Assembly: GCF_900156425.1 (NCBI RefSeq)
Contig: NZ_FTNO01000007.1
Location: 62,001 to 126,000 of the forward strand
Length of the DNA: 64,000 nucleotides
From: Haladaptatus litoreus
GTDB taxonomy: Archaea > Halobacteriota > Halobacteria > Halobacteriales > Haladaptataceae
Reading direction: 5' to 3'
Shown here: positions 1 through 64,000 of the stretch, piece by piece
Numbering within the stretch: position 1 is the first letter of the stretch
Layout of the letters: each line of letters opens with the position of its first letter
Position numbers and translations under genes: made by a program
Notes under the pieces: generated by a model
The model's database searches: none
The model's input: only the letters and a program-made list of their open reading frames with translations
Told to the model about the DNA's origin: nothing

Positions 1-334
1 TAAATTCCTGCAGTGTCTCGTTCATCTCTTGGATTCCTGCAATGAGATCTCGATGCGAGTGGGTCCTGCGGAGTTCTTTAATACGGTTGTCGATGCGATG
101 GCCTTCATTACGCTTGTATAGCGTTGTACGTCCATCCTGGTGAGTGCTACCGATACCTTCGTCGACAAGTTCAGTCAGATATTTTCTGGTAGTTGGCTCA
201 CTTACTAGGGCCTGCTTCGCGATGTCACTAGCTTTTGTATACTCCGTGGTTTCGGTGAGTATCTCTTTGACTCGCTCCCTGCCTGTTGTGGTGGCTTTCC
301 ATTCCTTTTTGACTTGCTCGTTGATATCGGTCAT
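1..334 (-). CDS. DUF7342-like winged-helix regulator (3' end outside window)
   Basis: The reverse strand is open from an ATG at 334 to the window edge, giving 111 residues without a stop. The protein starts MTDINEQVKKEWKATTTGRE, then has a helix-turn-helix stretch (ASDIAKQALVSEPTTRKYL) and a basic wing (HQDGRTTLYKRN). This pattern, including the TTGRERVKEIL segment, is that of a small haloarchaeal DNA-binding family (DUF7342) common on accessory replicons. The role is presumably transcriptional regulation; the target is unknown. The C-terminal part lies beyond base 1, so domain content after residue 111 cannot be judged. Confidence 0.75.
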   Translation of the reverse strand, partial: MTDINEQVKKEWKATTTGRERVKEILTETTEYTKASDIAKQALVSEPTTRKYLTELVDEGIGSTHQDGRTTLYKRNEGHRIDNRIKELRRTHSHRDLIAGIQEMNETLQEF

Positions 335-407
335 ACGTAATACTGAGTGCCACTACGTAAAATAGTTTACCCAAGATCGTATTTGTTACCTACTCTTTTC
401 GAATTCA

Positions 408-803
408 GTGGGTTTTTTTGACAATATTGTAGTCCGTGACGCTGCCGAGACGGCACAGAAACGCCCACAGGCCGAACAGTTCGTCTTCGACGTCGATGCC
501 CCTGGACTCATCGAAGTCACCAATGAGAGTCACGAGAACCCGGCAGAGCACCAATACACAGTCTCCATTGACGACGTGACCGAGGAACTGATGGCCTGCA
601 CGTGCCCGCACCACGTCCACCGCAACGCCTTCTGCAAACACATGGCCGCCGTTGAAAACGCAACCGACGACGGTACGTTTGAGGCATTCCCCTCGGAGAA
701 CAACGAAGAGGAGACCGAACCCGAAGACTGCGACTGTGAGGGCCTCGGTGACTTCCCATGCTGGTCATGCGTGCGAATGGGACGGAAAGAACTGCCGAAC
801 TAA
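408..803 (+). CDS. SWIM zinc-finger protein (most complete copy)
   Basis: A 131-residue acidic protein from a GTG start at 408; no better ATG is in frame upstream. The SWIM motif CxCxnHxC/H is intact at about residues 65-81 (CTCPHHVHRNAFCKHM). A second Cys cluster (DCDCEGLGDFPCWSC) lies near the C-terminus, which ends RKELPN. SWIM domains bind zinc and usually mediate DNA or protein binding; the role of this small haloarchaeal family is not known. It is the only one of nine related loci in the window with both the N-terminal region and an intact finger, so it is the likely functional copy. No operon partner: the next gene starts 115 bases downstream. Confidence 0.75.
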   Translation: MGFFDNIVVRDAAETAQKRPQAEQFVFDVDAPGLIEVTNESHENPAEHQYTVSIDDVTEELMACTCPHHVHRNAFCKHMAAVENATDDGTFEAFPSENNEEETEPEDCDCEGLGDFPCWSCVRMGRKELPN

Positions 804-918
804 CCCACCGCTTCACCCCGATACTATTTCTACCACCTCGGTTTGTGATCGTCTCATAATCAGTGACTCATACTCACTAAGACTACTCTTTTCTTTTTGT
901 AGCTCGTGTCCACCTCCT

Positions 919-1101
919 ATGAGCGACGACTGTACGTACTGTGGAAGTGACGTGCATGCGCATGACCCCGTCTTTGTCGACGAAGAACGAGGAGGAGAAC
1001 GGACCACTGTTGGACAGTTCTGTAATTATGCGTGTCTCGCCCGGTACATCGAGGAGAGTGAACTCGAGACTGGCGCATGCTGTCAACTTGATCTCTCTTG
1101 A
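919..1101 (+). CDS. Small CPxCG-like zinc-finger protein
   Basis: A 60-residue protein. Two Cys pairs are visible: CTYCG near residue 5 and CNYACL near residue 35, with CC near the end. The FCNYACL segment resembles treble-clef/TRASH-type metal sites. Haloarchaea encode many such micro-zinc-finger proteins, several with regulatory roles in published deletion studies, but this one has no recognisable specific function. The ATG at 919 is chosen because the first Cys pair follows immediately. It lies alone between the SWIM gene and a SnoaL-like gene. Confidence 0.6.
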   Translation: MSDDCTYCGSDVHAHDPVFVDEERGGERTTVGQFCNYACLARYIEESELETGACCQLDLS

Positions 1102-1286
1102 GTGACTGATTCCCTGAATTGCTCAACTCACACCCACCATTTCACAGTTCATCGTCTTAACGAAGATTATAGAATCCGATAGTACGTTTGATGGAGCAAG
1201 AACGGTGTCAAATCGTAGGTGTGGTGTGCTAGCACATATCTATCTTTATGCTTTTGGATGACGTACATACGACTCGGTGAAGAACC

Positions 1287-1694
1287 ATGGCGAGCGCCGC
1301 TGCTAAGAGCAATGTCGAACTCGTTGAGCGCGTCTACGACGCGTTCAACGAAGGTGACATCGACACACCGATGGCCACAATGGCCGAGGATATCGAATGG
1401 ATCGAGCCTGAGGGCGACATCTACGGTGGGACGTACCACGGTCCTGAGGAGGTCCTAAACAACGTGTTTACCCCCTGTCTTGAGGACTTCGAGGACTTTC
1501 AGGTCGACACCGACGAGTTCATCGACGGCGGTGACACGATTGTTGTCCTCGGTACCTTCCATGGAATGCACAGAACGACAGGCAAGCCCCTTGCTGTTCC
1601 CTTTGCGCACGTCTGTGAATTGGAGGATGGTCGGATGACCCGGTTCATCGACCACTTAGATACGGTCCTCTGGAATGAGACGTACGAGGCGTAA
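1287..1694 (+). CDS. SnoaL-like / NTF2-superfamily protein
   Basis: 135 residues with the typical alpha+beta cone layout: an N-terminal helix (NVELVERVYDAFNEGD), then MATMAEDIEWIEPEG, the YHGPEEV segment, and C-terminal strands (GRMTRFIDHLDT). This matches the nuclear transport factor 2/SnoaL-like family, small pockets used as hydrolases, isomerases or ligand binders. Length is normal. A TATA-like stretch (ATATCTATCTTTATGC) lies about 45 bases upstream of the ATG at 1287. Substrate cannot be inferred. It stands alone and appears intact. Confidence 0.8.
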   Translation: MASAAAKSNVELVERVYDAFNEGDIDTPMATMAEDIEWIEPEGDIYGGTYHGPEEVLNNVFTPCLEDFEDFQVDTDEFIDGGDTIVVLGTFHGMHRTTGKPLAVPFAHVCELEDGRMTRFIDHLDTVLWNETYEA

Positions 1695-1780
1695 TCGGTA
1701 CACAAGGTGGCTCAAACTCCATATTTTAACTGTGTCCCTCTGTCGCGCTCGTTTCCACTTGTTGTACTCAGGAAGGTCAC

Positions 1781-2023
1781 TTACTGAGTTTCGTCAGTTT
1801 GAATCGAATAGAGCCGCTTTCGAGCATCCGCAAAATAAAGGTTTTCTTCAATAAGACCACATGACTGAAGTTCGTTTAACGCATAGCGAACCGTCCGAGG
1901 CGGAAGTCGGGTTTCCGTAGCGAGTTGGTCTTGAGTGAGGTCAGATTCGTATTCTAATACCTTGTAGACCAACTTGGCACTTGGCGGTAATTCATCCAGA
2001 GAAGTTAGTTTCTCTTGAGCCAT
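1781..2023 (-). CDS. Small winged-helix (MarR-like) regulator
   Basis: An 80-residue protein from ATG 2023. It carries LPPSAKLVYKVLEYE, then DQLATETRLPPRTVRYALNEL as the recognition helix-turn-helix and a wing ending YSIQTDETQ. It closely follows a well-represented haloarchaeal family of one-domain regulators with the SAKLVYKVLE...RTVRYAL pattern. Divergent to a truncated SWIM copy starting near 2088. Target genes unknown. Confidence 0.8.
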   Translation of the reverse strand: MAQEKLTSLDELPPSAKLVYKVLEYESDLTQDQLATETRLPPRTVRYALNELQSCGLIEENLYFADARKRLYSIQTDETQ

Positions 2024-2087
2024 TGTAGTGATGGATTGTCCTCTACAAAGGAAATGTTTCTGGGCTCTCTTTTCTCTCGAATATCGC

Positions 2088-2364
2088 CCGCAGACGCCAA
2101 TACGTCGTCTCCATCGACGACGTGACCGAAGACCTGCTGGCCTGCACGTGTCCGCATCACGTCCATCGTGACGCATTCTGCAAGCACATGGCCGCCGTCG
2201 AAAATGCAACCGACGACGGGACGCTTGACGCATTCCGGTCGGAAGAGAACACAGAAGAGACGGACGAAGATGACACTGAACCGGCAGAGTGCGACTGTGA
2301 CGGCCTCGGTGACTTCCCCTGTTGGCCGTGTGCGCGAACGGGACGAAAGAAACTGCCGAACTAA
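2088..2364 (+). pseudogene. SWIM zinc-finger gene, 5' truncated
   Basis: From about 2088 the sequence matches the copy at 408-803 from the VSIDDVTE region onward: finger CTCPHHVHRDAFCKHM intact, Cys cluster (CDCDGLGDFPCWPC) intact, end RKKLPN. Upstream of this point homology stops and the reading frame runs into unrelated sequence. A GTG at 2122 could start an 80-residue protein that still contains the finger, so residual expression cannot be excluded. The break sits about 65 bases from the start of the divergent regulator at 2023. Confidence 0.75.
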
Positions 2365-2428
2365 TCACCATTCTCCCATCTTTGAAGAAGGCGACAACTG
2401 CTTACTGGACCGTGTCATAGGGTACCAT

Positions 2429-2914
2429 ATGGGGGCAAAAACACCAACAACTCGTGAGGCTGCTGAACGAACAACCCAGCGGTTAGAGCCCTGGTTAGGA
2501 GGGGTTGTCGCCGGACTCGCAGGTGGTATCGCGATGGGGATTCTTCTTCTTTTCTTGAGCCCAGACGCGCTCACAACCGTGATTCCTGCCTTATATGGCC
2601 AGCAAGGTGCCATCGCTGGATGGACCATTCATCTCTTCAACAGTGCGGTTCTCGGTCTCGTCTTCGTCGCACTCATCACCTTGACATCGCTTCGTAAATA
2701 CGCCGATAGTGAACGATCAATGGTCGGGCTTGGAGCCATCTACGGGGTGGTATTATGGGTTGTGACTGGATCATTCCTCTTACCACTGTGGCTCCAAGCC
2801 GTCGGCGTACCTGCTGCACCAGCCGTGCCAACGTTCGCGCTTCCCAGTCTCGTCTGGCACCTCGCCTACGGAGTGGTTCTAGGTGCAGTGTATCGATCTG
2901 CGACATCCCTGTAA
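2429..2914 (+). CDS. Multi-pass membrane protein, unknown function
   Basis: 161 residues from ATG 2429. A hydrophilic N-terminus of about 25 residues is followed by four hydrophobic segments: WLGGVVAGLAGGIAMGILLL, the GWTIHLFNSAVLGLVFVALI stretch, GAIYGVVLWVVTGSFLLPLW, and a C-terminal WHLAYGVVLGAVY. The GG-rich first segment and repeated helix-pair layout resemble haloarchaeal DUF6789-type membrane proteins, but I would not assign a function. No operon partner. Confidence 0.65.
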   Translation: MGAKTPTTREAAERTTQRLEPWLGGVVAGLAGGIAMGILLLFLSPDALTTVIPALYGQQGAIAGWTIHLFNSAVLGLVFVALITLTSLRKYADSERSMVGLGAIYGVVLWVVTGSFLLPLWLQAVGVPAAPAVPTFALPSLVWHLAYGVVLGAVYRSATSL

Positions 2915-3136
2915 CGGACAAGTGAGAATTCATTCACTATTTTCTTACTGTGTCAGTCTAGTATAGAATGTGGCAGTTACTCAAGGAGAGTCTGAGTCAG
3001 CATGTGTGCGACTCATTTGTGTGATCAGATACCATTATGAACTGCCCATGGAAGGTGCTTCGCTCCGCCCCTCGCCATGTTCAATATCCATTCAGGGTAC
3101 CTCGTCTTCCTTTGCATGTCTCTATCTGCATCGAAG

Positions 3137-3212
3137 CCTGGACTTATAGAAGTCACCACGAGAACCACGAGAACCCCGTAGACCGCAGTATGTCGTCTCC
3201 ATCGACGACATG
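3137..3212 (+). pseudogene. SWIM zinc-finger gene fragment (internal 5' portion)
   Basis: About 75 bases align with the SWIM gene at 408 from its GLIEV..NESHENP region to VSIDD, with small indels breaking the frame. The finger-coding half is absent here; sequence after GACGACATGG is unrelated. It holds part of what the copy at 2088 lacks, but the two overlap by about ten codons and are not a simple split. Confidence 0.6.
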
Positions 3213-3245
3213 GTCTCGTTTTCTAATAAGAGAATATTTATTATG

Positions 3246-3689
3246 CTATTCACCAGATTCGAATGGCCAGCCATGCTCTCTGTCTGTATTCCTTGCTGAT
3301 GTCAAGTGCTCTGGTTCGTAGCCGGGCAACACGATGAGATTTTCCCGTCCAAGACGAATTTTGGTGAGGAGATCGTTAGCCTCCATCTCTGAAAGCAGCA
3401 TGCTGACCTTCGATTTTGACCACCCCGTTTCCGTCACAATCTCTCGTTGGTACAATTTCCCATCGTGATTCAACAGGAGCTGTTCGACGTATGTAGCATC
3501 ACTAATGATGTTTGGGTCTCCAACTTCCTCCTGTGGTGACGCAGCATCGTCGCTAGGATTTCCAGTAAGATGGGAACGCAATTCATACATGCCTATACTG
3601 GCAGCAATGAGTGCAAGGATGAGTCCCCCACCGAGCATCCCGATGAGCACCAAGGGATGATCGCTCTGGAATAGATCTGGTATACACAT
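3246..3689 (-). CDS. Membrane-anchored winged-helix protein (DUF7343-like)
   Basis: 147 residues from ATG 3689 (a GTG at 3719 would add ten). One strong transmembrane helix spans about residues 14-33 (VLIGMLGGGLILALIAASIG), followed by a linker of about 30 residues. The winged helix reads YVEQLLLNHDGKLYQREIV, then ETGWSKSKVSMLLSEME and a wing RLGRENLIVL. Haloarchaeal DUF7343 domains share the WSKAKVS...GRENLI pattern and are often joined to membrane segments. The likely topology puts the DNA-binding domain in the cytoplasm, as in one-component membrane regulators. Target unknown. Confidence 0.75.
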   Translation of the reverse strand: MCIPDLFQSDHPLVLIGMLGGGLILALIAASIGMYELRSHLTGNPSDDAASPQEEVGDPNIISDATYVEQLLLNHDGKLYQREIVTETGWSKSKVSMLLSEMEANDLLTKIRLGRENLIVLPGYEPEHLTSARNTDREHGWPFESGE

Positions 3690-3977
3690 GGATACCGTGA
3701 TTTCCTCTCTATTCTCCACTCCTCAACCGTGACACGCTCAAACGTATCGGCCATATTACGATGACGTCAGTCTCCCTTAATGACTTGAAATGGTGATAAA
3801 TAGCGTGACCGAGCTTACTGATATGCATCAAACAACTTATTCTCGACCCCAGCAGTGGTCAGCGCTAATTGGTTTCTGTGTGGTATCTGTTCTCAACATC
3901 ATTTCACGGCTGCACCGTTGTAGTGCCATCAGGCAATAAATGGTAGATATGGATCGTTGGTTCGCTAACTGTGTCAA

Positions 3978-4276
3978 TGCTCTCGGACTCAACGAACATC
4001 CCAAACGAGAGCCACGAGCATCCCGCAGACCACCAGTACACGGTCTCCATCGACGACGTGACGGGCGAATTGATGGCCTGCACGTGTCCGAACCACGTCC
4101 ACCGCAACGTCTTCTGTAAACACATGGCCGCCGTCGAAACCGCAACCGACGACGGGACGCTCGACGCCTTCCCGTCGGAGGACGATTCCGAACCAGACAA
4201 CTGTGACTGTGACGGCCTCGGTGGCTTCCCGTGCTGGTCGTGCGTAAGAACCGGACGAAAAGAACTGCCGAACTAA
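3978..4276 (+). CDS. SWIM zinc-finger protein, N-terminally shortened
   Basis: Matches the copy at 408 from its NESHE region to the stop. The finger (CTCPNHVHRNVFCKHM) and the Cys cluster (CDCDGLGGFPCWSC) are intact. About 40 N-terminal residues of the longer copy are missing and replaced by unrelated sequence; a GTG at 3971 gives a 101-residue frame. Because both metal sites are complete it may still be functional, but it looks like a duplication that lost its original promoter and N-terminus. Confidence 0.6.
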
Positions 4277-4340
4277 CCACCGCTTCAGTCTCTGTACCGC
4301 ATATCTTGAAAAAGACTACATCTAGTATATAACGACGATT

Positions 4341-4682
4341 TCAGTCCAAACCGAGACTCACTTTGAGCGCTGCATCGATTTCGACCATTTTCTCATCACT
4401 AACCTGCCCAACGGTTCGCTCAATACGTTTTTCAATATCGACCGTTCGTATTTGATCGAGTTGGACAGCAGAATCCTTGTCGACATCTTCATCGCTTGTA
4501 CGGAGAATAACCACAAACGGATATTGTGAGAGTGTCGTTGTCATCGGGGCAACGATTGTTGTGGGCGAATACTGATTGCCGGTATCGTTTTGAATAACAA
4601 CTGCTGGACGGGTCTTTTTGATTTCGGAGCCTTTTGTGGGATCTAGATTTACGAGAACAATATCACCGCGAGAGACGCTCAT
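4341..4682 (-). CDS. mazF: MazF/PemK-family toxin
   Basis: 113 residues from ATG 4682. The N-terminus MSVSRGDIVLVNLDPTKGSE and following KKTRPAVVIQNDTGN are the conserved MazF/PemK strands and loop, and ending segment VDIEKRIERTVGQVSDE is the usual C-terminal helix region. The family cleaves mRNA as a sequence-specific endoribonuclease. The start overlaps the stop of the upstream antitoxin gene by four bases (ATGA), indicating translational coupling. Length is normal and no disruption is seen. Confidence 0.92.
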   Translation of the reverse strand: MSVSRGDIVLVNLDPTKGSEIKKTRPAVVIQNDTGNQYSPTTIVAPMTTTLSQYPFVVILRTSDEDVDKDSAVQLDQIRTVDIEKRIERTVGQVSDEKMVEIDAALKVSLGLD

Positions 4683-4930
4683 AGGTAGTCGTTTGCCTCT
4701 CTCGATGCCCCTTCCCATTCCTCATTTAGTTCGCGTGCCTGTTCGGCGTTGTCCTTGTATGCTTTCGCGAGTTCTTCATGGTCAACGCCATTCGGCTTCC
4801 GGATTACGATTTTGCCATCCTCACGCTCAACGATGACCTCGTCTCCCCCGTGGATATCTTCTTGCTCTCGAATCCACTTTGGGATCGTGACCTGACCTCG
4901 ATCACCGACACGTCGTGTGTCCTGGGACAT
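4679..4930 (-). CDS. mazE: AbrB/SpoVT-type antitoxin (MazE-like)
   Basis: 83 residues. A swapped-hairpin AbrB domain is seen in RRVGDRGQVTIPKWIREQ and GGDEVIVEREDGKIVIRKP; the C-terminal acidic helix region (AEQARELNEEWEG) would bind the toxin. It is followed by the MazF gene with a four-base overlap. The family neutralises MazF and represses its own promoter; the AT-rich stretch at 4931-4965 is the probable promoter/operator. Confidence 0.9.
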   Translation of the reverse strand: MSQDTRRVGDRGQVTIPKWIREQEDIHGGDEVIVEREDGKIVIRKPNGVDHEELAKAYKDNAEQARELNEEWEGASREANDYL

Positions 4931-4998
4931 TACACAAATTCATATGTTTTTCATATCTATAAGTGCAGCGGGTGAGTTATGGAGAAACAACAAAGCGT

Positions 4999-5068
4999 TG
5001 CGACGGCCTCAACGGCTTCCCTGTGTTGGCCGTGTATGTGAACGGGACGGAAAGTACTGCCGAACTAA
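4999..5068 (+). pseudogene. SWIM zinc-finger gene, 3' tail fragment
   Basis: Seventy bases match the last 22 codons of the SWIM gene (the CDGLxxFPCWPCVRTG region through the TAA). A one-base insertion after the FP codons shifts the frame. The downstream flank, from the CCGCTTCAG stretch to the GATATCACCGACC stretch, is also found after the copies at 11527, 49200 and 50022, so the duplicated unit extended past the gene. Confidence 0.7.
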
Positions 5069-5177
5069 TCACCGCTTCAGCTCTTTTATCCATGGCACGC
5101 CAATTGACATTCTCGGATATCACCGACCAGCGAACGCTCACTAAAAACGCGAACGCTACGACCGACGATACTCCCGA

Positions 5178-5261
5178 GACATCGACGACGAGTTCCTTGC
5201 TGAGCTGACCGACACAGCACTCCGACCAACCGAGATTCACTTCGCAACAACCGACAAATAG
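5178..5261 (+). pseudogene. 3' fragment of the 63-residue-protein gene
   Basis: Twenty-seven codons and a TAG align with the C-terminus of the intact protein at 23720-23911: DIDDEFLAELTDTALRPTEI here against DVDDELLAELTDTTLRPTEI there. It follows directly on the SWIM 3' flank and lies convergent with a HalOD1 gene, as the intact gene does at 23.9 kb. Confidence 0.7.
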
Positions 5262-5403
5262 CGCTACGATCGAGTTCTGCCCGTCGTAATCGAACACAAA
5301 TTCGAAGCCTCGTGAGCGAAGTGTCCTGCGCCAGGTATCTGAACACAGAAGACGTGTTGATTCCGACGCTCGTTCCGTACTGAGTGACCGTCGACGTCGT
5401 CTA

Positions 5404-5658
5404 TCAGTCAGAAACAGTGACCGTTCGGTCAGGATGGATCGTCACTGTCTGTCCCGCATACTCGAAGCTCACTTTGGGCGAGGCGTGTTGATACAGACTT
5501 TCAAGTGCATCAGGGTCGATGGCCTCATACAGGGGAGTCGTGGGCTTTGCGCCCATGGCGTCAGTTACTGCCGTCACCACGGCAGCGGTAATTGATTCCG
5601 TGTTTGCGGATGTGGTGCGAATCGATGGCTCTGGCTGCGATGGTGATGAGTTGAGCAT
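5404..5658 (-). CDS. Stand-alone HalOD1-domain protein
   Basis: 84 residues from ATG 5658. The HalOD1 signature is complete: TAAVVTAVTDAMGA, PLYEAIDPDALESLY, VSFEYAGQTVTIH and a final strand DRTVTVSD. HalOD1 (halobacterial output domain 1, PF18545) is a predicted signalling/output domain of about 70 residues with no demonstrated biochemical activity. Nothing else is encoded in this protein. It lies convergent with a fragment of the 63-residue-protein gene. No winged-helix partner lies directly upstream here. Confidence 0.85.
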   Translation of the reverse strand: MLNSSPSQPEPSIRTTSANTESITAAVVTAVTDAMGAKPTTPLYEAIDPDALESLYQHASPKVSFEYAGQTVTIHPDRTVTVSD

Positions 5659-5976
5659 ATTCTCTGGTGATGGATGTCATGCTAATAGGCGTTTGGGGAC
5701 AAATGCTACCATAGAGCGCTATTCTTCGAGCAATCTTGACAACCCGACTACTCTGTTCACGGCTATCAGTTCGAGGTCTGGGGAGTGCATACGTACTTCG
5801 CAAAACAAGTGAACGGTGTCGATGGCTGATCCTACAGCAATGAATCATCTTCTGCTACTGTTTCGCCTGGCTCTTAGCTCCGCGTGGTGTCAGTGACCGC
5901 TTGGTCCATGTCGTTGCCGCAGGTAAGCGCGAACGAATAGATCCCTGATTTACGGAGGAGTATTCGATGAGAGACG
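5659..5976. other. Intergenic stretch, no gene seen
   Basis: Contains the upstream region of the HalOD1 gene at 5404-5658 and then unrelated sequence up to a SprT fragment. No convincing protein or RNA gene. Confidence 0.4.
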
Positions 5977-6174
5977 GTCACCCGCTGGACCGACACCCTC
6001 GATACTTCGCAACACTGCGAACCCTTCACCGCGCCAAAGTGGTGGCTTGTTTGCGATGACTGCGGTGGTCGAATTCCGCGGTATCGACGCTCGAAGACCG
6101 TCCACAATCCGGAGCAGTACTGCTGTAGTGAGTGCGGCGGTGCAATTCGCGTCGAAGAGGTCGATGGTCACTGA
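5977..6174 (+). pseudogene. SprT-like protein, C-terminal zinc-ribbon fragment
   Basis: Sixty-five codons and a TGA encode the C-terminal third of a haloarchaeal SprT-like protein: RWTDTLDTSQHCEPF, then a zinc ribbon (CDDCGGRIPRYRRSK ... CCSECGGAIRVEE). The HExxH catalytic helix and the N-terminus are missing and no start codon exists. The same segment is found in the locus at 47178-47540, and an N-proximal piece of such a gene lies at 10232-10327 on the same strand. A nuclease-like pseudogene lies between the two pieces. Confidence 0.8.
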
Positions 6175-6380
6175 CTGATTCTCGTTTAAGTAGTTCTCGC
6201 GTTAAGGAGTAGATACGAGGAAGATTTTCGCGGAGTACCATTGGTTTGCAGAGTAGAGCGTCGATCTCTGAGGTTTAAGTTTGAATGGCCAGAGTTAGTA
6301 TTATATACTAACGTCTGTTTCTCCTACTCACTGGGTGCGAGTCCATTCTAAATTAGATCTATTGTATCGTAGAAATTATT

Positions 6381-6686
6381 ATGGTTTTTGCGAACGTACT
6401 AGTCTTGATTATGTCCGTCCGCACCACAACACGAGGGTCAATCAGTAAATCGTTCGTGAGAGATATCGCCGTCATTTTTGTCGGTCTCCTCGTCCTATCG
6501 TGGGTCTTCAGCGGCGGGACAGTCTTGACGTATCTTGCAGTCCTCTTTGCATCTGCGCTCCGAAACATCTACTTCGGTTGGATTGGGAGTGGGCTGCTCT
6601 TCTATGTAATCGCGGGTATTGGACTCCTCGCCGAGGCAATCGTCCTCGCAGTCCTCTATCGGCTTGCTCGACGAGTACTTGCGTGA
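6381..6686 (+). CDS. Small membrane protein, unknown
   Basis: 101 residues from ATG 6381; the second ATG at 6411 would give 91. Two hydrophobic spans are seen (DIAVIFVGLLVLSWVFSG; LLFYVIAGIGLLAEAIVLAV) with a third weaker one between (TYLAVLFASALRNIYF). Ends with basic residues RLARRVLA. I do not recognise the family. An upstream AT-rich region (6330-6375) could hold its promoter. Confidence 0.55.
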   Translation: MVFANVLVLIMSVRTTTRGSISKSFVRDIAVIFVGLLVLSWVFSGGTVLTYLAVLFASALRNIYFGWIGSGLLFYVIAGIGLLAEAIVLAVLYRLARRVLA

Positions 6687-6816
6687 GAATAAATGGGATA
6701 AGATAAAGACATTGTACGATTCGTGTACCTTGTCCTCCCGACAACCGCCCTTGAACGACACTCCATGCTACTCGAGCATTCTTCCACCACTGATGCAAGC
6801 GATAGACAGAATGGAG

Positions 6817-7179
6817 TCAGTCATTATACGCTGTAGGTTCAGACACCGTGATCCACCCATCACTGACGACCTCAACCTGATACTGGTTATACCGGAACGA
6901 AACACTCCCCTCACTATCACGGATATGCCCCGCAACTTTCGGCCCGAAGAAGCCGTCTTCGATCGCAGCGATATCCACACATTCGTATAAGGGCGAATCT
7001 TTGATCTCTATCGGCGCAACATTCTCAGCATCTGCGATCGCGAAGATGATTTCGGTGGTGAGATCGCGATGGCTCTCGCGTTGGTAGTGAGCCTGTGTTA
7101 CAAACGTCATGTCGGGATCATCGTTTCCATCCGGTGCAAGTCTGGTACCATCCTCGGTGTGGTTATTACTTGAGGTCAT
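6817..7179 (-). CDS. HalOD1-domain protein, second gene of a winged-helix/HalOD1 operon
   Basis: 120 residues from ATG 7179. A disordered acidic N-terminus of about 40 residues precedes HalOD1: HRDLTTEIIFAIADAENVAP, SPLYECVDIAAIEDGFFGP, VSFRYNQYQVEVVSDGWITV. It lies 76 bases downstream of the DUF7344 gene at 7256-7732, same strand. A close paralog (44541-44876) has the same partner in the same order. The variant LYECVDI...FFGP sets these two apart from the other HalOD1 copies in the window. Inference: it works with its upstream regulator. Confidence 0.85.
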   Translation of the reverse strand: MTSSNNHTEDGTRLAPDGNDDPDMTFVTQAHYQRESHRDLTTEIIFAIADAENVAPIEIKDSPLYECVDIAAIEDGFFGPKVAGHIRDSEGSVSFRYNQYQVEVVSDGWITVSEPTAYND

Positions 7180-7255
7180 CTGTCGTTCTCCGTGTGAAAA
7201 TGTCCTATCGTACTGTCGTTCCTGAGGCAGTGATACCTCTTTGGGCAGCCATGGG

Positions 7256-7732
7256 TTACTCGGTACTCTCCCGGTCGAACTCGCTGCGAGCGTGTGTTTC
7301 TTGGCGATTGTCGAGACTGCCACCGGCACCCTCCAACGCGGTCAACACTTGCACCGCATGCGGACCCGGCGTGATTGTCTCGGTGTCGGCATCGAACTCA
7401 ATGACGTCCAAATCAACGAGTTTCGGCACGTGAGAGTGATAGAGTGACGTGTACATTTCGTGGCGCGTGAGCGTCGCGATATTCGTCTCTACGGTGTCGG
7501 TCTCCCACGCAGCGAGCTTCGTCGCAAGGTCATCGAGTGACCATTCGGTTGCTTCAGCGAGGGTGTAGACGAGGTAGCGTCGTCGTGGATGGGCAATCGC
7601 CTCGAAGACCGGTTGTAACTCGAGGACGACCTCTGCGACATCAATGTCAAGATCGCGCTCGGCGGCGCTCTCCTCGCCGGACTGACTGGAATGGGTCTCC
7701 CACTCGTCGGGAGGTGGCTCGTTCCCTGCCAT
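7256..7732 (-). CDS. DUF7344 winged-helix protein (operon with HalOD1)
   Basis: 158 residues from ATG 7732. After an acidic leader of about 40 residues comes the DUF7344 winged helix: VFEAIAHPRRRYLVYTLAEA, WSLDDLATKLAAWETDT, then MYTSLYHSHVPKLVDLDVIE and FDADTETITPGPHA. The HPRRRYL and LYHSHVPKL motifs are diagnostic for the family; the fold is that of a DNA-binding wHTH but targets are unknown. Paralog with matching partner at 44866-45309. An A-rich run (11 As) lies 24 bases upstream of the start. Confidence 0.87.
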   Translation of the reverse strand: MAGNEPPPDEWETHSSQSGEESAAERDLDIDVAEVVLELQPVFEAIAHPRRRYLVYTLAEATEWSLDDLATKLAAWETDTVETNIATLTRHEMYTSLYHSHVPKLVDLDVIEFDADTETITPGPHAVQVLTALEGAGGSLDNRQETHARSEFDRESTE

Positions 7733-7988
7733 AGTCAATGCTGAGGCGTCAAACAAAAAAAAAAAATTCCGGTAGACACTGTTTCCCTGACTATATTCGA
7801 CAGATGCGCACTTCATCGCCGTATCGTACCATCCATGGGTACTGGCATATCTCAACCCCGACTATTTGGAGTTACTTAGTAATGACTAGCGGTGCTGTCC
7901 TTCTGTCGGTAGCAGATGTCCCCACGTCTGCTTAGTGCACCATGGAACAGTAAATGTCCAATATGGTGTGTCCATCGACTGAGGGTGA

Positions 7989-8645
7989 TTAAGCTGCTGT
8001 CGAGGTTGTGTTCCAGCGGCCATAGCCGCGGTGTTTGGCCTGCTATTGTTTGCGTATGAACTCTTGGCGTTTGCTGAACTGGCCGTCTGGCACGCGAGCG
8101 TAGCCGATACGGATCAAATCAGTGTTGAACATGAAATTGCCGATGTAGACGTATGCTTGCATGCGACCGTTGTCTGTTTCCACCTGTGGATCAGAGACAA
8201 CTGTCACAACCTGATGATCCATTTAGGACTTCGTATAGCGAACTGCCTTCTTGTGGATCTGACCGTTCCCGAGGACACGTACGCCGATCAAATCGATGGT
8301 CCGGTTCTTCCCATCGTGTTTGATTTTGAGTGTCGTCGGATCGATGACCTCGGTAACACGCGCTTGGAAGCGCTCGCTATTCTCTGGAGTATCAATGTTT
8401 GCCGTTGTTGGTTGCCGTAGATACGTCGTCTGCATCCGTTTCTCCGTCTGGGTTTCTGTGGTCGTCGTGGTCGCGGTAGTCGACTCTCCTGTTACTGTTG
8501 TTGTGCTAGCGATCGACGTCGTCTGTGTTTCTATTCTCGTCGTCGTTGTTGTAGCGTTGTTACTACCACCGAATCCAAGCCCACCGAGACAGCCTGCGAG
8601 GATGATAATCAGGACAAGTCCGAGAAGGGGGAGGGATCGCTGCAT
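7989..8645 (-). pseudogene. Staphylococcal-nuclease-like lipoprotein, two in-frame stops
   Basis: Starts with a lipoprotein signal peptide (MQRSLPLLGLVLIIILAGC), then a Thr-rich linker and the first strand of an SNase domain (ARVTEVIDPTTLKIKHDG...IDLIGV). At 8223-8225 an in-frame TAA interrupts; the same frame continues with TVVSDPQVETDNGRMQAYVY, then IGYARVPDGQFSKRQEF, meets a TAG at 8043-8045 and goes on to GYGRWN and a final TAA at 7989. Frame is kept throughout, so the decay is by substitution. The family degrades nucleic acid outside the cell. The last catalytic Arg/Glu region lies after the first stop, so the product would be inactive. Confidence 0.85.
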
Positions 8646-8843
8646 ACTGGAGATGATTGCTCTGTTTAGTTCAACATTGGGGGTGCCGAATGATGACCGA
8701 CGGCGAACGGAAACACATCAAATTGTCTCGCCCGAATAACCACTACTGATAATCAGCAGATAATCAGTCGACAGAAACACAGACGATGCCCATTCGGATG
8801 AAACACACTGGATTCCGGGTATCCCGGACAGTTGGAGATGACC

Positions 8844-9239
8844 TCAGTAGGTCTCAACTGGAACACCCAGCGCTTCGAAGTCAGCGACATTGTCCGTGAG
8901 CACTGCATCGTCAAGGATCTCGGCCATCGCGGCGATGTACGCGTCGTTCGGCCCGACACCAGCGTTTCCGCCCTCGTGGTCGTCTGCAGCGGCGAGGAGT
9001 TCGCCCGCCACCCGAGCGATTTCTTCATCGACCTCGATCCGGGGATAGCCCAGGAGGCGATTTCGTACCTCCTGCTCGGTTGTCTGGCTCCGAGCCGTGG
9101 CGACACCGTAGTAGGCCTCGGCGACGACCGGCGTGGGCAACCACTGCATTTCTCCGCGCTCTACGAGTTCCGTCCCTTTCGAGAACGCAGCAGAGTCTTC
9201 TGCCATCAGGTCGAACAGGTACGACGAATCGATGATCAT
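8844..9239 (-). CDS. vapC: VapC-family PIN ribonuclease toxin
   Basis: 131 residues. PIN-domain acidic residues are present: the N-terminal MIIDSSYLFDLM, the conserved Glu in VVAEAYYG, the Asp in GPNDAYIAAMAE and DAVLTDNVADFEAL. The family cleaves RNA, often tRNA or rRNA. The start overlaps the stop of the upstream antitoxin gene by four bases. No disruption; GC is higher than in the flanking remnants. Confidence 0.9.
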   Translation of the reverse strand: MIIDSSYLFDLMAEDSAAFSKGTELVERGEMQWLPTPVVAEAYYGVATARSQTTEQEVRNRLLGYPRIEVDEEIARVAGELLAAADDHEGGNAGVGPNDAYIAAMAEILDDAVLTDNVADFEALGVPVETY

Positions 9240-9484
9240 TCGTCCGTGTCACCGCTCTCGAAGGCGTTGCGGGCGGCGTCGAGACGGTCGCGGTCACGTC
9301 CACGAAGGCGGTCAACTGCCTCCTTGGCGTCCTCCGCGTCCTCTTTCGACAGGAGGCCGGCGACGTCGCTGGGATGAGGGCCACGTGTCATTCGGCGTAG
9401 CGTCTCCTCCATCGTCTCACCGTTCTTCTTGTGGGCGTTCAGCCACTCGTGATACTCTTCCGAAACTCGGATGGTTTTGACCAT
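9236..9484 (-). CDS. vapB: VapB-like antitoxin
   Basis: 82 residues from ATG 9484. N-terminal MVKTIRVSEEYHEWLNAHKK is a short DNA-binding strand-helix typical of haloarchaeal VapB-type antitoxins; the rest is charged (LRGRDRDRLDAARNAFESG) and would wrap the toxin. Overlaps vapC by four bases. A likely promoter is the AT-rich stretch just upstream (ATACAATATATTCGGATATA). Confidence 0.85.
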   Translation of the reverse strand: MVKTIRVSEEYHEWLNAHKKNGETMEETLRRMTRGPHPSDVAGLLSKEDAEDAKEAVDRLRGRDRDRLDAARNAFESGDTDE

Positions 9485-10231
9485 ACAATATATTCGGATA
9501 TATGGGCCTAAGAGTGTTACGCCGCCGATTCTCCTACTCCCTTGTGAACGTCAAGTCACTACCGTCTTGTGCCAACCTCTCGACGTCATAGCCGACCGAG
9601 TGTTCCGGCATCGTCTCGGCTCCTGGGACGATTGACCGAAGATTGCATTCGTAGCTGTGTGTGGCGATTTCCGAATAGTGGACAGTCGGCCGGCAGCAAC
9701 CAGACGAGGTGCCCACCCAGCTGAAACACAGCGGTTTTCATCTGCTTATCCACCGGCCAGACAGTCAGTCGAAGTTCTTCTAACCGTCCTCTTGGTGACA
9801 CACCGGATTTCCTTTGCTTTTCACCGGATAGACAGCCAGCCCCAGCTCCTGACAGTCTCGCTGATGACACACCAGAGTTCCGCTGTAAACAGCGCTCGCT
9901 CGACAGTCCCACCGTTACTAAACCTAACACTCTCCTGCTGGTACGCAGAGGACAGTCCACCGGGCTCTAGCCTGCTCATCTCTACTGTGCTTGTAGCCCT
10001 GGACAGTCCAATATGCTGCGCTGTACCGGTTCAGGCGCGGTACCCTGACTTCCTGTGGATAGTCTGGCAGTGTGTTCACTGCCGCCTCCTCGTGCGTTCT
10101 GCGGAAGACGGTTGCGCTCCTATTGGCACCCCACCTCTGCCGTCACATGGGTATTCCATGGGTACGTGCTACTGGCACCCCAGCTAGTGTACCAAGACTG
10201 GTTGACTACGTGTCGCACCGTGACGGCAAGC
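9485..10231. other. Degenerate intergenic region with repeated motifs
   Basis: No convincing gene. The reverse strand at 9537-9660 is open and ends ERLAQDGSDLTFTRE but lacks a recognisable family or good start. GACAGTC-like heptamers recur at about 9678, 9760, 9851, 9902, 9948 and 10001, and a degenerate 70-base direct repeat lies at 9748-9884. The region separates VapBC from a SprT fragment. Confidence 0.4.
9748..9884. repeat. Degenerate tandem repeat, two units of about 70 bases
   Basis: Both units run from CACCGG..AGACAG through a GTC core to GACACACC.GA.TTCC; I align about 45 of 62 positions by eye. Not a CRISPR: unit spacing and identity are wrong and there are no unique spacers. Confidence 0.45.
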
Positions 10232-10327
10232 CGGGGTTCAAAGTACGACTCTGCGACGTATACGATCACAGGCAGGCTCAGCTGGAACGTTTTCGAGCAA
10301 CACGGCTGGGAGCAATTCACCCAGTAA
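10232..10327 (+). pseudogene. SprT-like protein, N-proximal fragment
   Basis: Thirty-one codons ending in TAA read YTITGRLSWNVFEQHGWEQF, matching the strand-helix just before the HExxH motif in SprT-like proteins (compare ISLAWDAFEQHGWEQFSSTV at 47.4 kb). It stops one residue after this point, so the zinc site is absent. The stop is next to the end of the convergent HalOD1 gene at 10329. Confidence 0.7.
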
Positions 10328-10328
10328 T

Positions 10329-10628
10329 CTACTCGCTTCTTCGAACGACAACAGTATCTCCAGCGACGGAAATGCAGCACCCGTTAAAGCTGAACGTCAC
10401 CGAATTCTCCTTGTGGTCGGTTCGTCTACTCGATTCACTGAAAAGGCCGTCAAGGTGAACAGGATCCATCACAGAGTAGAGTGGATCGAGGTCGATCACT
10501 GGCGTGTTCGTCAGGGCGGCAGTTGCCCGAACGACGGCTTCACTCGGTGATTCTCCCTCCCCGATTTCATAAGTGAGTTCGGTGGCTTGGCTGGCAGTCT
10601 CGTTATTGTCTGATGAATCATTTGTCAT
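10329..10628 (-). CDS. HalOD1-domain protein, partner of a winged-helix/TrmB-effector regulator
   Basis: 99 residues from ATG 10628. HalOD1 elements: SEAVVRATAALTNTP, LDPLYSVMDPVHLDGLF, VTFSFNGCCISVAGDTVVV. The start lies two bases after the stop of the upstream regulator gene (10631-11482), so the two are almost surely co-transcribed. Ends against a SprT fragment on the other strand. Domain role predicted as signal output; no enzyme motif is seen. Confidence 0.85.
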   Translation of the reverse strand: MTNDSSDNNETASQATELTYEIGEGESPSEAVVRATAALTNTPVIDLDPLYSVMDPVHLDGLFSESSRRTDHKENSVTFSFNGCCISVAGDTVVVRRSE

Positions 10629-10630
10629 TG

Positions 10631-11482
10631 TTACGAATGGATCTCACTTTGGAAATCGGGACTCTGGTAGTCGAGGTGATCGAGTCGTGGTCCAAGTAAT
10701 TCTCGAACGAGGACGACCAGTGGGTTGTCTTCGCCGTCTCCAACTATTGTCCTCTCCTCTGGGTAACTGCTATCGGAGTTCGGCTCATCCAAAATGGCGA
10801 GCATGACCTTTCGGCGGTCGACGAGAACCAGGCGACTGACTGTCGGGTACTCCGATGGCGCTCTCAACCATGTATGCTGGGGTTCCCAAAGCGTGACTTC
10901 GGGCAGACGTTTGCGACAGAGATCGCAGACCTCGGGATTCTGTGACCCCAGATACAGCTCTACACCTCGGTTGAGAGCGTCTTCCGCGTGGCTAAGACAC
11001 TCCTCTTCGAGCAAATCAGTGCTGACGTACATGCAGAACAGTTCCTCCTCCGCCTCGTCGGCAAGTTGTTTGCCGTACTCGACCGCTGCCTGACGGCCTT
11101 CGAGCACCCCGATCGGGTTCTCGGTAGATTGGGAATCGGTTGGAAACTTCGCCAGCAACTGGTCAAAAACATCCTCGTCAAGCCAGTCAATCTCAGTTAC
11201 TACATTGGGACGAGACGAAACGATGTTCTCCTCTAAATCGTAGTCAATTACCCCGTATTCTGCGAGTCTTGGGAGAGAGTTATGATGCAACGAGAGCCGT
11301 TCCTGTTTGAGCTGACGTTCGTACTCGTCAGCGCTGATCATCGTCTCGTCTCGTTTGACTAGCTGTTCGGCCAGCTCGGTTATGTGGAGCGGCCTTTTGG
11401 CATCTTCAAGCACAGCCAGTATCTCCCGATAGTGGGGATCGGATAGAATAGCCGTCCTATTTCGACGCACATTGCTAGTCAT
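10631..11482 (-). CDS. Winged-helix regulator with TrmB-type effector domain
   Basis: 283 residues from ATG 11482. N-terminal DUF7344-like winged helix at about 10-95 (ILAVLEDAKRPLHITELAEQ, LSLHHNSLPRLAEYGVIDYD). The C-terminal 170 residues resemble the PLD-like effector part of TrmB regulators: EGRQAAVEYGKQLADEAEEE, NRGVELYLGSQNP, SRLVLVDRRKVMLAILDE. The layout matches the C-terminal half of the TrmB protein at 24714-25553, so this looks like a DNA-binding domain swap. Forms an operon with the HalOD1 gene two bases downstream. Confidence 0.75.
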   Translation of the reverse strand: MTSNVRRNRTAILSDPHYREILAVLEDAKRPLHITELAEQLVKRDETMISADEYERQLKQERLSLHHNSLPRLAEYGVIDYDLEENIVSSRPNVVTEIDWLDEDVFDQLLAKFPTDSQSTENPIGVLEGRQAAVEYGKQLADEAEEELFCMYVSTDLLEEECLSHAEDALNRGVELYLGSQNPEVCDLCRKRLPEVTLWEPQHTWLRAPSEYPTVSRLVLVDRRKVMLAILDEPNSDSSYPEERTIVGDGEDNPLVVLVRELLGPRLDHLDYQSPDFQSEIHS

Positions 11483-11526
11483 ATTATTCCAACGCAATAG
11501 CTCAACACCGATAAGTCGTCTGGCCC

Positions 11527-11802
11527 GTGACAGACTGTAGTAAGACCGGCGAGCTAATGGTTTGTACAGGTCCGCATTACGTCCATCGGACCGCCTACTG
11601 CAAACACATGGCCGTCGAGAACGCAACCGGCGACGGGACGCTTGAGGCCTTCCCGTCCGAGGACGACAACGATGTCGAACCCGAAGACTGTGACTGTGAT
11701 GGCCTTGGTGACTTCCCGTGTTGGCCGTGCGTGCGAACGGGACGGAAAGAACTGCCGAACGAACCACCGCTTCAGCCCTTTTTATCAGGGCACACCAATT
11801 GA
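11527..11802 (+). pseudogene. Degenerate SWIM zinc-finger gene
   Basis: Aligns with the SWIM gene from the GEL.ACT region on, but the second finger Cys is replaced (CTGPHYVH instead of CTCPHHVH) and a residue is lost after CKHMA. The stop codon has changed to GAA, so the frame runs on into the conserved 3' flank (PPLQPF). N-terminus absent. It carries the same flank as the fragments at 4999 and 49200. Confidence 0.75.
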
Positions 11803-11946
11803 CGGTCTCGGATATCACCAACCAGTGACCGACGATACCCCCGAGACACCGATGCCCCTGTTCGGCCACGTACGAATAGAGACGTTTTTTCAACGCTCGC
11901 TTGTCTCGCTAGAATTTCGGACAGAGGGTTTAACCACTTTGGAGTC

Positions 11947-11954
11947 TTATATAT
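11947..11954 (+). promoter_or_regulatory. TATA box for the TFB gene
   Basis: TTATATAT lies 13-20 bases before the ATG at 11967; with the usual archaeal spacing the transcript would be leaderless or nearly so. Confidence 0.55.
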
Positions 11955-11966
11955 CGTGGCTAACCA

Positions 11967-12926
11967 ATGATACGCCCTTCCCGTCGGACAGAGCGCGACG
12001 AGACGGAGCACAATGAAGATGAACACGAGGGCGTCCAGGGCTGTCCTGAGTGTGACTCAGAAACCCTGCTTACAAGCGCAAACGGAAGTGAAATCGTCTG
12101 TGAGACCTGTGGGTTGATTGTTGAGGAAGAGGCTGTTGACCCTGGACCAGAGTGGCGAGCCTTCAATCACCAGGAGCGCCAACAGAAGTCCCGGGTTGGT
12201 GCACCGATAACCGAGACGATGCATGATAAGGGCCTCACAACGAATATCGATTGGAAAGATAAGGACGCCGCCGGTAACACGTTGTCCGCTGAAAAACGCA
12301 GCCAGATGCACCGACTGCGCAAATGGCAAGGACGTATCCGAACGAAAGATGCCAGCGAACGTAACCTCAAATTTGCACTCTCCGAGATCGACCGAATGGC
12401 GAGTGCACTCGGTGTTCCGCGATCGGTTCGCGAAGTCGCCTGTGTCCTGTATCGTCGCGCACTAGATGACGATCTGATTCGAGGCCGCTCGATCGAAGGG
12501 GTCGCGACCTGCTGCTTGTATGCTGCGTGTCGCAGCGAAAATATCCCTCGGAGTCTCGAAGAGATTGCAGATGTATCGCGTGTGGAACGGAGAGAAATAA
12601 GTCGTTCATACACGTATATCGGACGGGAACTCGATCTCGAAATACGACCGGTCGACCCAAAACAGTATATTCCTCGATTCTGTTCGGAACTGGGGAGTAG
12701 TGACGCTGTCGAAGCGAAAACAAATGAAATTCTCGACGTCGCGTCATCGAAGGGCCTGTTTTCGGGAAAATCCCCCACTAGTTGTGCCGCTGCAGCGATT
12801 TACGCTGCGTCACTACTGTGCGGTGAGAAAGAAACACAGCGTGCGGTCGCTACGGCGACACAAGTTACCGAAGTTACCATCCGTAATCACTATCAAGAAC
12901 AACTCGATGCGGTCGGTCTCCAGTAA
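11967..12926 (+). CDS. tfb: Transcription initiation factor IIB (TFB paralog)
   Basis: 319 residues. Zinc ribbon with Cys at about 26/29 and 45/48 (GCPECDSET ... VCETCGLIVEE), B-reader/linker (DPGPEWRAFNHQE), then two cyclin repeats: LGVPRSVREVACVLYRRAL with RGRSIEGVATCCLYAACR, and the second with GKSPTSCAAAAIYAASLL and TQVTEVTIRNHYQEQL. TFB recruits RNA polymerase to TBP-bound promoters. Haloarchaea carry several TFBs that target different promoters; its place amid regulator islands suggests an accessory paralog. Full length and intact. Confidence 0.95.
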   Translation: MIRPSRRTERDETEHNEDEHEGVQGCPECDSETLLTSANGSEIVCETCGLIVEEEAVDPGPEWRAFNHQERQQKSRVGAPITETMHDKGLTTNIDWKDKDAAGNTLSAEKRSQMHRLRKWQGRIRTKDASERNLKFALSEIDRMASALGVPRSVREVACVLYRRALDDDLIRGRSIEGVATCCLYAACRSENIPRSLEEIADVSRVERREISRSYTYIGRELDLEIRPVDPKQYIPRFCSELGSSDAVEAKTNEILDVASSKGLFSGKSPTSCAAAAIYAASLLCGEKETQRAVATATQVTEVTIRNHYQEQLDAVGLQ

Positions 12927-13331
12927 TTGGGATGGAAAGGTAGCTTCCCACGATTGCAGTGGATCGTATCGACTTTTGCTGCCTCGTCTGCTGATTACGT
13001 TCCGAAAAGACTGGCCGTTTTCTGGGATTTGCCATAGAAAGTCACCAGTGTTCGGATCACCACAGATAGCCACGCCAACAGGAGGCACAGTTGGACGGCG
13101 TCTGTGGCCCCCCGAGCGGCCGGAGACAAAGACCCCCGCAAAGCGAGAAGTACGGCTTCGGTAGAAGAAACGGTTCGTTCTTGTGAATCCGGTGTGTCTA
13201 CCCCGCAGAACCACCCAATTGGGGGGGGTATCTATTGAATCTCGTCTTTTGTGGATGTTTGTCTAAATTTTCCCCGGATTAAAAATGAATACGGAAGTCT
13301 TAACCGTGTGTTGGGCCTCTGTTTAGTTGTA
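12927..13331. other. Intergenic, no gene seen
   Basis: About 400 bases without a supported gene. Holds an uninterrupted G run of eight at about 13213-13220 and AT-richer sequence just before the cold-shock gene, including TTAAAAATGAAT near 13278, a likely promoter region. Confidence 0.4.
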
Positions 13332-13526
13332 ATGGCAAACGGTAAAGTTGATTTCTTCAACAACACTGGCGGCTACGGTTTCATCACGACGGACGACTCT
13401 GACGACGACGTATTCTTCCACATGGAGGACGTTGGCGGCGCTGACCTCGAAGAGGGACAGGAGATTGACTTCGATATCGAACAGGCCCCCAAGGGCCCAC
13501 GCGCGATGAACGTCGTTCGCGCATAA
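13332..13526 (+). CDS. cspA: Cold-shock-domain protein
   Basis: 64 residues. The RNP1 motif KVDFFNNTGGYGFI and RNP2 VFFHMEDV are clear, as are the C-terminal strands (GQEIDFDIEQAPKGPRAMNV). Small OB-fold proteins of this family bind single-stranded RNA/DNA and act as RNA chaperones. Length is normal for haloarchaeal CspA. Monocistronic. Confidence 0.95.
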   Translation: MANGKVDFFNNTGGYGFITTDDSDDDVFFHMEDVGGADLEEGQEIDFDIEQAPKGPRAMNVVRA

Positions 13527-13762
13527 TTCGAGAATCGCATAGTCGCCATTAGGCGACGCTGTGTGACTTTGTTCCATTTTCGGGTGAAAGTACCTCCAGA
13601 GCAGTAGCCTTCGCACTGTCCCAGACAGAGGTCGATTAGGCCAGTCAGAATGTACACCAGGTCGAAGGGACACGGTTCGCGGTGGTATCCACTGACGTTA
13701 CACTCACCGAACCTGAATCAAGATTTCTACAGGGAGATCAAGGCGAGTGCCTCGGGGTCGTT

Positions 13763-13851
13763 CGGAAGATCTTCGAATCGAAGATCTTCCGTGATGACGA
13801 GAGAACTTCTCTCGAACCACTTGACCCTGAGGCGGTTCACTCTCGACCGCC
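13763..13851. repeat. Three consecutive inverted repeats
   Basis: Perfect palindrome of 14-base arms round one base at 13763-13791 (arm CGGAAGATCTTCGA); perfect 8-base arms round one base at 13798-13814 (arm CGAGAGAA); 6-base arms with a nine-base loop at 13831-13851 (GGCGGT/ACCGCC). They lie 3' of the HalOD1 gene at 13975-14250. Could be terminators, protein-binding palindromes or a structured RNA. Confidence 0.7.
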
Positions 13852-13898
13852 ACAGTAGCATCTTCCAGATATGGCAGAGACGTAGGAATCAACTCTGT

Positions 13899-13964
13899 TT
13901 GGAGTGACTTGCCCTCACACCTCTCGTCACACCAACTGATATCCACTTCACAACAGGCGAATAA
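13899..13964 (+). pseudogene. 3' fragment of the 63-residue-protein gene
   Basis: Ends LVTPTDIHFTTGE then TAA, matching RPTEIHFTTDE of the intact gene at 23.7 kb. The frame upstream is broken. As at 23.9 kb, it is convergent with a HalOD1 gene and stops 11 bases from it. Confidence 0.6.
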
Positions 13965-13974
13965 AGCACTTGTT

Positions 13975-14250
13975 CTATTCGTCCTCATGCAGTGAGTGGT
14001 CTGTCTTTGATTCTGATATTGGCTGGTGAAACGTAATCTGCCCACTGCTCTCGACCTTCACATAGTACGAATCGTAATTGAACAAGACTCGTCCATTCGT
14101 ATCACGCGGGACCTCACTCGCTCGTGGGCCGAACAGCGCATCGAGTGCCTCGGGATCAATGAACTCCGAGAGCACTGTTAGTTCAATCGGATCAGCGTCG
14201 TTCAGTGTTGCAACGGCCTTGAGCAACTCTTCACTGACGCTGTCTGTCAT
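13975..14250 (-). CDS. HalOD1-domain protein, N-terminally truncated paralog
   Basis: 91 residues from ATG 14250. HalOD1 region: SVSEELLKAVATLNDADP, SEFIDPEALDALFGP, VLFNYDSYYVKVESSGQITF. The paralog at 43702-44055 is nearly identical but has 26 more N-terminal residues; here the matching sequence ends with YQTEFDP just upstream of the ATG, where an AI-2E transporter fragment begins on the other strand. The domain itself is complete, so the protein may still work, but its native promoter has been lost. Confidence 0.8.
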   Translation of the reverse strand: MTDSVSEELLKAVATLNDADPIELTVLSEFIDPEALDALFGPRASEVPRDTNGRVLFNYDSYYVKVESSGQITFHQPISESKTDHSLHEDE

Positions 14251-14265
14251 CGGATCAAACTCCGT

Positions 14266-14613
14266 TTGATAGCCTTTCTTTTGCTCGATATTCTTCCCCA
14301 GTCAATTGTCCGACCATACATTTCCGGGCAAACCATGCACAAGGGTGCAGTGTTGTTCGCCTACATTCTTGGTGCAGTATTATTCGGCTGGTACGGCCTC
14401 TTTCTCGGGCCATTCCTACTCGTGCTCGTCGTTCAATTCGCAAACATCGTTCTGAGCGACCTCATCCACGGACTACCGTTCTCTCCAATACCGACAGAGA
14501 CAACGGCTATTGGGACGGATCCAACCGACGCAAAGGTCGACGCTGGCGATGAAACGAAGCACAATGATGAGGAGCCCTTCGATGATACGAATGGTAGCGA
14601 CGATGTCGACTAA
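14266..14613 (+). pseudogene. AI-2E/PerM-family transporter, C-terminal fragment
   Basis: The frame reads LLDILPQSIVRPYISGQTMH, then VLFAYILGAVLFGWYGLFLG and PFLLVLVVQFA, the conserved C-terminal segment of AI-2E (PerM-like) transporters, followed by an acidic tail. The family is normally about 330-380 residues; only the last two membrane helices remain. The break coincides with the end of HalOD1 homology at about 14270, marking a recombination junction. Confidence 0.8.
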
Positions 14614-15051
14614 CAGGAGACACACTTCGAGTCGAAATTGTCACCAGATACCAAGAGGAATTGATAGAATATAAACACATCTCAGCGAAAGAAGCGTGGG
14701 ATAGTTCGGGCATCCGAGTTGAGGCTACTTTTGCAATCCAGCAGTGACGCTGGAAACGTAACAGATCATTATTGTTAGATTATTAATCTTTTCTGGGCTA
14801 GCGATGAGGTTCAGGGAAATAACAAATACAGTGTTCACTAAACTCTCAAATATAATTCAGCCAGCGTACTACGTTTTTAAGTGGATTTTACAATCTAGAT
14901 TTTGATAAAGAGCTCGAAGATACGCTGGCGAGTGCCCCATTCACGTAGTCAGAACAAAAGGAGTCGTACAATTTTCTCAGTATTCCTACGAACCCGTCCA
15001 GATACGCGGGCAGCGGTGTTTTACGGACGTACACTGAATCCTCTGACGATT
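14614..15051. other. Intergenic with a short possible gene remnant
   Basis: Plus-strand frame 14628-14747 encodes a protein-like piece (VTRYQEELIEYKHISAKEA ... IRVEATFAIQQ) without a start; family unknown. The remaining 300 bases are AT-rich and probably hold the promoter of the next gene. Confidence 0.35.
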
Positions 15052-15768
15052 ATGAGTGACGATGACAGGGATTGGGACGAGTTTGACCCAGAAAAGCGTG
15101 AAGAACGCGAGATCGGCCGCGAGATGGTTTCAAAGAGTACGGGTCTTGGGTCGGTTGTGGCGCATTTCTATCGTGGGGAGATGAGCGTGGTCACGACATG
15201 GCGTAGCCGGCTTGATGAGACAATCAACTGGGCGGTGACGATCATCGCAGCGATCCTCATCTACGCCTTTTCGACCGAGGGCAAGCACGTGATTCTCCTC
15301 ACTGGTATGGTGGTGATCGCCATGTTCTTGGGGATCGAAGCCCGACGTTATCAGGCCTATGACGTGTATCGGGCGCGGGCACGGATGCTCCAAGAAAATC
15401 TCTTTGCGAACGCGCTCGACCCCTCTCAAGGTGTCGAGCATCGCGACTGGCGGCGTCAACTCAGTGAGGACTATCGAAACCCGACCATCAAGACACCCTA
15501 TATGGAAGCACTTGCACGGCGGCTCCGCCGGATTTATCTCCCGTTTTTCATGCTCATGCTCGCTGCCTGGATCTTCAAACTCACTGCCTTCTCGAACCAG
15601 TCACTACTCGAAACGGCTGCAGTGGGAACGATACCAGGAATCGTTGTACTCGGAGTTGTGGGACTGTTCTACACGATAATGGTTTCAATTGCGTTCTGGC
15701 CGCGTGAGCGGCAGTCGAAAGGCGAATTCAACGACACTGAACCCGGCGAATGGAAGAAATCAGATTGA
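15052..15768 (+). CDS. DUF2270 integral membrane protein
   Basis: 238 residues from ATG 15052. A 45-residue charged N-terminus leads into FYRGEMSVVTTWRSRLDETI, the DUF2270 signature, then helix pairs (WAVTIIAAILIYAFS; VILLTGMVVIAMFLGIEARR) and, after a cytoplasmic segment (YRARARMLQENLF), two more helices (PFFMLMLAAWIFKLTAF; IVVLGVVGLFYTIMVSIAFW). Function of the family is unknown. Intact and of normal length. Confidence 0.85.
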   Translation: MSDDDRDWDEFDPEKREEREIGREMVSKSTGLGSVVAHFYRGEMSVVTTWRSRLDETINWAVTIIAAILIYAFSTEGKHVILLTGMVVIAMFLGIEARRYQAYDVYRARARMLQENLFANALDPSQGVEHRDWRRQLSEDYRNPTIKTPYMEALARRLRRIYLPFFMLMLAAWIFKLTAFSNQSLLETAAVGTIPGIVVLGVVGLFYTIMVSIAFWPRERQSKGEFNDTEPGEWKKSD

Positions 15769-15944
15769 TATTTTTCTCCACCCTGAAGGATGGACTGTTC
15801 GAGAGAATCCTCGGGATTGTTTCTTCTTCGACTACCGATGATGGATCTTATCGATACGATCGACGGCTGATTCATGATCTGGTTCACAAGTGAGTGGACG
15901 CATGTACGTTCAAATTCGACAATCAGCGGTCGATACGAAATGGA

Positions 15945-17000
15945 CTATCGCTGTGAATCTCGCAAGATTAGCGGCTCAATTGCCAGAGTTCGCTTTGCGA
16001 CGGTAACGACTCGTAAGATATACGACGTGAACAGCAAAAAGGGTACCAACGTCACCGTGAACGCAGCACCGATCACCACCGTCATGTGTGCGACCCCAAA
16101 CGTCGTTCCGGAAAGCGTAGACCCTTCAACGACAGTGAGCATGACGCCAGCAACAACCAGTGCTGGAATCGCTGCATACAGAATCATCTGTGAGAGGCTA
16201 ACCAGTGCCCATTCGAAATACAGCGTTTTCACGTGCTCTCTCGCCGGCCCGAACAGTGCGAGGGCCGTCTTCAATTCGTCAAGGAGAGTGTTTTCTGGTT
16301 CACCGAGATCTTCTGCGTGATCGTGTGCGAGGCGCTCGACTTGGTAGATCTTCCAACCGTAGTTGTAGTTGAGTGCCGCGAAGAGCACGTCAAACGTACC
16401 GAACTTCGCACCGTTGAGTTGTTCGCGTACCGTTTCGGAGTTCCCGATCACGCTCTCGGTGAACTCATCGACTTCCCACTGGAGTTGGTCGCTGTCGATC
16501 TTACTCAGGCCGTCACGTACCGCGTTCGCACGCTGTTCGGCGACATTAACAAGCTCACTGAGAAACACCGATGGATCGGCCGGGCTCGGCGCACCAAGTA
16601 GCTCTTCCGCATAATCGCGAAAATCCATCGAGTTCTCCATACGGTCACGTTGCTCCCCCAGTGGTCCGTTCTCTTGAGACAATACCAATTGACCGATCGT
16701 TACAACGAGAGTAACCCCAGTGATGATCGCGCCAAGCATCGCCGAGAACATTGTCTCGATCGTATCACCCGAGCTGAGCTGTGGGACCAACGGTGGTGGA
16801 ATGACTGTCACGAGCGTGACGAACACGACGAACACTGCGAGTGCCAGTACGGCGGTAACATATAGACGGTTCGCAGCGAGCAACAGCCAAATCTTGAGTC
16901 GGCTCTCCCCAGCGCGCTCACGCATCGTATTCGCTGTGCTGACATCGATATCGGTGTCGACGTTCGTATTTGTGTCGCCATCAATCGATTCGGGACTCAT
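15945..17000 (-). CDS. Membrane protein with long soluble middle segment, unknown
   Basis: 351 residues. Two N-terminal helices (LYVTAVLALAVFVVFVTLV; MFSAMLGAIITGVTLVVTIG), a soluble portion of about 150 residues (SMDFRDYAEELLG ... EVDEFTESVIGN), then two C-terminal helices (QMILYAAIPALVVAGVMLTV; MTVVIGAAFTVTLVPFLLF). The pattern occurs in haloarchaeal proteins of unknown function. Its ATG overlaps the stop of the DUF4177-like gene upstream by four bases, so they are coupled. Confidence 0.7.
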   Translation of the reverse strand: MSPESIDGDTNTNVDTDIDVSTANTMRERAGESRLKIWLLLAANRLYVTAVLALAVFVVFVTLVTVIPPPLVPQLSSGDTIETMFSAMLGAIITGVTLVVTIGQLVLSQENGPLGEQRDRMENSMDFRDYAEELLGAPSPADPSVFLSELVNVAEQRANAVRDGLSKIDSDQLQWEVDEFTESVIGNSETVREQLNGAKFGTFDVLFAALNYNYGWKIYQVERLAHDHAEDLGEPENTLLDELKTALALFGPAREHVKTLYFEWALVSLSQMILYAAIPALVVAGVMLTVVEGSTLSGTTFGVAHMTVVIGAAFTVTLVPFLLFTSYILRVVTVAKRTLAIEPLILRDSQR

Positions 17001-17248
17001 GGCGGGTCCCGTTCAGCGTCGTTTACCCGAACAGGGCGCTCGAACACGAGATATTTGGTCCCACCATCGGTATAGGCGATCGTCTCGACGAATCGCCACC
17101 CTTCGGCGGCGAGTTTGTTTAACTCTGCTTTCGGATCCTCTGCTTCTTTTTTCGTTTCTCCGCGAGGCGGTCTGAGTGTCTCGTATTCCCAACGGTCGTT
17201 CTGATTCATCATCAGTTCTTCACCTTGTGATTGAATAACAGTATCCAT
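16997..17248 (-). CDS. DUF4177-like small protein
   Basis: 83 residues. The core RWEYETLRPPRGE ... ELNKLAAEGWRFVETI ... KYLVFERPV is the DUF4177 pattern (W-x-Y-x-T, LN-x-LA-x-EGW). Function unknown; often next to membrane proteins. It is the first gene of a two-gene unit, overlapping the membrane-protein gene by four bases. Confidence 0.8.
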   Translation of the reverse strand: MDTVIQSQGEELMMNQNDRWEYETLRPPRGETKKEAEDPKAELNKLAAEGWRFVETIAYTDGGTKYLVFERPVRVNDAERDPP

Positions 17249-17329
17249 TTTTGGATATCGTTCGTTTCAAGCGCTTACGTGCCGTTGTAGGCCATCTTGC
17301 CCAGCTCTCGGACGAATCTTGGCTACGGC

Positions 17330-17566
17330 TATCGAACTACCCTCTTTCGAATTGGATTGGGCGGTCAGCTCGATTATACAGAGCGAAACCTGATCAAAAA
17401 GTGGCTTCGTACGCTCAAACAGCGGATCGACCGCTTTCATACCTCGTGGGTGGGCAGTCGGCCCAGCGTCCAGCAATGGCTTGAACAGTTTGCACACTGC
17501 TGTATCCAGCAGAGGCCGCACCAATCGCTCGACGACCGAACGCCTGTCGAGGAGGAGCTAAACTAG
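17330..17566 (+). mobile_element. IS6-family transposase, C-terminal remnant
   Basis: The frame reads GLGGQLDYTERNLIKKWLRT, then RIDRFHTSWVGSRPSVQQWL and QQRPHQSLDDRTPVEEEL, the C-terminal end of haloarchaeal IS6-type (ISH14/ISH15-like) DDE transposases, including the last catalytic Glu. The N-terminal HTH and first two Asp are missing, so it is inactive. Terminal repeats were not found. Confidence 0.85.
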
Positions 17567-17811
17567 ACAGCCAATGGAGAGTAGAAATCAAATATCGAAT
17601 CATGAAATCCCGACGTTCCGATGCCAGAAGAACAGATCGAGGCATGCAATCGAGACATTCAGTAACGGAATGACCATGTGCATACCTCGGAGTATGGACG
17701 AAGAAAGATTGAGGATAGAACAGTGGCTGTCTGTAAGTTGGTCAGAATCATCTCAGAGCTGGCTGCAGGGAATTATATAGGTGTCAGCAACGTTGGGTTA
17801 GAGAGAAACCA

Positions 17812-19056
17812 ATGGTATCAGTGCTAACCGTCGCCGGGATAGTCGTCGCCGTATTCGTTGGCTTCAATATTGGTGGCTCATCGACGGGTGTAGCGTTCGG
17901 TCCAGCAGTCGGCTCACGTCTCCTTCGGAAGGCGACCGCAGCAGTCCTGTTCGTCGGCTTCGGTTTTCTCGGAGCATGGACCGTCGGCCGGAACGTCATC
18001 GCGACGATGAGCAGCAGTATCGTGCCGGCAACCCAATTCACGCCTGCCGCAAGCGTCGCCGTCTTGTTCTTCACAGGAGCGTCGCTCCTCATTTCAAATC
18101 TCTACGGCGTTCCAGCTTCGACTTCAATGACGGCTGTTGGCGCCATCGTTGGACTTGGCCTCGCGTCGAACACACTCAATCAGGCACTGATGTTTACTAT
18201 CGTCTCAGCATGGATCATCGCGCCGCTGATCAGCCTCGGCATCGGAATCGTGGTCGGGCGTTACTTCTACCCGTATCTGGATCGCTATGTCGCGTTCACG
18301 AAGTTTGATCTCCACTTCATCCAACTCGACCGCTCTGGGACGATTCCCCGCCTTTACCTGAATCCGAACGCGACACGGCAGGATATCCTTGGATCACTCT
18401 CGGTGGTCATCATCGCGTGCTATATGGCGTTTTCGGCGGGGGCGTCAAACGCGGCAAACGCTGTGGCCCCCCTCGTCGGCGAAGGGGGGTCGCTTACCGT
18501 CAATCAGGGTGTCATACTCGCGGTGGTGGCCTTCGGTCTAGGCAGTTTTACCATCGCCCGTCGCACGTTGGAGACGGTCGGAGACGATATTACGGAGCTA
18601 CCAATCCTCGCTTCACTGATCGTCTCGATAGTTGGTGGCACAGTCATCACGATTTTGTCCTACCTCGGAATCCCGGCGAGTCTCGCAGTAAGTACAACAT
18701 CGGCGATTATTGGACTCGGATGGGGTCGAGCAAGCCGAGCAGCGACACTCGTGGAGTTTGCGACGCCGGAACGTGAACATCCGGATTTAGAGGTCGCGAC
18801 AGGAGCACTGGTCACCTCCCGTGCTGAGGATATGCCTGCAAGTCCAACGATCGGCGATATTGCCCGTCACGAGGAACCGGCAGAAAAGCCGGAGGAACTA
18901 CCAGACGTGCCTGACGTTGGTACGGAGGGGCCAGCGGATCTCGATCAGCGGAGCCTGTTCGACTCAGCGGCGGCCAAACGTATCGTTACAATGTGGGTGT
19001 TGACGCCCTCGCTAGCGGTTGTTGCCTCCTATCCGGTATTTGTATTCCTGCTGTGA
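17812..19056 (+). CDS. pitA: PiT-family inorganic phosphate permease
   Basis: 414 residues. The PiT signatures are present in both halves: GFNIGGSSTGVAFGPAVGSR at the N-terminus and MAFSAGASNAANAVAPLVG in the middle, each with the GxSxxAxxxG-type loop; about ten hydrophobic segments. A charged loop (EEPAEKPEELPDVPDVG) precedes the last helix. Imports phosphate coupled to cations. Paralog at 39350-40528. Intact; monocistronic. Confidence 0.9.
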   Translation: MVSVLTVAGIVVAVFVGFNIGGSSTGVAFGPAVGSRLLRKATAAVLFVGFGFLGAWTVGRNVIATMSSSIVPATQFTPAASVAVLFFTGASLLISNLYGVPASTSMTAVGAIVGLGLASNTLNQALMFTIVSAWIIAPLISLGIGIVVGRYFYPYLDRYVAFTKFDLHFIQLDRSGTIPRLYLNPNATRQDILGSLSVVIIACYMAFSAGASNAANAVAPLVGEGGSLTVNQGVILAVVAFGLGSFTIARRTLETVGDDITELPILASLIVSIVGGTVITILSYLGIPASLAVSTTSAIIGLGWGRASRAATLVEFATPEREHPDLEVATGALVTSRAEDMPASPTIGDIARHEEPAEKPEELPDVPDVGTEGPADLDQRSLFDSAAAKRIVTMWVLTPSLAVVASYPVFVFLL

Positions 19057-19116
19057 ACGTTGCTTAACTGATCTCACGTAAACGAGATAGTGTATTCATT
19101 CTCCCTCTGGAATCCA

Positions 19117-19330
19117 TTAGATGACCACCTGCGGATTCAACTTCCCCCGTTCTAGCTCTCCTTGCTCACGAAGCTCCTCGAGTCGCTGCTGTACTGGCCG
19201 CTGGTTCATCCCAATCGTATCCGCAACCCAGCGAGCGGGCACAGCCGGAAATTTGGACTCACGAATCACTCGAAGAACATCGTCATCAGTAATCCGAACT
19301 AGTAGCCCCTTTTCAACGATTCTGCCACTG
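19117..19330 (-). pseudogene. Small winged-helix gene lacking its start
   Basis: The reverse frame ends VVI then TAA at 19117 and contains DDVLRVIRESKFPAVPARWV, then QRPVQQRLEELREQGELERG, a common haloarchaeal one-domain winged helix. Upstream the usual GRFAE start region is replaced and no ATG/GTG exists before the domain. Divergent to the histone-fold gene at 19365; the same pairing occurs at 55325-55645. Confidence 0.65.
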
Positions 19331-19364
19331 TTCTTTTGTAGTATTATTCCGTCTAAACGCTTGT

Positions 19365-19532
19365 ATGGCTGATTTGATCGTCAAAGCGGCAGTGAAAGAA
19401 CAGCTCGAAGGACAGAATGTTGCGAGTGACTTTTACGATGCACTCGATGAGGAAGTTGCGACGGTTCTCGAAAACGCCGCCCAACGGGCTGAAGAAAACG
19501 ATCGTAAAACCGTCCAAGCGCGCGATTTGTAG
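19365..19532 (+). CDS. DUF1931 histone-fold protein
   Basis: 55 residues: MADLIVKAAVKEQLEGQNVA, then FYDALDEEVATVLENAAQRA and the end NDRKTVQARDL. This is the compact haloarchaeal DUF1931 (NFYB/HAP3-like) histone-fold family. Likely a small DNA-binding protein; it is not the main histone. A near-identical copy (four substitutions) lies at 55325-55492, each beside a remnant of the same winged-helix gene. Confidence 0.85.
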   Translation: MADLIVKAAVKEQLEGQNVASDFYDALDEEVATVLENAAQRAEENDRKTVQARDL

Positions 19533-19589
19533 CGATACATTGCCACAAGATGACATAAACCTTTCTTGTTTGTTGCTACACAAACTTAT

Positions 19590-19738
19590 TCGCCCAGCAG
19601 TCAACCAGTTCCGCCGTGGAGAACGCGGCCCGAGGAGTGGACAGGGGACGTTCGATGAACAAGCGAGCATCTGCAAACCGTAAATATCCCAACACGGACC
19701 GGGAAGCCCCGCCGTTTACGGCGGGGAGGATGTCACAG
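19590..19738 (+). mobile_element. IS200/IS605-type right-end remnant
   Basis: Hairpin CCCCGCC-GTTTAC-GGCGGGG at 19707-19726 followed by GAGGATGTCAC is the characteristic right end of haloarchaeal tnpB-bearing IS200/IS605 elements, where the guide-RNA-like transcript ends. The upstream 110 bases resemble the tnpB 3' end but no tnpB frame remains. Confidence 0.65.
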
Positions 19739-19760
19739 GCAATGAATCACGGTCACAAAC

Positions 19761-20372
19761 TCAGTGATACCGTTGTTCGACCTCGAGAGTCTTATGTACA
19801 GCGTCGTCGAAGCGGTTCCGTAACTCGTCGCTGAAGTTCTGGATGTCGGTATCCTCTTGGACCACCTCGAGTGAGTCCCAGTCTCTCGACTCGGTTGCAG
19901 CATACAGCTGCGTGAATTTCTCTCCGTTGTTCCCGTACGCAATTACGATCACATACGGTTTTTCCTCCTCGACGCCCTCGACTGCATGTCTATCGCTCCA
20001 TTCCTCGATTTCAGTCACGCTTACTCGATCAAAGGTCGTCAGTTCTGCACTGAATTCACGAGCACCGAGACGGTGTATCAACTGTTCTCGATCCCATTCC
20101 CGGGTCTCTCCAGTCTCGGTATCAGTTCCCGTAACAGTCTCTGTTGTAATTGACTCGATGTTCCAGTTTGTGAGTAGTGGCCCAGCCATTTCCGCAGTCG
20201 TGCGTGTGCTAACGTCGCCCTCTTGAATGCGGTCTCCTTCTTGAACACGAATGTACCGCGGATTCGTTGCTGGAAGATCGATGAAAATCTCACCAGGGTC
20301 CGTGTTGACCAGTGCATCGACTCCATCGATCGTCCGGCGTTCCACCGTTTGCTTGTCATTTTCCCTTGTCAT
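19761..20372 (-). CDS. Acidic hypothetical protein
   Basis: 203 residues from ATG 20372. No membrane segments. Segments such as VDALVNTDPGEIFIDLPATN, EWDREQLIHRLGAREFSAEL and KPYVIVIAYGNNGEKFTQLY suggest a mixed alpha/beta soluble protein. Strongly acidic as usual for haloarchaea, so likely a real gene. I recognise no family. Its stop lies about 20 bases beyond the IS605 right end. Confidence 0.6.
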   Translation of the reverse strand: MTRENDKQTVERRTIDGVDALVNTDPGEIFIDLPATNPRYIRVQEGDRIQEGDVSTRTTAEMAGPLLTNWNIESITTETVTGTDTETGETREWDREQLIHRLGAREFSAELTTFDRVSVTEIEEWSDRHAVEGVEEEKPYVIVIAYGNNGEKFTQLYAATESRDWDSLEVVQEDTDIQNFSDELRNRFDDAVHKTLEVEQRYH

Positions 20373-20745
20373 GGTGTTGGTTTGGGTATTTTGGACGCCG
20401 AGAGTAGCAAGGCAGTACGTACGCTCCCGACTGAGAGGTCACCTGATAGTCGATACAAGTCATGATTACAGCAGTTACAGCCTTTCTTCACTCCCGAGTT
20501 CGGCCAGCAGTCTCCCCCCTCGTTTAGCATACTCTGGCTAGACGGTTCACTCTGTCGTCTATTAGTATCTCACAGCTTGGAATTCCCGTCTCTTTAGGTA
20601 CGACAGGATATCAAACTACAGAGTACCGAAAGAGTGCTATTGTCCTCCTCGACGTTGCCACGCTTAGAGCTGCTCTTATTTTCACGCTTTCCTTCACGCT
20701 AGTCATCACAGACAGGTCTACACTGCTGGGTGCCGTAGAAAGTCT
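20373..20745. other. Intergenic, no gene seen
   Basis: About 370 bases between divergent genes; no supported gene or repeat. Confidence 0.4.
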
Positions 20746-21408
20746 ATGAGTATTATCGCCGAGTTCACCATCGATTCCAACGAGTTCATGTTCGGTGCGT
20801 CGATGGCGAAAACCCCAAATACGACGATCGAACTGGAGCGCATCGTCCCGACGTCAGACGCTGTCATACCGTTCTTTTGGGTCGAAAGCAATGACTTTCC
20901 TTGATTCGAGACTCAAGTTCGTGAAGATCTCCACGTCGATGACCTCGTTGAACTCGATCGCATTGGTGACAATCGACTGTACCGGGCAGTCTGGACCGAG
21001 GAAGTGGATTCATTGCTGGAGGGACTTGCACAAACCGAAGCAGTCGTTCTCGAAGCTTATGGACGCGAAAACTGGGTGTTCCGGGTGCGATTTCAGAGCC
21101 ACGACCGATTAGCCGAGTTTTACAACCATCTCACGGCCGCTGATATCAATCTCCATTTGGACCGCGTCTTCTCCTTAACAGAGAAGGACAGTGGAGGCTA
21201 TACGCTCGGACTCACCCCCGAACAGCGAGAAGCACTCGTGATGGCATACGAACGGGGCTACTTTGCGACACCGAGCGAAATCACCCTCCAAGAAATGGCC
21301 GACGAGTTGAATATCTCGTCACAAGCGTTCTCGAAACGGATTCGCGGTGCCGAACTGAAGATGCTTGATCAGTTTCTCAACTCGATGGAAACCGACGCTA
21401 CTGATTAG
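20746..21408 (+). pseudogene. Bat-like (HTH-10) regulator with in-frame TGA
   Basis: From ATG 20746 the frame starts MSIIAEFTIDSNEFMFG, continues to FFWVESNDFP, meets TGA at 20902-20904, and goes on in the same frame with FETQVREDLHVDDLVELDRI. The remainder has the Bat sensor end (VFRVRFQSHDRLAEFY) and a full HTH-10 domain (LTPEQREALVMAYERGYF, ITLQEMADELNISSQAFSKR). Bacterio-opsin-activator-like regulators of this kind are about 215-220 residues; the total here fits. A single nonsense change separates it from an intact gene. A GTG at 21004 could restart a 134-residue HTH part. Confidence 0.85.
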
Positions 21409-21621
21409 TTTTACCCTCAACAATCGTTTACTGTCTAAGAGTCTCGGTAACAGTGTACAATCTGTCGTCTCTACGCTGCCGAAAATCGCTTACAGCTTGC
21501 CAGCACCTTATAAAAGAGTTCGTACAACAACCCCCGAGCAAAAATACGGTTACTCTATAACACCAAACTGGCCTTTGATCGATAATATGACCACCAGACA
21601 GAGACGGAGTACTCCCTACAA

Positions 21622-22011
21622 ATGACTTCAGATGAACTATCGAAGAGCAGTAGTACCACTCGACGAGACGGAGACGACCAGGGAACCAACCGGGTTTCTC
21701 TCAATACGCTATGTGATTTACTCGCAAACGCGCACCGCCGCCACATCCTTCTTTATCTCTCCGAACGCACGAGGACGACAATTTCCCGTGAGCAGTTGCT
21801 CGATCATCTTGCAGAAGTCAGCGATGGGTCACATGAAGACACCCACCGTCGACTCGCGATTCAATTGCAGCACGTCCATCTTCCAAAGCTCGCGGATCAT
21901 GGGATGCTTGAGTACAACGAGACGACACACAGCATTTCGTACAACGCTAATTCGCGCGTCGAAAAAATGCTTGACGTTGTTCGGGGAGTCTCCAGCACGA
22001 AAGAGAAATAA
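21622..22011 (+). CDS. DUF7344 winged-helix protein
   Basis: 129 residues from ATG 21622. Motifs: LCDLLANAHRRHILLYLSER, HRRLAIQLQHVHLPKLADHG, MLEYNETTHSISYNANSRV. The HRRHILLYL and HVHLPKLAD segments define the family. A charged N-terminus of about 25 residues precedes the domain. Converges with another DUF7344 gene at 22080-22460, 68 bases away. No HalOD1 gene adjoins it directly. Confidence 0.85.
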   Translation: MTSDELSKSSSTTRRDGDDQGTNRVSLNTLCDLLANAHRRHILLYLSERTRTTISREQLLDHLAEVSDGSHEDTHRRLAIQLQHVHLPKLADHGMLEYNETTHSISYNANSRVEKMLDVVRGVSSTKEK

Positions 22012-22079
22012 TCGATCGCCGTGACTGGTGGTACTCTCCGCCCGGACTACAAAGCTCGTGAGTGGTTCGCTTCGGTCAC

Positions 22080-22460
22080 TCACTCAGAAATATTGTCGGG
22101 ATCACCATCTGCAACAGCCTCCGCTACCACTTCGAAATGGTAGGACGACGTATCGAGCGTAACCATCTCTGATCGTTCGTCAAAGACGAGGATTCCAGCT
22201 GCCGCTAACTTCGGAATGTGTTTGTGATAGAGAGACATTCGGACGCGTTCGATGAATTCCGCAGAAACTGTCTCAGGAGACATGCCGGCTTCCCATTCAG
22301 CAGTCGTTCTTGCAAGTGTTTGAAGCTCAAACGGATGGTCGGTTTGATTGAGCCGATGGAGAATATACCGACGGCGAGGATGCGCAAGCAGTCGTAAAAG
22401 CTCTTTTTTCGAGAGTTCGACCGAACCAGTGTCAGTATGTTTGTCGTCGTTTGGTTGCAC
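22080..22460 (-). CDS. DUF7344 winged-helix protein
   Basis: 126 residues from ATG 22460. Motifs: KELLRLLAHPRRRYILHRLN, LARTTAEWEAGMSPETV, RMSLYHKHIPKLAAAGILVF. The AEWE segment and LYHKHIPKL are shared with the proteins at 7256 and 44866. Upstream sequence near 22745 resembles sequence near 27525, which lies upstream of another DUF7344 gene (27104-27442). Confidence 0.85.
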   Translation of the reverse strand: MQPNDDKHTDTGSVELSKKELLRLLAHPRRRYILHRLNQTDHPFELQTLARTTAEWEAGMSPETVSAEFIERVRMSLYHKHIPKLAAAGILVFDERSEMVTLDTSSYHFEVVAEAVADGDPDNISE

Positions 22461-22964
22461 GCTGAGTGACTACAGAGGAGCAACGCTATTTTTGAAGGAC
22501 GGTTGGAGACACAACCGCTTTAAGTCGGCAGTCGAACAGGGAGTCGGAATTTGGCAGTACCGGACGGTTGGGTGTATACTGGCGAATATTGATCAAAACA
22601 AAACCGTCTTCGCCGCGGTATTACGAGACCGAGGACATTCGTGACCATTCACAGACGCTCTGAGAGCTGTGTTATCCACTTTCTGTTCTGTAGAAAAGCT
22701 ATCGCGAATTAGGGCCAACCGGAGGGTAAGAGAACGAGGGAGTAACCTTGCACTGCCAGTGAATCCGGCTCAAGCGGCCCCTGTGTCAGAGGGACCAAAC
22801 ACACAGTGTATCAGTGTAGTTCCGTGCCGGAGAATGGAACCACAGCCGAATGTACTTGGCGGTTGGGGTGCAAGCGAAGGTGTGTTTTCACAGTGGCCAG
22901 TCGAAGGTTGCCTTCCTTATGTCGCTAGAGTTTGGAGCGGTGCAGGTCGCTCCCGGTGAGCGTG
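22461..22964. other. Intergenic, possible decayed sequence
   Basis: About 500 bases with no supported gene. A stretch at about 22752-22788 (encoding PVNPAQAAPVSEG in one frame) resembles 27525-27561 (PVIPVQATPPVSG), suggesting a shared decayed flank. Confidence 0.35.
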
Positions 22965-23056
22965 TTTAGCTGAATCGCAGGCGCTGTATCTCCCTCCCGC
23001 TCGCGTCATTCGGTGCTCCCTGCGGAAGGGGGCTTAGCGCCTGCAATTCAGCTAAA
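22965..23056. repeat. 92-base element with 21-base terminal inverted repeats
   Basis: Left arm 22965-22985 starts TTTAGCTGAAT and right arm 23036-23056 ends ATTCAGCTAAA; the 21-base arms differ at one position and enclose 50 bases. No coding capacity. Fits a miniature inverted-repeat transposable element or a large palindrome; no target duplication is evident by eye. Confidence 0.7.
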
Positions 23057-23130
23057 GTGGACTCGTTTATCATTTACTTTCAGAATTGGCCAGTTGATAT
23101 TTTAGACAGGCATCCGTCAGCAGTTAGCAA

Positions 23131-23601
23131 ATGTGTCTGGTGTATCGGCTCACGTTCCCCGCCAAGGAGATCGCCCTCATTAGTCCCTACCTCCATAAGT
23201 CGGATTCATATCTCGAATTCGCTACCCTCGGCGGGCCCTCTACTGAACTCTTTGCCCATTTTTGGGCATACGGTCCTGACCGCGAGTTGCTCGGCGATCG
23301 CCTCGCTACTGACCGAGCAGTAACAGAGATTTCTCAACTCACTCGGTGTTCCGACCGCATACGCTACCAGGTAGAATGGGATATGAACGCCGATGCAGTC
23401 GCTTCGCTCGAAGAGCTTGCAACGACACTCCACAATCAAGATGTAACAGTGCTGTTTGGGCGGGTTACACCCACAGAGTGGCACTGTTTCCTCCAATTTC
23501 CGTCTCAAGACTCGGTAATTCACTTCTATACCGAATCTACCGTTTCACACTCGAGACTTGATCAACAGACGGATCTCGAATTGAAGAACCACCAGTCCTA
23601 A
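23131..23601 (+). CDS. Bat-type sensor-domain protein without HTH
   Basis: 156 residues from ATG 23131. The whole protein aligns with 41531-42010 (shared VYRL, FWAYGxDRE.L, CxDR, VTVLFG, PTEW/PAEW and FP motifs) and resembles the N-terminal sensor half of Bat/HTH-10 regulators, but the HTH-10 domain is absent and the gene ends cleanly. Such a protein could bind a ligand and act through partner proteins. Upstream is the inverted-repeat element at 22965-23056. Confidence 0.6.
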   Translation: MCLVYRLTFPAKEIALISPYLHKSDSYLEFATLGGPSTELFAHFWAYGPDRELLGDRLATDRAVTEISQLTRCSDRIRYQVEWDMNADAVASLEELATTLHNQDVTVLFGRVTPTEWHCFLQFPSQDSVIHFYTESTVSHSRLDQQTDLELKNHQS

Positions 23602-23719
23602 GTTCTGAAAGAGGGGTGGAGTCGGACTCTCATTTCCTGTAACTTGGGTGTTCATCGTTAGGCAAGGAAGTCAACTCCTTATCGATACTCTCATACAGGC
23701 ACACCATATTTGCTAGCAT

Positions 23720-23911
23720 ATGGCAGAGTTTGTGGTTCAGTTGGACGAGCAGCCGGAACTCGAGGTTGATCATCTCGACGTTGGTGTCGAAGAAGACGTA
23801 ATCGCCTTCGACATCACAGGGACGATACGAGACGTCGACGATGAGCTCCTCGCTGAGCTGACGGACACAACACTTCGACCAACCGAGATTCACTTCACGA
23901 CGGACGAATAG
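23720..23911 (+). CDS. 63-residue acidic protein, unknown (intact reference copy)
   Basis: ATG 23720. Sequence runs MAEFVVQLDEQPELEVDHLD to LLAELTDTTLRPTEIHFTTD; no known family recognised. Predicted as alternating strands and a short helix. Three 3' fragments of the same gene occur in the window (5178, 13899, 44069), each convergent with a HalOD1 gene. Here the stop lies 14 bases from the end of the HalOD1 gene. The recurring link suggests a joint function or joint mobilisation. Confidence 0.6.
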   Translation: MAEFVVQLDEQPELEVDHLDVGVEEDVIAFDITGTIRDVDDELLAELTDTTLRPTEIHFTTDE

Positions 23912-23925
23912 CGCACAATCGACTT

Positions 23926-24282
23926 CTACTCGTCGTCGTCACTCAATGAGCGTTCGCTGTCTGTCTCAGCCTCGGTGCGGTGCAAACTAATCTTGCCACT
24001 GCTGTCGATCCTGACGTGATACGCGTCGTACTTGAACACGACACGCCCATCGGTGTCACGCGGTGTATCATTGGGTCGTGGCCCGAACAGTGCATCAAGG
24101 GCATCCGGATCGATGAACTCCGCGAGGAGCGCCAACTCGGCAGGATCGGCGTCATTGAGTGTTGCAACAGCTTTGATGAGTTCTTCACTGACGGTGTCCG
24201 TGAGTGGATCAAACTCCGTCTCGTAGGCGTCATCGTCTGACTCATCACGATTCTCGTCATTGGGGGATGTATGATTCGTCAT
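23926..24282 (-). CDS. HalOD1-domain protein (module with 63-residue protein)
   Basis: 118 residues from ATG 24282. Acidic N-terminus of about 25 residues, then TDTVSEELIKAVATLNDADP, LAEFIDPDALDALFGPR and VVFKYDAYHVRIDSSGKISL. Nearly the same protein is encoded at 43702-44055, and the upstream 190 bases are also similar (GAAGCAAG..., TGTTTCCAG, CTGGCTGTTTCACATG blocks), so promoter and gene were duplicated together. Convergent with the 63-residue-protein gene. Confidence 0.87.
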   Translation of the reverse strand: MTNHTSPNDENRDESDDDAYETEFDPLTDTVSEELIKAVATLNDADPAELALLAEFIDPDALDALFGPRPNDTPRDTDGRVVFKYDAYHVRIDSSGKISLHRTEAETDSERSLSDDDE

Positions 24283-24484
24283 GGTGAGAGAGAAGTAGAA
24301 ACTCTATGATGCGCCCCACATCCGCCATGTGAAACAGCCAGATTCGATCTGAAAGGTTTGCTTCCGCCGCAACTGGAAACAGACACACAGTGCGTCCTTG
24401 CTTCTTCGTCGAAGAGGACTACGTGCCAGTCACATAAATCTCTGGCTAAAAACCGGCTATTGATCACTATGAAATGCTGCGGGG

Positions 24485-24688
24485 GTGGTACCAATTTGGC
24501 CCACGGCATATTCCGACCATCAGGAGCTCAGTCCACTCTACGAGTGGAGTGATCCCGAAGCCTTCGATGCGCTGATTGCACCAGCACTGGCACGGACCAC
24601 CGATACGACTGCGTTGATCTCCTTCACCTACACTGGCTACTCCGTCACTCTCCATAGCACTGGCACCGTTCACGTTGCTCCCGCTTAA
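24485..24688 (+). pseudogene. HalOD1 gene missing its N-terminal helix
   Basis: Frame from GTG 24485 enters the domain at ELSPLYEWSDPEAFDALI and continues ISFTYTGYSVTLHSTGTVHV to TAA. The first helix (normally about 20 residues) is replaced by unrelated sequence. Lies 25 bases from the convergent TrmB gene. Probably non-functional; it could have been cut when the duplicated promoter block at 24283-24480 arrived. Confidence 0.65.
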
Positions 24689-24713
24689 GAACTCCTGCTG
24701 CTATCACCGAAGA

Positions 24714-25553
24714 CTAATCCTCCACAGTCGTATCAGGATCGTGTCGCGGTGGTAATCCTGTCGCCATCAGTCGTCGAGCAATCACCACAATCCCATTGTC
24801 GAACCCCCGACCAAACACCGCCTTTTCTGTCTCAATCCCACCGGTATCCGTCTCATGCACCGAGCTCACGAGAATCGTGTTCTTGTCGATCAACAGCAAT
24901 CGGCTGATTGTCGTGTCGTCGTCAACTTCGAGTGGCGAACTATCCAACCACTCCAACCCAGAGACGAATACTTCCGCGTCGGGCAACGCCTCTGCAATCT
25001 GCTCACGAATGTCCTCAGTTTGGGTGCCAACCAGGACATCAAGCCCGGTGTCCAGCGCTTGTTGAAGTTGGTCGAGCAACTTGTCGGTGACAACCTCATC
25101 TCGCCCGATAATGAGCACGATTTCTCGTCCAGCGGCATCGATGAGTTGCTGGGTGCGATTCGTAATCGCAGTAGTGCCCGAGAGTGCCCAGACTTCGTGG
25201 GTGATTCCCTCATCACCACCGTTCGATTCTGCAGGCTCGATCGCGGCCATCGCCTCAGCAAGTGTCTCCGTCCGCGATTCGTACTCCTGGCGCAGTGTCT
25301 CGGCAGCTTCCTTGATCGGCACGGTGCGAAATTGCTGGGGATTCGAGTGTTGGATCTCAACCAATCCTTTCGTCTCTAACACGCGAATCGCATCATACAC
25401 ACGTGTTCGGGGGACTTCAGAGATCTCGCTAATCTCTTTTGCTGTCCCCTTTGGAAGGCGTGCTAAGGCCACCATGCAGCGTGCTTCGTATTCTTTCAAT
25501 CCGAGTTGCTGTAACAAGTCGACCGATTGCTGTTGATTAGATATGTCCTTCAT
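24714..25553 (-). CDS. TrmB-family transcriptional regulator
   Basis: 279 residues from ATG 25553. The N-terminal winged helix is typical: LLQQLGLKEYEARCMVALAR, GTAKEISEISEVPRTRVYDA, LVEIQHSNPQQFR; then a coiled-coil helix (YESRTETLAEAMAAI) and a PLD-like effector domain (REIVLIIGRDEVVTDKLLDQ, SRLLLIDKNTILVSSVHE). TrmB proteins usually control sugar or central-carbon genes. Convergent with a HalOD1 fragment. The sequence GGGTCCCAACCATT at its 5' side recurs near 25975. Confidence 0.9.
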   Translation of the reverse strand: MKDISNQQQSVDLLQQLGLKEYEARCMVALARLPKGTAKEISEISEVPRTRVYDAIRVLETKGLVEIQHSNPQQFRTVPIKEAAETLRQEYESRTETLAEAMAAIEPAESNGGDEGITHEVWALSGTTAITNRTQQLIDAAGREIVLIIGRDEVVTDKLLDQLQQALDTGLDVLVGTQTEDIREQIAEALPDAEVFVSGLEWLDSSPLEVDDDTTISRLLLIDKNTILVSSVHETDTGGIETEKAVFGRGFDNGIVVIARRLMATGLPPRHDPDTTVED

Positions 25554-26034
25554 GGGTCCCAACCATTTTCCCCAAACATTCCGGGGTAGTCATTATGTTC
25601 TGGCGTCGCTCACAAGACAGTCCGTGTCGAAGCCACCGCGCTTGTCCGACAGCACTGTCTCCCATACAGTGAGAATGATTGTCGAGACGTATCAAAGGCA
25701 CTCATTCCTAAACTGCCATATTGCTCATTTACCAACAATCATGCGATTCACTCGGATAATCACACTAATTGACTCACGAATTCGCAATCAGTTCCATGTC
25801 AAATTGCGGATTTCACAGCAAGACGAACTGCCTCGAGAGAGCATGTTCGACGAAAGCAGCCGGTAGAAACATATATTTCTATATTTGGCATTCTGAAATC
25901 AATCAGTAACTCGAATACTCACAGTAAGATTATACAGGACGAGCGCAAAGACCCAAGTGGTACGGAGGTCGGCTGGGTCCCAACCATTCGCTACTCCGTA
26001 CCAGACTGCCACCCACGTGGCAGTTTCGAATGCA
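25554..26034. other. Intergenic, no gene seen
   Basis: About 480 bases. The string GGGTCCCAACCATT occurs just upstream of the TrmB start and again near 25975-25990, a possible shared regulatory or duplication trace. No supported gene. Confidence 0.4.
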
Positions 26035-26349
26035 TTAGTCCGGTAGTTCACTGATGGACTGTGTGCTATACTTCTCTGTGAGATCTGTGAGGAGGGGTTC
26101 GATCTCGTCGAATTGTGGTCCTTTTGTCACTGTGTCTGTCTTCTGATCCCACGTCACAAGGTCATGATCTTCTAATCGCGGCAGATGGATATGATGTAGT
26201 GCAATTACGTGCTCGCGGTCGCCATCTTCTGTCGCCACAGTGGTTGGGGACACGGTGGGAGTATCAGACGCAGGGCCGTTTGTGAGTGCGTGGAGAAGCT
26301 GTCGTCTCTCACTACTTGCTAGCACTGAAAGTTTGTCATTGAGTAGCAT
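26035..26349 (-). CDS. DUF7344 winged-helix protein (short)
   Basis: 104 residues from ATG 26349. LSVLASSERRQLLHALTNGP, then EHVIALHHIHLPKLEDHDLV and a wing TWDQKTDTVTKGPQF. The domain is complete but compact, with no N-terminal extension. Similar to 27104-27442 (shared KGPxFDEIxPLL/RGPNFDDVAPLL ending). Divergent to the Lrp gene at 26509; the 160-base gap holds both promoters. Confidence 0.85.
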   Translation of the reverse strand: MLLNDKLSVLASSERRQLLHALTNGPASDTPTVSPTTVATEDGDREHVIALHHIHLPRLEDHDLVTWDQKTDTVTKGPQFDEIEPLLTDLTEKYSTQSISELPD

Positions 26350-26508
26350 GGTCTTCACTTCCCTTACTACCTTGTATCGGGTTAAACACCATACATTTTC
26401 CACAATACTTGTTGTTTGAGTAACTGAGTGACACGACGGGATAGAAACCGTGTAGTTGTCACTCACATTTTCACACATTCTTTACGTTCCGACCGTCTAC
26501 TCCGATGT

Positions 26509-27000
26509 ATGAGCCGAGGACTCGACAACGTCGATCGTGGTATTCTCTATCACCTCCAGCGAGACGCACGCAATACAACCACCCAAGAAATTGCTGAAAC
26601 GGTCGGTACCTCTGCGAGTACGGTGCGCAACCGAATCGAAGCACTCGAAGCGGATGGCATCATCAAGGGCTACCATCCCGAAATCGACTATGAAGCGGCG
26701 AACCTCCCGCTCTGTGTGTTGTTCATCTGTACTGCACCGGCAACCGAGCGTTCCGAATACATCCAGCACCTCCTCGAAATACAGGGTGTAATTGATGTCC
26801 GTGAGATGCTCGTCGGTAGAAGAAATATCTATGTGGAAGTCGTTGGCACGAGTACGAAAGATATTACGCGCATTACGGACACGCTGCACGAGTCGGGGCT
26901 CACCGTCGAGAGTTCCGAGATGATGCGCTCGCGGCATATTCAGCCATTCAATCACTTCCATTTCAGTGAGGATCTCGCTGACGAGCAGCAGGACAGCTAG
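26509..27000 (+). CDS. Lrp/AsnC-family regulator
   Basis: 163 residues from ATG 26509. Lrp-type HTH (LDNVDRGILYHLQRDARNTT, ETVGTSASTVRNRIEALEAD) and the RAM/effector region (LPLCVLFICTAPATERSEYI, GVIDVREMLVGRRNIYVEVV). Normal length. Haloarchaea use many Lrp paralogs for amino acid and general metabolic control; target unknown. Flanked by two DUF7344 genes on the opposite strand. Confidence 0.9.
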   Translation: MSRGLDNVDRGILYHLQRDARNTTTQEIAETVGTSASTVRNRIEALEADGIIKGYHPEIDYEAANLPLCVLFICTAPATERSEYIQHLLEIQGVIDVREMLVGRRNIYVEVVGTSTKDITRITDTLHESGLTVESSEMMRSRHIQPFNHFHFSEDLADEQQDS

Positions 27001-27103
27001 TTGAGAGACGAGAACATTCGGAGCGTGACGTAGCACTCGGCTTGAGTCGAATTATGAGAAATGGAAAACGGTCTCTCTGTCCTCATTCTGAGGCGTTCGG
27101 GGG

Positions 27104-27442
27104 CTACGGCCAGTCGTCAGGTAACTCGTCTGCATGGTCAGTCATCAGTGTGAGGAGTGGCGCAACGTCATCGAAATTTGGCCCGCGACGAATCGTTTCA
27201 GTCTTTGGATCCCACTCGATATAGCCTGCATCCGCTAACTTGGGCAAATGCGTGTGATGCAACCGTGTTTTTAGTGAGTCGAGGTCCTCATCGGGTATCG
27301 TATCTGTTGGAACCTCATCTGGGGTAAACTCATCTTCATCACGGGGATTGTGGTCTGCGACCGCGAGCAGGATACGGCGGCGATGGACGTTGCTGAGCGC
27401 GTCGAGTAGAACGTCAAGTGACGTTGGAGTGGAGTGTGGCAT
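27104..27442 (-). CDS. DUF7344 winged-helix protein
   Basis: 112 residues from ATG 27442. LDVLLDALSNVHRRRILLAV, SLKTRLHHTHLPKLADAGYI, EWDPKTETIRRGPNFDDVAP. Complete domain of normal length. Converges with the Lrp gene. No HalOD1 gene adjacent. Confidence 0.85.
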   Translation of the reverse strand: MPHSTPTSLDVLLDALSNVHRRRILLAVADHNPRDEDEFTPDEVPTDTIPDEDLDSLKTRLHHTHLPKLADAGYIEWDPKTETIRRGPNFDDVAPLLTLMTDHADELPDDWP

Positions 27443-27947
27443 GGGTATCGGACTGGTATTGCGGAACGGTTGAACTCTGTGAGCGTTCCGCGTGACACCT
27501 CACGCGAAGAAAAACGAGGAAAACCCATCAGTGCCGGTGATCCCGGTTCAAGCGACCCCTCCAGTATCGGGGTACAAACGTAGAGTTGTCAATTCCGTAC
27601 GTTATACTCGGGGTCTGAGACAGATAAAGGGGGTGGGAATTCACTCAGTTACTCACAGTATGGGTTGGTCTCGTGGGTCTCCCATTTGACGCACTGTCGT
27701 TTGCAACGCGACTGCACGTGATGGTATGTCCACATCTGCTTAGTGTAAAAAGCGGGAGTAGTAAATGTTCGATTCCGACTAGCGCGACGAATGAGAGAGG
27801 TTAGGCTGTTGTCGTGGACGTGTTCTGCTGGCAGGCGGCCCGCTAATGACTGTAAAAATGTGCTCCGGGAATCCGGTGTTGAGAGTGACTGAAAATTGAG
27901 TTTGAACTTACCGGAGGCTTTAGTGGCAGAACTCCATCGATCCGAAC
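27443..27947. other. Intergenic with nuclease-gene 3' remnant
   Basis: At about 27803-27835 the reverse strand encodes NTSTTTA and a stop, like the end of the nuclease pseudogene at 7989. The flank just beyond it (ATCTGCTTAGTG near 27733) matches the flank of that pseudogene near 7928. An ancestral decayed nuclease copy is likely; no intact gene. Confidence 0.45.
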
Positions 27948-28262
27948 ATGTCGAGTCTTCCGTCCCGGCGTATTGGGTTCATCCTTGTTCCGCTTGGCGT
28001 CGTACTGCTGCCGTTGACGATATTCACTGGAAGCGGTACATTAGGGGCATGTCCAGAGTCCGCGCCTGATTTTCTTGGGATTGATTTCAGCCAAGCTCGG
28101 ATACTCGATCTTCAGGTAGCCACGATGAGCCTTTCATGGTATGACGGGTGTAACTGGCGCAGTTCTTGGTTGGTTCCATCGGTACTAGGATTCGTGTTGA
28201 TCGCGATTGGACTCGTGCTGATCGGTCGCTCGATGAACCAACAGCATACGGACACGGTTTGA
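27948..28262 (+). CDS. Small two-helix membrane protein, unknown
   Basis: 104 residues from ATG 27948. Hydrophobic helices at about 8-28 (IGFILVPLGVVLLPLTIF) and 75-95 (WLVPSVLGFVLIAIGLVLIG) flank an extracytoplasmic loop with two Cys (TLGACPES, YDGCNW). The topology is consistent with a disulfide in the loop. No family recognised. Confidence 0.6.
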   Translation: MSSLPSRRIGFILVPLGVVLLPLTIFTGSGTLGACPESAPDFLGIDFSQARILDLQVATMSLSWYDGCNWRSSWLVPSVLGFVLIAIGLVLIGRSMNQQHTDTV

Positions 28263-28389
28263 GAGCTTCATTGCAGTGTCTGAATGTTCCCACTGCACGT
28301 TTATCCACAAACGTGCAACCAGAACAGCCATCAACCCATGGGACGCCCGAAATTAGCCGATTCAATTTCTAGATAGCGCCGTCCTCAAC

Positions 28390-28506
28390 CTCTATATTGC
28401 ACGAAACTCACAACTAATACGCAATGAGGACGGAACGGAACAAGACGGGACCTACAATGTCTGGCTCGGTCGGGAGGAGTATCGTGACGGTCCCACGCGC
28501 CGCTGA
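28390..28506 (+). pseudogene. Tyrosine recombinase, N-proximal fragment
   Basis: Thirty-eight codons then TGA: RNSQLIRNEDGTEQDGTYNV, WLGREEYRD. The YNVWLxREEY stretch resembles the segment just before the catalytic domain of haloarchaeal XerC/phage-type integrases. The matching C-terminal piece lies 1.26 kb downstream on the same strand (29771-29953). Confidence 0.45.
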
Positions 28507-28531
28507 CTCATTGCTAGTGTGGTGATGGTTG

Positions 28532-29203
28532 CTACTTATCGCGGAAAATGGACGAGATGAACCTAATTTTTCTCTGAGCAGACTCTAACAAGAGCGTGCC
28601 ACGTCCTTTATCGAGAACTTCAATGCAATCCTCTCGTTCCTGCAGTGTTGACTCTAGAAACGATTTCAATGAGTACAGTTCAGGAAGGCCTGGTTCAGAA
28701 CCATCACCATCCTCGCTGTCTGTCGCAAAGTTGTTGTCCTCAAAGAGAGTGTAGATGCCATTAAGCCTAGTATAGAATGAAATCACGGTTTCCGATTCAG
28801 ATTGTGTAAAAATCCCGATATCGCCTACGTTCGCCTCATATACATCTGTCGAGAATAAATTATCGTAGTGTGCTGAAAAAACCCGTTCCACATAGGACTC
28901 GTCTATAGAGGCGATATTTCTCCTAAATTCTTGCTGACGTTCTTCTACATCAACTGCATCAAAATCAACTTCTTGTACAGAACGGATGTTGTACTGTGGA
29001 TTTATCTCTAGCAATACGACGATGTATAGTCGTTGCAGTGGCGCACCTAGCTGTTTCACTTCATTCTGCAGTGCAGATCTTACTTGCTGATTCTGTACGC
29101 TACGCCGATTCCAGTTCGCAATTAACGTGCCAATCAAGGTCAGTGAGCCACCGAGAAGAAGCGTGAATAGTGTCCATAGACCTGATGAGATCCCAAGCAG
29201 CAT
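28532..29203 (-). CDS. Membrane-anchored hypothetical protein inside split integrase
   Basis: 223 residues from ATG 29203. One N-terminal helix (SGLWTLFTLLLGGSLTLIGT) then a soluble helical domain (VRSALQNEVKQLGAPLQRLY ... QEVDFDAVDVEERQQEFRRN). The N-terminal LLxGSLTLIGTLIANW pattern is seen in many small phage or defence-associated membrane proteins of unknown role. Lower GC than neighbours. It lies between the two recombinase pieces. Confidence 0.6.
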   Translation of the reverse strand: MLLGISSGLWTLFTLLLGGSLTLIGTLIANWNRRSVQNQQVRSALQNEVKQLGAPLQRLYIVVLLEINPQYNIRSVQEVDFDAVDVEERQQEFRRNIASIDESYVERVFSAHYDNLFSTDVYEANVGDIGIFTQSESETVISFYTRLNGIYTLFEDNNFATDSEDGDGSEPGLPELYSLKSFLESTLQEREDCIEVLDKGRGTLLLESAQRKIRFISSIFRDK

Positions 29204-29388
29204 AGCAGTGGATAGTTGCTATTACAACATAAAATGCTGTATCGATTATAGAACTGTCGCCGCCGCTGGTCAGAGGATGCACCGTCGCCACAACTTCCCA
29301 GCTCTCGCGATGGCCGTTACTTGTTACATCCATGTATTGATTCAGCAATGCCAACCCGACCACCCGCGACGACGAGCGTGCGAATCGG

Positions 29389-29691
29389 ATGGCCCAGAAG
29401 CGCCGCAACCATGAGGAACGCAAACAGAGCCAGCAGGAAAAGACAGACGACACGGACGAAGCGCACAAAAAGAGCGAGACAGGCGAAACGAGCGAAACGG
29501 ACGAAACACACAAATCGGAAGACGAGGAGCCGGTTGACACCTACATGTACTTGCCGCCAGCGGTTAAAGACGAGCTTGGCTATCGGTATCAGGAATTCAA
29601 GCTAGAGCTGTCGCGAGAATTTGACGTGCAGATGGACGCCGTCGAGAAGAACGCCCACTTCTATCCCGCAGTCATCAAACACGGCTTGTGA
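29389..29691 (+). CDS. Charged plasmid-type protein (DUF8160-like)
   Basis: 100 residues from ATG 29389. An N-terminal half rich in K/E/S/T (ETGETSETDETHKSEDEE) is followed by YMYLPPAVKDELGYRYQEFK and VEKNAHFYPAVIKHGL. Haloarchaeal plasmids carry proteins with this design (ETSETDE repeats, then MYLP...FYPLV) immediately after ParA-type partition genes. No parA is seen here, so this may be a stranded piece of a partition locus. Confidence 0.6.
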   Translation: MAQKRRNHEERKQSQQEKTDDTDEAHKKSETGETSETDETHKSEDEEPVDTYMYLPPAVKDELGYRYQEFKLELSREFDVQMDAVEKNAHFYPAVIKHGL

Positions 29692-29770
29692 ATCTCACTG
29701 CCGAGCATGTCTATACTGAGATGGACGACTGACAAAGCCACGTTTTGAGTATTACTGGTTAGAACTGCAT

Positions 29771-29953
29771 ACTAACGTTTCGACGCACGCCTTACGCCGC
29801 TGTTGGGCGAACCATGTACTTGTTGAGGAGAACGTGCCACCGCGCATTGTGATAGCGCTCGGTGGCTGGTCAAGCTATGACGCGATTGAGCCATATCTCG
29901 CTGCGCCCACGGAAGCGAATATTATTGAATCGATGAGTGCCGTTGAGCTGTGA
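29771..29953 (+). pseudogene. Tyrosine recombinase, C-terminal catalytic fragment
   Basis: Sixty codons and TGA: STHALRRCWANHVLVEENVP, IVIALGGWSSYDAIEPYLAA. The HxLRR, LGGW and catalytic Tyr (PYLAAPTE) motifs of the integrase family are present. The upstream catalytic Arg and the arm- and core-binding parts are absent here. No start codon fits. Together with 28390-28506 it brackets 1.3 kb of other genes. Confidence 0.8.
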
Positions 29954-30090
29954 ACGGCCGATCAAAGGCCGAGAATCACTACTCCTGAATTTCTTTAACA
30001 GATATCCTTACGGCGTCATTCCGCAGTACTGCCTTCCATTATAAGCGGTAATGACACTCGAGATCCACACGAAAATGTGGATTGCCGTGA

Positions 30091-30403
30091 TTAGACACCA
30101 ATTGGCGGTGGACCGCCACCGTTACCGTTGTCGTCACCGTCCTGAACCTGCTCGTTGAAGTTCTGTGCGTTGGATTCGGCGTACTGGACGTTTTTCGTTG
30201 CTCTGGGCGTTGGCCTGCACTGCCACTGCATTGTCCGACTCAGCGCCACTGTCTCCATTTTGAGTTGGAGCTATACCAGCCCCCCCACCGGGGAAACCGT
30301 CTCCATTTCCACTTTCTTTGGAGAGGATTGTGGGACTACCAAGGGTGCTAAGCAGTGTGACCGTCCATCGTGGGCCGATTGCTCTTCTGATGCCTGATTT
30401 CAT
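30091..30403 (-). pseudogene. Frameshifted Asn/Gly-rich protein gene
   Basis: From ATG 30403 the frame gives MKSGIRRAIGPRWTVTLLST and NAVAVQANAQSNE; after a run of five As the frame shifts, and the next frame continues NVQYAESNAQNFNEQVQDGD, a Gly/Asn-rich tail and TAA at 30091. The related fragment at 44190-44388 is broken near the same place. The N-terminus may be an export signal. Family unknown. Confidence 0.6.
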
Positions 30404-30693
30404 AAGTAGAAGTGGCCCGCCCCGGTACTTCCCTATCAAACTATGTGCGGCGCGTACTCAAGCCTTAGTCCGAATTGACGGGTACGTTTGGAACCACGCC
30501 ATGTCGGTGGTAGCAGGCTAGTATACTAATTTGGGGTTTTATTTCAAATTTTCATCGTCTACTTCGAGCAAATCCTTGATCACTCGTCATTTTCACGATA
30601 GCTTTACCAAGTTTGCTCCTAGATGGTAACTAAGAACTTGAGCGAGATAGTATTCTCACAGAAGATTCATAGTATCTGTCCCCTTTTTAATTC
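30404..30693. other. Intergenic, no gene seen
   Basis: Just under 300 bases, AT-rich towards 30690, with likely promoter sequence for the YihY/BrkB gene. Confidence 0.35.
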
Positions 30694-31479
30694 ATGAGGC
30701 GGACGATCAATTCCGTCGCTACGATCTTTCGCCAGATCGTCCGCCACGCGAATAGTAGCTACCTTCCATTTTTGGCCGGAAGCCTTGCATATCACGCATT
30801 TCTATTATTAATCCCTCTGCTGATATTTTTGCTCATCGTAATCTCTGCAGTTGGTGGCGAAGCCAGTGTAGCGTACCTTGTTGATTTTACTCAACCATAT
30901 CTCACACCGCGTGCAAGGGCATTGCTCGCAGAAACAATCCTGGGGGCATCTACTCATACGGGAGTACTTGTGCTTGGCATCGGCGCATTACTTTGGAGTC
31001 TGCTCCGGATTTTCCGCGGACTTGATATTGCCTTTGCAACGATTTACAACACGTCAACACATAAGTCAATTCAAAACCAGTTCAGAAGTGGCATTATTGC
31101 TGCTCTTGTGATCAGCCTTGCGCTACTTATGGCAATCACTCTCGGAACACTTATTGCAGTTTTCCCTTGGGAACCACTTGTTCGTATTCTTAATGCTGTT
31201 CTGTTCGTTGTTGTCCTCATCATTGTCTTCTTTCCACTCTACTATGTCTTTCCAAGTCTCGAGGTAACTGTCCGCGAAGTGCTGCCAGGAACCGTTGCGG
31301 CTGCCATCGGGTGGCTGATTTTTCATATCCTCTTTCAGGTGTATGCTGCCTACACACTCACCTTGGAAGCATATGGAGTACTTGGCGTCGTCCTCTCGAT
31401 GCTTATTTGGTTGTATTCGAGTATGTTTATTCTCCTACTTGGAGCCGTTGTAAATGCCGTGTTGGCCGGTCGAGCATGA
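30694..31479 (+). CDS. YihY/BrkB-family membrane protein
   Basis: 261 residues from ATG 30694. The family hallmark is at the N-terminus (SYLPFLAGSLAYHAFLLLIP), followed by the amphipathic TILGASTHTGVLVLGIGALL, and FRGLDIAFATIYNT, and C-terminal LTLEAYGVLGVVLSMLIWLY. Six predicted helices. Once annotated as RNase BN, the family is now regarded as transporters or envelope proteins of uncertain substrate. Intact, AT-richer than neighbours. Confidence 0.88.
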   Translation: MRRTINSVATIFRQIVRHANSSYLPFLAGSLAYHAFLLLIPLLIFLLIVISAVGGEASVAYLVDFTQPYLTPRARALLAETILGASTHTGVLVLGIGALLWSLLRIFRGLDIAFATIYNTSTHKSIQNQFRSGIIAALVISLALLMAITLGTLIAVFPWEPLVRILNAVLFVVVLIIVFFPLYYVFPSLEVTVREVLPGTVAAAIGWLIFHILFQVYAAYTLTLEAYGVLGVVLSMLIWLYSSMFILLLGAVVNAVLAGRA

Positions 31480-31752
31480 TGGAGATGGGGATACAACAGA
31501 GATAATATCCTGACTGGGACGTTTTTTTAGGCTCACAGCATGATCTGCAAATCGTTCGACTGGTGCAATAGTTAGAGGACAGGCGTTGCTACGATTCAGC
31601 CCAGCAACATCCACAATTTAGGTATGCAGTGCTGTCAACACTGCTTCGGTCGTGGCTACGCGTCGGTATACTCGGTCAACGGCTCGGATCGGTAGAAGCC
31701 CTCAGAATAACTATACTGGCTGAAATAGGGAGGACTGTCTAATTAATCCAGT
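31480..31752. other. Intergenic, no gene seen
   Basis: About 270 bases without a supported gene. Confidence 0.35.
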
Positions 31753-31905
31753 TTATGAAGCGAGCAGTTCGTCGATCTTGTGGTCTAAATCAGTGTCAGG
31801 GATATCCTCGATATATGTTCCTTCCTTTCGCATTGTCTTTTCGTGGAGTTCGTGCACTCGTTCAGAGTCTCTTGGCTCATACCGACGGATGGAAAGGCCA
31901 CTCAT
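31753..31905 (-). pseudogene. GNAT acetyltransferase, N-terminal fragment
   Basis: Fifty codons: LSIRRYEPRDSERVHELHEK, YIEDIPDTDLDHKIDELLAS then TAA. This is the start of a GNAT fold (strand 1 and helix 1 plus the EDxPxxDxDL segment common in haloarchaea). The acetyl-CoA-binding half is missing, so it is inactive unless it has another role. Confidence 0.65.
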
Positions 31906-32090
31906 ACTACTGAATCGTCATCCCTCTCTCGTCTTAATCTAGTATGAAAGGAGTATGATTTGTGAGAAACTAAAGCGATTGTCAGCGTTCAGCAGGTGTT
32001 AGCTTCGCGGTCCGCACCTACTAGTCTGATCTTGGATTTTCTAGTTCTATCGCCCACCGATTTAACGTAATCCAGACACTACCATTTGCC

Positions 32091-32330
32091 ATGAGCGAGA
32101 ATGCCGCAATAGTCGCTCGGATAATCGAGCATAATACGGGCGGGCAAAACCGTGCGACAATTGATCGCGACCACATTGGTGTGATTGCAACCCAGCATGG
32201 TCGCTTTGACGGCGATATCGATGATTCGATAGCCGAGGCGCTTGCAGAGGGATACATCGAAAAGCAGGACGGGGAGTACGTCGCGACGGAGAAGGTCTGG
32301 GATCTCGTGCCCGGTACAGCTCGCACGTGA
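32091..32330 (+). CDS. Small acidic hypothetical protein
   Basis: 79 residues from ATG 32091: AAIVARIIEHNTGGQNRATI, DIDDSIAEALAEGYIEKQDG, EYVATEKVWDLV. The helix-strand pattern ending in a short wing resembles small winged-helix-like domains. Function unknown. The coding bias is haloarchaeal. Confidence 0.55.
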   Translation: MSENAAIVARIIEHNTGGQNRATIDRDHIGVIATQHGRFDGDIDDSIAEALAEGYIEKQDGEYVATEKVWDLVPGTART

Positions 32331-32596
32331 TCGGTAGCATTCGCTCATAAGAGCAGGAGAGTGTAAAGCCAAGCATTGTAATGACGAGAAACGCACCGTA
32401 ACCATGCTCGTCAAAGGTGTTCGCGACCCGTCATGATATGATTGATACGGATTTAGCGTGTGCACAGGCGTCAGTGACGGACTTATCTTGACAATATCGA
32501 CAAACTCTCTACCCTCTCGTGAGGGTTAGCCCCCAATCTTTATCCTAGTTACGTTGGTATTATTGCATATCTGAATTAACGGAGTGACAATTTCAT

Positions 32597-33925
32597 ATGA
32601 ACCGTCGATCATTCCTCAAAGCAACCACAACAGTCGGCATAAGTTCCGCCCTCGCGGGCTGCGGCATGGGCGGATTCTCCGCCGGAGACACCGGCAGTGA
32701 CAACACCGGCAACGCCACAAACGAGACGCAAAATCGCACAGTCGGACTTCCCGCGCCCGTCAGCGACCCAAATCAGTACGCGAGCGGGTTCACAAACGTC
32801 GTCAATATGGTGGAGGCGGGAGCCGATCCCACGGGGAACGAAGACGTGAGTCCCGTCATTCAACGCGAAATCGGCAGCGACACGCTGCTCGTATTCCCGC
32901 AGGGAACCTACAAAATGAATTCGCAAGTTCGTCGCGTCGGACTGCGAAATCTTGGGATCATCGGTCAGGGCGCGGTTCTGCGCCATGGTACTGTCGAAGC
33001 TATTGACGGGTTCGAGGTGACGAACGGCGAGTTCACGGGGCCAGCACAACACTTCAAAATCGGTATTCCCGACAACCCACACAAGGGTAAATTCGTGTTT
33101 GGCGGGTTCATTGCCGACTGGCGACGGCCAAACTCGGGGATACAGATCCTCAATCACCATACAGATGGCACCTCTGTCATCGAAAACGTCCGCCAGCAGG
33201 GAATTCACAGTCTTGGCTGCCAAGGGCCGTTTCGCGTTGACTGCCATGGCCCGGAATCGAACGCGATTGTGCGCGGGGTTGACTTGCGGTTCGGCGGGAA
33301 GAGCTACCAATTCACCATTAACACACGGGATGAGCGGTCGGGTGGCGGCACGGAGAAAGGTCGGTCGTGGGCAACGAGCGGCATCACGACCCATCCTGAG
33401 GCGAAAGGCCATCTTCGGGTGCAGCAATGCATGTGCGGTGGTTGGCCGGACAATGGCTTCTATCTGGCCGGTGGGCCAGAGCAGACCGTTGAAATCCTCA
33501 ACTGTGTTGCGGCAAATTCCCACCCGTCGAACATTCGAATTTCGGGGACCGACTGTCGGATTGCGGGCTGTACGGTGGTGACTGACTCGAATTTCGAGAA
33601 GACGGACTTTTACTTCGAACAGCGCCCGATTCGGTTAGACGGGGGGAGTTGCACGGTCGAGAATGTACGAATCAAACAGCTTCTCCCGACTGGATGGTCG
33701 GTAACGGTGCAGCATGCGATGGAGCAGGCAACGCTCAACAACATTCACATTGAGATCCACAAGCAGCCGCAATTAGCGTTAGTCGTTGATGATGCGGTCA
33801 ATCAGTGCACAGTCAACGGATTTGCTGTGCGGACGGAGGGCTGGCGGGGAACTCGAGGCGCGCTGTTTCGTGGGTGGCCGGACGTCGCAAAGAATATCAG
33901 CGTGAATGGGCGGTCGGTCGCGTAG
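32597..33925 (+). CDS. Tat-exported lipoprotein with beta-helix repeats
   Basis: 442 residues. Tat signal NRRSFLKATTTVGISSALAG with lipobox LAGC. Thr/Asn/Gly-rich linker, then a right-handed parallel beta-helix pattern: short turns such as FPQGTYKM, GIIGQGAVLRHG, GFEVTNGEFTG, SVIENVRQQGIHSLGCQGPF, NIRISGTDCRIAGCTVV. Such folds occur in polysaccharide lyases and hydrolases, but I see no defining catalytic motif. Acts on the cell surface. Intact; isolated gene. Confidence 0.8.
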   Translation: MNRRSFLKATTTVGISSALAGCGMGGFSAGDTGSDNTGNATNETQNRTVGLPAPVSDPNQYASGFTNVVNMVEAGADPTGNEDVSPVIQREIGSDTLLVFPQGTYKMNSQVRRVGLRNLGIIGQGAVLRHGTVEAIDGFEVTNGEFTGPAQHFKIGIPDNPHKGKFVFGGFIADWRRPNSGIQILNHHTDGTSVIENVRQQGIHSLGCQGPFRVDCHGPESNAIVRGVDLRFGGKSYQFTINTRDERSGGGTEKGRSWATSGITTHPEAKGHLRVQQCMCGGWPDNGFYLAGGPEQTVEILNCVAANSHPSNIRISGTDCRIAGCTVVTDSNFEKTDFYFEQRPIRLDGGSCTVENVRIKQLLPTGWSVTVQHAMEQATLNNIHIEIHKQPQLALVVDDAVNQCTVNGFAVRTEGWRGTRGALFRGWPDVAKNISVNGRSVA

Positions 33926-34005
33926 TTGCGGGCGGTCTTGGAGAGATAGTCGCGGTGCTCCTGTTGAAACTCTTGATACTACATCCCCAGTTCTTGCACC
34001 GGGAG

Positions 34006-34653
34006 TTAGCGGTTCTCTCCCACCTCACCGACGTCTAGTTGGGCGATACGATAGTCTCCCAGAGAACTTGACCCAGTAATTTCGACCGGAACCCGTCGGT
34101 TGAATCCCGGCCCGTCGAGGACGAGGGTTTGGTACTCGCCATGTTCACCCATCGGATGAACCGAGTTGTCCAACAGGAATTCCAAGAAATCAGTATCGAG
34201 CGGTTCGCCGAGCCAGCGTTCATCGATGCGAGTGGCGTCAAGCTTGACGATTCGAACTTCCCACCCGCGGTCGAGGATTTCGTAGTACAGGTCTACGGGA
34301 TCCTCGCCCCATAACGGAAACTTTGGTGTCACGTCCAAGGTTGAACACGTGGACTTCACCCAGGAGCGGTGCTCCTCGACGTCGATGGTTCCGAAGACTC
34401 CGAAATCCGCGCCGAGCTCACCTACAGTATCTTTGAAGCGATCTTCATAACTTTCCCAACTCACTGACTCCGATACCAGGGGTATTTCAAGCGCCATCGC
34501 CTGTCGTTGTACGACTTCGCCATACGATTGGTGCGTTGAGTCGTTTCCGCTGACGACCATCGTAAGCAACGGTAATGGAGAATCTGCCTCGCTGGCCCGA
34601 ACCCAGGCGAGATAGCTATCCTTTCCGCCGCCCCACGAGCAGAATCGTTTCAT
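34006..34653 (-). CDS. Dph6-like ATP-dependent amide ligase
   Basis: 215 residues. PP-loop CSWGGGKDSYLAW at the N-terminus and GEHGEYQTLVLDGPGF near the C-terminus are the family hallmarks of diphthine-ammonia ligase (Dph6/MJ0570-like). It may complete diphthamide on translation factor aEF2, a cytosolic step. The first motif has Trp-Gly-Gly rather than Ser-Gly-Gly. Normal length; housekeeping-like base composition. Confidence 0.85.
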   Translation of the reverse strand: MKRFCSWGGGKDSYLAWVRASEADSPLPLLTMVVSGNDSTHQSYGEVVQRQAMALEIPLVSESVSWESYEDRFKDTVGELGADFGVFGTIDVEEHRSWVKSTCSTLDVTPKFPLWGEDPVDLYYEILDRGWEVRIVKLDATRIDERWLGEPLDTDFLEFLLDNSVHPMGEHGEYQTLVLDGPGFNRRVPVEITGSSSLGDYRIAQLDVGEVGENR

Positions 34654-34850
34654 TCAGTCACTGCATAGCCGAGTCGCATCAAATACCCTTTGCTCACGGG
34701 TGCCGTGATCGGCGGGGCTTAGGGTACTGTTGACACTTCTAATCCGAGAGGTCAGAAGTGCTGGATACATCCTCTAAGTCTTACACGCCGATTTCAACAG
34801 ATTTGTGATCTGCTACACTGGAAAGGTATGAGGATCAACGCTAATCCCTA

Positions 34851-36236
34851 TCAGGCTACTTCTGGATCGTCGATATCTCTTCCGTGGACCCATACCGTCG
34901 AAATTCGGGTCCCCTCGACGCTCGTTACCTCAACGACGTGACCGTCGATCTCGACGCGGTCGCCGCGTTCCGGCGCGCGGTTGAGTTGTCCCAGCACCAG
35001 CCCACCGATCGTTTCGACCGCTTCGCTATCGAAGTCGCCATCGAGGGCGTCGGAAACTTTCGACAACGGGACTCCGCCGTCAATGTCGTACCCCCCATCG
35101 TCACGCTGGCGTATCGAATGTTCGCGCTCATCGAGATCAAACCCGTCTCGAAGGTCCCCGACGAGGGCCTCAACGATGTCTTCGACCGTCGCAATCCCCT
35201 CGAACGCCCCCCACTCGTCGATGACTGCGGCCATCTGCTGGCGATCCTCCCTGAACTGTATCAGGAGATCGCTAATTGCCATCGTCTCCGGGACGATGAG
35301 AATCTCGCGGGCGATGTCATCGACTCGCTCGGCATCCCCATCGTCCACCTCTGCTCGCAACACGTCCTTGACATCGACGAATCCAATCACTTGGTCACCG
35401 TCGTTTGCATCAAGAACCGGATAGCGCGTGTGACCAGCCTCTAAGACGATCGAATGAAGTTCGGAGAGCGTGGCATCCGCCGGAACGCTCACCACGTCCG
35501 GCCGTGGGACCATGACCTCCCGCACTACGGTGTCGTCAAGATCAAAGACGCGTTCGATCATCGTCACTTCTGCCACGTCGATGTCCCCGCCCTCGCCCGA
35601 CCGTGTTAATACCCGAAGGAGTTCCTGCTCGCCGAGTGTCTCATCCGTTTCGGACGCGGGCGGCACACCGAGCGACCGCGTGAACGCATTAGCTGCCCCG
35701 TTGAAGACGACAATTCCCGGATAGAGTATGTAATAGAAGAACTTCATTGGCGGGGCGAGGAACAGCGAGAGTCGCTCGGTCTGGGCGATTGCGAGCGTCT
35801 TCGGCGCGAGTTCACCGAAGACGACGTGGAGAAACGTGATGACACTAAAGCCGATTGCGAACGCGACGAGATGGATGAGATTCGCGGGGAGAACCGGTTC
35901 CAGTACGGGTTCGATGAGCGCCGCCACGGCGGGTTCGCCGACCCATCCCAACCCGAGCGAGGCGATGGTGATACCGAGTTGCGTCGTGGCGAGGTAGTTG
36001 TCGAGGTTCGTCATCACTTCTTGGAGCGTTCCCGAGCCGGGTCGCCCCTCCTCAACGAGTTGGTCAACCGACGTTCCCCGAATCCGAACGAAGGCGAACT
36101 CTGCTGCGACAAAAAAGCCGTTGAGCACCACGAGAAACAGCGCTAAGACGATTTGTGCCGCTGAGAGCGCGACGTTTACCATCGGTACCCCCGGAACGTA
36201 CTGCCGTTCGATTGTAGCGTGTTCATATTCATGCAT
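34851..36236 (-). CDS. CNNM/CorC-type transporter with CBS domains
   Basis: 461 residues from ATG 36236; starting at 36182 would remove 18 residues. DUF21/CNNM membrane part with four helices (AQIVLALFLVVLNGFFVAAE, TQLGITIASLGLGWVGEPAV), a CBS pair (VMVPRPDVVSVPADATLSEL, GFVDVKDVLRAEVDDG, FREDRQQMAAVIDEWGAFEG) and a C-terminal CorC_HlyC domain (GGYDIDGGVPLSKVSDALDG). The family exports or exchanges Mg2+/Co2+. High GC, typical of core genes. Confidence 0.93.
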   Translation of the reverse strand: MHEYEHATIERQYVPGVPMVNVALSAAQIVLALFLVVLNGFFVAAEFAFVRIRGTSVDQLVEEGRPGSGTLQEVMTNLDNYLATTQLGITIASLGLGWVGEPAVAALIEPVLEPVLPANLIHLVAFAIGFSVITFLHVVFGELAPKTLAIAQTERLSLFLAPPMKFFYYILYPGIVVFNGAANAFTRSLGVPPASETDETLGEQELLRVLTRSGEGGDIDVAEVTMIERVFDLDDTVVREVMVPRPDVVSVPADATLSELHSIVLEAGHTRYPVLDANDGDQVIGFVDVKDVLRAEVDDGDAERVDDIAREILIVPETMAISDLLIQFREDRQQMAAVIDEWGAFEGIATVEDIVEALVGDLRDGFDLDEREHSIRQRDDGGYDIDGGVPLSKVSDALDGDFDSEAVETIGGLVLGQLNRAPERGDRVEIDGHVVEVTSVEGTRISTVWVHGRDIDDPEVA

Positions 36237-36612
36237 CTCGTTCCATCGACTAAAACCATCTATGAATTCGCGCTCGACACGCCGGAGCCAATCAGTTAGG
36301 CCGTCCTCATTTCCCGTACCAACAGCGAGCGCTTGCTGAACGCCTACTGTAAGTAAAATAGAGATTCGCGGCCGTGGAGAGGACTACGGTGCGTGGGTGC
36401 CTCCACGCGTTCGCTGCCCTTTCAGCGACGACTCTCCGCAGGTCGCAGTCGAGGAGAAGCAACGGAGGAAGGCCGACTATGGTACATCTGGCATTAGTAT
36501 ACTACGTCTATAAATGGCCAACAGCCAGTGCTGTCTCCAAAACAGAATCGACTGTGAACACAGGAACGCACGGAAAACGCCGCTCGTATCTAACCGTTAT
36601 CGCGAGAACTAG
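36237..36612. other. Intergenic, no gene seen
   Basis: About 375 bases. The stretch TGAACGCCTACTGTA at about 36338 resembles TGAACGCCTACCGTA at about 48123 next to another insertion site; possibly an end sequence of a common element. Confidence 0.35.
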
Positions 36613-36686
36613 TTAAACAACTACGAGCCACCACACCCGTGGGAAGTGAGAGAGGGGGCCGAGTACGTCAGCACGGACGACCGTGG

Positions 36687-36876
36687 TCAGTCGTCGCTCG
36701 CAGCCACGAGGAACCGCGTGAGCTACTCGCCGAGGGCCAGCATAGGCACCATCGACGCGGACCTGTGTTTCCTCGGCACTCTCGTCCCCACACCGCAGAC
36801 AGACGACCGACGTCGGCCCACGGATCACTGTCACCACCACCTCGTCGCCGCACTCCGGGCACCGGTCGCCCGTCAT
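36687..36876 (-). pseudogene. Zinc-finger gene partner of SprT, nonsense and frameshift
   Basis: Starts MTGDRCPECGDEVVVTVIRG, a CPxCG zinc site, and parallels the intact protein at 46987-47181 (MSSQRCPVCGQTV...). Midway the frame shifts; in the next frame LGE is followed by TAG where the paralog has Trp, then LTRFLVAASDD and TGA. The ATG overlaps the SprT stop by four bases, as in the intact locus. Confidence 0.75.
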
Positions 36877-36929
36877 TCGCCAGCGATCTCCTTGATGTGC
36901 AGCGCCCCGCCGCAGCCGCTACACCTGTA
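36873..36929 (-). pseudogene. SprT-like protein, extreme C-terminal fragment
   Basis: Eighteen codons and TGA (YRCSGCGGALHIKEIAGE) match the last zinc knuckle of SprT-like proteins (compare CGDCGGSLRVEEGTE at 47.2 kb). The rest of the gene is missing, its place taken by a nuclease remnant on the other strand. Confidence 0.7.
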
Positions 36930-37092
36930 CGTCTATACGGGCAATTGGCTGTACAACACCCAGTTGCTCCGTACTGGATATGCACGGGTGGCAGACGGCG
37001 AGTTTAGCAAGCGAGCGGAGTTTGAGCGAAAGCAACAGGCGGCCAAGCACGGCGGCTACGGCCTCTGGAGCACTACCACCGATACTGGCTAG
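36925..37092 (+). pseudogene. Staphylococcal-nuclease-like C-terminal fragment
   Basis: Fifty-five codons: LYVYTGNWLYNTQLLRTGYA, RVADGEFSKRAEFERKQQAA, KHGGYGLWS. This is the C-terminal third of an SNase domain, closely like the tail of the pseudogene at 7989-8645. No start or N-terminal half. It abuts a SprT fragment, another instance of these two families side by side. Confidence 0.8.
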
Positions 37093-37197
37093 TAGAATTA
37101 CTTGATCAGCGAACCAGCTGGGCAATGGGTGAGCGTAGCCTAGCCAATATATCTCACAAAATTATAAGTGTCCGCAAGTGTCGCTACATGATATGGA

Positions 37198-37243
37198 GTC
37201 TACTTCCCGGTCTCGATCTCAGTCCTCGTTTTGGGAAGTAGAC
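37198..37243 (+). promoter_or_regulatory. Hairpin in the SerRS leader
   Basis: Perfect 11-base inverted repeat (GTCTACTTCCC / GGGAAGTAGAC) with a 24-base loop, about 195 bases before the serS ATG and just after a TATA-like AAATTATAAG near 37159. Could be an operator or an RNA stem in a leader; archaeal T-boxes are not known. Confidence 0.5.
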
Positions 37244-37437
37244 AGTGCTGCTGCAGTCGGTTGGGCATAACTCAACACGTCGGCGCTCGGTGCTCCCTCG
37301 CTTCCTCGCTTGTATTCACAGAGAGTCATCAGCCCCCAAACCACCACCAACTACGACGTATGCAGTACACTGAACGCAATACACCGAATCAACCCATAGA
37401 CAACGAGTATCAGCCTGGAGTGTTCCAGTGACACCCC

Positions 37438-38715
37438 ATGCTTGATATTGCCCTCTTCCGGGACGCCCCAGAAACGATCAAAGCAAGTGAAAAACGACGA
37501 GGCAAGGATCCAAACCGAGTCGACACCGTTCGCGAGCTCGATCAACAATGGCGCGAGACACACCATCGATTGGACGGTCTTCGCCACGAGAAAAACACCA
37601 TCACGGATGAAATTGGAGCGAAAAAACAGGCTGGAGAGGACGCATCTGAGGCGATTGCGCGAGTTGCGGAGTTGAACGCGACAATTGATGATCTCGAGGA
37701 ACGAGAAGCAACACTCCGGTCGGAACGAAACGACCTCCGGTATGAGATTGGCAATCTCGTGCATGAATCGGTTCCCGATGGCACGAATGAGAATGATAAC
37801 GTCCCAGTGGAACACTGGGAGCCCACGGAGGGAAAGAAAGACGATGCAGTGCTCGGTGCTGAGCTACTTGAGCGGAACAATCTCGTGGAAACCGAAAAAG
37901 CAGTCGAAGTCGCTGGTGAGCGCGCCTACTATCTCAAAGGCGATCTCGTCCGCCTCGCCTGGGCACTCCAACAGTTCGCGATGGATCTACTCGTCGAGCA
38001 GGACTACTTGCCAGTTCAGACGCCGTACTATCTGAACGAGGCACCGATGGAGGCCGCAGCAGAACTCGACGATTTTCGGGAACAGCTGTACAAACTGGAG
38101 CGCCACGATCGATATCTAATTGCAACCGCTGAGCAGCCACTTGCGGCCCTTCAGTATGACGAGATCCTGGAAGCAGGTGACTTGCCACTGAAATACGCGG
38201 GATTCTCGACGAACTTCCGCCGCGAAGCAGGCAAACACGGTACCCAAACCCGTGGTCTGTGGCGAGTGCATCAGTTCGAGAAAATCGAACAGTTCATTTT
38301 CGCCGACCCTGCGGATTCGTGGGAAATTCATGGTGAACTGTTGGAGAACGCGGAGGCTGTGATGCAGGCACTTGACCTCCCGTATCGAGTGGTCAACGTC
38401 TGCACGGGCGATCTTGGCGACACGGCAGCAAAGAAATTCGATATCGAGGTGTGGCGACCACCACTGCAGGAGTATGGCGAGGTCGTTTCGTGTTCGAATT
38501 GCACCTCGTATCAAGCCCGAAAGCTGAATGCACGTATTCGGCGGCCAGGTGAGGAGAATGAGACGGTGCATACGCTCAACGCCACGGCTCTGGTTCCCCA
38601 GCGGATTATCACAGCAATAGTGGAGAACAATCAGACGAATGAGGGCATCGTCCTCCCTACGCCACTGCACGAGTATCTCGGGAAGGAGGTCATCGAGGTT
38701 CAATCGAGGGGGTGA
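37438..38715 (+). CDS. serS: Seryl-tRNA synthetase
   Basis: 425 residues from ATG 37438. N-terminal coiled-coil tRNA-binding arm (RRGKDPNRVDTVRELDQQWR through about residue 105), then the class II core: motif 2 at NFRREAGKHG...RVHQFEKIEQF and motif 3 at HTLNATALVPQRIITAIVEN. Charges tRNA-Ser in the cytosol. Motif 3 has ATALVPQR, where the bacterial-type consensus is GSGLAVGR, although the Arg is kept. The protein is a little short. A second, housekeeping copy elsewhere is possible. Confidence 0.92.
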   Translation: MLDIALFRDAPETIKASEKRRGKDPNRVDTVRELDQQWRETHHRLDGLRHEKNTITDEIGAKKQAGEDASEAIARVAELNATIDDLEEREATLRSERNDLRYEIGNLVHESVPDGTNENDNVPVEHWEPTEGKKDDAVLGAELLERNNLVETEKAVEVAGERAYYLKGDLVRLAWALQQFAMDLLVEQDYLPVQTPYYLNEAPMEAAAELDDFREQLYKLERHDRYLIATAEQPLAALQYDEILEAGDLPLKYAGFSTNFRREAGKHGTQTRGLWRVHQFEKIEQFIFADPADSWEIHGELLENAEAVMQALDLPYRVVNVCTGDLGDTAAKKFDIEVWRPPLQEYGEVVSCSNCTSYQARKLNARIRRPGEENETVHTLNATALVPQRIITAIVENNQTNEGIVLPTPLHEYLGKEVIEVQSRG

Positions 38716-38992
38716 GTCGCTCGGAGCGTTTTTATCTGAACTAGTTTTTATACCAATTGTACAACAGTAGATTCCTTTAGATGGCTGGTTTCGGTGCCAC
38801 TGCCGCCTGTTGCACTAAGCAGACGTGGGCACACCCGGTCTTGAGTGAAGGACCATTGGCGGGAAAGACCAGTTGCTACCGACAGAGCATAGCGTTCGAC
38901 AACCAACCGGCGTCAATCTTTGTGGCCGTTCTGGCAGTCATTCTCCTCACAATCGATCGTGCGCTCGTGGGTCGAAGATTGGTGGTCAGTTC
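38716..38992. other. Intergenic with recurring 17-base string
   Basis: The reverse strand near 38810-38830 has CCCACGTCTGCTTAGTGCA, the string also found near 7920 and (as CCACATCTGCTTAGTG) near 27728, both flanks of nuclease remnants. No gene. Confidence 0.45.
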
Positions 38993-39337
38993 TCAGCCCT
39001 TCCGTTGAAATGCGAGTTGGATTTGCGATTTCGGAATCCATTCGTCCCGGAAGCCAACCATCTCCTCACGTTTTCTGAACGCCGCCTGTTTCTCCCGTAA
39101 ACGGCTCTCTAACTGGTCGTGACGGTCGTCATCGTCACCAGTACGCGAGAGCCCGTGTTCTAATGAGTGGATTCGATGGGCGATCGACATCAGGGAACGG
39201 ACCACTGCTGAGTCCTCGAAGAGGACAGCTTTCTCGGATCGAGGTTCATACTGACCGGTAACACCATCGAGCGCCAATATTCTCTCGTGAACACGAGCGA
39301 TGACACCGTCCGGGACAGCAACGGTAACGCGGTTCAA
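38993..39337 (-). CDS. Hypothetical protein, end of the PiT operon
   Basis: 114 residues from ATG 39337, beginning MNRVTVAVPDGVIARVHERI, with a helical second half rich in charge (QLESRLREKQAAFRKREE). Starts 12 bases after the PiT stop, so co-transcribed. No family recognised; context suggests an accessory of phosphate uptake. Confidence 0.6.
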   Translation of the reverse strand: MNRVTVAVPDGVIARVHERILALDGVTGQYEPRSEKAVLFEDSAVVRSLMSIAHRIHSLEHGLSRTGDDDDRHDQLESRLREKQAAFRKREEMVGFRDEWIPKSQIQLAFQRKG

Positions 39338-39349
39338 GTCGGCTCCGGC

Positions 39350-40528
39350 TCAGAACCCGAATATCGGGACGAACCGGAATGTGAGATAGGCACCGACTGT
39401 CGCGATGGCCGGCACGACGTTCTGCATGAGGACGACGCGCGCGGTCATCACGGGGTTGAATAACGCCCCCGGATCAGGGATGTCCTCGGCGTCCTCCGCG
39501 CCGATTGGAGGGAGCGTCTCGCCCTCCTTGTCGGCCGCCAGCGCGTCGACCGTGACCGGAGCCCCTCCGTTGCCAGTGACTATTTCGGGGGCGGTCCTCG
39601 GTCGGGTCGCTCGGCCCCAACCCAGCCCGACGGTGGACATCGTCGCGATGATGACGAAACTCGCGGGGATGCCGAGCGCCGAGAGGAAGACGACCAGCGT
39701 CGAGGAAACCGACGCGACAACGATGGCCGCAGTGAGGGGGAGTTCCGTGAGGCCACTGCCCATCGTCTCCAGGGTTCGTCGAGCGATGGTGAACGAGCCG
39801 ATGGCGACGGCGATCCCACCGAAGATGATCGCCGGGTTCATCGCCAGTTCGCCGCTGCCAACCAACGGTGCAACGGCGTTAGCGATGTTCGAGGTGCCTG
39901 AAGCGAAGGCCATCAGACAGCCAATCGCGACGACAGTAACCGTCCCGACCAGCTCCCGACGATTGGTCGTCTTGTGGACACGTGGGATGGGGACGACACC
40001 GGACCGGTCAAGATCGAACAGGGACCCCGTACTGCGCTCTATCGCGATCAGCCTGTTCAGCCGCGCGTAAAAATACCGGCCGATGACCAGCGAGACCCAG
40101 AAGCCGATGATGGGCGAGACGACCCACCAAATGACGATTTGTCCCATCACGGCGAAATCCAGCACGCCAGCGGCCAGTGCGAGGCCGGCGATTGCCCCCA
40201 CAGCGGTCATCGAGGTTGAGGCCGGGACGCCGAAGAGGTTCCCGATCAGCAGTGCGAGCCCAATGAAAAACAGCACGGCGATGGAGGATTCGAGCGTGAA
40301 GACACCGGTGTTGACAACCAGTTCGGTACCGAGTTTTGTCACGACGTTCCGCCCCAGCGTCCAGGCACCGATGAAAAAGAACACGCCCATGAGCGCCGCG
40401 GCAACAGGCTTGGAGATGGCGTTGGCACCGACGGCCGGCCCGAACGCCGGCCCCGTAGTCGATCCCCCGATGTTGTAGGCGACAAACATTGCGACGAGGA
40501 CGCCACCAATGAGCAGGAGACTGGTCAT
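39350..40528 (-). CDS. pitA: PiT-family phosphate permease (middle gene of operon)
   Basis: 392 residues. PiT signatures VAYNIGGSTTGPAFGPAVGA and MAFASGTSNIANAVAPLVGS; about ten helices; ends TFRFVPIFGF. Paralog of 17812-19056. Its start overlaps the stop of the repeat-protein gene upstream by four bases and a third gene follows 12 bases downstream. High GC and no damage: a core-like operon. Confidence 0.92.
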   Translation of the reverse strand: MTSLLLIGGVLVAMFVAYNIGGSTTGPAFGPAVGANAISKPVAAALMGVFFFIGAWTLGRNVVTKLGTELVVNTGVFTLESSIAVLFFIGLALLIGNLFGVPASTSMTAVGAIAGLALAAGVLDFAVMGQIVIWWVVSPIIGFWVSLVIGRYFYARLNRLIAIERSTGSLFDLDRSGVVPIPRVHKTTNRRELVGTVTVVAIGCLMAFASGTSNIANAVAPLVGSGELAMNPAIIFGGIAVAIGSFTIARRTLETMGSGLTELPLTAAIVVASVSSTLVVFLSALGIPASFVIIATMSTVGLGWGRATRPRTAPEIVTGNGGAPVTVDALAADKEGETLPPIGAEDAEDIPDPGALFNPVMTARVVLMQNVVPAIATVGAYLTFRFVPIFGF

Positions 40529-41142
40529 CGGTCCTCTGTCTCGCCTTCTTCGGCGGCCTCGCCTGTCTCGTCGTTCGCGCTCTTGGCCGCACGCTGTTCC
40601 TCGAGGGTTGTCTCCATTGTCTCGCCGACCGTCTCTTCGACAGTCTTCTCCACTGTCTCCCCAACTGTTTTTTCGACGGTTTCACCGACCGTCTCCTCTA
40701 TCGTCTCTTCAACCTTCTCATCCACCGTCTTTTCCACTGTCTCGCCCACCGTCTCCTTGACTGTCTTCTCCACCGTCTCTCCGACGGTCTTTTCGACGGT
40801 TTCACCGACCGTCTCCCCAACCTTCTCGTCTACTGTCCTTTCCACTGTCTCGCCCACCGTCTCCTCGACCGTCTTCTCAACTGTCTCGTTGACTGTCTCG
40901 TCAACGGTTTCTCCGACTGTTTCGTTGACCGTCTCTTCGACGGTCTCCTTGACCGCCGTCGTCATCCAGTTCGGATCGAAACGGGCCATCTTCCAGACGA
41001 CGTGGAGGACATAAGAGACCAGTACCCCAAATCCGAATGCCAACCCGACAGCGGTCCCGGCGATGACTATCAGTCCGACCGAGACCGCGATCAACAGGCC
41101 GTAGGTCAGATCGATGAGAGAGTCGACGCGGTTCGGGTTCAC
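40525..41142 (-). CDS. Membrane protein with long ETV tetrapeptide-repeat tail
   Basis: 205 residues. One or two N-terminal helices (LIDLTYGLLIAVSVGLIVIA; AGTAVGLAFGFGVLVSYVLH) then about 120 residues of the four-residue repeat E-[TK]-V-x, (VGETVEKTVEETVGETV-like), ending in an acidic tail. The repeat should form a long amphipathic helix or stack on the cytoplasmic face. It is the first gene of a coupled operon with PiT; four-base overlap. Function unknown; a scaffold or regulator of the permease is an inference. Confidence 0.75.
   Translation of the reverse strand: MNPNRVDSLIDLTYGLLIAVSVGLIVIAGTAVGLAFGFGVLVSYVLHVVWKMARFDPNWMTTAVKETVEETVNETVGETVDETVNETVEKTVEETVGETVERTVDEKVGETVGETVEKTVGETVEKTVKETVGETVEKTVDEKVEETIEETVGETVEKTVGETVEKTVEETVGETMETTLEEQRAAKSANDETGEAAEEGETEDR
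40590..40960. repeat. 12-base tandem repeat array inside a gene
   Basis: About 30 imperfect units encoding E-x-V/T-x tetrapeptides, seen on the plus strand as repeated ACCGTCTC / ACTGTCTC blocks. Codons vary between units, so selection keeps the protein pattern rather than the DNA. Confidence 0.8.
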
Positions 41143-41530
41143 GACTCACCCAGTCCGAAGGCCACCAGTATGGGTAGAACCAACCTGGAATCAATAGATG
41201 TGAGAAAGCACATACAGATTCTACACACCCTCCGCTCAAGTAATTTGGCAAAAACATTTTGCCCGGACATCGGTATTTGAGCCTGGCCGATTGTAAGTCT
41301 GACCAGACAAAATTCCTGTATCTCGAGGACGCTGAAATAATCAAAGTACTCGGCAGATCGTTCTACGCTCGTCGCAGGATGAGACCGTAACTATCCGTTT
41401 TGTAACAAAATTCTAATCGTCCATTTATAATACAGTGGTCCGCTATGAGAGTACCGATAGGTGACGCTCCCACGGTCGAAACGGACACTGACGAGCATCA
41501 TCAATGTCTGAGAGAAAACAGCGTCTCGTG
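41143..41530. other. Intergenic, no gene seen
   Basis: About 390 bases; marks the change from GC-rich core-like genes to the next regulator island. Confidence 0.4.
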
Positions 41531-42010
41531 TCACCCATTGGTAGGATGATACTCTTTGAAGTCGAGATCGGTCTGGTGGGCAAGTCGGCAGTCGGGATAC
41601 CCACAGTCGGTATAGCAACGGAGCACTGCTTCCTGAGTCGGGAACTGGCAAACAAGAACCCATTCAGCGGGCGTAATACAGCCGAACAACACAGTGACCC
41701 CGAGGTCACGAAGCAGGGTTCTGAGACGGTCGAGGTTGGTAACTTCTTTAGTACTCAGATCCCAGTCGACACGATAACACACGCGGTCGGGACACACCGC
41801 TTGTTTAGAGATCGCAGTGAGTGCTGGCGCGGTGATGAGCTGATCAGCGAGTACCTCTCGGTCGGATCCATACGCCCAGAATCGTGGAAGCAAAGGAGTG
41901 TCGGGTGTTCCAAGGGAAGCGAATTCGAGAAGTGCATCTACCTCACGAAGGTGAGGATACAATAGATTGATCTCCTCGGCAGGGAGCATGAGTCGATACA
42001 CCTGGGACAT
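41531..42010 (-). CDS. Bat-type sensor-domain protein without HTH
   Basis: 159 residues from ATG 42010. Paralog of 23131-23601 along its whole length: VYRLMLPAEEINLLYPHL, LEFASLGTPDTPLLPRFWAY, GVTVLFGCITPAEWVLVCQF. The HTH-10 domain expected in Bat-like regulators is absent in both. Next to a HalOD1 gene (42117-42464) read in the same direction, about 107 bases upstream of it. Confidence 0.6.
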   Translation of the reverse strand: MSQVYRLMLPAEEINLLYPHLREVDALLEFASLGTPDTPLLPRFWAYGSDREVLADQLITAPALTAISKQAVCPDRVCYRVDWDLSTKEVTNLDRLRTLLRDLGVTVLFGCITPAEWVLVCQFPTQEAVLRCYTDCGYPDCRLAHQTDLDFKEYHPTNG

Positions 42011-42116
42011 ACGCTCCCTGCTGACGAGTGCCAGTCTAAAGTATCAACTGGCCGCATTCCGAAACGAAGCTCTCTGAACGAGGCACCCAGCGGAATAAAT
42101 ATCACCCAGTCTTGTC

Positions 42117-42464
42117 TCAGCTATCGGGTGACGACTCAACAGTAATTGTACGATCTACGTCCACGATTACCCGGCAACCTGCATACTGAAACACTCCTCA
42201 ACCATTCGCTCGTGCTGCTCCGTTCAGCCTAGGTGAGAATACGTTTTCGAGGGCATCTGGATCGATCACCTCATACAGCGGTGGGAGCTCATCGCGTGTA
42301 CGGTCGGTGTGATCGATAATTGCTTCGGTGATTTCGAGGCTCAGTGGCGGATTTTCGAACGACTGTGGCGGTGGGATGCGGATGTCGCAATCGGTGTCTC
42401 TGGCATGGGCTTTCCTGAAGGACGAAAGGCATACCCGGTGAGCAGATCTGACTCGGACAGTCAC
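42117..42464 (-). pseudogene. HalOD1 gene with in-frame TGA
   Basis: The domain starts SLEITEAIIDHTDRTRDELP, PLYEVIDPDALENVFSPR, reaches GAARANG then TGA at 42198-42200, and continues in the same frame GVFQYAGCRVIVDVDRTITV to a final TGA at 42117. Removing the one stop restores a full HalOD1. Start codon unclear (GTG 42464 gives an odd leader). Confidence 0.8.
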
Positions 42465-42792
42465 CTTCCGTACTCTATCTCTCTACGCATAACTCCTTTG
42501 GGCACTGTCGTAACCGTATTCCTGTGCAAATCGGGCTAAAACAAACGAAACCAATCGATTCGGTATCTTTTACCACCGACGAATTGCTTGTTGAAACGGC
42601 TCTCATATAGTACTAATTAGTTATATAACGGTTCTCTACTACTATTATGATACGGGACACACTGATGCGTTCAATTCCTAGAAGGGGAACGGACAACATG
42701 TGAGACAAGTGGACTGTACCACATGTCCGCGTGAACAGATCCGCGCGGTTGCATGGTCGTCCTTGACACACAGAGGCTGGAGGAATGAATGC
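42465..42792. other. Intergenic, no gene seen
   Basis: About 330 bases, AT-rich around 42600-42650 (TACTAATTAGTTATATAACGG), with likely promoter sequence for the tandem DUF7344 gene. Confidence 0.4.
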
Positions 42793-43500
42793 ATGTCAGA
42801 TACTCATCGCACCTCTGATGACCACGACAACGGGGCACCACCAACGAAACCACCAACTGCTACTCGCCCAGTAGCGTCCCTCCCTGTCGAAGCATTGTGC
42901 AGCCTCCTCGTCGATGCACGAGTACGAGCGGTCTTGCGAGCGTTTGAACACGCAAGCGAATTCACGCTCGACCAATCGACAGTAGTCGAGGAACTCGTTT
43001 CGAGGTCGCCGCAGCCTCGTGAGGACATTCGCCTTCAGCTGCGCCACATTGTGTTGCCAAAACTCACTACCAGTGGTATTCTCGAGTACGAGGCCGAAGG
43101 GATACGAATACGCTATCATCCTCATTCACGTCTTACGACCCTACTTAAACACGCAGATAACGATCCAAATTCAATCCAAGACCGCTGCTTCGACGCGCTT
43201 GGCCATCCACAGCGGCGGCTCATTCTCGCAGGACTAGTCGATGCTGAGAATGGACGTGCACTAACGGCCATCACGCTCGGTTTGATGAGAACTGACGGGA
43301 ATCGAGTATCTCCAGAACGGTCTGGTCGGGAGTTCCAGCAGGCACGAACCGCCCTCATTCACAAGCACCTCCCTCGTCTCGTTGCGAATGAACTCATTAC
43401 GTATCGAGATGCGTCAGAGACAGTTGCCATGCGAGAAACGCCGGCTGCACAACGACTCCCATCATACGTGACTACGCTTGACGCCGTAGAACGCGAGTGA
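42793..43500 (+). CDS. Tandem double-DUF7344 winged-helix protein
   Basis: 235 residues from ATG 42793. First domain about 35-125: LCSLLVDARVRAVLRAFEHA, IRLQLRHIVLPKLTTSGILE, YHPHSRLTTLL. Second about 135-230: CFDALGHPQRRLILAGLVDA, RTALIHKHLPRLVANELITY. Both carry the LxHxxLPxL helix. A covalent dimer of two winged helices could bind an asymmetric operator alone. Only fused case in the window. Confidence 0.82.
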   Translation: MSDTHRTSDDHDNGAPPTKPPTATRPVASLPVEALCSLLVDARVRAVLRAFEHASEFTLDQSTVVEELVSRSPQPREDIRLQLRHIVLPKLTTSGILEYEAEGIRIRYHPHSRLTTLLKHADNDPNSIQDRCFDALGHPQRRLILAGLVDAENGRALTAITLGLMRTDGNRVSPERSGREFQQARTALIHKHLPRLVANELITYRDASETVAMRETPAAQRLPSYVTTLDAVERE

Positions 43501-43701
43501 AATCGTTCAGTTCACTAAAATTATGTTCGATTCTCAGCCAGAGTGTTATGTGTGTGTGCGTGCGCTAATATTTGGTCGAGAAGCAAGAGTATACTGTGTA
43601 TCCGTTTCCAGGCGGTGGAAACGACCTTTTAGGAACAGTCTGGCTGTTTCACATGCTGTGAGTGGGGTGCATTCTATAGTTCGTCCTTCTCGCACCCTAC
43701 C

Positions 43702-44055
43702 ATGACCGAATACATTCCTCCATTCGATGACGATAGTAACGATGCAGATGACGCGGTTTATCAAACGGAGTTTGATCCGATAACAGACAGGGTCAGTGAA
43801 GAGCTGCTCAAGGCCGTTGCAACACTGAACGACGCTGATCCGACCGAACTAACAGTGCTCTCGGAGTTCGTTGACCCCGAGGCGCTTGATGCGCTGTTTG
43901 GCCCCCGAGCGAGTAAGGACCCGCGTGATTCGAATGGACATATTTTGTTCAATTACGATTCGTACTACGTGAAGGTTGAGAGCGATGGGCAGATTACGTT
44001 TCACCAACCCATGTCAGAATCAAATACAGATCACGCACTGATTGAGGACGATTAG
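43702..44055 (+). CDS. HalOD1-domain protein (copy of the 23.9-kb module)
   Basis: 117 residues from ATG 43702: acidic leader, TEFDPITDRVSEELLKAVAT, LSEFVDPEALDALFGPRA, LFNYDSYYVKVESDGQITFH. Near-identical to 13975-14250 where they overlap and close to 23926-24282. The upstream 160 bases also match the 24.3-24.48 kb region, so a whole promoter-plus-gene unit was copied. Followed by a convergent fragment of the 63-residue-protein gene. Confidence 0.87.
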   Translation: MTEYIPPFDDDSNDADDAVYQTEFDPITDRVSEELLKAVATLNDADPTELTVLSEFVDPEALDALFGPRASKDPRDSNGHILFNYDSYYVKVESDGQITFHQPMSESNTDHALIEDD

Positions 44056-44068
44056 AACGGGATGTGCA

Positions 44069-44135
44069 TTATTCGTCTGGTGTGAAGTGGATTTCCGTTG
44101 GTGTGACGAGATGTGTGAGATCAAGTCACTCTAAA
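44069..44135 (-). pseudogene. 3' fragment of the 63-residue-protein gene
   Basis: Reverse strand ends LVTPTEIHFTPDE and TAA, matching RPTEIHFTTDE of the intact gene. It lies 14 bases from the HalOD1 stop, the same spacing as at 23.9 kb. Confidence 0.6.
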
Positions 44136-44189
44136 CAGAGTTGATTCATACGTATCTGCTATATCTGGAAGATGCTACTGTGGCGGTCG

Positions 44190-44388
44190 AGAGTGGAAAC
44201 AATACACCGCCACCATCACAGCCCATCGCGGTTGAGAAAAGAGACAGCGGTACAGATGATGGTGAATCGGGAAATGCGGTCACTGTGCAGGCCAATGTCG
44301 AAGTAACGAGAACGTCCAGAACTTCACCGAGCAATTGCAGGACAAAGACGACAACCGTAACGGTGGTGGCCCTGGAAACCCGATCTAA
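44190..44388 (+). pseudogene. Frameshifted Asn/Gly-rich protein fragment
   Basis: SGTDDGESGNAVTVQANVE, then after a one-base slip SNENVQNFTEQLQDKDDNRN, GGGPGNPI and TAA. It is a relative of 30091-30403, broken at about the same place. N-terminus missing. Confidence 0.55.
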
Positions 44389-44540
44389 TCGCATCAACCC
44401 TCTTGATCAAGACTGTTGGGATTCAATTGAAGGTCGAGGTGGTTCACATCAAGGTAGCACCCTGTTTCTGCCCGCCGTCTGTCCTACTGGGTGTGAGAGT
44501 TTGTAGCAGTAGAGTTAGTTTACGGGTTTTCGGAAGGAGC

Positions 44541-44876
44541 TCAGGGGCGTCCATACACCGAAACCCAACCCTCACTACTGACTTCGATTCGATACTCCCC
44601 AAAGAGAAATTCGACACTACCAACCGCATTCCGACGCTCTCCTGCGATCGTCGGCCCGAAAAAGGAATCCTCCAATGCCGCGATATCAACACACTCGTAG
44701 AGTATCGGGTCTTTCAGCTCTGCCGGTGAGATACCTTCGGCCGCTGCAATCGCCCCAACAATCGTGGTCGTCAGATCATCGCGACTGGCCCGCTCGTACT
44801 GAGCTTGCTCGAGGAGCTGTTCGCCACCGTCTACGCTGGCCTTGGGATCACTGTCTTCGTCAAAACTATCCGTCAT
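44541..44876 (-). CDS. HalOD1-domain protein, second gene of winged-helix/HalOD1 operon
   Basis: 111 residues from ATG 44876. Acidic leader, then DDLTTTIVGAIAAAEGISPA, DPILYECVDIAALEDSFFGP and VEFLFGEYRIEVSSEGWVSV. Ortholog-like match to 6817-7179 (same LYECVDIAA...FFGP variant). Overlaps the end of the upstream DUF7344 gene by 11 bases, so translation is probably coupled. Confidence 0.87.
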   Translation of the reverse strand: MTDSFDEDSDPKASVDGGEQLLEQAQYERASRDDLTTTIVGAIAAAEGISPAELKDPILYECVDIAALEDSFFGPTIAGERRNAVGSVEFLFGEYRIEVSSEGWVSVYGRP

Positions 44877-45309
44877 CCATCTCACTCCGTGCGTGGGCTT
44901 CTTGTCGCATGTCGAGACTCGCCCCCGCCCCTGCTAAGGCAGTCAATACCTGCTCAGTGTACTCTCCCGGCCAGATAGTCTCGGTGTCGGCATCGAACTG
45001 GATGACCCGTTCATCGACAAGTTTGGGGATGTGGGCATGGTAGAGGGAGGCGAACATCCGATCGATCTCCTCCTGTGAAACATCCTTCTCAGGCGTTTCA
45101 GTCTCCCAGGCGACAAGCTTGGTCGCAAGCTCACGCACTGACCATTCTGTTTTTGATTCAAGTGTGTAAAGCAGATAGCGCCGGCGGGAGTTTGCAATCG
45201 ATTGGAAGATGTAGTCCAACTCCAAGATGTGCTCAGGGATCTCCGGCATGGTACCGGCATTGGATGATATCTCCAATGCTGATTCCTCGTCGTGATCATG
45301 TTGTGTCAT
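44866..45309 (-). CDS. DUF7344 winged-helix protein (operon with HalOD1)
   Basis: 147 residues from ATG 45309. IFQSIANSRRRYLLYTLESK, WSVRELATKLVAWETETP, MFASLYHAHIPKLVDERVIQ, FDADTETIWPGEYTEQVLTA, ending RQEAHARSE. Shares WSxxxLATKLxAWETxT and RQEtHARSE with 7256-7732, so the two operons are duplicates. First gene of the pair. Confidence 0.88.
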   Translation of the reverse strand: MTQHDHDEESALEISSNAGTMPEIPEHILELDYIFQSIANSRRRYLLYTLESKTEWSVRELATKLVAWETETPEKDVSQEEIDRMFASLYHAHIPKLVDERVIQFDADTETIWPGEYTEQVLTALAGAGASLDMRQEAHARSEMDDG

Positions 45310-45513
45310 ATATGGATTACTCCAACTATTGCATCCAGCACTATCGACGGAGTGTGCTGGCTTCTGGTATCCAAAAGCTCCCAGTGTGGTTAAAATCAGC
45401 GTTAACTCACATTTACACACGTCCACTGGATGGTATGAATTGTATGTTCACTGAGAAGACAACATAGCGTGAAAATCTCGACGGTAGTTATCGGTGGAGA
45501 CTGTAGACCTTGC

Positions 45514-45744
45514 ATGGAAACATACGCAGATCCATCTCGCCATCCCAGTACAAGCGTGAAGCAAGCAGTTGCTGCATTGGAAGAGTGTGATCCAGAGCAA
45601 CTTGGGACGTTGAGTGCGGCAGTCGATATCGACGAACTTGCTCGAGTGTTTGACTCGCCGAGTGATCGGGAGTCAATCTCATTTCAGTACTGTGGGTATT
45701 CTATCACAGTCGCGTCTACTCATCTGATGTGCATCGAATCATAG
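45514..45744 (+). CDS. Stand-alone HalOD1-domain protein (short)
   Basis: 76 residues from ATG 45514; a GTG at 45469 would add 15. STSVKQAVAALEECDPEQLG, LSAAVDIDELARVF, ISFQYCGYSITVASTHLMCI. The PLY/DPDAL motif is diverged (AAVDIDEL), but the order and spacing of the elements fit HalOD1. Divergent to the operon at 44541-45309. Confidence 0.7.
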   Translation: METYADPSRHPSTSVKQAVAALEECDPEQLGTLSAAVDIDELARVFDSPSDRESISFQYCGYSITVASTHLMCIES

Positions 45745-46424
45745 CTGCAGTACCGGGGTCACTGTGAACGGTTCGAAAACGGGCACGATTCGTTCGAATT
45801 CGATATGCATCTCTGTTCATGCTGTGAGTAAGCGGCCAAGCGCGAAGTCGCTGGCAGGGAGAGAGAAAGAGAGAGAGAGAGAGTTCAACGAGTATGGTCA
45901 TTGAGTTAAGATATTACGTTTTTGAGCTGGTTAGTATCTGGGGCAGCTGGGAGTAGAATTCTGTTTGGTAGTGGGTGCTACCACCAGCTACGTTCCGGAT
46001 CATATTCGGATGAATTCCGTACGAATCGTCGATCCGTAGACGACTGCTACAGATCGATACATGGGTCCCGGGGTTGTCCCACTTCTGCTTATACTGCCCA
46101 GCGGTAGTGAATCCGCTAAATCGGCCAAATTCGAGAAGTTGACCTCGCTGCCGTAGCACGTTCTACTTCGATTATCAAATCAATCACGCATCTTGAAACG
46201 GATCGAAGTCCCAGAAATCAGACTGCTTCCTCTCAGATTGCTCAAAAAGCCGAAATCAATCGTGGGAATCAACGACGGCTGGTCGGCTAAATATGCACCC
46301 CGAAAAACACAGTGATCGACTCACGGTGTGGGGATAGTCCAGTGTCGTTTATGATTTTAGGCGGTAGAAAACCAGCTTCGTGATGAATAGAAAATGATCA
46401 TGATACAAACACCTTCTTCTGGAT
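45745..46424. other. Intergenic, no gene seen
   Basis: About 680 bases with stop codons in all frames at short intervals and no recognisable fragment. Contains the GA microsatellite at 45858-45893. Confidence 0.4.
45858..45893. repeat. GA-rich microsatellite
   Basis: A purine run made almost wholly of GA dinucleotides, with one AAA interruption, about 36 bases. Confidence 0.85.
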
Positions 46425-46646
46425 TTACCCTAATCTGTTGAATTTCTCAAAAACTGGTGAAGCAAGCCCCAGTGTTGATAATATTCCCCATGCGATCAGG
46501 AACCCAAATCCACTGATAGCGGCGAAGTAGGGATCAAATCGAAACGGTCCAAATGCAAAGACCCGTTCTTCTGGCCCAGAAAGAGTGTAGGTCAGGGCAA
46601 TCCCAAGTAGACCGATTACAATAGTGCCAACGTGTGATCTGCTCAT
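46425..46646 (-). CDS. Small two-helix membrane protein, unknown
   Basis: 73 residues from ATG 46646. Two helices: HVGTIVIGLLGIALTYTL and FAAISGFGFLIAWGILSTLG, with a short loop (GPEERVFAFGPFRFD). No family recognised. A tidy small gene with an AT-rich upstream region. Confidence 0.55.
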   Translation of the reverse strand: MSRSHVGTIVIGLLGIALTYTLSGPEERVFAFGPFRFDPYFAAISGFGFLIAWGILSTLGLASPVFEKFNRLG

Positions 46647-46986
46647 ATCCAAAGTACGTGTTTTGCTTTAATAAATCCGATGTAGCGAATGAGAGATTCG
46701 CATCACGGATTGCGCATAAATTAATTTGGGGATACCGGGGGTTGGTTACTTCCGCTTATGGATTTAGTAGACGTTCGACTGCTGAGTGCCATTCACAACC
46801 CAACGGCGCTCATTGATTCGAGACTGTTCGCTTTGGTAGGTGAAGCGAGATATAATAGTTTTCAATCGCTAGCCGAGTAAAAGAGGATATACGAAAGTTA
46901 GTATGATCTACTAACCTACGTTATCGCCTGTACCGTTCGAAAACAAGCGAATGAGAGACAAGGGAAGGGGCGAAACGTCAGGGGTG
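46647..46986. other. Intergenic, no gene seen
   Basis: About 340 bases; no supported gene. Confidence 0.35.
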
Positions 46987-47181
46987 TTAATTGTCGTCAG
47001 CAGTGGCAAGGAACTCCGTCACCCACTCGCCGGGCGAGAGCGGCTCAAGGGCCGGAGCATCGAGCAACTCGGCCCCGTGGCCGATCTCGTGCCCGCAAGG
47101 AGCGACTGTAATCGCCGACGGACCGCGGGTCGTCGTTAGCAACACCGTTTGGCCGCACACCGGGCAGCGTTGTGAACTCAT
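46987..47181 (-). CDS. CPxCG zinc-finger protein coupled to SprT
   Basis: 64 residues from ATG 47181. CPVCGQTV at the start and APCGHEIGHG mid-way give a possible zinc site; ends SPGEWVTEFLATADDN. Its start overlaps the stop of the SprT-like gene by four bases. The degraded copy at 36687-36876 keeps the same overlap. Role unknown, presumably linked to SprT function. Confidence 0.7.
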   Translation of the reverse strand: MSSQRCPVCGQTVLLTTTRGPSAITVAPCGHEIGHGAELLDAPALEPLSPGEWVTEFLATADDN

Positions 47182-47540
47182 TCGGTGCCCTCCTCAACCC
47201 GCAGCGACCCACCACAATCGCCGCAACTGTACTTCTCAGGATGTTTGACCACCTTCGAGCGCTGGAAGCGCGGGAGTCGTCCACCGCACTCGGTACAAAT
47301 CACCCACCAGTTCGGCGATTTGAACCGCTCACAGTGCTGGGTTGTGTCGAGGGCGTCCGTCCAGCGATCGAACGTTCGCCCGTGATCTGCCTCCCCGAAC
47401 TCGTGGTATTGCCATGCGTGAATGAGTTCGTGGCGAACGGTCGAACTGAATTGCTCCCAGCCGTGTTGCTCGAACGCGTCCCACGCAAGCGAGATCGTTA
47501 TCTCGCCTTCTCAGGGGTTGTATCTTGCTTTGATGGCGAA
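47178..47540 (-). pseudogene. SprT-like metalloprotease, C-terminal half
   Basis: The frame carries ISLAWDAFEQHGWEQFSSTV, the HELIH zinc/catalytic helix, FGEADHGRTFDRW and a full zinc ribbon (CTECGGRLPRFQRSK ... CGDCGGSLRVEE). Upstream is an in-frame TGA at 47511-47513 after YNP, then unrelated sequence. The missing N-terminal half is at 48152-48337, same strand, 0.6 kb away, so an insertion split the gene. SprT-like proteins bind DNA and act in DNA-protein crosslink repair in other organisms. Confidence 0.82.
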
Positions 47541-47665
47541 GGAAATGGATAGCTCAGACGATTGATCCAATATCAGGCTTATTGTGGATTGACCCATCTC
47601 TGTGGAGACTGTAAACATAGGAATTGAAGATCATCCGTCACAAAGAAGCTGAGTGAAAAACACTA

Positions 47666-48094
47666 ATGCTCTCACTGCTGGGTTCTGATGACCACTGGTT
47701 CACCCTCCTCACAGCGACGATTGTTGTTGGAGTATTGTATGGAGCGTTCTCGGTGCCCTGGTATTGGGCGCTGGTTGCTGGTATGATCGTCTCTAGTGTG
47801 ATTGAGTTTGCAATTAAAGAAATTCCACCGGAGACTGATGCATATGATCCAAATCAGTATCAACTATGGCATAAGGCGTTCGGGGATTCCCAGGATAGCA
47901 ACAAGGGTGCTATGAGAAAAACACCCGCTGAGACAGATGGGTCTTTAGACACTCTCCGTAACCGATACGCCAATGGGGAACTCACTGACGAGCAGTTTGA
48001 GCAGAAAGTTGAGAAGGTGTTAGAGTCCAAGTCGGTTGATGGATCCAGCGAACGCGAAAAAGCACACGATGTACTCACCGAGAGTAACGACTGA
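47666..48094 (+). CDS. Membrane protein with SHOCT domain
   Basis: 142 residues from ATG 47666. Two helices (WFTLLTATIVVGVLYGAF; WALVAGMIVSSVIEFAI), then a linker and a C-terminal SHOCT motif (LDTLRNRYANGELTDEQFEQ). Small SHOCT membrane proteins are common in haloarchaea; role unknown. It lies wholly inside the segment separating the two SprT halves, oriented opposite. Confidence 0.8.
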   Translation: MLSLLGSDDHWFTLLTATIVVGVLYGAFSVPWYWALVAGMIVSSVIEFAIKEIPPETDAYDPNQYQLWHKAFGDSQDSNKGAMRKTPAETDGSLDTLRNRYANGELTDEQFEQKVEKVLESKSVDGSSEREKAHDVLTESND

Positions 48095-48151
48095 AATCGC
48101 ATCAATTCATTCGCAGTGTAACTGAACGCCTACCGTACGGAGAATCGTCCT

Positions 48152-48337
48152 TCAGTTCGCGCTCAACAAGGTTTCAGGATTAGATTTCGTCGCCCCTGTT
48201 GATCGCTGGCGTCGCTGAGACACCTCCCATTCAATCGTTTCGACCGGCAACTCTGGGAAGTGTTCGGCGCCGACGTTCGTTGCGTGCTGTCGTGCTCGGT
48301 CGAGCAGGGCCGTCGATGTCTTTGGAGTATCGTCGTA
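48152..48337 (-). pseudogene. SprT-like metalloprotease, N-terminal half
   Basis: YDDTPKTSTALLDRARQHAT, then AEHFPELPVETIEWEVSQRR and TKSNPE, the N-terminal region of haloarchaeal SprT-like proteins. After NPE the sequence turns unrelated and stops at 48152. No ATG is in frame before YDDTPK. Completed by the half at 47178-47540. Confidence 0.75.
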
Positions 48338-48403
48338 AATGTACCTGGTTCGGATCCCACAAACACAAAGACGAAGTAGCGTCAACACGAATGTCAACGT
48401 ACG

Positions 48404-48649
48404 ATGGGCATCGCAAACGATCAGATTCGCGTTAGCGATACAGTAAAGCGGGAATTAGAACGCCGGAAACGAGAGGGTGAGAGCTTCAACGACGTTCTTG
48501 AGCGTATGCTCGGTGACAACAGCGGCGATTTCGCTGATGGATTTGGTCGCTGGTCGGACGAAGAGGCTGAACGCGTCCGTGAGGGTCGCAAACAGGGCAA
48601 AGAGAAGCGAAAGGCACGGATGCAACGACTCGGTAGAGGCGACGCGTGA
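48404..48649 (+). CDS. vapB: VapB-like antitoxin
   Basis: 81 residues from ATG 48404: NDQIRVSDTVKRELERRKRE, GESFNDVLERMLGD, then a charged tail (RVREGRKQGKEKRKARMQRL). The strand-helix-helix at the start is the DNA-binding part typical of haloarchaeal VapB proteins. Overlaps vapC by four bases. Confidence 0.85.
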   Translation: MGIANDQIRVSDTVKRELERRKREGESFNDVLERMLGDNSGDFADGFGRWSDEEAERVREGRKQGKEKRKARMQRLGRGDA

Positions 48650-49044
48650 AGGTTCTCGACACATCGTTTCTTATCGACTACCTCGCAGGTGTTGCGTCTA
48701 CCAAGACGTTCTACGAGGAAGCGGGTGGTGCCGATGAGCAGTGGATCATCCCTCTCGCAGCGTATGTCGAGATGCTTGTCGGAGCGGGCAACCTTCCAGA
48801 TGGTGACGTAGACGGTGTGCGTGCTGATCTCTCGTGGGGCGAAGTATATGTCACCGACGAACGGACAGCGATCACCGCTGGGAACATTGCAGACGAGATC
48901 GCACCCGGTGGCCCCTATCTTGACGGGCCTGATGCACTTATCGCTGCTGTTGGTCGTGAACTTGATGCACCAGTGGTTTCTGGGGACGGCGACTTAACTC
49001 ACGAAGAGACACAGAAAGTGATTGACGTCGAAGAGTACCGGTGA
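48646..49044 (+). CDS. vapC: VapC-family PIN ribonuclease toxin
   Basis: 132 residues from GTG 48646. PIN acidic residues: KVLDTSFLIDYLAG, AAYVEMLVGAG, LDGPDALIAAVGRELDAPVV, SGDGDLTHEET. Normal length, intact. Its stop lies just before an IS605-type right-end hairpin on the reverse strand, so the pair may have been carried or trimmed by that element. Confidence 0.9.
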   Translation: MKVLDTSFLIDYLAGVASTKTFYEEAGGADEQWIIPLAAYVEMLVGAGNLPDGDVDGVRADLSWGEVYVTDERTAITAGNIADEIAPGGPYLDGPDALIAAVGRELDAPVVSGDGDLTHEETQKVIDVEEYR

Positions 49045-49075
49045 TATCCTCACCCGGCGTAAACGGCGGGGTTTC
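49041..49075 (-). mobile_element. IS200/IS605-type right-end remnant
   Basis: GTGATATCCTCACC followed by CGGCGTAAACGGCGGGG is the reverse complement of the haloarchaeal IS605 right end also seen at 19707-19738. No transposase or tnpB frame is attached. Confidence 0.65.
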
Positions 49076-49099
49076 CTGCTTACAGAAAAATGAGGATCG

Positions 49100-49400
49100 T
49101 CGGTCGCAGCGTTCGCGCTTTTCGTCAGCGTTCGCTGATCGGTGATATCAGAGAACGTCAATTGGCGTACCATGGATGAAAAGGGCTGAAGCGGTGGTTC
49201 GTTCGGCAGTTCTTTTCGTCCCCTTCTCACGTATGGCCAGTACGGGAAACCATTCAAACCGTTTTACTCGCACTGTGTCGATTCAGCGCCGTCTTCGTCC
49301 TAGCTGTCCTCCTCTACTGGAAACGCTGTCGGTTGGTCGTTATCAGTCGCGGTTTGGACGATAGCGATGTGTTTACAGTAGATGTTTGGATAGAGGGGAT
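49100..49400 (-). pseudogene. Degenerate SWIM zinc-finger gene and 3' flank
   Basis: The reverse frame shows YCKHIAIVQTATDND, PTAFPVEEDS, stop, DEDGAES, stop, NGLNGFPYWPYVRRGRKELP: all finger Cys but one are lost and two stops intervene. The flank (49100-49199) encodes QLTFSDITDQRTLTK in one frame, as after the fragment at 4999, and is cut by the IS605 end. Confidence 0.75.
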
Positions 49401-49636
49401 ACAGCAGATGCAGGTAATCAGTGTGGTTGTCATGTCCGATCAATTCTTCTGCTGTTTTCGCACGGAAGAGCCACTGTAACACGGAACAGCGCTTGCAGTG
49501 CTGTGAAAGTTGTACCGGCTTTCATAAACACTGATTTTGAAAACCCGATATTGTATTCTACCTATTATATTATGTAGACTAAACATTTTTGTACTTTGGT
49601 ACCATACTTCTTTGCCCGCAAAAAAGCGGGCAAACT

Positions 49637-49786
49637 ATGTCAGAAGGTGCACGACGATACGGACCTTCTGTCGCGCTCATCACCGCAGGCGGCACAGTAC
49701 TCACCAGTGGCGAAGTCACTGGCTGGGTGCTCATCGCTCTGGGAATTTATTGGGCACGATGGAATCCAGGCGGATTCACCGGGTAA
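49637..49786 (+). CDS. Very small membrane protein, uncertain
   Basis: 49 residues from ATG 49637: RYGPSVALITAGGTVLTSGE and VTGWVLIALGIYWARWNPGG. Two hydrophobic segments. Length and composition could be chance, though the start follows a hairpin-like GCCCGCAAAAAAGCGGGC. Confidence 0.4.
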   Translation: MSEGARRYGPSVALITAGGTVLTSGEVTGWVLIALGIYWARWNPGGFTG

Positions 49787-50021
49787 GCGAACATCCGCCT
49801 GTCATCCTATCTTTATTGGTTGGATACATCATTCCAAAGAATGGACTAATGCTGTATCCAGGCAGGAAATCCATAGCTGGCAACATAAGAGTACTGGTAT
49901 CTCATGGTACAACTCTGAAATTGTGTCGTCCTGGGGTATACACCCTGTGAGCTTTCGATGGTCGGTGCTATCCGAGGTCATCACTTGACATGCCGTGGAT
50001 AAAAAGCTGAAGCGATGGGTA

Positions 50022-50135
50022 GTTCGGTAGTTCCTTCCGTCCTGTCCCCACGCACGGCCAGCACGGGAAGCCACTCATGCCGTCACAGTCCTCTGATTCG
50101 GCATTGTTTTCGTCCTCGGACGGGAATGCGTTAGA
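50022..50135 (-). pseudogene. SWIM zinc-finger gene, 3' fragment
   Basis: Reverse frame: NAFPSEDENNAESEDCDGMS, GFPCWPCVGTGRKELPN; the TAA has become TAC. The finger itself is missing. The 3' flank to about 49975 matches the flanks of the copies at 4999, 11527 and 49200. Confidence 0.75.
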
Positions 50136-50223
50136 GCGTCGCATTGATGGTCTTTCCAACATCCTTTCCCGCCGGTGACAATCCCGCGCTTTCCCTTAGA
50201 AAGACCTTACATGCGCAAAGCGA

Positions 50224-50928
50224 ATGCCCAGGTCGGAGAAACCGCTATTGGTACGTATGAGATACCAACTCCGAGACCGCGTACGCGAGGTCGCCGAGGG
50301 CGCCAAAGAGCAAACAGAAGCAGTATCACGCGTAGGCCGCAACGTTGGAGAAACCGCCGCACGAGAAACGGTCAAAAGTGGAACGACTGCATACGACGAG
50401 CTATCGCGCGCCGCCAAGTCGGCAAGGGGAACTGCCGATACCGTTCGGGAACGTGTGAACAATCGAGGTTCCGAACCACTGTCGGACCCGTTGGCGATCA
50501 CGGCAATGACGAACCAATCTGCGACGACGCTTGCAATCGAAATTCGGCAATTCGTCGACGCGGTTGACTACCAATACGCGGCTAAGAGCGCGCTCCAAGG
50601 GGTTCGACGCGGGTATATTGCTGGACCGTACGGCGCGGTTTTGGGGGGCGGTATGGGAACGGTATACGGTGCGTACAACAGCACTCGTGCGGCGTTTGAT
50701 CCCGACGAACCACCGCAACTGTTCAACGAGGTGGATGACATTGAGCGGTATCTAGACAGTGTTCAGCACGCAAGGACGGGATACGAGGTCGGTAAACGGT
50801 TTGGAGCGAAGGGGAAAGTCACGGGAGCGGCCATCGGGGCCGGAGTTTCGACCCTCCCACTGCTCATCGAGCGAGTAACTGCGGTCGCAAATGGCGACCA
50901 TGATGGGAATGAGTGCGACGATGAGTGA
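50224..50928 (+). CDS. Hypothetical protein with Gly-rich membrane-like segment
   Basis: 234 residues from ATG 50224; starting at 50257 would remove 11. The N-terminal half is charged helix (DRVREVAEGAKEQTEAVSRV), the second half has IAGPYGAVLGGGMGTVYGAY and GKVTGAAIGAGVSTLPLLIE, glycine-zipper-like segments. Such patterns can insert in membranes or oligomerise. No family recognised. Possibly linked to the small gene at 51091. Confidence 0.6.
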   Translation: MPRSEKPLLVRMRYQLRDRVREVAEGAKEQTEAVSRVGRNVGETAARETVKSGTTAYDELSRAAKSARGTADTVRERVNNRGSEPLSDPLAITAMTNQSATTLAIEIRQFVDAVDYQYAAKSALQGVRRGYIAGPYGAVLGGGMGTVYGAYNSTRAAFDPDEPPQLFNEVDDIERYLDSVQHARTGYEVGKRFGAKGKVTGAAIGAGVSTLPLLIERVTAVANGDHDGNECDDE

Positions 50929-51090
50929 ACGAACATGGTTACTGAGTGGATGGCCAGTCGCATGACGACCCTCCTATCCCTTCATCTCGGTCGGTGACTC
51001 CAATGAGCGAGACGATTGTACGAAGAGCGAATCTGTATCAACAAGTGTTTTTATTATACTATGACGCTTCTATAGGAGTAGAAAGAAATA

Positions 51091-51285
51091 ATGATCAGAT
51101 TTGATTCAAAATCGGTGAATCGGGTCAGTATTATCTCGACGTTGATCGATGCAGCACTCGCATTCGTTCGTGGACGCCGAAAGAGCGGCCTATTGCTTCT
51201 TGGTGCAGCTGCCCTCTCATCAAAAATACCAGGCATCGGAACCGCGGTTTCGTTGTTCCTCAGGTTGGTTCGGTGGGTTCGATAA
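51091..51285 (+). CDS. Small basic membrane protein, unknown
   Basis: 64 residues from ATG 51091: TLIDAALAFVRGRRKSGLLL, LGAAALSSKIPGIGTAVSLF, ending RLVRWVR. Basic charge is unusual for a haloarchaeal protein. Amphipathic, membrane-active character possible. It follows the glycine-zipper gene. Confidence 0.5.
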   Translation: MIRFDSKSVNRVSIISTLIDAALAFVRGRRKSGLLLLGAAALSSKIPGIGTAVSLFLRLVRWVR

Positions 51286-51818
51286 TCGTTCGATTCTCGC
51301 CACCAATAAAAAAATAATCGACAGACAGTCTCAGCAGTCGTCTCGTCAATTGTTTTCGCGGGACAGATCCTTTATGCTGCATCGAGGCATAGAATATTCC
51401 TCTAACTGGCGTTGCTCTCGCCAATTTATACAATGGTTATGAGGCAGGGAATGGATAGGTAGAAAATGGCACACCGGTCGTTTCGAAGCCACGAAAGTTG
51501 CTCAAAGAGTCACGAGACAGACTTGATGTTCAAAAGACAAAGCACGATACTGTTGAGGGAGGTGAAACAACAGCTCAGGGATCTAGGATATGCTTAAAAC
51601 ATAATGAGAGAATGCTCCGGTAAAAAGTCATGTGTGGCCCTCTCGAATTCCCCTCTCACATGACTGCCGGGTTCCCTCTAATACCCGGCGCAATAATCTA
51701 TCAGTTGCGAGGTTATTGATTAGTTGGTTGCCTATCTAAGGGCCTTTTCTATCATCGAAGTTTGTTCAGAAGAGAGCGCCGAATAGTGAACCGTTAGAGA
51801 GAGGCGACACTGGCCATG
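51286..51818. other. Intergenic with stem-loops
   Basis: About 530 bases without a supported gene apart from the tandem stem-loops at 51626-51689. Confidence 0.45.
51626..51689. ncRNA. Two adjacent perfect stem-loops (candidate structured RNA)
   Basis: AGTCATGTG/CACATGACT arms at 51626-51634 and 51657-51665 (22-base loop), immediately followed by GCCGGGT/ACCCGGC at 51666-51672 and 51683-51689 (10-base loop). Could be a small RNA, an attachment site or a bidirectional terminator. Confidence 0.4.
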
Positions 51819-52319
51819 CTATTCTGAAACGTCCTCAAGATCAGCACCATCTTTTAACTGTTGCCGCTTCTCTCCAGATTCTTCGCTGCTGGGAATTACC
51901 CCGCCTGTGTCCTTTTCATTCGAATCGGTTTCGTTCTGTGATGCTGATCCAGAGTCTAGTTCTTCGGGTGGATGCTTATCGCCATTTTCGTAGACTGTCC
52001 CATCGCCGAGCGAGATTGAGGTGTCTAGTTCATCACTCAACCGCTTCAGAATTGTTTCAGCATTGATTGATTTTAAGACATCATCCAGCGGCCGTGGTGC
52101 CCACCAGATGACTCCCGAGTTGGGAATCTCCAATCGCTCAATACGGTCCTGGTCATGGAGTTCGGTCAGCGTTGAACGGGTGATCTCAGTGCTCTCGCCG
52201 GTAACATCAGCGATTTCGTCTGTTGTGCTTACTGGTCTCTTAGTAGTAAGTACTGCATCAAGTGTTCGGTCAAGCGTTTCTTGATCGTCGGACTGATTAG
52301 GTTCGTTCTGTTCTCCCAC
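51819..52319 (-). CDS. Winged-helix protein with acidic tail
   Basis: 166 residues from GTG 52319; a TTG at 52373 would add 18. The HTH core is LDRTLDAVLTTKRPVSTTDE, GESTEITRSTLTELHDQDRI, with wing NSGVIWWAP; the C-terminal third is disordered and acidic (ELDSGSASQNETDSNEKDTG). Similar one-domain regulators occur on haloarchaeal plasmids. Target unknown. Confidence 0.7.
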   Translation of the reverse strand: MGEQNEPNQSDDQETLDRTLDAVLTTKRPVSTTDEIADVTGESTEITRSTLTELHDQDRIERLEIPNSGVIWWAPRPLDDVLKSINAETILKRLSDELDTSISLGDGTVYENGDKHPPEELDSGSASQNETDSNEKDTGGVIPSSEESGEKRQQLKDGADLEDVSE

Positions 52320-52521
52320 AGACCACACTATACGGCTAATCGGGATAAACGAACTGGCATTCTGTGGTTTCAAAGCGTGTTGCCGATGCCTGTAGCAAGA
52401 AGAGTTGGTCGACAGCTATTTTCGCCCCATCTCTTTCGAGGGCACCATGATCGCTATGATCGCCACTTGGTTCGTGGTGACTATCCCATCTAATACCGAA
52501 TAAGAAAACAATCTGAATCAG

Positions 52522-52595
52522 TTAGTTCGGCAGTTCCGTCCGTCCCGTTTGCACGCACAGCCAGCACGGGAAGCCACCAAGGCCGTCACAAATGT
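52522..52595 (-). pseudogene. SWIM zinc-finger gene, 3' tail fragment
   Basis: Reverse strand: CDGLGGFPCWLCVQTGRTEL, PN, TAA. Only the last 23 codons remain. Ninth SWIM-derived locus in the window. Confidence 0.7.
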
Positions 52596-52623
52596 CTCGT
52601 TGAGTTAATCTAATTGGCTATTT

Positions 52624-52836
52624 TCAGGTATTATCAACCGGCCAGATACCGACAAGAACGAGAGTTCCCATGACAAAAAAGAATGCACTCCCAAGATAGA
52701 ATGCCATTCCACTAGTGCGGCCAACTGGATCCGCGCTCACTGAAATACCAGCATATAAGCCATATGTGAGAGCGAGACCGCCAATCACCATGGGCCCGAT
52801 ACCCCAGCGAAGTCGTCTTGGTTCCATACCATCCAT
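52624..52836 (-). CDS. Small two-helix membrane protein, unknown
   Basis: 70 residues, M at 52836. Helices: GIGPMVIGGLALTYGLYAGI and AFYLGSAFFFVMGTLVLVGI. Basic start (PRRLRW). No family recognised. An alternative start at 52827 removes three residues. Confidence 0.55.
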   Translation of the reverse strand: MDGMEPRRLRWGIGPMVIGGLALTYGLYAGISVSADPVGRTSGMAFYLGSAFFFVMGTLVLVGIWPVDNT

Positions 52837-53238
52837 TCGTATATCTTGTTAATAATTCTCTTGGCCAAGAAAATATACGCTGCTAACATTTCCTCGAGTA
52901 ATCTATCTCGTTGATTCGGTCTCGTCCTCTAGCATGACACGGTTGTGCAGTCGTACGTTCGTAAGTGGTACGCACGATTAACACCAAAATTGCGTCTCCA
53001 CAGGATTTCAGGGCGGCAAATTCTGTTACAGACACTACGTTTTGTTAAGCGGGTATGGTCGTCGAAGGTGACGGTGGTAGGTAGCACCTCCTTCGACACC
53101 CGTTTGTTAGGAGAAAGATAGAATGAAAACAGTGGTTGCGAGTGCTAACATTTTATTAACGCACATCTGTGAAATCACCGTCACTGAGAGTGATTGGTGT
53201 GACACCTGTGAGTCGGATATGGTACTTCTTCGTAACGG
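52837..53238. other. Intergenic with long hairpin
   Basis: About 400 bases; only the inverted repeat at 53045-53108 stands out. Confidence 0.4.
53045..53108. repeat. Imperfect long inverted repeat
   Basis: Inner arms GTCGAAGG (53061-53068) and CCTTCGAC (53090-53097) are perfect, with an inner GGTG/CACC extension and outer TTAAGCGGGT against ACCCGTTTGTTA. Structured RNA or element end. Confidence 0.45.
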
Positions 53239-53541
53239 ATGACTCTGCCAGATGAATTGATGAGTAGCAGACTCGAAGTCCGGGCGGAGATCGCGCTCGG
53301 TCGGCAGTGTGTCATCATCTTCGCCACTGTCGGCAGCCGGCGCACTCGTGGTTCCGGTGAGCGTTCGCTGTGCAGGCGTCGTTTGACGTGTCTTTTTAGT
53401 ATTGCTGGAGTTGCCTTCTTGGTTACTTTTGGAACAGCATTCGAATCGGGAGTGTCCATGATGCTTGTTGCACTGATTGTCTTGGCGGGTGTATCGGCCT
53501 ATCGGGGATTGGGGTACTGGCGGGTAGTGAATACGGACTGA
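53239..53541 (+). CDS. Small membrane protein, unknown
   Basis: 100 residues from ATG 53239. The C-terminal half has two helices (CLFSIAGVAFLVTFGTAF; VSMMLVALIVLAGVSAYRGL). The N-terminal 45 residues are basic and may not be coded; a later start is possible. No family recognised. Confidence 0.45.
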   Translation: MTLPDELMSSRLEVRAEIALGRQCVIIFATVGSRRTRGSGERSLCRRRLTCLFSIAGVAFLVTFGTAFESGVSMMLVALIVLAGVSAYRGLGYWRVVNTD

Positions 53542-53598
53542 ATTTTTAGCTCATCAATGAACCAAAAAATCTTATTTTGATGGATTCAGTCGTTTGGT

Positions 53599-53865
53599 AT
53601 GAATCGATTCTATCTCTATCATGTCTCTATGCTCATTGTCGGTGCAACGTTAGGTATTCCCGCACTGGTCTCTGTGATCTTTGGTGAGCAAAGTATTCCA
53701 CTAGTACTTCAATCAGTAGGCGGATGTGGCATGGCGGTTGGAGCAATCTATGAGGTTTTCAGCAAAGATCCAGCAGAGTTCACTGTTGGGAAGTATACAG
53801 TCTGGACAGTTACTCTTGGGGCACTGTTAGTCGTCCTTAGCTACGCTATTGACTTTGTAAATTAG
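53599..53865 (+). CDS. Three-helix membrane protein, unknown
   Basis: 88 residues from ATG 53599. Helices: HVSMLIVGATLGIPALVSVI, LVLQSVGGCGMAVGAIYEVF, YTVWTVTLGALLVVLSYAID. Follows the membrane gene at 53239 by 57 bases. No family recognised. AT-rich promoter-like stretch just before it. Confidence 0.6.
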   Translation: MNRFYLYHVSMLIVGATLGIPALVSVIFGEQSIPLVLQSVGGCGMAVGAIYEVFSKDPAEFTVGKYTVWTVTLGALLVVLSYAIDFVN

Positions 53866-53872
53866 CGATGAG

Positions 53873-54102
53873 AGTGAACACGACGAGCAGGGACGATTTG
53901 CGGAGCAAACGAGTGATGACGATATTCGTCGAGTGATTCGTGAGTCCGAGTTTCCAGCAGTGACCGCTCGGTGGGTCGCAGATACGGTTGAGATGAAACG
54001 GCGGCCAGTCATCAGCGGCTCGAAGAGCTGCATGAACAGGGTGAATTGGAACGCGGGAAATTGAGTCCACGGGTTGTTATCTGGTGGATTTCCGGAAATT
54101 AG
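53873..54102 (+). pseudogene. Small winged-helix gene with frameshift
   Basis: EQGRFAEQTSDDDIRRVIRE, SEFPAVTARWVADTVEMKRR, then a one-base slip after RRP and HQRLEELHEQGELERGKLSP, RVVIWW, TAG. Same family as 19117-19330 and 55565-55645. No ATG in frame. Confidence 0.75.
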
Positions 54103-54133
54103 CCAAGAGAGAATCGAAAACAGACCATGCTCA

Positions 54134-54607
54134 CTACAGCACCGTCAACGGATCACACAAAATAGCGTTCTCTGCTACTCCGTTTCGGGCTGTGATGTCT
54201 TGGACGATAGTGCGGAGTTTCGTGTCGGCGGTAACTAGACGAACAGTGTCATTAATAGCGAGCTCACAGATGAGCGCCGGAATGTATTGATCGGCTTTGA
54301 CTGTATGCTCCGGAAGCGTATCGTCTGCAATGCGCCGGCGTGCTTCGTCAATGATACCGCTGTATGTCTCAAAATTCGGTATCCGAAGCACGAGAAATCC
54401 CTCGTCGACAAGTTCTTGGATTGCTTGTGCTGAAGCACGATGGTTGGCAGGTGCATTGTCAGCCGCAAGCACGTCGTCAACGAGTTCTTGTTTGACTGAC
54501 CGTGGAAGAATGAGCGTTGCTCCCGCTTCAACAGCAGTTCGAACGCGATTCGAAAACGCTCGACCATGCATGATCACTGCGTTTGCATCCAGTACGATCA
54601 CACTCAT
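54134..54607 (-). CDS. PIN-domain nuclease
   Basis: 157 residues: VIVLDANAVIMHGRAFSNRV, LILPRSVKQELVDDVL, and TVKADQYIPALICELAINDT, VRLVTADTKLRTIVQDI. The four PIN acidic positions are recognisable. Its start overlaps the stop of the wHTH gene upstream by four bases. Longer than VapC and paired with an ArsR-like regulator rather than VapB. Confidence 0.85.
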   Translation of the reverse strand: MSVIVLDANAVIMHGRAFSNRVRTAVEAGATLILPRSVKQELVDDVLAADNAPANHRASAQAIQELVDEGFLVLRIPNFETYSGIIDEARRRIADDTLPEHTVKADQYIPALICELAINDTVRLVTADTKLRTIVQDITARNGVAENAILCDPLTVL

Positions 54608-55080
54608 CGGTTGAGCAGCTCAAGTTCAGCCGCTAGTCGAAGGAAGTCGACATGCCGCATTTCAAGCATGCCACTTGCCTCGCGATAGGTAAGATCACCT
54701 GCGTCGACACGCCCCCAGATATCGAGGAGTTCGTCAATGATACCGTCACCATATGTCTCGAGCATATAATCGATTGTTTCGGACTCCGTTTCGACAGCTG
54801 TCGCGATAGCATCCAGTGACAGTTGAATGTCGAACTCAACAGCGCTATAGGTTGCAGGCTTCATTTGCTCGCGATGCAGGAGCCCTGCTTGGTGCAACTC
54901 GCGGCAATAATCGTGTGCTGTCGTATGTGGCAGCCCGAGGTCGTCTTTAAGGGCCGTCACAGTAAACTGCTCGTGGTCGGCTGCGTAGCTGAGGATTTCG
55001 AGTTTTCGGTCGTTTGCCAGTTGCTCAAACACCGTCTGAAGCCGTTTGCGAGAGATGGGAGTATCGTCTGTGACGCTCAT
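54604..55080 (-). CDS. Winged-helix regulator coupled to PIN nuclease
   Basis: 158 residues from ATG 55080. HTH: VFEQLANDRKLEILSYAADH, LKDDLGLPHTTAHDYCRELH, then SAVEFDIQLSLDAIATAVE and a helical C-terminus (YREASGMLEMRHVDFLRLAA). Probably serves as antitoxin/autorepressor for the PIN gene; C-terminal helices could bind the toxin (inference). Four-base overlap. Confidence 0.8.
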   Translation of the reverse strand: MSVTDDTPISRKRLQTVFEQLANDRKLEILSYAADHEQFTVTALKDDLGLPHTTAHDYCRELHQAGLLHREQMKPATYSAVEFDIQLSLDAIATAVETESETIDYMLETYGDGIIDELLDIWGRVDAGDLTYREASGMLEMRHVDFLRLAAELELLNR

Positions 55081-55324
55081 ACGAGGTTTACGAATATACG
55101 AAATACTCGGATGTGCCTAAGCGTTTCGCATCGTTAACGTTTAGGGGGGATAATGTTGATCATTCTGTTATTAGCTGCAATGAACCGTCTCAGGGCTTGA
55201 GCCCGAGGCACTCGGCCAGTTCAGCCTGTAGACGCCGTAATAGAATGTCCTCTTTTCATGAATTGGGACAGGGCTATCGCACCATACTGATGCAATAAAA
55301 CAGTGGATAAAAGATGGGAAGTAG

Positions 55325-55492
55325 CTACAAATCGCGTGCTTGGACGGTTTTGCGATCGTTTTCTTCAGCCCGTCGGGCAGCGTTGTCGAGAACGGTCGCA
55401 ACTTCCTCATCGAGTGCATCGTAGAAGTTACTCGCCACGTTGTGTCCTTCGAGCTGTTCTTTCACTGCCGCTTTGACAATCAAATCAGCCAT
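55325..55492 (-). CDS. DUF1931 histone-fold protein (second copy)
   Basis: 55 residues, ATG 55492. Differs from 19365-19532 at four positions: EGHNVASNFYDALDEEVATV against EGQNVASDFYDALDEEVATV, with D and R for E and Q later on. Same family remarks apply. Divergent from a winged-helix fragment at 55565, as at 19.1-19.5 kb. Confidence 0.85.
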   Translation of the reverse strand: MADLIVKAAVKEQLEGHNVASNFYDALDEEVATVLDNAARRAEENDRKTVQARDL

Positions 55493-55564
55493 ACAAGCGC
55501 CCAGAGGGGATAATACTACAAAAGACCAGTGGCGGAATAGTTGAAAAGGACTGGCAATTCGGAG

Positions 55565-55645
55565 CATGAGTCTGAGTTTCGGGCTGTGACCGCTCGGCGG
55601 GTGGTGGACACGCTTAGGATTGAGCGGACATCCGCTCATCGACGA
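55565..55645 (+). pseudogene. Small winged-helix gene fragment
   Basis: ESEFRAVTARRVVDTLRIER matches SEFPAVTARWVADTVEMKRR of 53873-54102; the rest is scrambled. Third remnant of this family in the window, here beside the second histone-fold gene. Confidence 0.6.
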
Positions 55646-55650
55646 CACCA

Positions 55651-56055
55651 GGACTCAACAAGTAGGAGAGAATGTGGAGAAAACGGTCATGATTACTGGG
55701 TTGAATCGAGACTGTACGCTCCTGGATGATCGGGATCTTTCCACCCTTCTTTGCCACTCCATGATTCGACGTGGAAATGGTAGACGGCCGTCGGATCGAT
55801 TTATAGTATTGAACCTCAAAGGACGCGTTCGGCCATCCTCACAGCATTTGTAGTAATATCATGTAACTTGGTGCATGTCCACAATAGCCGTGAATGTCGG
55901 TGTCACACACACACACCGACCAATATGGATGGCTGAGTGATGAACAAAAAGCGGTTCGCAGGAAAGTTCCGACAACATCCGATGATCCGACTGTCGAATG
56001 CTAACAAACGTGTGCAGTGTAGTAATCGGCTTAACGATCTGTTTGGTTCGCTGAA
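55651..56055. other. Intergenic, no gene seen
   Basis: About 400 bases; a short CACACACACAC run near 55903. No supported gene. Separates the remnant-rich region from the catabolic cluster. Confidence 0.4.
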
Positions 56056-56547
56056 TTACTCTTGAGAAAAATTATTCATGAACTTTGGATTGTTCTTTAC
56101 TTCATCCATGACGAATCGAGAGGATGTTTCGTTAACACCATCGATAGCAACCATCTGATCGATGACTTCGTTCATCTGATTTCGATCCTGCACACGGGTG
56201 AGAACCATGAAGTCAACATCACCCATCGTATAGTATACTTGTTCGACGCCATTGATATCTGCGAGTTTGTTCCCGATATCGGTCGAATATCCCTTCTCAT
56301 GGGTGACGGATACCTCAGTAATCGCAACCATATCCAGTTCGAAAGGTTCTGGATTCAAGTCGGCAGTAATACCCTTGATCACGCCGCTTTCTTTCATTTT
56401 GTTAAGTCGATAATGGACTGCCGATTTCGAAATTTCTAATTCATCGGATAACTCATCTAAGCTTACGTCGAAATCATCTTCGATAAACGTTAGCAACTTC
56501 AAGTCGACCTCATCAAAATCATTACTCGTTGAATATCCCTTTGTCAT
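56056..56547 (-). CDS. Lrp/AsnC-family regulator of the catabolic cluster
   Basis: 163 residues from ATG 56547. HTH: DEVDLKLLTFIEDDFDVSLD, ELSDELEISKSAVHYRLNKM; RAM domain: MVAITEVSVTHEKGYSTDIG, GVEQVYYTMGDVDFMVLTRV. AT-rich compared with most haloarchaeal genes. Position at the edge of the hydrolase/dehydrogenase cluster suggests it senses the substrate or product and controls the divergent promoter at 58.8-58.97 kb (inference). Confidence 0.9.
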   Translation of the reverse strand: MTKGYSTSNDFDEVDLKLLTFIEDDFDVSLDELSDELEISKSAVHYRLNKMKESGVIKGITADLNPEPFELDMVAITEVSVTHEKGYSTDIGNKLADINGVEQVYYTMGDVDFMVLTRVQDRNQMNEVIDQMVAIDGVNETSSRFVMDEVKNNPKFMNNFSQE

Positions 56548-56813
56548 TATGTTGAGTACACGCTCTAATATATATGAAAAGCACGCTTTTTGGTAGATAC
56601 TTCTAATCTAATTGGCATCCACAGAACATTGTCCAATCATGTTGCTATCCAGAATCATAATTTTAAATATAATATTATTTAATAATATTGGTTTTATTCA
56701 TCTAATTAGATTTAGAGATCAATTAAATCTTAGTAATACTGCAACTTCCGCACCTCGATGTTCTTCGAAGTAGTTCTAAGAGACCCAACTTCTGATGAGT
56801 AACGACTGACGAA
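56548..56813. other. AT-rich intergenic region
   Basis: Very AT-rich (TTAAATATAATATTATTTAATAATATT-like core near 56660-56690). Contains ATTGTCCAAT near 56628, resembling the arms of the operator at 58870-58910. Confidence 0.4.
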
Positions 56814-58070
56814 CTATTCGTCCAAATCACCGATAAGCTGTGCAGTCGAAACTGCCATCACTTTGATCGCAGTAAGAATATCGTCGATCAAAACGAATTC
56901 ATCCTCGACGTGAGCCTGTTCTAGACGTCCAGGGCCATATACAATGCATTGATCGATGCCTGCGTCGTTGACGACAAAGCGTTGATCGTCGGAACCGGGG
57001 GAGATGACGAATTCGGAATTCCCATAAAACGATTCGACATTCTGGGCGAATGTTTGGCTCACACGGCAGTCTTGAGATACGCTCGTTGGTTCCGCGAACA
57101 TGATTTCATCATAGGTGAGAGAGGCATCCATGCTGTTCTCTGTTTCCCCTATCAATTCCTGAATCTCGTTTCGTACATCCGCGACTGATTCGGTTGGAAC
57201 GAGTACCCGATAGAACGTCGCCGTACAGCGATCCGGAACGACATTCTCGGAGTAGCCCGCATCCATCATCGTCACCGAGATATCCGCTCGTCGAGACTCG
57301 TTTGGTGTAACCGGAAGATCAGTCGTCCGTTGATGAAGCTTGGTCCGATACTCCTCGATGCGTGTTAAGAAATCGTTCATCGTCGAAATGGCATTGATCC
57401 CATCGTGAGCCATACAGCCGTGCGCCTTTCGTCCTTCTGTCACAACCTTGAACTTCACAACCCCACGGTGACCAAGACAGACCCGAGAGGAGTCGAAACA
57501 TTCGGTGTAGACACAGTAATCGGTGCCATCGAGGTAACCTTCCTGTGCGAGATATCCAAGGCCAGTAAACCCACCCGTTTCTTCATCGACCGTCATGCTT
57601 TGTGTGACTGATCCTTCCAATTCAGCATTGACAGCTTCCAAGACGTCAATCGCAAACAGACTGGCGACGATGCCTGATTTCATATCGCTGGCACCGCGTC
57701 CATAGATCCGGTCGTTTTCTATCGTCGGATCGAACGGATCTTTGGTCCAATCTTCTCCTGCAGGAACGACATCATAATGACCGGTGTAGTGGATGTTCGG
57801 CCCATCCCCGAACATTTTCTGACCTAGTATGTTGACCCGCTCCAGGTGGGATCGCTCAGGATAGTGGCGTTCTACGACATCTTCAGGAACGTCGACTAAT
57901 TCGACATCGTATTCTCGTTCTGAAAGCACTGTTTCGAGAAAGGAAGCACCGTCTCGATAATTTCTACCCGGTGGGTTTTCTGTTTGGATTTCGAGAAACG
58001 ACGAAAGGAGGGAAATGATTTCATCGCGTCGGTCATCGACTTCGTCGTAAATGGCTCGCTTCGTTGCCAT
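56814..58070 (-). CDS. M20-family metallohydrolase (ArgE/DapE-like)
   Basis: 418 residues. Zinc-site motifs in order: YTGHYDVVPAGEDW, GRGASDMKSG, TVDEETGGFTGLGYL, ECFDSSRVCLGHRGVV, and late His in EQAHVEDEFV. Family members remove acyl groups from amino acids or cut dipeptides. The ATG overlaps the stop of the SDR gene by one base (TAATG), so the two are co-translated. Substrate not fixed by sequence. Confidence 0.9.
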   Translation of the reverse strand: MATKRAIYDEVDDRRDEIISLLSSFLEIQTENPPGRNYRDGASFLETVLSEREYDVELVDVPEDVVERHYPERSHLERVNILGQKMFGDGPNIHYTGHYDVVPAGEDWTKDPFDPTIENDRIYGRGASDMKSGIVASLFAIDVLEAVNAELEGSVTQSMTVDEETGGFTGLGYLAQEGYLDGTDYCVYTECFDSSRVCLGHRGVVKFKVVTEGRKAHGCMAHDGINAISTMNDFLTRIEEYRTKLHQRTTDLPVTPNESRRADISVTMMDAGYSENVVPDRCTATFYRVLVPTESVADVRNEIQELIGETENSMDASLTYDEIMFAEPTSVSQDCRVSQTFAQNVESFYGNSEFVISPGSDDQRFVVNDAGIDQCIVYGPGRLEQAHVEDEFVLIDDILTAIKVMAVSTAQLIGDLDE

Positions 58071-58813
58071 TAGATATCCCTCCCACCGTCCACCTCGAGG
58101 GCGGTTCCCGTTATCATTTCAGCATCATCGCTTGCGAGGAAGGTAGCCGCCGCAGCAATATCACTCGGCTCGGCGAGACGTCCGAGTGGAATCGTATCTT
58201 GCATCCCGGCTACGCTGAGGTCTTCCCCTGCAAACTTCGACAACATTGGCGTATCTGTTGCCACGGGACAGATGGCATTCACTCGGATGGACGGTGCGAG
58301 TTCATAGGCAAGTTGCTTTGTCAGAGTGACCATCCCGCCTTTCGATGCAACGTATGCCGAAAGTCCAGTTCGTGGTCGGATCGCTGCCGTAGATGCAGTG
58401 TTAAGGACGACACCACCGCCGTCGCGAAGATGCGGAACAGCATATTTCACCCCGAGAAAGGCGCTTTTCAGATTGACAGAGATGATCTGATCCCATTCCG
58501 TCTCGGAAACATCCTCAACCGGGGTCGCCTCTTGAGGAATGCCTGCATTATTGTGCAATACATCGAGCGACCCGAACTCCGCTACCGTTCGATCGATCAT
58601 GGTTTTCACGTCGTTCTCGGACGAAACATCGATCTCAAGTGGGAGTGAGAGTCCATCATCAAGTTTGATTTTCTCAGCAGTTTCGGTAGCAGCATCGACA
58701 TCAATATCCGCACACACGACTGCTGCCCCTTTCGACGCGAATTTCTCTGCAATGGCTTGCCCCATCCCGGAACCCGCTCCCGTTACTATCACCGTTTTTT
58801 CTAAAAATTCCAT
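58070..58813 (-). CDS. Short-chain dehydrogenase/reductase
   Basis: 247 residues from ATG 58813. Rossmann motif TGAGSGMGQAIAEKF, NNAG, catalytic Ser and YVASK (Y-x-x-x-K), and the C-terminal DDAEMITGTALEVDGG typical of classical SDRs. Uses NAD(P) to interconvert an alcohol and a carbonyl. First gene of the SDR-M20 unit; promoter lies in the divergent region with the operator. Confidence 0.92.
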   Translation of the reverse strand: MEFLEKTVIVTGAGSGMGQAIAEKFASKGAAVVCADIDVDAATETAEKIKLDDGLSLPLEIDVSSENDVKTMIDRTVAEFGSLDVLHNNAGIPQEATPVEDVSETEWDQIISVNLKSAFLGVKYAVPHLRDGGGVVLNTASTAAIRPRTGLSAYVASKGGMVTLTKQLAYELAPSIRVNAICPVATDTPMLSKFAGEDLSVAGMQDTIPLGRLAEPSDIAAAATFLASDDAEMITGTALEVDGGRDI

Positions 58814-58869
58814 GGGAAATAGTCTCGTGGGACAGACCATCAAACTTCGGTTTGTCTGCCTTCAATTTA

Positions 58870-58910
58870 GTCCAATATCCTAATTAGAGTCCATTAGACG
58901 GATATTGTCC
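58870..58910. promoter_or_regulatory. Inverted-repeat operator in divergent promoter
   Basis: GTCCAATATCC (58870-58880) and GGATATTGTCC (58900-58910) form an 11-base inverted repeat with one mismatch, half-sites 30 bases apart (about three helical turns). It sits between the SDR (left) and ALDH (right) starts. The arrangement suits an Lrp-type or other multimeric regulator. Confidence 0.6.
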
Positions 58911-58974
58911 TTTCAAATGACTTATTTCTGTATTATTGCCAAAGTACTATCGTTATGGCGAACACAGAATCGGC

Positions 58975-60453
58975 ATGGTTCAACCAGATATCGCTTTCAA
59001 AGAACGCTACTCGCTCTTCATCGGTGGAGAACAAGTGCCCCCGTCCACGGACGAATATATTCCGACCTACGACCCTGCGACGGGCGATTCGTTCGCAGAA
59101 ATCGCGGTGGCTAGCTCACAAGATGTCGATCAAGCTGTCACAGCTGCACGCAGGGCCTTCGAATCGTGGCGAGATGTCTCACCAGAGAAACGTGGTCGGA
59201 TCGTCCATCGTATTGGAAGACAGATCCGCGATTCGATCGACGAGCTAGCGGCAATCGAATGCAAAGACCAGGGGAAACCGATATCCCAGGCACAGAGCGA
59301 TATGCGCGGTGCGTGGAGATATTTCGAATACTATTCTGGGGTTGCTGATAAGCTTGAAGGCCAAAGCGTACCCGTCGGGCCGAACCAAGTCGATTTCACG
59401 GTACGCGAACCGTACGGAGTGAGTGCACAGGTTACGCCATGGAATTTTCCCGGAAATCTGTTTGCTCGGGGTGTCGCACCAGCATTAGTTGCCGGCAATA
59501 CGGTCGTCGTCAAACCGGCACCACAGACTGCACTATCGACTCTCCAGCTTGCCCAACTCTGTTCTAAAGCCGGCCTTCCAGCTGGAACTGTCAATGTTGT
59601 AACTGGAACTGGTGAATCGACTGGACAACCACTCGTATCACATTCCGATGTCGATACGATCACCTTCACAGGAAGCGTCACGACAGGCCAATCGATCATG
59701 AAGCATGCAGCAGACACCGTCACACCGGTAACACTCGAACTCGGCGGGAAAAATCCAGCATTGGTATTCCCCGATGCACCCCTTGATAGAACAGCTGAAA
59801 GCATCGCTACTGCCATTTTCACAAACGCCGGGCAGGTCTGTTCAGCAGCCGATCGTCTCCTCGTTCACGAAGATATCCACGATCAAGTGGTTGATCGAAT
59901 TGTATCGATAATTGATGAGTATGAGATTGGCCCAGGAATAGCCGACCCCGATATGGGCCCACTTGTATCTGCTGAACACAAAGAACGAGTACTGGAATAT
60001 ATCTCAGTCGGAAAAGAAGAGGGTGCAACACCGCTAACCGGTGGACATGTACCTGACCGACCGGGCTTCTTTGTTGAACCGACGATTTTCACTGGTGTCC
60101 AAAGCGAGATGCGGATCGCTCAGGAAGAAATATTCGGCCCAGTACTTTCGGTGATCTCCTTTCGTGATGAAGAAGAGGCACTATCGATAGCTAACGAGAC
60201 AAAGTACGGGCTGACAGCAGGAATATTCACGAATGACATTACTCGGGCACATCGACTCACACGATACCTTGAGGCGGGCAATATCTATGTGAATAAGTGG
60301 TTTGGGGATACGACACAAACGCCGTTCGGTGGCTACAAATACAGCGGTATTGGTCGCGAAAAGGGCTTGGAAGCATTGGACTCGTATCTTCAAACGAAGA
60401 ATGTCGCGATCGACATCAGTGCAGAGGGGAGCGGAACACTTCCAGGAGCCTAA
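58975..60453 (+). CDS. Aldehyde dehydrogenase (NAD(P)+)
   Basis: 492 residues from ATG 58975; an upstream ATG at 58936 would add 13. Motifs: TPWNFPGN, FTGSVTTGQSI, catalytic Glu in LELGGKNP, catalytic Cys in NAGQVCSA, EEIFGPVL and a C-terminal PFGGYKYSGIGREKG. Oxidises an aldehyde to the acid. Divergent from the SDR/M20 pair across a shared operator and followed by a second M20 gene. Confidence 0.95.
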   Translation: MVQPDIAFKERYSLFIGGEQVPPSTDEYIPTYDPATGDSFAEIAVASSQDVDQAVTAARRAFESWRDVSPEKRGRIVHRIGRQIRDSIDELAAIECKDQGKPISQAQSDMRGAWRYFEYYSGVADKLEGQSVPVGPNQVDFTVREPYGVSAQVTPWNFPGNLFARGVAPALVAGNTVVVKPAPQTALSTLQLAQLCSKAGLPAGTVNVVTGTGESTGQPLVSHSDVDTITFTGSVTTGQSIMKHAADTVTPVTLELGGKNPALVFPDAPLDRTAESIATAIFTNAGQVCSAADRLLVHEDIHDQVVDRIVSIIDEYEIGPGIADPDMGPLVSAEHKERVLEYISVGKEEGATPLTGGHVPDRPGFFVEPTIFTGVQSEMRIAQEEIFGPVLSVISFRDEEEALSIANETKYGLTAGIFTNDITRAHRLTRYLEAGNIYVNKWFGDTTQTPFGGYKYSGIGREKGLEALDSYLQTKNVAIDISAEGSGTLPGA

Positions 60454-60606
60454 TCTATAGTTGTCTCTTGGGGAGTACACTCACTCCTCTCAGAATAATA
60501 TCCGGCTAGAATCGCTATTTTAAAAAGAAATTTTGAATTCACCATTAGGAGCGAACAGGATACATCTAATCGCAAATGTTTTGAAGAATGCAGAGTTCGT
60601 TTGTAC

Positions 60607-61785
60607 ATGGGCAACATGGAACAAGTAGAAGAGCTAACTACCCTGATTGGAGACCTCGTTCGTATTGAGACGGAAAATCCGCCTGGTAACGAAAAAGCGT
60701 GTACAGAGTATATCGCCAGTTGGTTCGAAGAACGTGGTATCGAAGCGAACGTCATTGATGAACCACATCCTGACCGACCACAGATTGGCGTTAAGATTGG
60801 AAGCGGAGAACCGACATTAGTGTTAAATGGTCATATTGACGTCGTACCAGCAGGAGATCGAGATCAGTGGACGCACGATCCGTATGCCGGAGATGAAGTA
60901 GACGGATGTCTCTACGGTCGTGGTAGTGTCGACATGAAGACAGGTGTTGCGATCGGTATGTTGACGGTGGCTCATCTTGCGGACGATCTCAAATCCGGAG
61001 AAATTCCGGGCTCGCTCGTTTTTCACGCTGCAATCGGTGAAGAAACGGCCGAGCCGGGGACGAAGACCCTGCTCGAAACCGGATATGACGGGGATTATGG
61101 TGTCGTTCTCGAGCCGACTCGGTTGCACACTGCAACGAGCGAGAAGGGTCTGGCATGGTACGAAATCGTTGTGACGGGCGACCCGTCCCATGCGAGTCGA
61201 CCCGATCAGGGAACGAACGCGATTCAGTTTGCAAAACCCCTGTTAGACGCACTCGATGAGTACGACACCGATGTTAGAGAACGGAGCGATAGTCTGGTTG
61301 GACAGGCGTATTCGACGGTAACAATGTTCGAAGCAGGAACGAAAGAGAACGTTGTTCCTGAGAAGGCCAAGATCACTATTGATCGGCGTTTTCTCCCAGA
61401 TGAAAGCATCGAGCAAATCGATTCGGAAATCGATACTCTAGTGGGTACTGTCGAGGAGGAACATGGTGTCTCTATTTCATGGAACCGGACACGGACATAC
61501 GAATCAGCCGCGATAGCCGAGGACAGCATACTTGCAGAGGTATTCCGGAAACACTCCGCACGGGTTGCTGATGTGTCACCAGAACCATGGGGTGTAAATG
61601 CGTCTACCGACGTTCGTAACTTTATCAATGACGCTAATATGGAAGCGATCACTTGGGGGCCAGGTGATTTGGCACAGGCACATACATACGACGAACATGT
61701 AGAGCTTTCATCCGCAGCGGATGGACTTACTGCGCTTCTCGGCGCAGCCGAAGAAATTCTCTCGGAGACTCATATGACGGAATGA
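60607..61785 (+). CDS. M20-family metallohydrolase (ArgE/DapE-like)
   Basis: 392 residues from ATG 60607. VRIETENPPGNEKACTEYI, zinc ligands in LNGHIDVVPAGD, YGRGSVDMKTG, IGEETAEPGT, and late His in AQAHTYDEHV. About 150 bases after the ALDH gene. A paralog, not a duplicate, of the divergent M20 at 56814; two such hydrolases in one cluster imply two amide bonds or two related substrates. Confidence 0.9.
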   Translation: MGNMEQVEELTTLIGDLVRIETENPPGNEKACTEYIASWFEERGIEANVIDEPHPDRPQIGVKIGSGEPTLVLNGHIDVVPAGDRDQWTHDPYAGDEVDGCLYGRGSVDMKTGVAIGMLTVAHLADDLKSGEIPGSLVFHAAIGEETAEPGTKTLLETGYDGDYGVVLEPTRLHTATSEKGLAWYEIVVTGDPSHASRPDQGTNAIQFAKPLLDALDEYDTDVRERSDSLVGQAYSTVTMFEAGTKENVVPEKAKITIDRRFLPDESIEQIDSEIDTLVGTVEEEHGVSISWNRTRTYESAAIAEDSILAEVFRKHSARVADVSPEPWGVNASTDVRNFINDANMEAITWGPGDLAQAHTYDEHVELSSAADGLTALLGAAEEILSETHMTE

Positions 61786-61964
61786 AATCAATTACATCAT
61801 AAAATGTACTCCTTTGAGGGGCATTTATTTTCAAAATTTGTAACATATGTATTTTTGTACTATTGAGGAAAATATACAATATTCGTATATTTCTATAGTA
61901 TATTGTACAATTATAACCAATAGATTTAAATTTGAAAAAGATATCCTATGTGGTAGAGCCAGAC
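61786..61964. other. AT-rich intergenic region
   Basis: Very AT-rich (GTATATTTCTATAGTATATTG near 61882-61902). Likely promoter for the symporter unit. Confidence 0.4.
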
Positions 61965-62147
61965 ATGACAATACTTGGCATGCCAACAGCGATGTTCCTG
62001 GTTTTCGTTGCGACGATTTTGGCTGGGAGCCTTGGAGCATTTCATTACATAGTTGTCCACGTACTGTTAGGAAAACCGGTTAACGAGAACATTCAAAAAA
62101 CAACGACAGAACCACGTGCAACGGATGGTGGCCACGACAATGGCTGA
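61965..62147 (+). CDS. Small membrane partner of the symporter
   Basis: 60 residues from ATG 61965. One long helix: MFLVFVATILAGSLGAFHYI plus VVHVLLG, then a polar tail. Its stop overlaps the symporter start by eight bases, so the two are coupled. Many SSS transporters have such a small companion; role unproven. Confidence 0.75.
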   Translation: MTILGMPTAMFLVFVATILAGSLGAFHYIVVHVLLGKPVNENIQKTTTEPRATDGGHDNG

Positions 62148-63588
62148 CGTCAACCCGTATTATCTCGGCGCGTTCGTGGTGTATCTGCTCATCGTTCTCG
62201 CTATCGGCATCTGGGGATACAGAAAGACCACCGATGTCATGGATTTTTGGGTGATGGGTCAGGATATGGGACCGACCCTAGCGACTTGGTCGCTTGTTGC
62301 TAACTTCGTGAGCGCGGTCAGCGTGATTGGTTTTATCGGTGCAGTTTACGGCGGTGGCTACTCGCTCATGACGGGTACTATTCTGGGATTAATGCTTGGT
62401 GTGAGTGGTCTCTACTTCGTCGTCGGGCGCGTTCGGCAGTTAAACCATCTGACGTTGCCGGACATCATCGCTGATTTGACCGGGCGAGAAGAGGCACGAC
62501 CGATCGCAGGTGCGGTGTTGCTCGCAAACGGTTGGCTCTACCTCATCATGCAACTCGTCGGTGCCAGCCTCCTGGTCACGACGATTACCGGCGTTCCGTA
62601 CGAGTACATGGTGTGGGTCATCGGCGTCGTTTTCATCACCTACACCGTCCTTGGAGGCCTTGTTAGCGTCGCGTGGACGGACCTTCTTCAGGGAACGATC
62701 ATGGTCGCGGCCGTTCTGTTCGCACTTGGATACATGATACTCGATCTGGGTGGGTTCACTGCGATCAATACCGAATTCGCCGCGATGAATTCAGCAAACG
62801 TCGCGCCCCTCGGAGCAGGTGCCTACACGGTGATTGGAGTCGTTGCATCCATCGTCGCGTTTTTCGGCACGATATTCACAGAACAGAACATGATCGTGCG
62901 TATAGCTGCGACGAAGGACGTCCGGACAGCGAAAATCCATCTCGCAGCTTCCGGTGTCATTCTTTCGGTGTTCTACAGTGCCCTCGTGATCCTGGGTGGT
63001 GCGACGACCGTCGCGTTGGAGAACGCTGGATTGTCTATCAACAATGTAGATAACGCCTTTCCGACGTTGATAACTGATTATGTTCCTACCTCGATAGGCG
63101 TCGTTATTATCCTCGCCGTAATGAGCGCGATTCTGTCGACAACCGACACACGGCTTCACTCGACAGGCATCACTACGGCACGTGACATCTACAGCTACTT
63201 TCGACCGAACGCGTCTGACGAATCACAACTCCGCATTTCACGAACCGCAACCGTTGTCTTCGGAATAACTGCGACAGCGGCGGCTGTTAACCCCCCCGAC
63301 ACTATCATTGGCCTGTACAACCTTCGTGCGATTCTTCTGACGAGCGCCTTCCTCGTCCCGGTTTATACGGCTCTCTATCTCTCGGGAGTCAACGGATGGG
63401 CTGTACTCGCATCCATCGTCGTTGGGACGGTTTTGGGCCTCGGCGCAAATTTCTTCGGCGGAGGACTCGGTATCCCCGCGACGTTCATTGGCGTCGGGTC
63501 GGCCGCATTGGTATTATTGATCGGCTATTATGCTCTTCCAGATCAGGGAAGCGGCCCACGACGGGACTACACAACTTCGGATGATTAG
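62140..63588 (+). CDS. Sodium/solute symporter (SSS family)
   Basis: 482 residues from ATG 62140. About 13 helices; SSS features: MGPTLATWSLVANFVSAVSV, GGGYSLMTGTILG, the HLTLPDIIADL segment, YTVLGGLVSVAWTDLLQG and a central AVMSAILSTTDTRLHSTGIT. Uses the sodium gradient to import a solute, possibly the substrate of the hydrolases. Followed 18 bases later by the C45 gene. Confidence 0.93.
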   Translation: MADVNPYYLGAFVVYLLIVLAIGIWGYRKTTDVMDFWVMGQDMGPTLATWSLVANFVSAVSVIGFIGAVYGGGYSLMTGTILGLMLGVSGLYFVVGRVRQLNHLTLPDIIADLTGREEARPIAGAVLLANGWLYLIMQLVGASLLVTTITGVPYEYMVWVIGVVFITYTVLGGLVSVAWTDLLQGTIMVAAVLFALGYMILDLGGFTAINTEFAAMNSANVAPLGAGAYTVIGVVASIVAFFGTIFTEQNMIVRIAATKDVRTAKIHLAASGVILSVFYSALVILGGATTVALENAGLSINNVDNAFPTLITDYVPTSIGVVIILAVMSAILSTTDTRLHSTGITTARDIYSYFRPNASDESQLRISRTATVVFGITATAAAVNPPDTIIGLYNLRAILLTSAFLVPVYTALYLSGVNGWAVLASIVVGTVLGLGANFFGGGLGIPATFIGVGSAALVLLIGYYALPDQGSGPRRDYTTSDD

Positions 63589-63606
63589 TGCCTTCGAAAA
63601 AGAACG

Positions 63607-64000
63607 ATGACGTCATTACCACATCTCGTTCTGACTGGATCGCCGTATGAACGCGGCCTTACGCACGGAGAAGCCTTCGCAGCAGAGATTCGTGCGAACG
63701 TTGAAACATACCTGACACGATTTGCACACCACGGTGCCACAGAAGAAGCCGTTCGACGTCAGGCGAGCGAGTATGTCCCCCTCATCGAGGAGTGGAATGC
63801 CGACTACGCCTCGGAACTACGTGGCATCGCCGATGGAAGTGGTGTCATGATCGAAGAAATAACGCTTCTGAATGTCCGATACGAGATCCTCTATGCGTCC
63901 TATTCCGATCAAACGACTAAAACGCATGGCTGTACTAGTTTCGGTCTTCTTCCAATGGCAACAGCCGATGGAGAGACGTACATTGGACAGAACTGGGATT
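63607..64000 (+). CDS. C45-family acyltransferase-like hydrolase (3' end outside window)
   Basis: 131 residues are in the window. N-terminal GSPYERGLTHGEAFAAEIRA, ELRGIADGSGVMIEEI and the nucleophile region THGCTSFGL (Cys at about 109, exposed by autocleavage in this family), then YIGQNWD. These are motifs of penicillin acyltransferase-like C45 Ntn hydrolases that cleave or transfer amide-linked acyl groups. It lies in one direction with the symporter genes. Confidence 0.88.
   Translation, partial: MTSLPHLVLTGSPYERGLTHGEAFAAEIRANVETYLTRFAHHGATEEAVRRQASEYVPLIEEWNADYASELRGIADGSGVMIEEITLLNVRYEILYASYSDQTTKTHGCTSFGLLPMATADGETYIGQNWD

Follow-up and report, generated by a model that had tools for sequence, protein, structure and literature searches.

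Two of the four DUF7344-HalOD1 gene pairs found in the analysed window (64,000 nucleotides of the Haladaptatus litoreus genome) belong to one subfamily, here called A-type, and on balance are probably copies of a conserved, apparently undescribed cassette, composed of an ArsR-like winged-helix regulator and of a dedicated HalOD1 partner, translationally coupled to it. Conservation, gene order, coupling signals, co-divergence, purifying selection and the predicted winged-helix fold were all established by computation.

The window lies within a 243-kb contig of the 4.67-Mb genome, and the features of the four pairs are reported in Table 1. A sequence-only reading of this DNA had placed DUF7344, followed by HalOD1, at 7732-6817, 45309-44541 and 11482-10329 (sites 1, 2 and 3), with a gap of 76 bases, an 11-base overlap and a gap of 2 bases, respectively. 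Coordinates, families and distances are exact, and all six proteins exceed the Pfam gathering scores (27.8 for DUF7344, PF24035; 26.3 for HalOD1, PF18545): the DUF7344 proteins of sites 1-3 score 47-83 bits, and the HalOD1 proteins of the four sites 53-74 bits. The fourth pair (site 4), on the plus strand and with a gap of 201 nt, had been overlooked. The motifs AWETxT and LYECVDI, described as common to sites 1 and 2, are real. The same reading took the three sites for one recurring operon, which does not hold for site 3, where the DUF7344 gene belongs to a different subfamily; the TrmB-type effector assigned to that site could not be maintained either, the match to Regulator_TrmB being 11.0 bits (E = 0.25), under the Pfam cut-off of 22.2.

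Table 1. Location of the DUF7344 and HalOD1 genes, and of the elements associated with them, within the window.
Feature	Position	Strand	Basis
Site 1 A-type DUF7344 winged-helix gene, 158 aa	7256..7732	-	PF24035 83.2 bits; AF2 model, ArsR/CadC-like fold
Site 1 A-type HalOD1 gene, 120 aa	6817..7179	-	PF18545 52.8 bits; AF2 model
Site 1 T-run 23-34 nt before DUF7344 ATG, where a leaderless promoter has its TATA box	7755..7766	-	sequence
Site 1 GGAG, Shine-Dalgarno-like, ahead of HalOD1 ATG	7188..7191	-	sequence
Site 1 DUF7344 A-type-specific C-terminal tail, QVLTALEGAGGSLDNRQETHARSE	7280..7360	-	alignments
Site 2 A-type DUF7344 winged-helix gene, 147 aa	44866..45309	-	PF24035 74.3 bits
Site 2 A-type HalOD1 gene, 111 aa, start 11 nt inside DUF7344 end	44541..44876	-	PF18545 54.9 bits; overlap conserved across genera
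Site 2 GGAG, Shine-Dalgarno-like, within DUF7344 coding end	44885..44888	-	sequence
Site 3 DUF7344 protein of another subfamily, with a C-terminal domain of about 190 aa, weakly TrmB-like	10631..11482	-	PF24035 47.4 bits
Site 3 HalOD1 gene, 99 aa, 2 nt past DUF7344 stop	10329..10628	-	PF18545 65.2 bits
Site 4 tandem DUF7344 gene	42790..43500	+	PF24035, two stretches
Site 4 HalOD1 gene	43702..44055	+	PF18545 73.5 bits; NF053557 74.3 bits

Other genes are found in the surroundings of these sites. HalOD1 genes with no DUF7344 beside them occur at 5404-5658 (minus strand) and 45469-45744 (plus strand). A MazEF/PemK-like pair (4341-4930, minus strand) and a probable VapBC-like pair (8844-9484, minus strand), featuring a PIN domain and a VapB match under cut-off, are located near sites 1 and 3. 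Divergently from site 3 run a gene for transcription factor B (11967-12926, plus strand) and, after it, one for a cold-shock protein (13335-13526, plus strand).

The A-type subfamily is recognized by the consensus GAGxSLDxRQExHARSE in the DUF7344 tail and by DLTT...LYECVDIAAxED in HalOD1, as derived from alignments. The genome has five copies of it, spread over four contigs, one of which is the 2.1-Mb contig C2, and the nearest relatives of these genes are Haladaptatus plasmid genes. A set of 392 Halobacteria genomes was searched with both alignments. An A-type HalOD1 gene lies directly downstream of 54 of the 62 A-type DUF7344 genes, in 42 genomes, and an A-type DUF7344 gene directly upstream of 46 of the 50 best HalOD1 matches. 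Both genes occur together in 43 genomes, DUF7344 alone in 5, HalOD1 alone in 12 and neither in 332 (Fisher p = 1e-40, kinship of genomes ignored); about 11% of the species sampled carry the coupled pair. In a separate GTDB scan, covering many genera and including some chromosomal members, HalOD1 is directly downstream at 23 of 27 A-type DUF7344 loci; none of these loci comes from Haloferax. The exceptions are a locus cut off by the contig end, leaving a partial HalOD1 (L080), a truncated DUF7344 locus (L066), an A-type DUF7344 split by a DDE transposase, with an intact HalOD1 behind its second half (L087, 4010-6434), and a further locus where HalOD1 is not directly downstream (L086). Among solo A-type HalOD1 genes, one in a congener is interrupted by a stop (L098), and one in the present genome is intact and directly follows a SprT-like gene, with no DUF7344 (C5:41390; L031:2088-2867).

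Neighbourhood comparison of the A-type loci revealed no conserved third gene; neither gene of the pair contains a receiver (REC) domain and no neighbour is conserved, so that the pair does not qualify as a two-component response regulator. Viral and phage searches with the A-type proteins gave no match. The 62 DUF7344 and 52 HalOD1 genes of four other genomes form only six pairs, four of them A-type, which makes pairing a trait of the subfamily. The proposal that the pair moves as a unit is borne out by the neighbourhood check for the subfamily of sites 1 and 2, whose genes are paired at 54 of 62 loci and co-diverge, and is not supported for sites 3 and 4. Relatives of the site 3 DUF7344 have HalOD1 behind them at just 4 of 24 loci in other genomes; a search of 144 other genomes (E 1e-12) returned no homologue of the site 4 DUF7344, and a viral/phage search with the HalOD1 of this site gave no match. 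As for novelty, which had also been claimed, no description of the pair as a system was found in the literature searched, where DUF7344 is not named.

The regions preceding the two A-type genes carry different signals. A TATA-like element is located at -34..-20 from the ATG of 38 out of 41 A-type DUF7344 genes, and of 2 out of 46 HalOD1 genes, while an SD-like motif precedes the start of 36/46 HalOD1 and 2/41 DUF7344 genes. HalOD1 starts 4-17 nt inside the DUF7344 gene in 34 of 46 pairs, and its SD-like site usually falls within the end of DUF7344; the 76-nt gap is common to seven Haladaptatus-type members, most of them with GGAG ahead of the ATG. Because TATA-like, SD-like and overlap counts are split in this way between the genes, we infer a leaderless DUF7344 gene, followed by a coupled HalOD1 gene. 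When the sequences preceding DUF7344 were searched for a common operator or dyad, no clear enrichment over shuffles emerged, and an AGTCG...CGACT dyad was present in only 3 of 35 de-duplicated regions upstream of A-type DUF7344; autoregulation is therefore unsupported.

The DUF7344 and HalOD1 trees, built for 48 pairs, are correlated with r = 0.83 (permutation maximum 0.33); this denotes joint inheritance rather than contact, since linked genes share their history and co-diverge with or without interaction. Among three near copies in the genome, DUF7344 has a dN/dS of 0.06-0.07 and HalOD1 one of 0.10, indicating that A-type copies are kept functional by purifying selection. The A-type tail is found in 51 of 54 paired and in 2 of 8 unpaired DUF7344 proteins (p = 3e-5), a test weakened by the unpaired members being just eight and also more divergent. 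Coding overlap alone is insufficient to explain the tail, as it is also kept where the genes do not overlap. The association of the tail with pairing, seen in alignments, may be regarded as a mechanistic lead.

The AF2 model of DUF7344 has a mean pLDDT of 79, with a core above 90; its best Foldseek matches are CadC and further winged helices of the ArsR type (probability 1.00, with a weak E of 0.013). The fold is thus similar to that of the ArsR/SmtB metalloregulators, while the HTH_metalloreg scores, 18.9 and 15.8 bits, stay under the NCBIfam cut-off of 55. The HalOD1 model (mean pLDDT 74) had no significant match in a fold search against the PDB, but resembles (E 6e-6) a model made independently for a HalOD1 protein of a halovirus. 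Sequence searches of solved structures with the DUF7344 and HalOD1 alignments gave no significant match. Assignment to the DdfA equivalog (NF053557, cut-off 70 bits) was discarded for sites 1-3 (46.6, 50.3 and 49.8 bits); of the four sites, only the HalOD1 of site 4 passes it. A near relative of this last protein follows an A-type pair on contig C5 (L040).

The (DE)hh(DEN) motifs of HalOD1 have been proposed as metal-binding by Galperin et al. (PMC5847659). When sequences were grouped by an identity criterion, the first residue of the second motif was non-acidic (A/P/V/S/T) in 55 of 56 A-type HalOD1 proteins, as well as in four of the site 3 type, and acidic in all 47 other HalOD1 proteins, outside conserved pairs. 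The loss is a subfamily trait and does not exclude these proteins from the Pfam HalOD1 family; by sequence comparison it appears to go with both conserved kinds of DUF7344 pairing, a lead which concerns two lineages only.

A natural DUF7504-DUF7344-HalOD1 fusion of about 400 aa is encoded at C2:1656050-1657243 (L118), and a congener has a relative sharing 88% identity with it (L119); DUF7504 is, we assume, a KaiC-like family. The full-length fusion, which is not A-type, is limited to these two among 194 genomes searched, and was not retained as wide Rosetta-stone evidence, being confined to one genus.

Adjacency could have arisen by chance, between two abundant families of small genes in regulator-dense plasmid regions. 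The genome contains 72 DUF7344 and 53 HalOD1 matches, both dense on the window replicon (9 and 11, respectively, on the window contig), and conservation is low or absent at sites 3 and 4. Set against this are the same-strand pairs lying no more than 700 bases apart in the whole genome: in 13 DUF7344 is upstream, with 0.4 expected, as computed replicon by replicon, and in none is the order reversed. Since A-type linkage also spans many genera, chance is refuted for this subfamily and very improbable as a general account, although the site 4 pair may be due to it. Improbable, to a lesser degree, is a type II toxin-antitoxin-like cassette, used for plasmid addiction, in which DUF7344 would be the DNA-binding antitoxin and HalOD1 the toxin. 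Small overlapping genes, with the predicted DNA-binding partner first, fit such an arrangement, as do a patchy distribution, with several copies over several replicons, and the lack of further conserved neighbours; yet the intact A-type HalOD1 at C5:41390 stands alone, most of the 53 HalOD1 domains of the genome are unpaired, HalOD1 is elsewhere fused to response-regulator receivers (PMC5847659), and A-type members are also found on chromosomes. PADLOC gave no match, and a search of a defence library nothing convincing.

A real, though minor, possibility is that the two genes are co-transcribed and functionally separate, DUF7344 acting as a regulator and HalOD1 elsewhere, for example on kinases or RdfA/Sph3-like proteins, so that coupling would serve co-expression only. 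It agrees with the absence of an adjoining DUF7344 for most HalOD1 genes, and with the location of Haloferax ddfA, which adjoins rdfA-sph3 and not a winged-helix gene (PMC10869688). It is less easily reconciled with A-type pairing being near-obligate in both directions, with the decay of the partnerless HalOD1 in a congener (L098), with the correlation between tail and pairing, and with the existence of a DUF7344-HalOD1 fusion.

According to the favoured reading, that of a coupled regulator and its dedicated partner, a single promoter would produce a leaderless mRNA beginning with the ArsR-like winged-helix DUF7344 gene. Translation of HalOD1 would start from a Shine-Dalgarno site located at the end of DUF7344 or just past it, and the two proteins would therefore be made together, in a fixed ratio. 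HalOD1 would then bind the DUF7344 protein, probably via the conserved C-terminal tail, forming a physical complex, and would switch its binding to DNA targets upon a signal; the operon itself may be among the target genes. A role as regulator plus response partner, as proposed by the sequence-only reading, is suggested by the winged-helix model, by the one fused protein and by the phenotype of the relative DdfA (PMC10869688).

HalOD1 has been described as a response-regulator output domain, fused to receivers (REC-HalOD1) and present in up to 49 copies per genome in Halobacteria (PMC5847659); among HalOD1 proteins, DdfA is needed for disk formation and shape, and for the quorum response, in Haloferax volcanii (PMC10869688, PMC12240190). 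A-type HalOD1 shares with the stand-alone and REC-HalOD1 proteins (Galperin 2018, PMC5847659), DdfA included, the Pfam domain, the small size, the many copies and the signalling context, and differs from them in having no receiver, in being tied to a winged-helix gene and in the lost first acidic residue of the second motif. Haloarchaea have another recurring pair of genes, RdfA-Sph3, which in Haloferax adjoins a HalOD1 gene; its proteins, as described (PMC10869688), are different ones. The fused DUF7504-DUF7344-HalOD1 protein joins domain kinds analogous to those of CirA (KaiC-like), CsmR (winged helix) and DdfA (HalOD1), which take part in the Haloferax shape and motility switch (PMC13286277, PMC12240190). 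The likeness is one of analogy only, because CsmR is described as Lrp/AsnC-like (PMC13286277, PMC12240190) and no DUF7344 was found within 1.5 kb of the archaellin loci checked; for this latter reason, CsmR was rejected as a DUF7344 protein. A-type DUF7344 resembles the ArsR/SmtB/CadC repressors in its model, closest to CadC, and in a weak HTH_metalloreg sequence match, and is separated from them by falling under the curated cut-off. We know of no ArsR counterpart of the A-type tail and of the HalOD1 partner.

A wider proposal, advanced only as a speculation and rather unlikely, is that DUF7344-HalOD1 pairs form a new archaeal class of split regulators, where HalOD1, with its proposed metal motif partly lost, is the subunit by which a winged-helix transcription factor senses a signal or docks, and where a contact of the same kind underlies the action of DdfA and other HalOD1 proteins in the haloarchaeal shape and quorum response. 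Few signalling domains of Halobacteria are as abundant as HalOD1, and no binding partner or activity is reported for it in the literature searched; A-type DUF7344 would be its first conserved partner. The existence of a near-obligate partner gene, whose product has a predicted fold, offers a concrete and cheap test of HalOD1 binding, and the pair provides a lead to the function of DUF7344, a family present in tens of copies per genome.

Follow-up and report, generated by a model that had tools for sequence, protein, structure and literature searches.

The perfect palindromes that lie 3' of a HalOD1 gene in Haladaptatus litoreus very probably belong to a nested mobile element acting as DNA, with a terminal-only palindrome-associated transposable element (PATE) on the outside and, on the inside, a short SMR-A-like mobile repeat, here called M. 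The element was analyzed within a window of 64,000 nucleotides (the whole stretch of DNA that was studied), and its features are listed in Table 1. We observed how it is built, its homologous copies, two kinds of host sequence that also occur free of M, a fixed orientation of M within the outer palindrome, and paired changes in the stems of M.

Table 1. Features of the insertion and its surroundings; coordinates are positions in the window.
Feature	Coordinates	Strand	Evidence or remark
Cold-shock domain gene, other side of the insertion	13323..13526	+	PF00313, E 8e-19
TCTAC, conserved 5 nt flanking the insertion on its left; probable IS605-type target, not part of the element	13726..13730	+	TCTACA in 28/34
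Whole 110-bp insertion: probable terminal-only IS605-type element (PATE) containing M	13731..13840	+	homologous copies
Left arm (GCCTCGGGG) of IS605-type near-terminal palindrome	13749..13757	+	same palindrome without M in own tnpB elements L028 and L035
M, 62-bp inner two-hairpin repeat, TCGTTCG...TGATGA...CGAACCA	13758..13819	+	210 pattern copies; covariance model R1
Hairpin 1 of M (14-base palindrome), 8 nt longer than in similar copy L215	13763..13791	+	repeat search
TGATGA joint between the hairpins of M	13792..13797	+	preceding base varies
Hairpin 2 of M (8-base palindrome)	13798..13814	+	aligned with family
CTTGA, loop of outer palindrome, now 3' of M	13820..13824	+	loop in M-free L028 and L035
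Right arm (CCCTGAGGC) of IS605-type palindrome	13825..13833	+	folds with 13749-13757 as DNA and RNA
GGTTCAC, right terminus of IS605-type element	13834..13840	+	homology with unrelated copies ends here
HalOD1 gene, 3' end facing the insertion	13975..14250	-	PF18545, E 7e-20
Paralogous HalOD1 copy with 3' flank lacking the insertion, junction TTTCCAC/TCTCGACC	43780..44192	-	89% identity over whole 410-nt query

Both perfect palindromes reported in the first-pass annotation are real. Direct reading and a repeat search gave 14-base arms at 13763-13776 and 13778-13791 that are 100% complementary across a 1-nt gap, and direct reading resolved the 8-base palindrome into CGAGAGAA (13798-13805), C and TTCTCTCG (13807-13814). 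Such palindromes are far above chance level: by an arithmetic estimate under uniform base frequencies, perfect 14-nt arms separated by 1 nt should occur ∼2e-4 times in 64 kb. The 110-nt element folds better than 200 of 200 dinucleotide shuffles, both as DNA (z -5.2) and as RNA (z -4.7). In the predicted folds of 13731-13840 both hairpins are surrounded by an outer helix, GCCTCGGGG(TC)/(GA)CCCTGAGGC; the corresponding outer palindrome (GCCTCGGGG at 13749-13757, CCCTGAGGC at 13825-13833) was absent from the original list. The third entry of that list, a 6-base stem formed by GGCGGT (13831-13836) and ACCGCC (13846-13851), is present in the sequence and is no unit, since it straddles the right edge of the element at 13840/13841: GGCGGT is assigned to the transposon end because GGCGGTTCAC is present in many copies, and ACCGCC belongs to the flank. 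The three palindromes therefore do not form one set, two of them being the hairpins of M and the third spanning the element edge.

The insertion is intergenic and lies 3' of both the HalOD1 and the cold-shock genes; the HalOD1 assignment given at the outset holds, as the neighbor matches PF18545. Homology to the flank of the paralogous HalOD1 copy starts at 13838-13841, i.e. at the edge of the element. A clean empty site was not obtained at this paralog (43780-44192), where the right flank matches and the left flank is not homologous, and the stem said to be retained there is not, its GGCGGT being located in the non-homologous left flank. At L306, tested as a composite empty site, homology on the left stops 16 nt short of the junction, with 635 nt of other sequence in between. 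Upstream of the element, a 30-bp segment (13597-13626) matches C5:288125-288153 of the same genome (L007) at 93% and is possibly another short repeat. Over the cold-shock gene, positions 13230-13566 (L046, 1006-1342) gave a sub-threshold match to the Rfam cspA thermoregulator (27.3 bits, gathering score 78, E 0.002), which probably reflects coding similarity.

Without the inner insertion the window copy is exactly 48 bp long, too short for transposase coding. Judging from its sequence, this outer layer appears to be a terminal-only IS200/IS605-type (TnpB) element, or PATE, with the left end fused to the right end. It consists of one palindrome, GCCTCGGGG-CTTGA-CCC(T/C)GAGGC, and ends with GGTTCAC. 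Among the 34 sequences bearing AGTGCCTCGGGG, 28 have TCTACA within the last 32 nt before it, and the bases farther left are unrelated. Aligned solo copies start after TCTAC and most of them terminate with G(G/A)TTCAC, the DNA outside being unrelated. The window copy thus combines the characteristics of a PATE, namely an IS605-type near-terminal palindrome, a constant 5' target oligonucleotide and no target duplication. Two further copies of the whole structure are present in the same genome (C9:148697-148804 and C8:15801-15908), together with short partial copies (query 13530-13960). Positions 13725-13840 have matches in 36 of 59 genomes of relatives (E<=0.001) and in 33 plasmid records, 27 of which cover at least 80% of the query; no annotated feature lies beneath 13 of 15 among the plasmid matches listed. 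Two CRISPR repeat matches (RF01337) were noted at 605-701 of L048, less than 1 kb from a solo copy of the element.

In the genome of H. litoreus, PF07282 (the TnpB zinc-ribbon family) has 30 matches, and there are three Y1 transposase frames, two without and one with internal stops. The three Y1 matches and 23 of the TnpB matches are all on contig C6. The 3' flanks of two tnpB genes, L028 and L035, end with GCCTCGGGG-CTTGA-CCCCGAGGC-AGTT(T/C)AC and lack M; the final letters are GTTCAC in L035, as in the window copy, and GTTTAC in L028. The left end of the L035 element, located at L006 (C6:350602-350634), reads TTCTAC-AGAGGGAACAAGGCGAGTGCCTCGGGG-CTTGA-CCCCGAGGGTGAAGCC, and a Y1 transposase frame with an internal TGA lies beside it on the opposite strand. 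Since the same palindrome is found at both ends of the L035 element, end-to-end recombination would leave TCTAC and about 48 bp. A full-length relative, L142 (genome G036), possesses a left end without M, a tnpB frame of 444 aa and a right end with M, and its TnpB matches that of the M-free L035 element at 90%. L142 and L035 are the full-length elements with matching ends; an ortholog of the window locus with a full-length element was not found.

The inner repeat M accounts for 62 extra bases between GGGG and CTTGA and carries both perfect palindromes. It lies at the boundary of the loop in the outer palindrome, flanked by G and C. Its ends, TCGTTCG and CGAACCA, are inverted with respect to each other and unrelated to transposon ITRs, as judged from the TnpB elements examined. 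The GATGA of the joint was fixed by the search pattern and hence is invariant by construction. The window arms looked so remarkable because hairpin 1 is extended relative to L215, where the corresponding row reads CGGAAGATC-TTC-GATCTTCCG; we infer that a template switch within the hairpin best explains the extra length. Four-hairpin forms of 112-121 nt with the same ends as M were found at L098, L105, L169, L171, L206, L261 and L266, and the form at L105 is located in the same IS palindrome as the window M. At L098, L105, L135, L136, L140, L141, L169, L206 and L266, extra hairpins occur at the center of M beside GATGA, as though palindromic units were inserted into one another. We also considered that GUGAUGACG...CGAACCAC might be a kink-turn/L7Ae motif.

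A strict pattern, GATGACGAGA-N(3-26)-TCTCGAACCA, matched 33 of the 59 relatives, whereas the reversed pattern used as a control matched 0 of 59; 94 distinct copies were read. The GTDB genome collection contains at least 118 stretches with the M pattern, and among the 80 matches listed all but two titles are haloarchaeal, the two being 'bacterium isolate Bin_57_9' (L231), which lacks hairpin 1 and matches by chance, and 'Euryarchaeota archaeon' (L194). Of 148 genomes from the phylum, 27 gave a match to the covariance model of M; 24 of these are the H. litoreus genome itself or members of the same order, and the three matches outside the order are weak (E 5e-5 to 9e-4). In viral_contigs, the M pattern was not found and the exact 29-mer of the 14-base palindrome had 0 matches. 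The genome-wide palindrome search that had been proposed had a mixed outcome: among own-genome matches there is no second exact 29-mer save its own reverse strand, and the two-hairpin unit is common.

Altogether 210 copies of M were collected, including the chance matches L231 and L252 (no hairpin 1). After leaving out 10 copies without flank, 3 without hairpin 1 by rule and 29 without GTC at the expected place, 168 two-hairpin forms were counted, with lengths of 52-67 nt from GTC. Hosts of M include IS605-type ends with or without tnpB and an unrelated ∼200-bp repeat of Halorubrum-type genomes. This repeat (L134, L313-L331) contains AAAGCCCCAG and CTGCCCCTTTGAGTCCC and has up to 253 first-look candidates per genome. 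Genome G149 carries M variants; those at L294-L300, most with a fully symmetric TGATCA center, are embedded in larger sequences similar on either side; the G+C content of this region is 46-52%.

In the CTCGGGG group (the IS group), C at position -4 and G at -3 to the left of M are each present in 42 of 42 copies, compared with 111 and 114 of the 126 other copies, and AACCA is followed by C in 42/42 and 114/126, respectively; these counts use a rule that demands the G of GTC, and membership of the IS group was itself decided on the flanks. Together the flanks give the insertion consensus CGNNG^C. A similar G^C junction occurs in CCTCGGGG, CCACGGGG, CCGCGGGG, other IS605-type palindromes and the Halorubrum-type repeat. 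When M was removed from L134 and the ends were joined, the resulting sequence matched 52 of 52 genomes of the Halorubrum-type genus and was contiguous across the junction with M-free copies in 20 of 20 alignments (19 loci fetched, L313-L331); 11 of the 20 are gap-free within the 22 columns checked and the other 9 have gaps away from the junction. These contiguous junctions imply that M causes no target duplication. M-free members of the same repeat families were found, and no same-locus strain pair with and without M.

Of the 210 copies, 55 have this IS605-type palindrome after M, 55 in forward and 0 in reversed orientation; all or most of these in-palindrome copies could descend from few insertions. 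A TnpB C-terminus lies within 400 nt of 17 of the 210 copies (13 sense, 4 antisense). Long open tnpB frames near M are present at L142 (444 aa), L216 (459 aa), L257 (453 aa) and L131 (423 aa), and other frames are interrupted or cut off. Thus, M near a right end is not linked to a dead tnpB as a rule. Outside the IS605-type group, the flanks did not support a general entry of M into hairpin loops: at an arm score >=6, hairpins are hardly more frequent in its flanks (21 of 113) than in swapped ones (335 of 2237).

The stems were analyzed in 52 of 153 distinct M sequences, a set of related rows in which the search pattern dictates four of the helix-2 pairs. In the two helices 98.8% of cells are in standard pairs; changes number 149 two-sided and 8 one-sided. 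Pairing and covariation are far lower in shuffled and slid controls, but 147 of 500 shuffles reach the number of pair types seen in M. A like count for the 5S rRNA of 26 relatives gave 49 two-sided and 11 one-sided changes. One-sided changes thus make up 8 of the 157 changed-but-paired cells in M versus 11 of 60 in 5S rRNA, a soft comparison as the rows are related. The scarcity of G-U intermediates in the stems of M favors a role as DNA, and the perfection of these stems would suit either selection on single-stranded DNA hairpins or template switching.

Given its two covarying helices, M might instead be a functional RNA domain, either a part of a TnpB omegaRNA or a stand-alone structured RNA, with the paired changes reflecting selection on the RNA fold. 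The joints GTC, GATGA and AACCA are conserved (in part fixed by the search pattern), and in TnpB elements M occupies the hairpin of the right end, which is where omegaRNAs terminate; a right-end hairpin is a published feature of haloarchaeal omegaRNAs (PMC12558985). We nevertheless regard an RNA domain as unlikely, because the host genome's own tnpB elements L028 and L035 do without M, M also occurs inside an unrelated repeat, and one-sided changes are rarer than in 5S rRNA, related rows keeping this a soft comparison. Moreover, in Rfam 15 scans of the window locus and of a set of 12 loci, matches over the element were all below the gathering score. The window copy has no TnpB match nearby and, besides M, just 48 bp of element, so that a tnpB 3' end that could supply an omegaRNA scaffold is missing. 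A hammerhead ribozyme (GUC, UGAUGA, GAA, three-way junction) was considered and rejected, as the C before UGAUGA is missing and there is no Rfam hammerhead match.

The suggestion that the palindromes are DNA-level sites rather than RNA hairpins stands insofar as they look like mobile or recombination sequence. Its other half, a dimeric-regulator site for the HalOD1 gene, is not supported since the M unit recurs at unrelated loci with unrelated flanks, inside IS605-type ends and inside an unrelated repeat. Operators through which a dimeric regulator controls the HalOD1 or the cold-shock gene would agree with the perfect dyad symmetry and with the intergenic location 3' of both genes. Such operators are highly improbable, however: besides the many unrelated loci of the homologues, the symmetric sequence varies widely among copies while the symmetry is kept, which is the opposite of what an operator would do, and the palindromes are absent from the paralogous HalOD1 locus. 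It is also improbable that M is immobile, an old part of haloarchaeal repeats that was repeatedly lost and whose palindromes are kept perfect by replication template switching. Movement was not directly observed, the uniform orientation of M within the CTCGGGG palindrome (55 versus 0) fits inheritance from few events, and the scarcity of one-sided changes fits template switching. On the other hand, a like G^C junction is found in several unrelated hosts, loss would need base precision in every one of them, and SMR-A repeats are described as having strain-specific insertions (PMC3119063).

For the nested mobile element that we favor, the following course can be proposed. An IS200/IS605-type TnpB transposon would insert after TCTAC, and its core would be lost via recombination between identical left-end and right-end palindromes, as we infer for the window copy. 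M would insert at the G^C step of CGNNG^C, here on the margin of the PATE palindrome's loop, and the target would not be duplicated. The palindromes would fold in single-stranded DNA and be seen as ends by transposition enzymes in trans; Y1 transposases are the most likely enzymes to act in this way on PATE ends, and M too most likely moves as a folded single strand, using an enzyme that comes from elsewhere.

Both layers resemble elements described in one published paper. In Haloquadratum walsbyi, terminal-only PATEs of 52 bp are described as products of repeat-mediated core deletion (HqIRS46 / ISHwa23; PMC3119063). As characterized there, PATEs share with the outer layer a near-terminal palindrome common with IS605-type elements, the lack of terminal inverted repeats and of target duplication, a short conserved terminal oligonucleotide and a remainder of ∼50 bp; compared by description, the window copy has 48 bp plus TCTAC and contains the inner repeat. 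The SMR-A repeats (HqIRS42, HqIRS43, HqIRS55) are presented as non-coding, ∼110 bp long, with inverted ends and no target duplication, inserting within the near-terminal palindromes of PATEs and IS605-type transposons, and their mobilization was called 'enigmatic' in 2011 (PMC3119063). M is likened to SMR-A by description only: it is non-coding, with inverted ends, no target duplication and PATE/IS605-type palindromes among its targets. Compared with the ∼110 bp given for SMR-A, M is 62 bp in the window, 52-67 nt in two-hairpin forms and 112-121 nt in four-hairpin forms. As to palindrome preference, 55 of 210 copies lie in this IS palindrome and the others in other IS ends or elsewhere; unlike SMR-A as described, M also occurs in a repeat not recognized as IS605-type. 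The literature search led to this PATE/SMR-A paper and, in the abstracts and passages covered, to no account of M by sequence.

Transposition of IS605 via single strands is treated as established knowledge in the same source (PMC3119063). With IS200/IS605 elements carrying an IS1341-type TnpB, the element shares a palindrome near both ends, a fixed 5' target, tnpB upstream of the right end and, in the own-genome full-length element, a divergent tnpA, whereas the window copy has no genes left. Bacterial REP/BIME sequences are short paired palindromes that are present in many copies and probably act as folded single-stranded DNA. M is like them in its paired short palindromes and differs in sequence and target.

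The nested pair of PATE and M is widespread in haloarchaea. Tentatively, and with considerable doubt, M might rank among the smallest mobile DNA elements, a double hairpin of 52-67 nt that would move as a folded single strand, insert at CGNNG^C with precise joining and no duplicated target, grow by nesting (two to four hairpins) and be free in sequence as long as its hairpins are perfect. TnpB elements can harbor an insertion of ∼60 bp in the right-end hairpin with the tnpB frame open (L142, L216), and these open frames bear on the published idea that such repeats inactivate TnpB elements. Because its ends are defined, its insertion consensus is resolved to the base and M-free versions of its host sequences exist, the M family across Halobacteria offers concrete substrates for a search for the enzyme.
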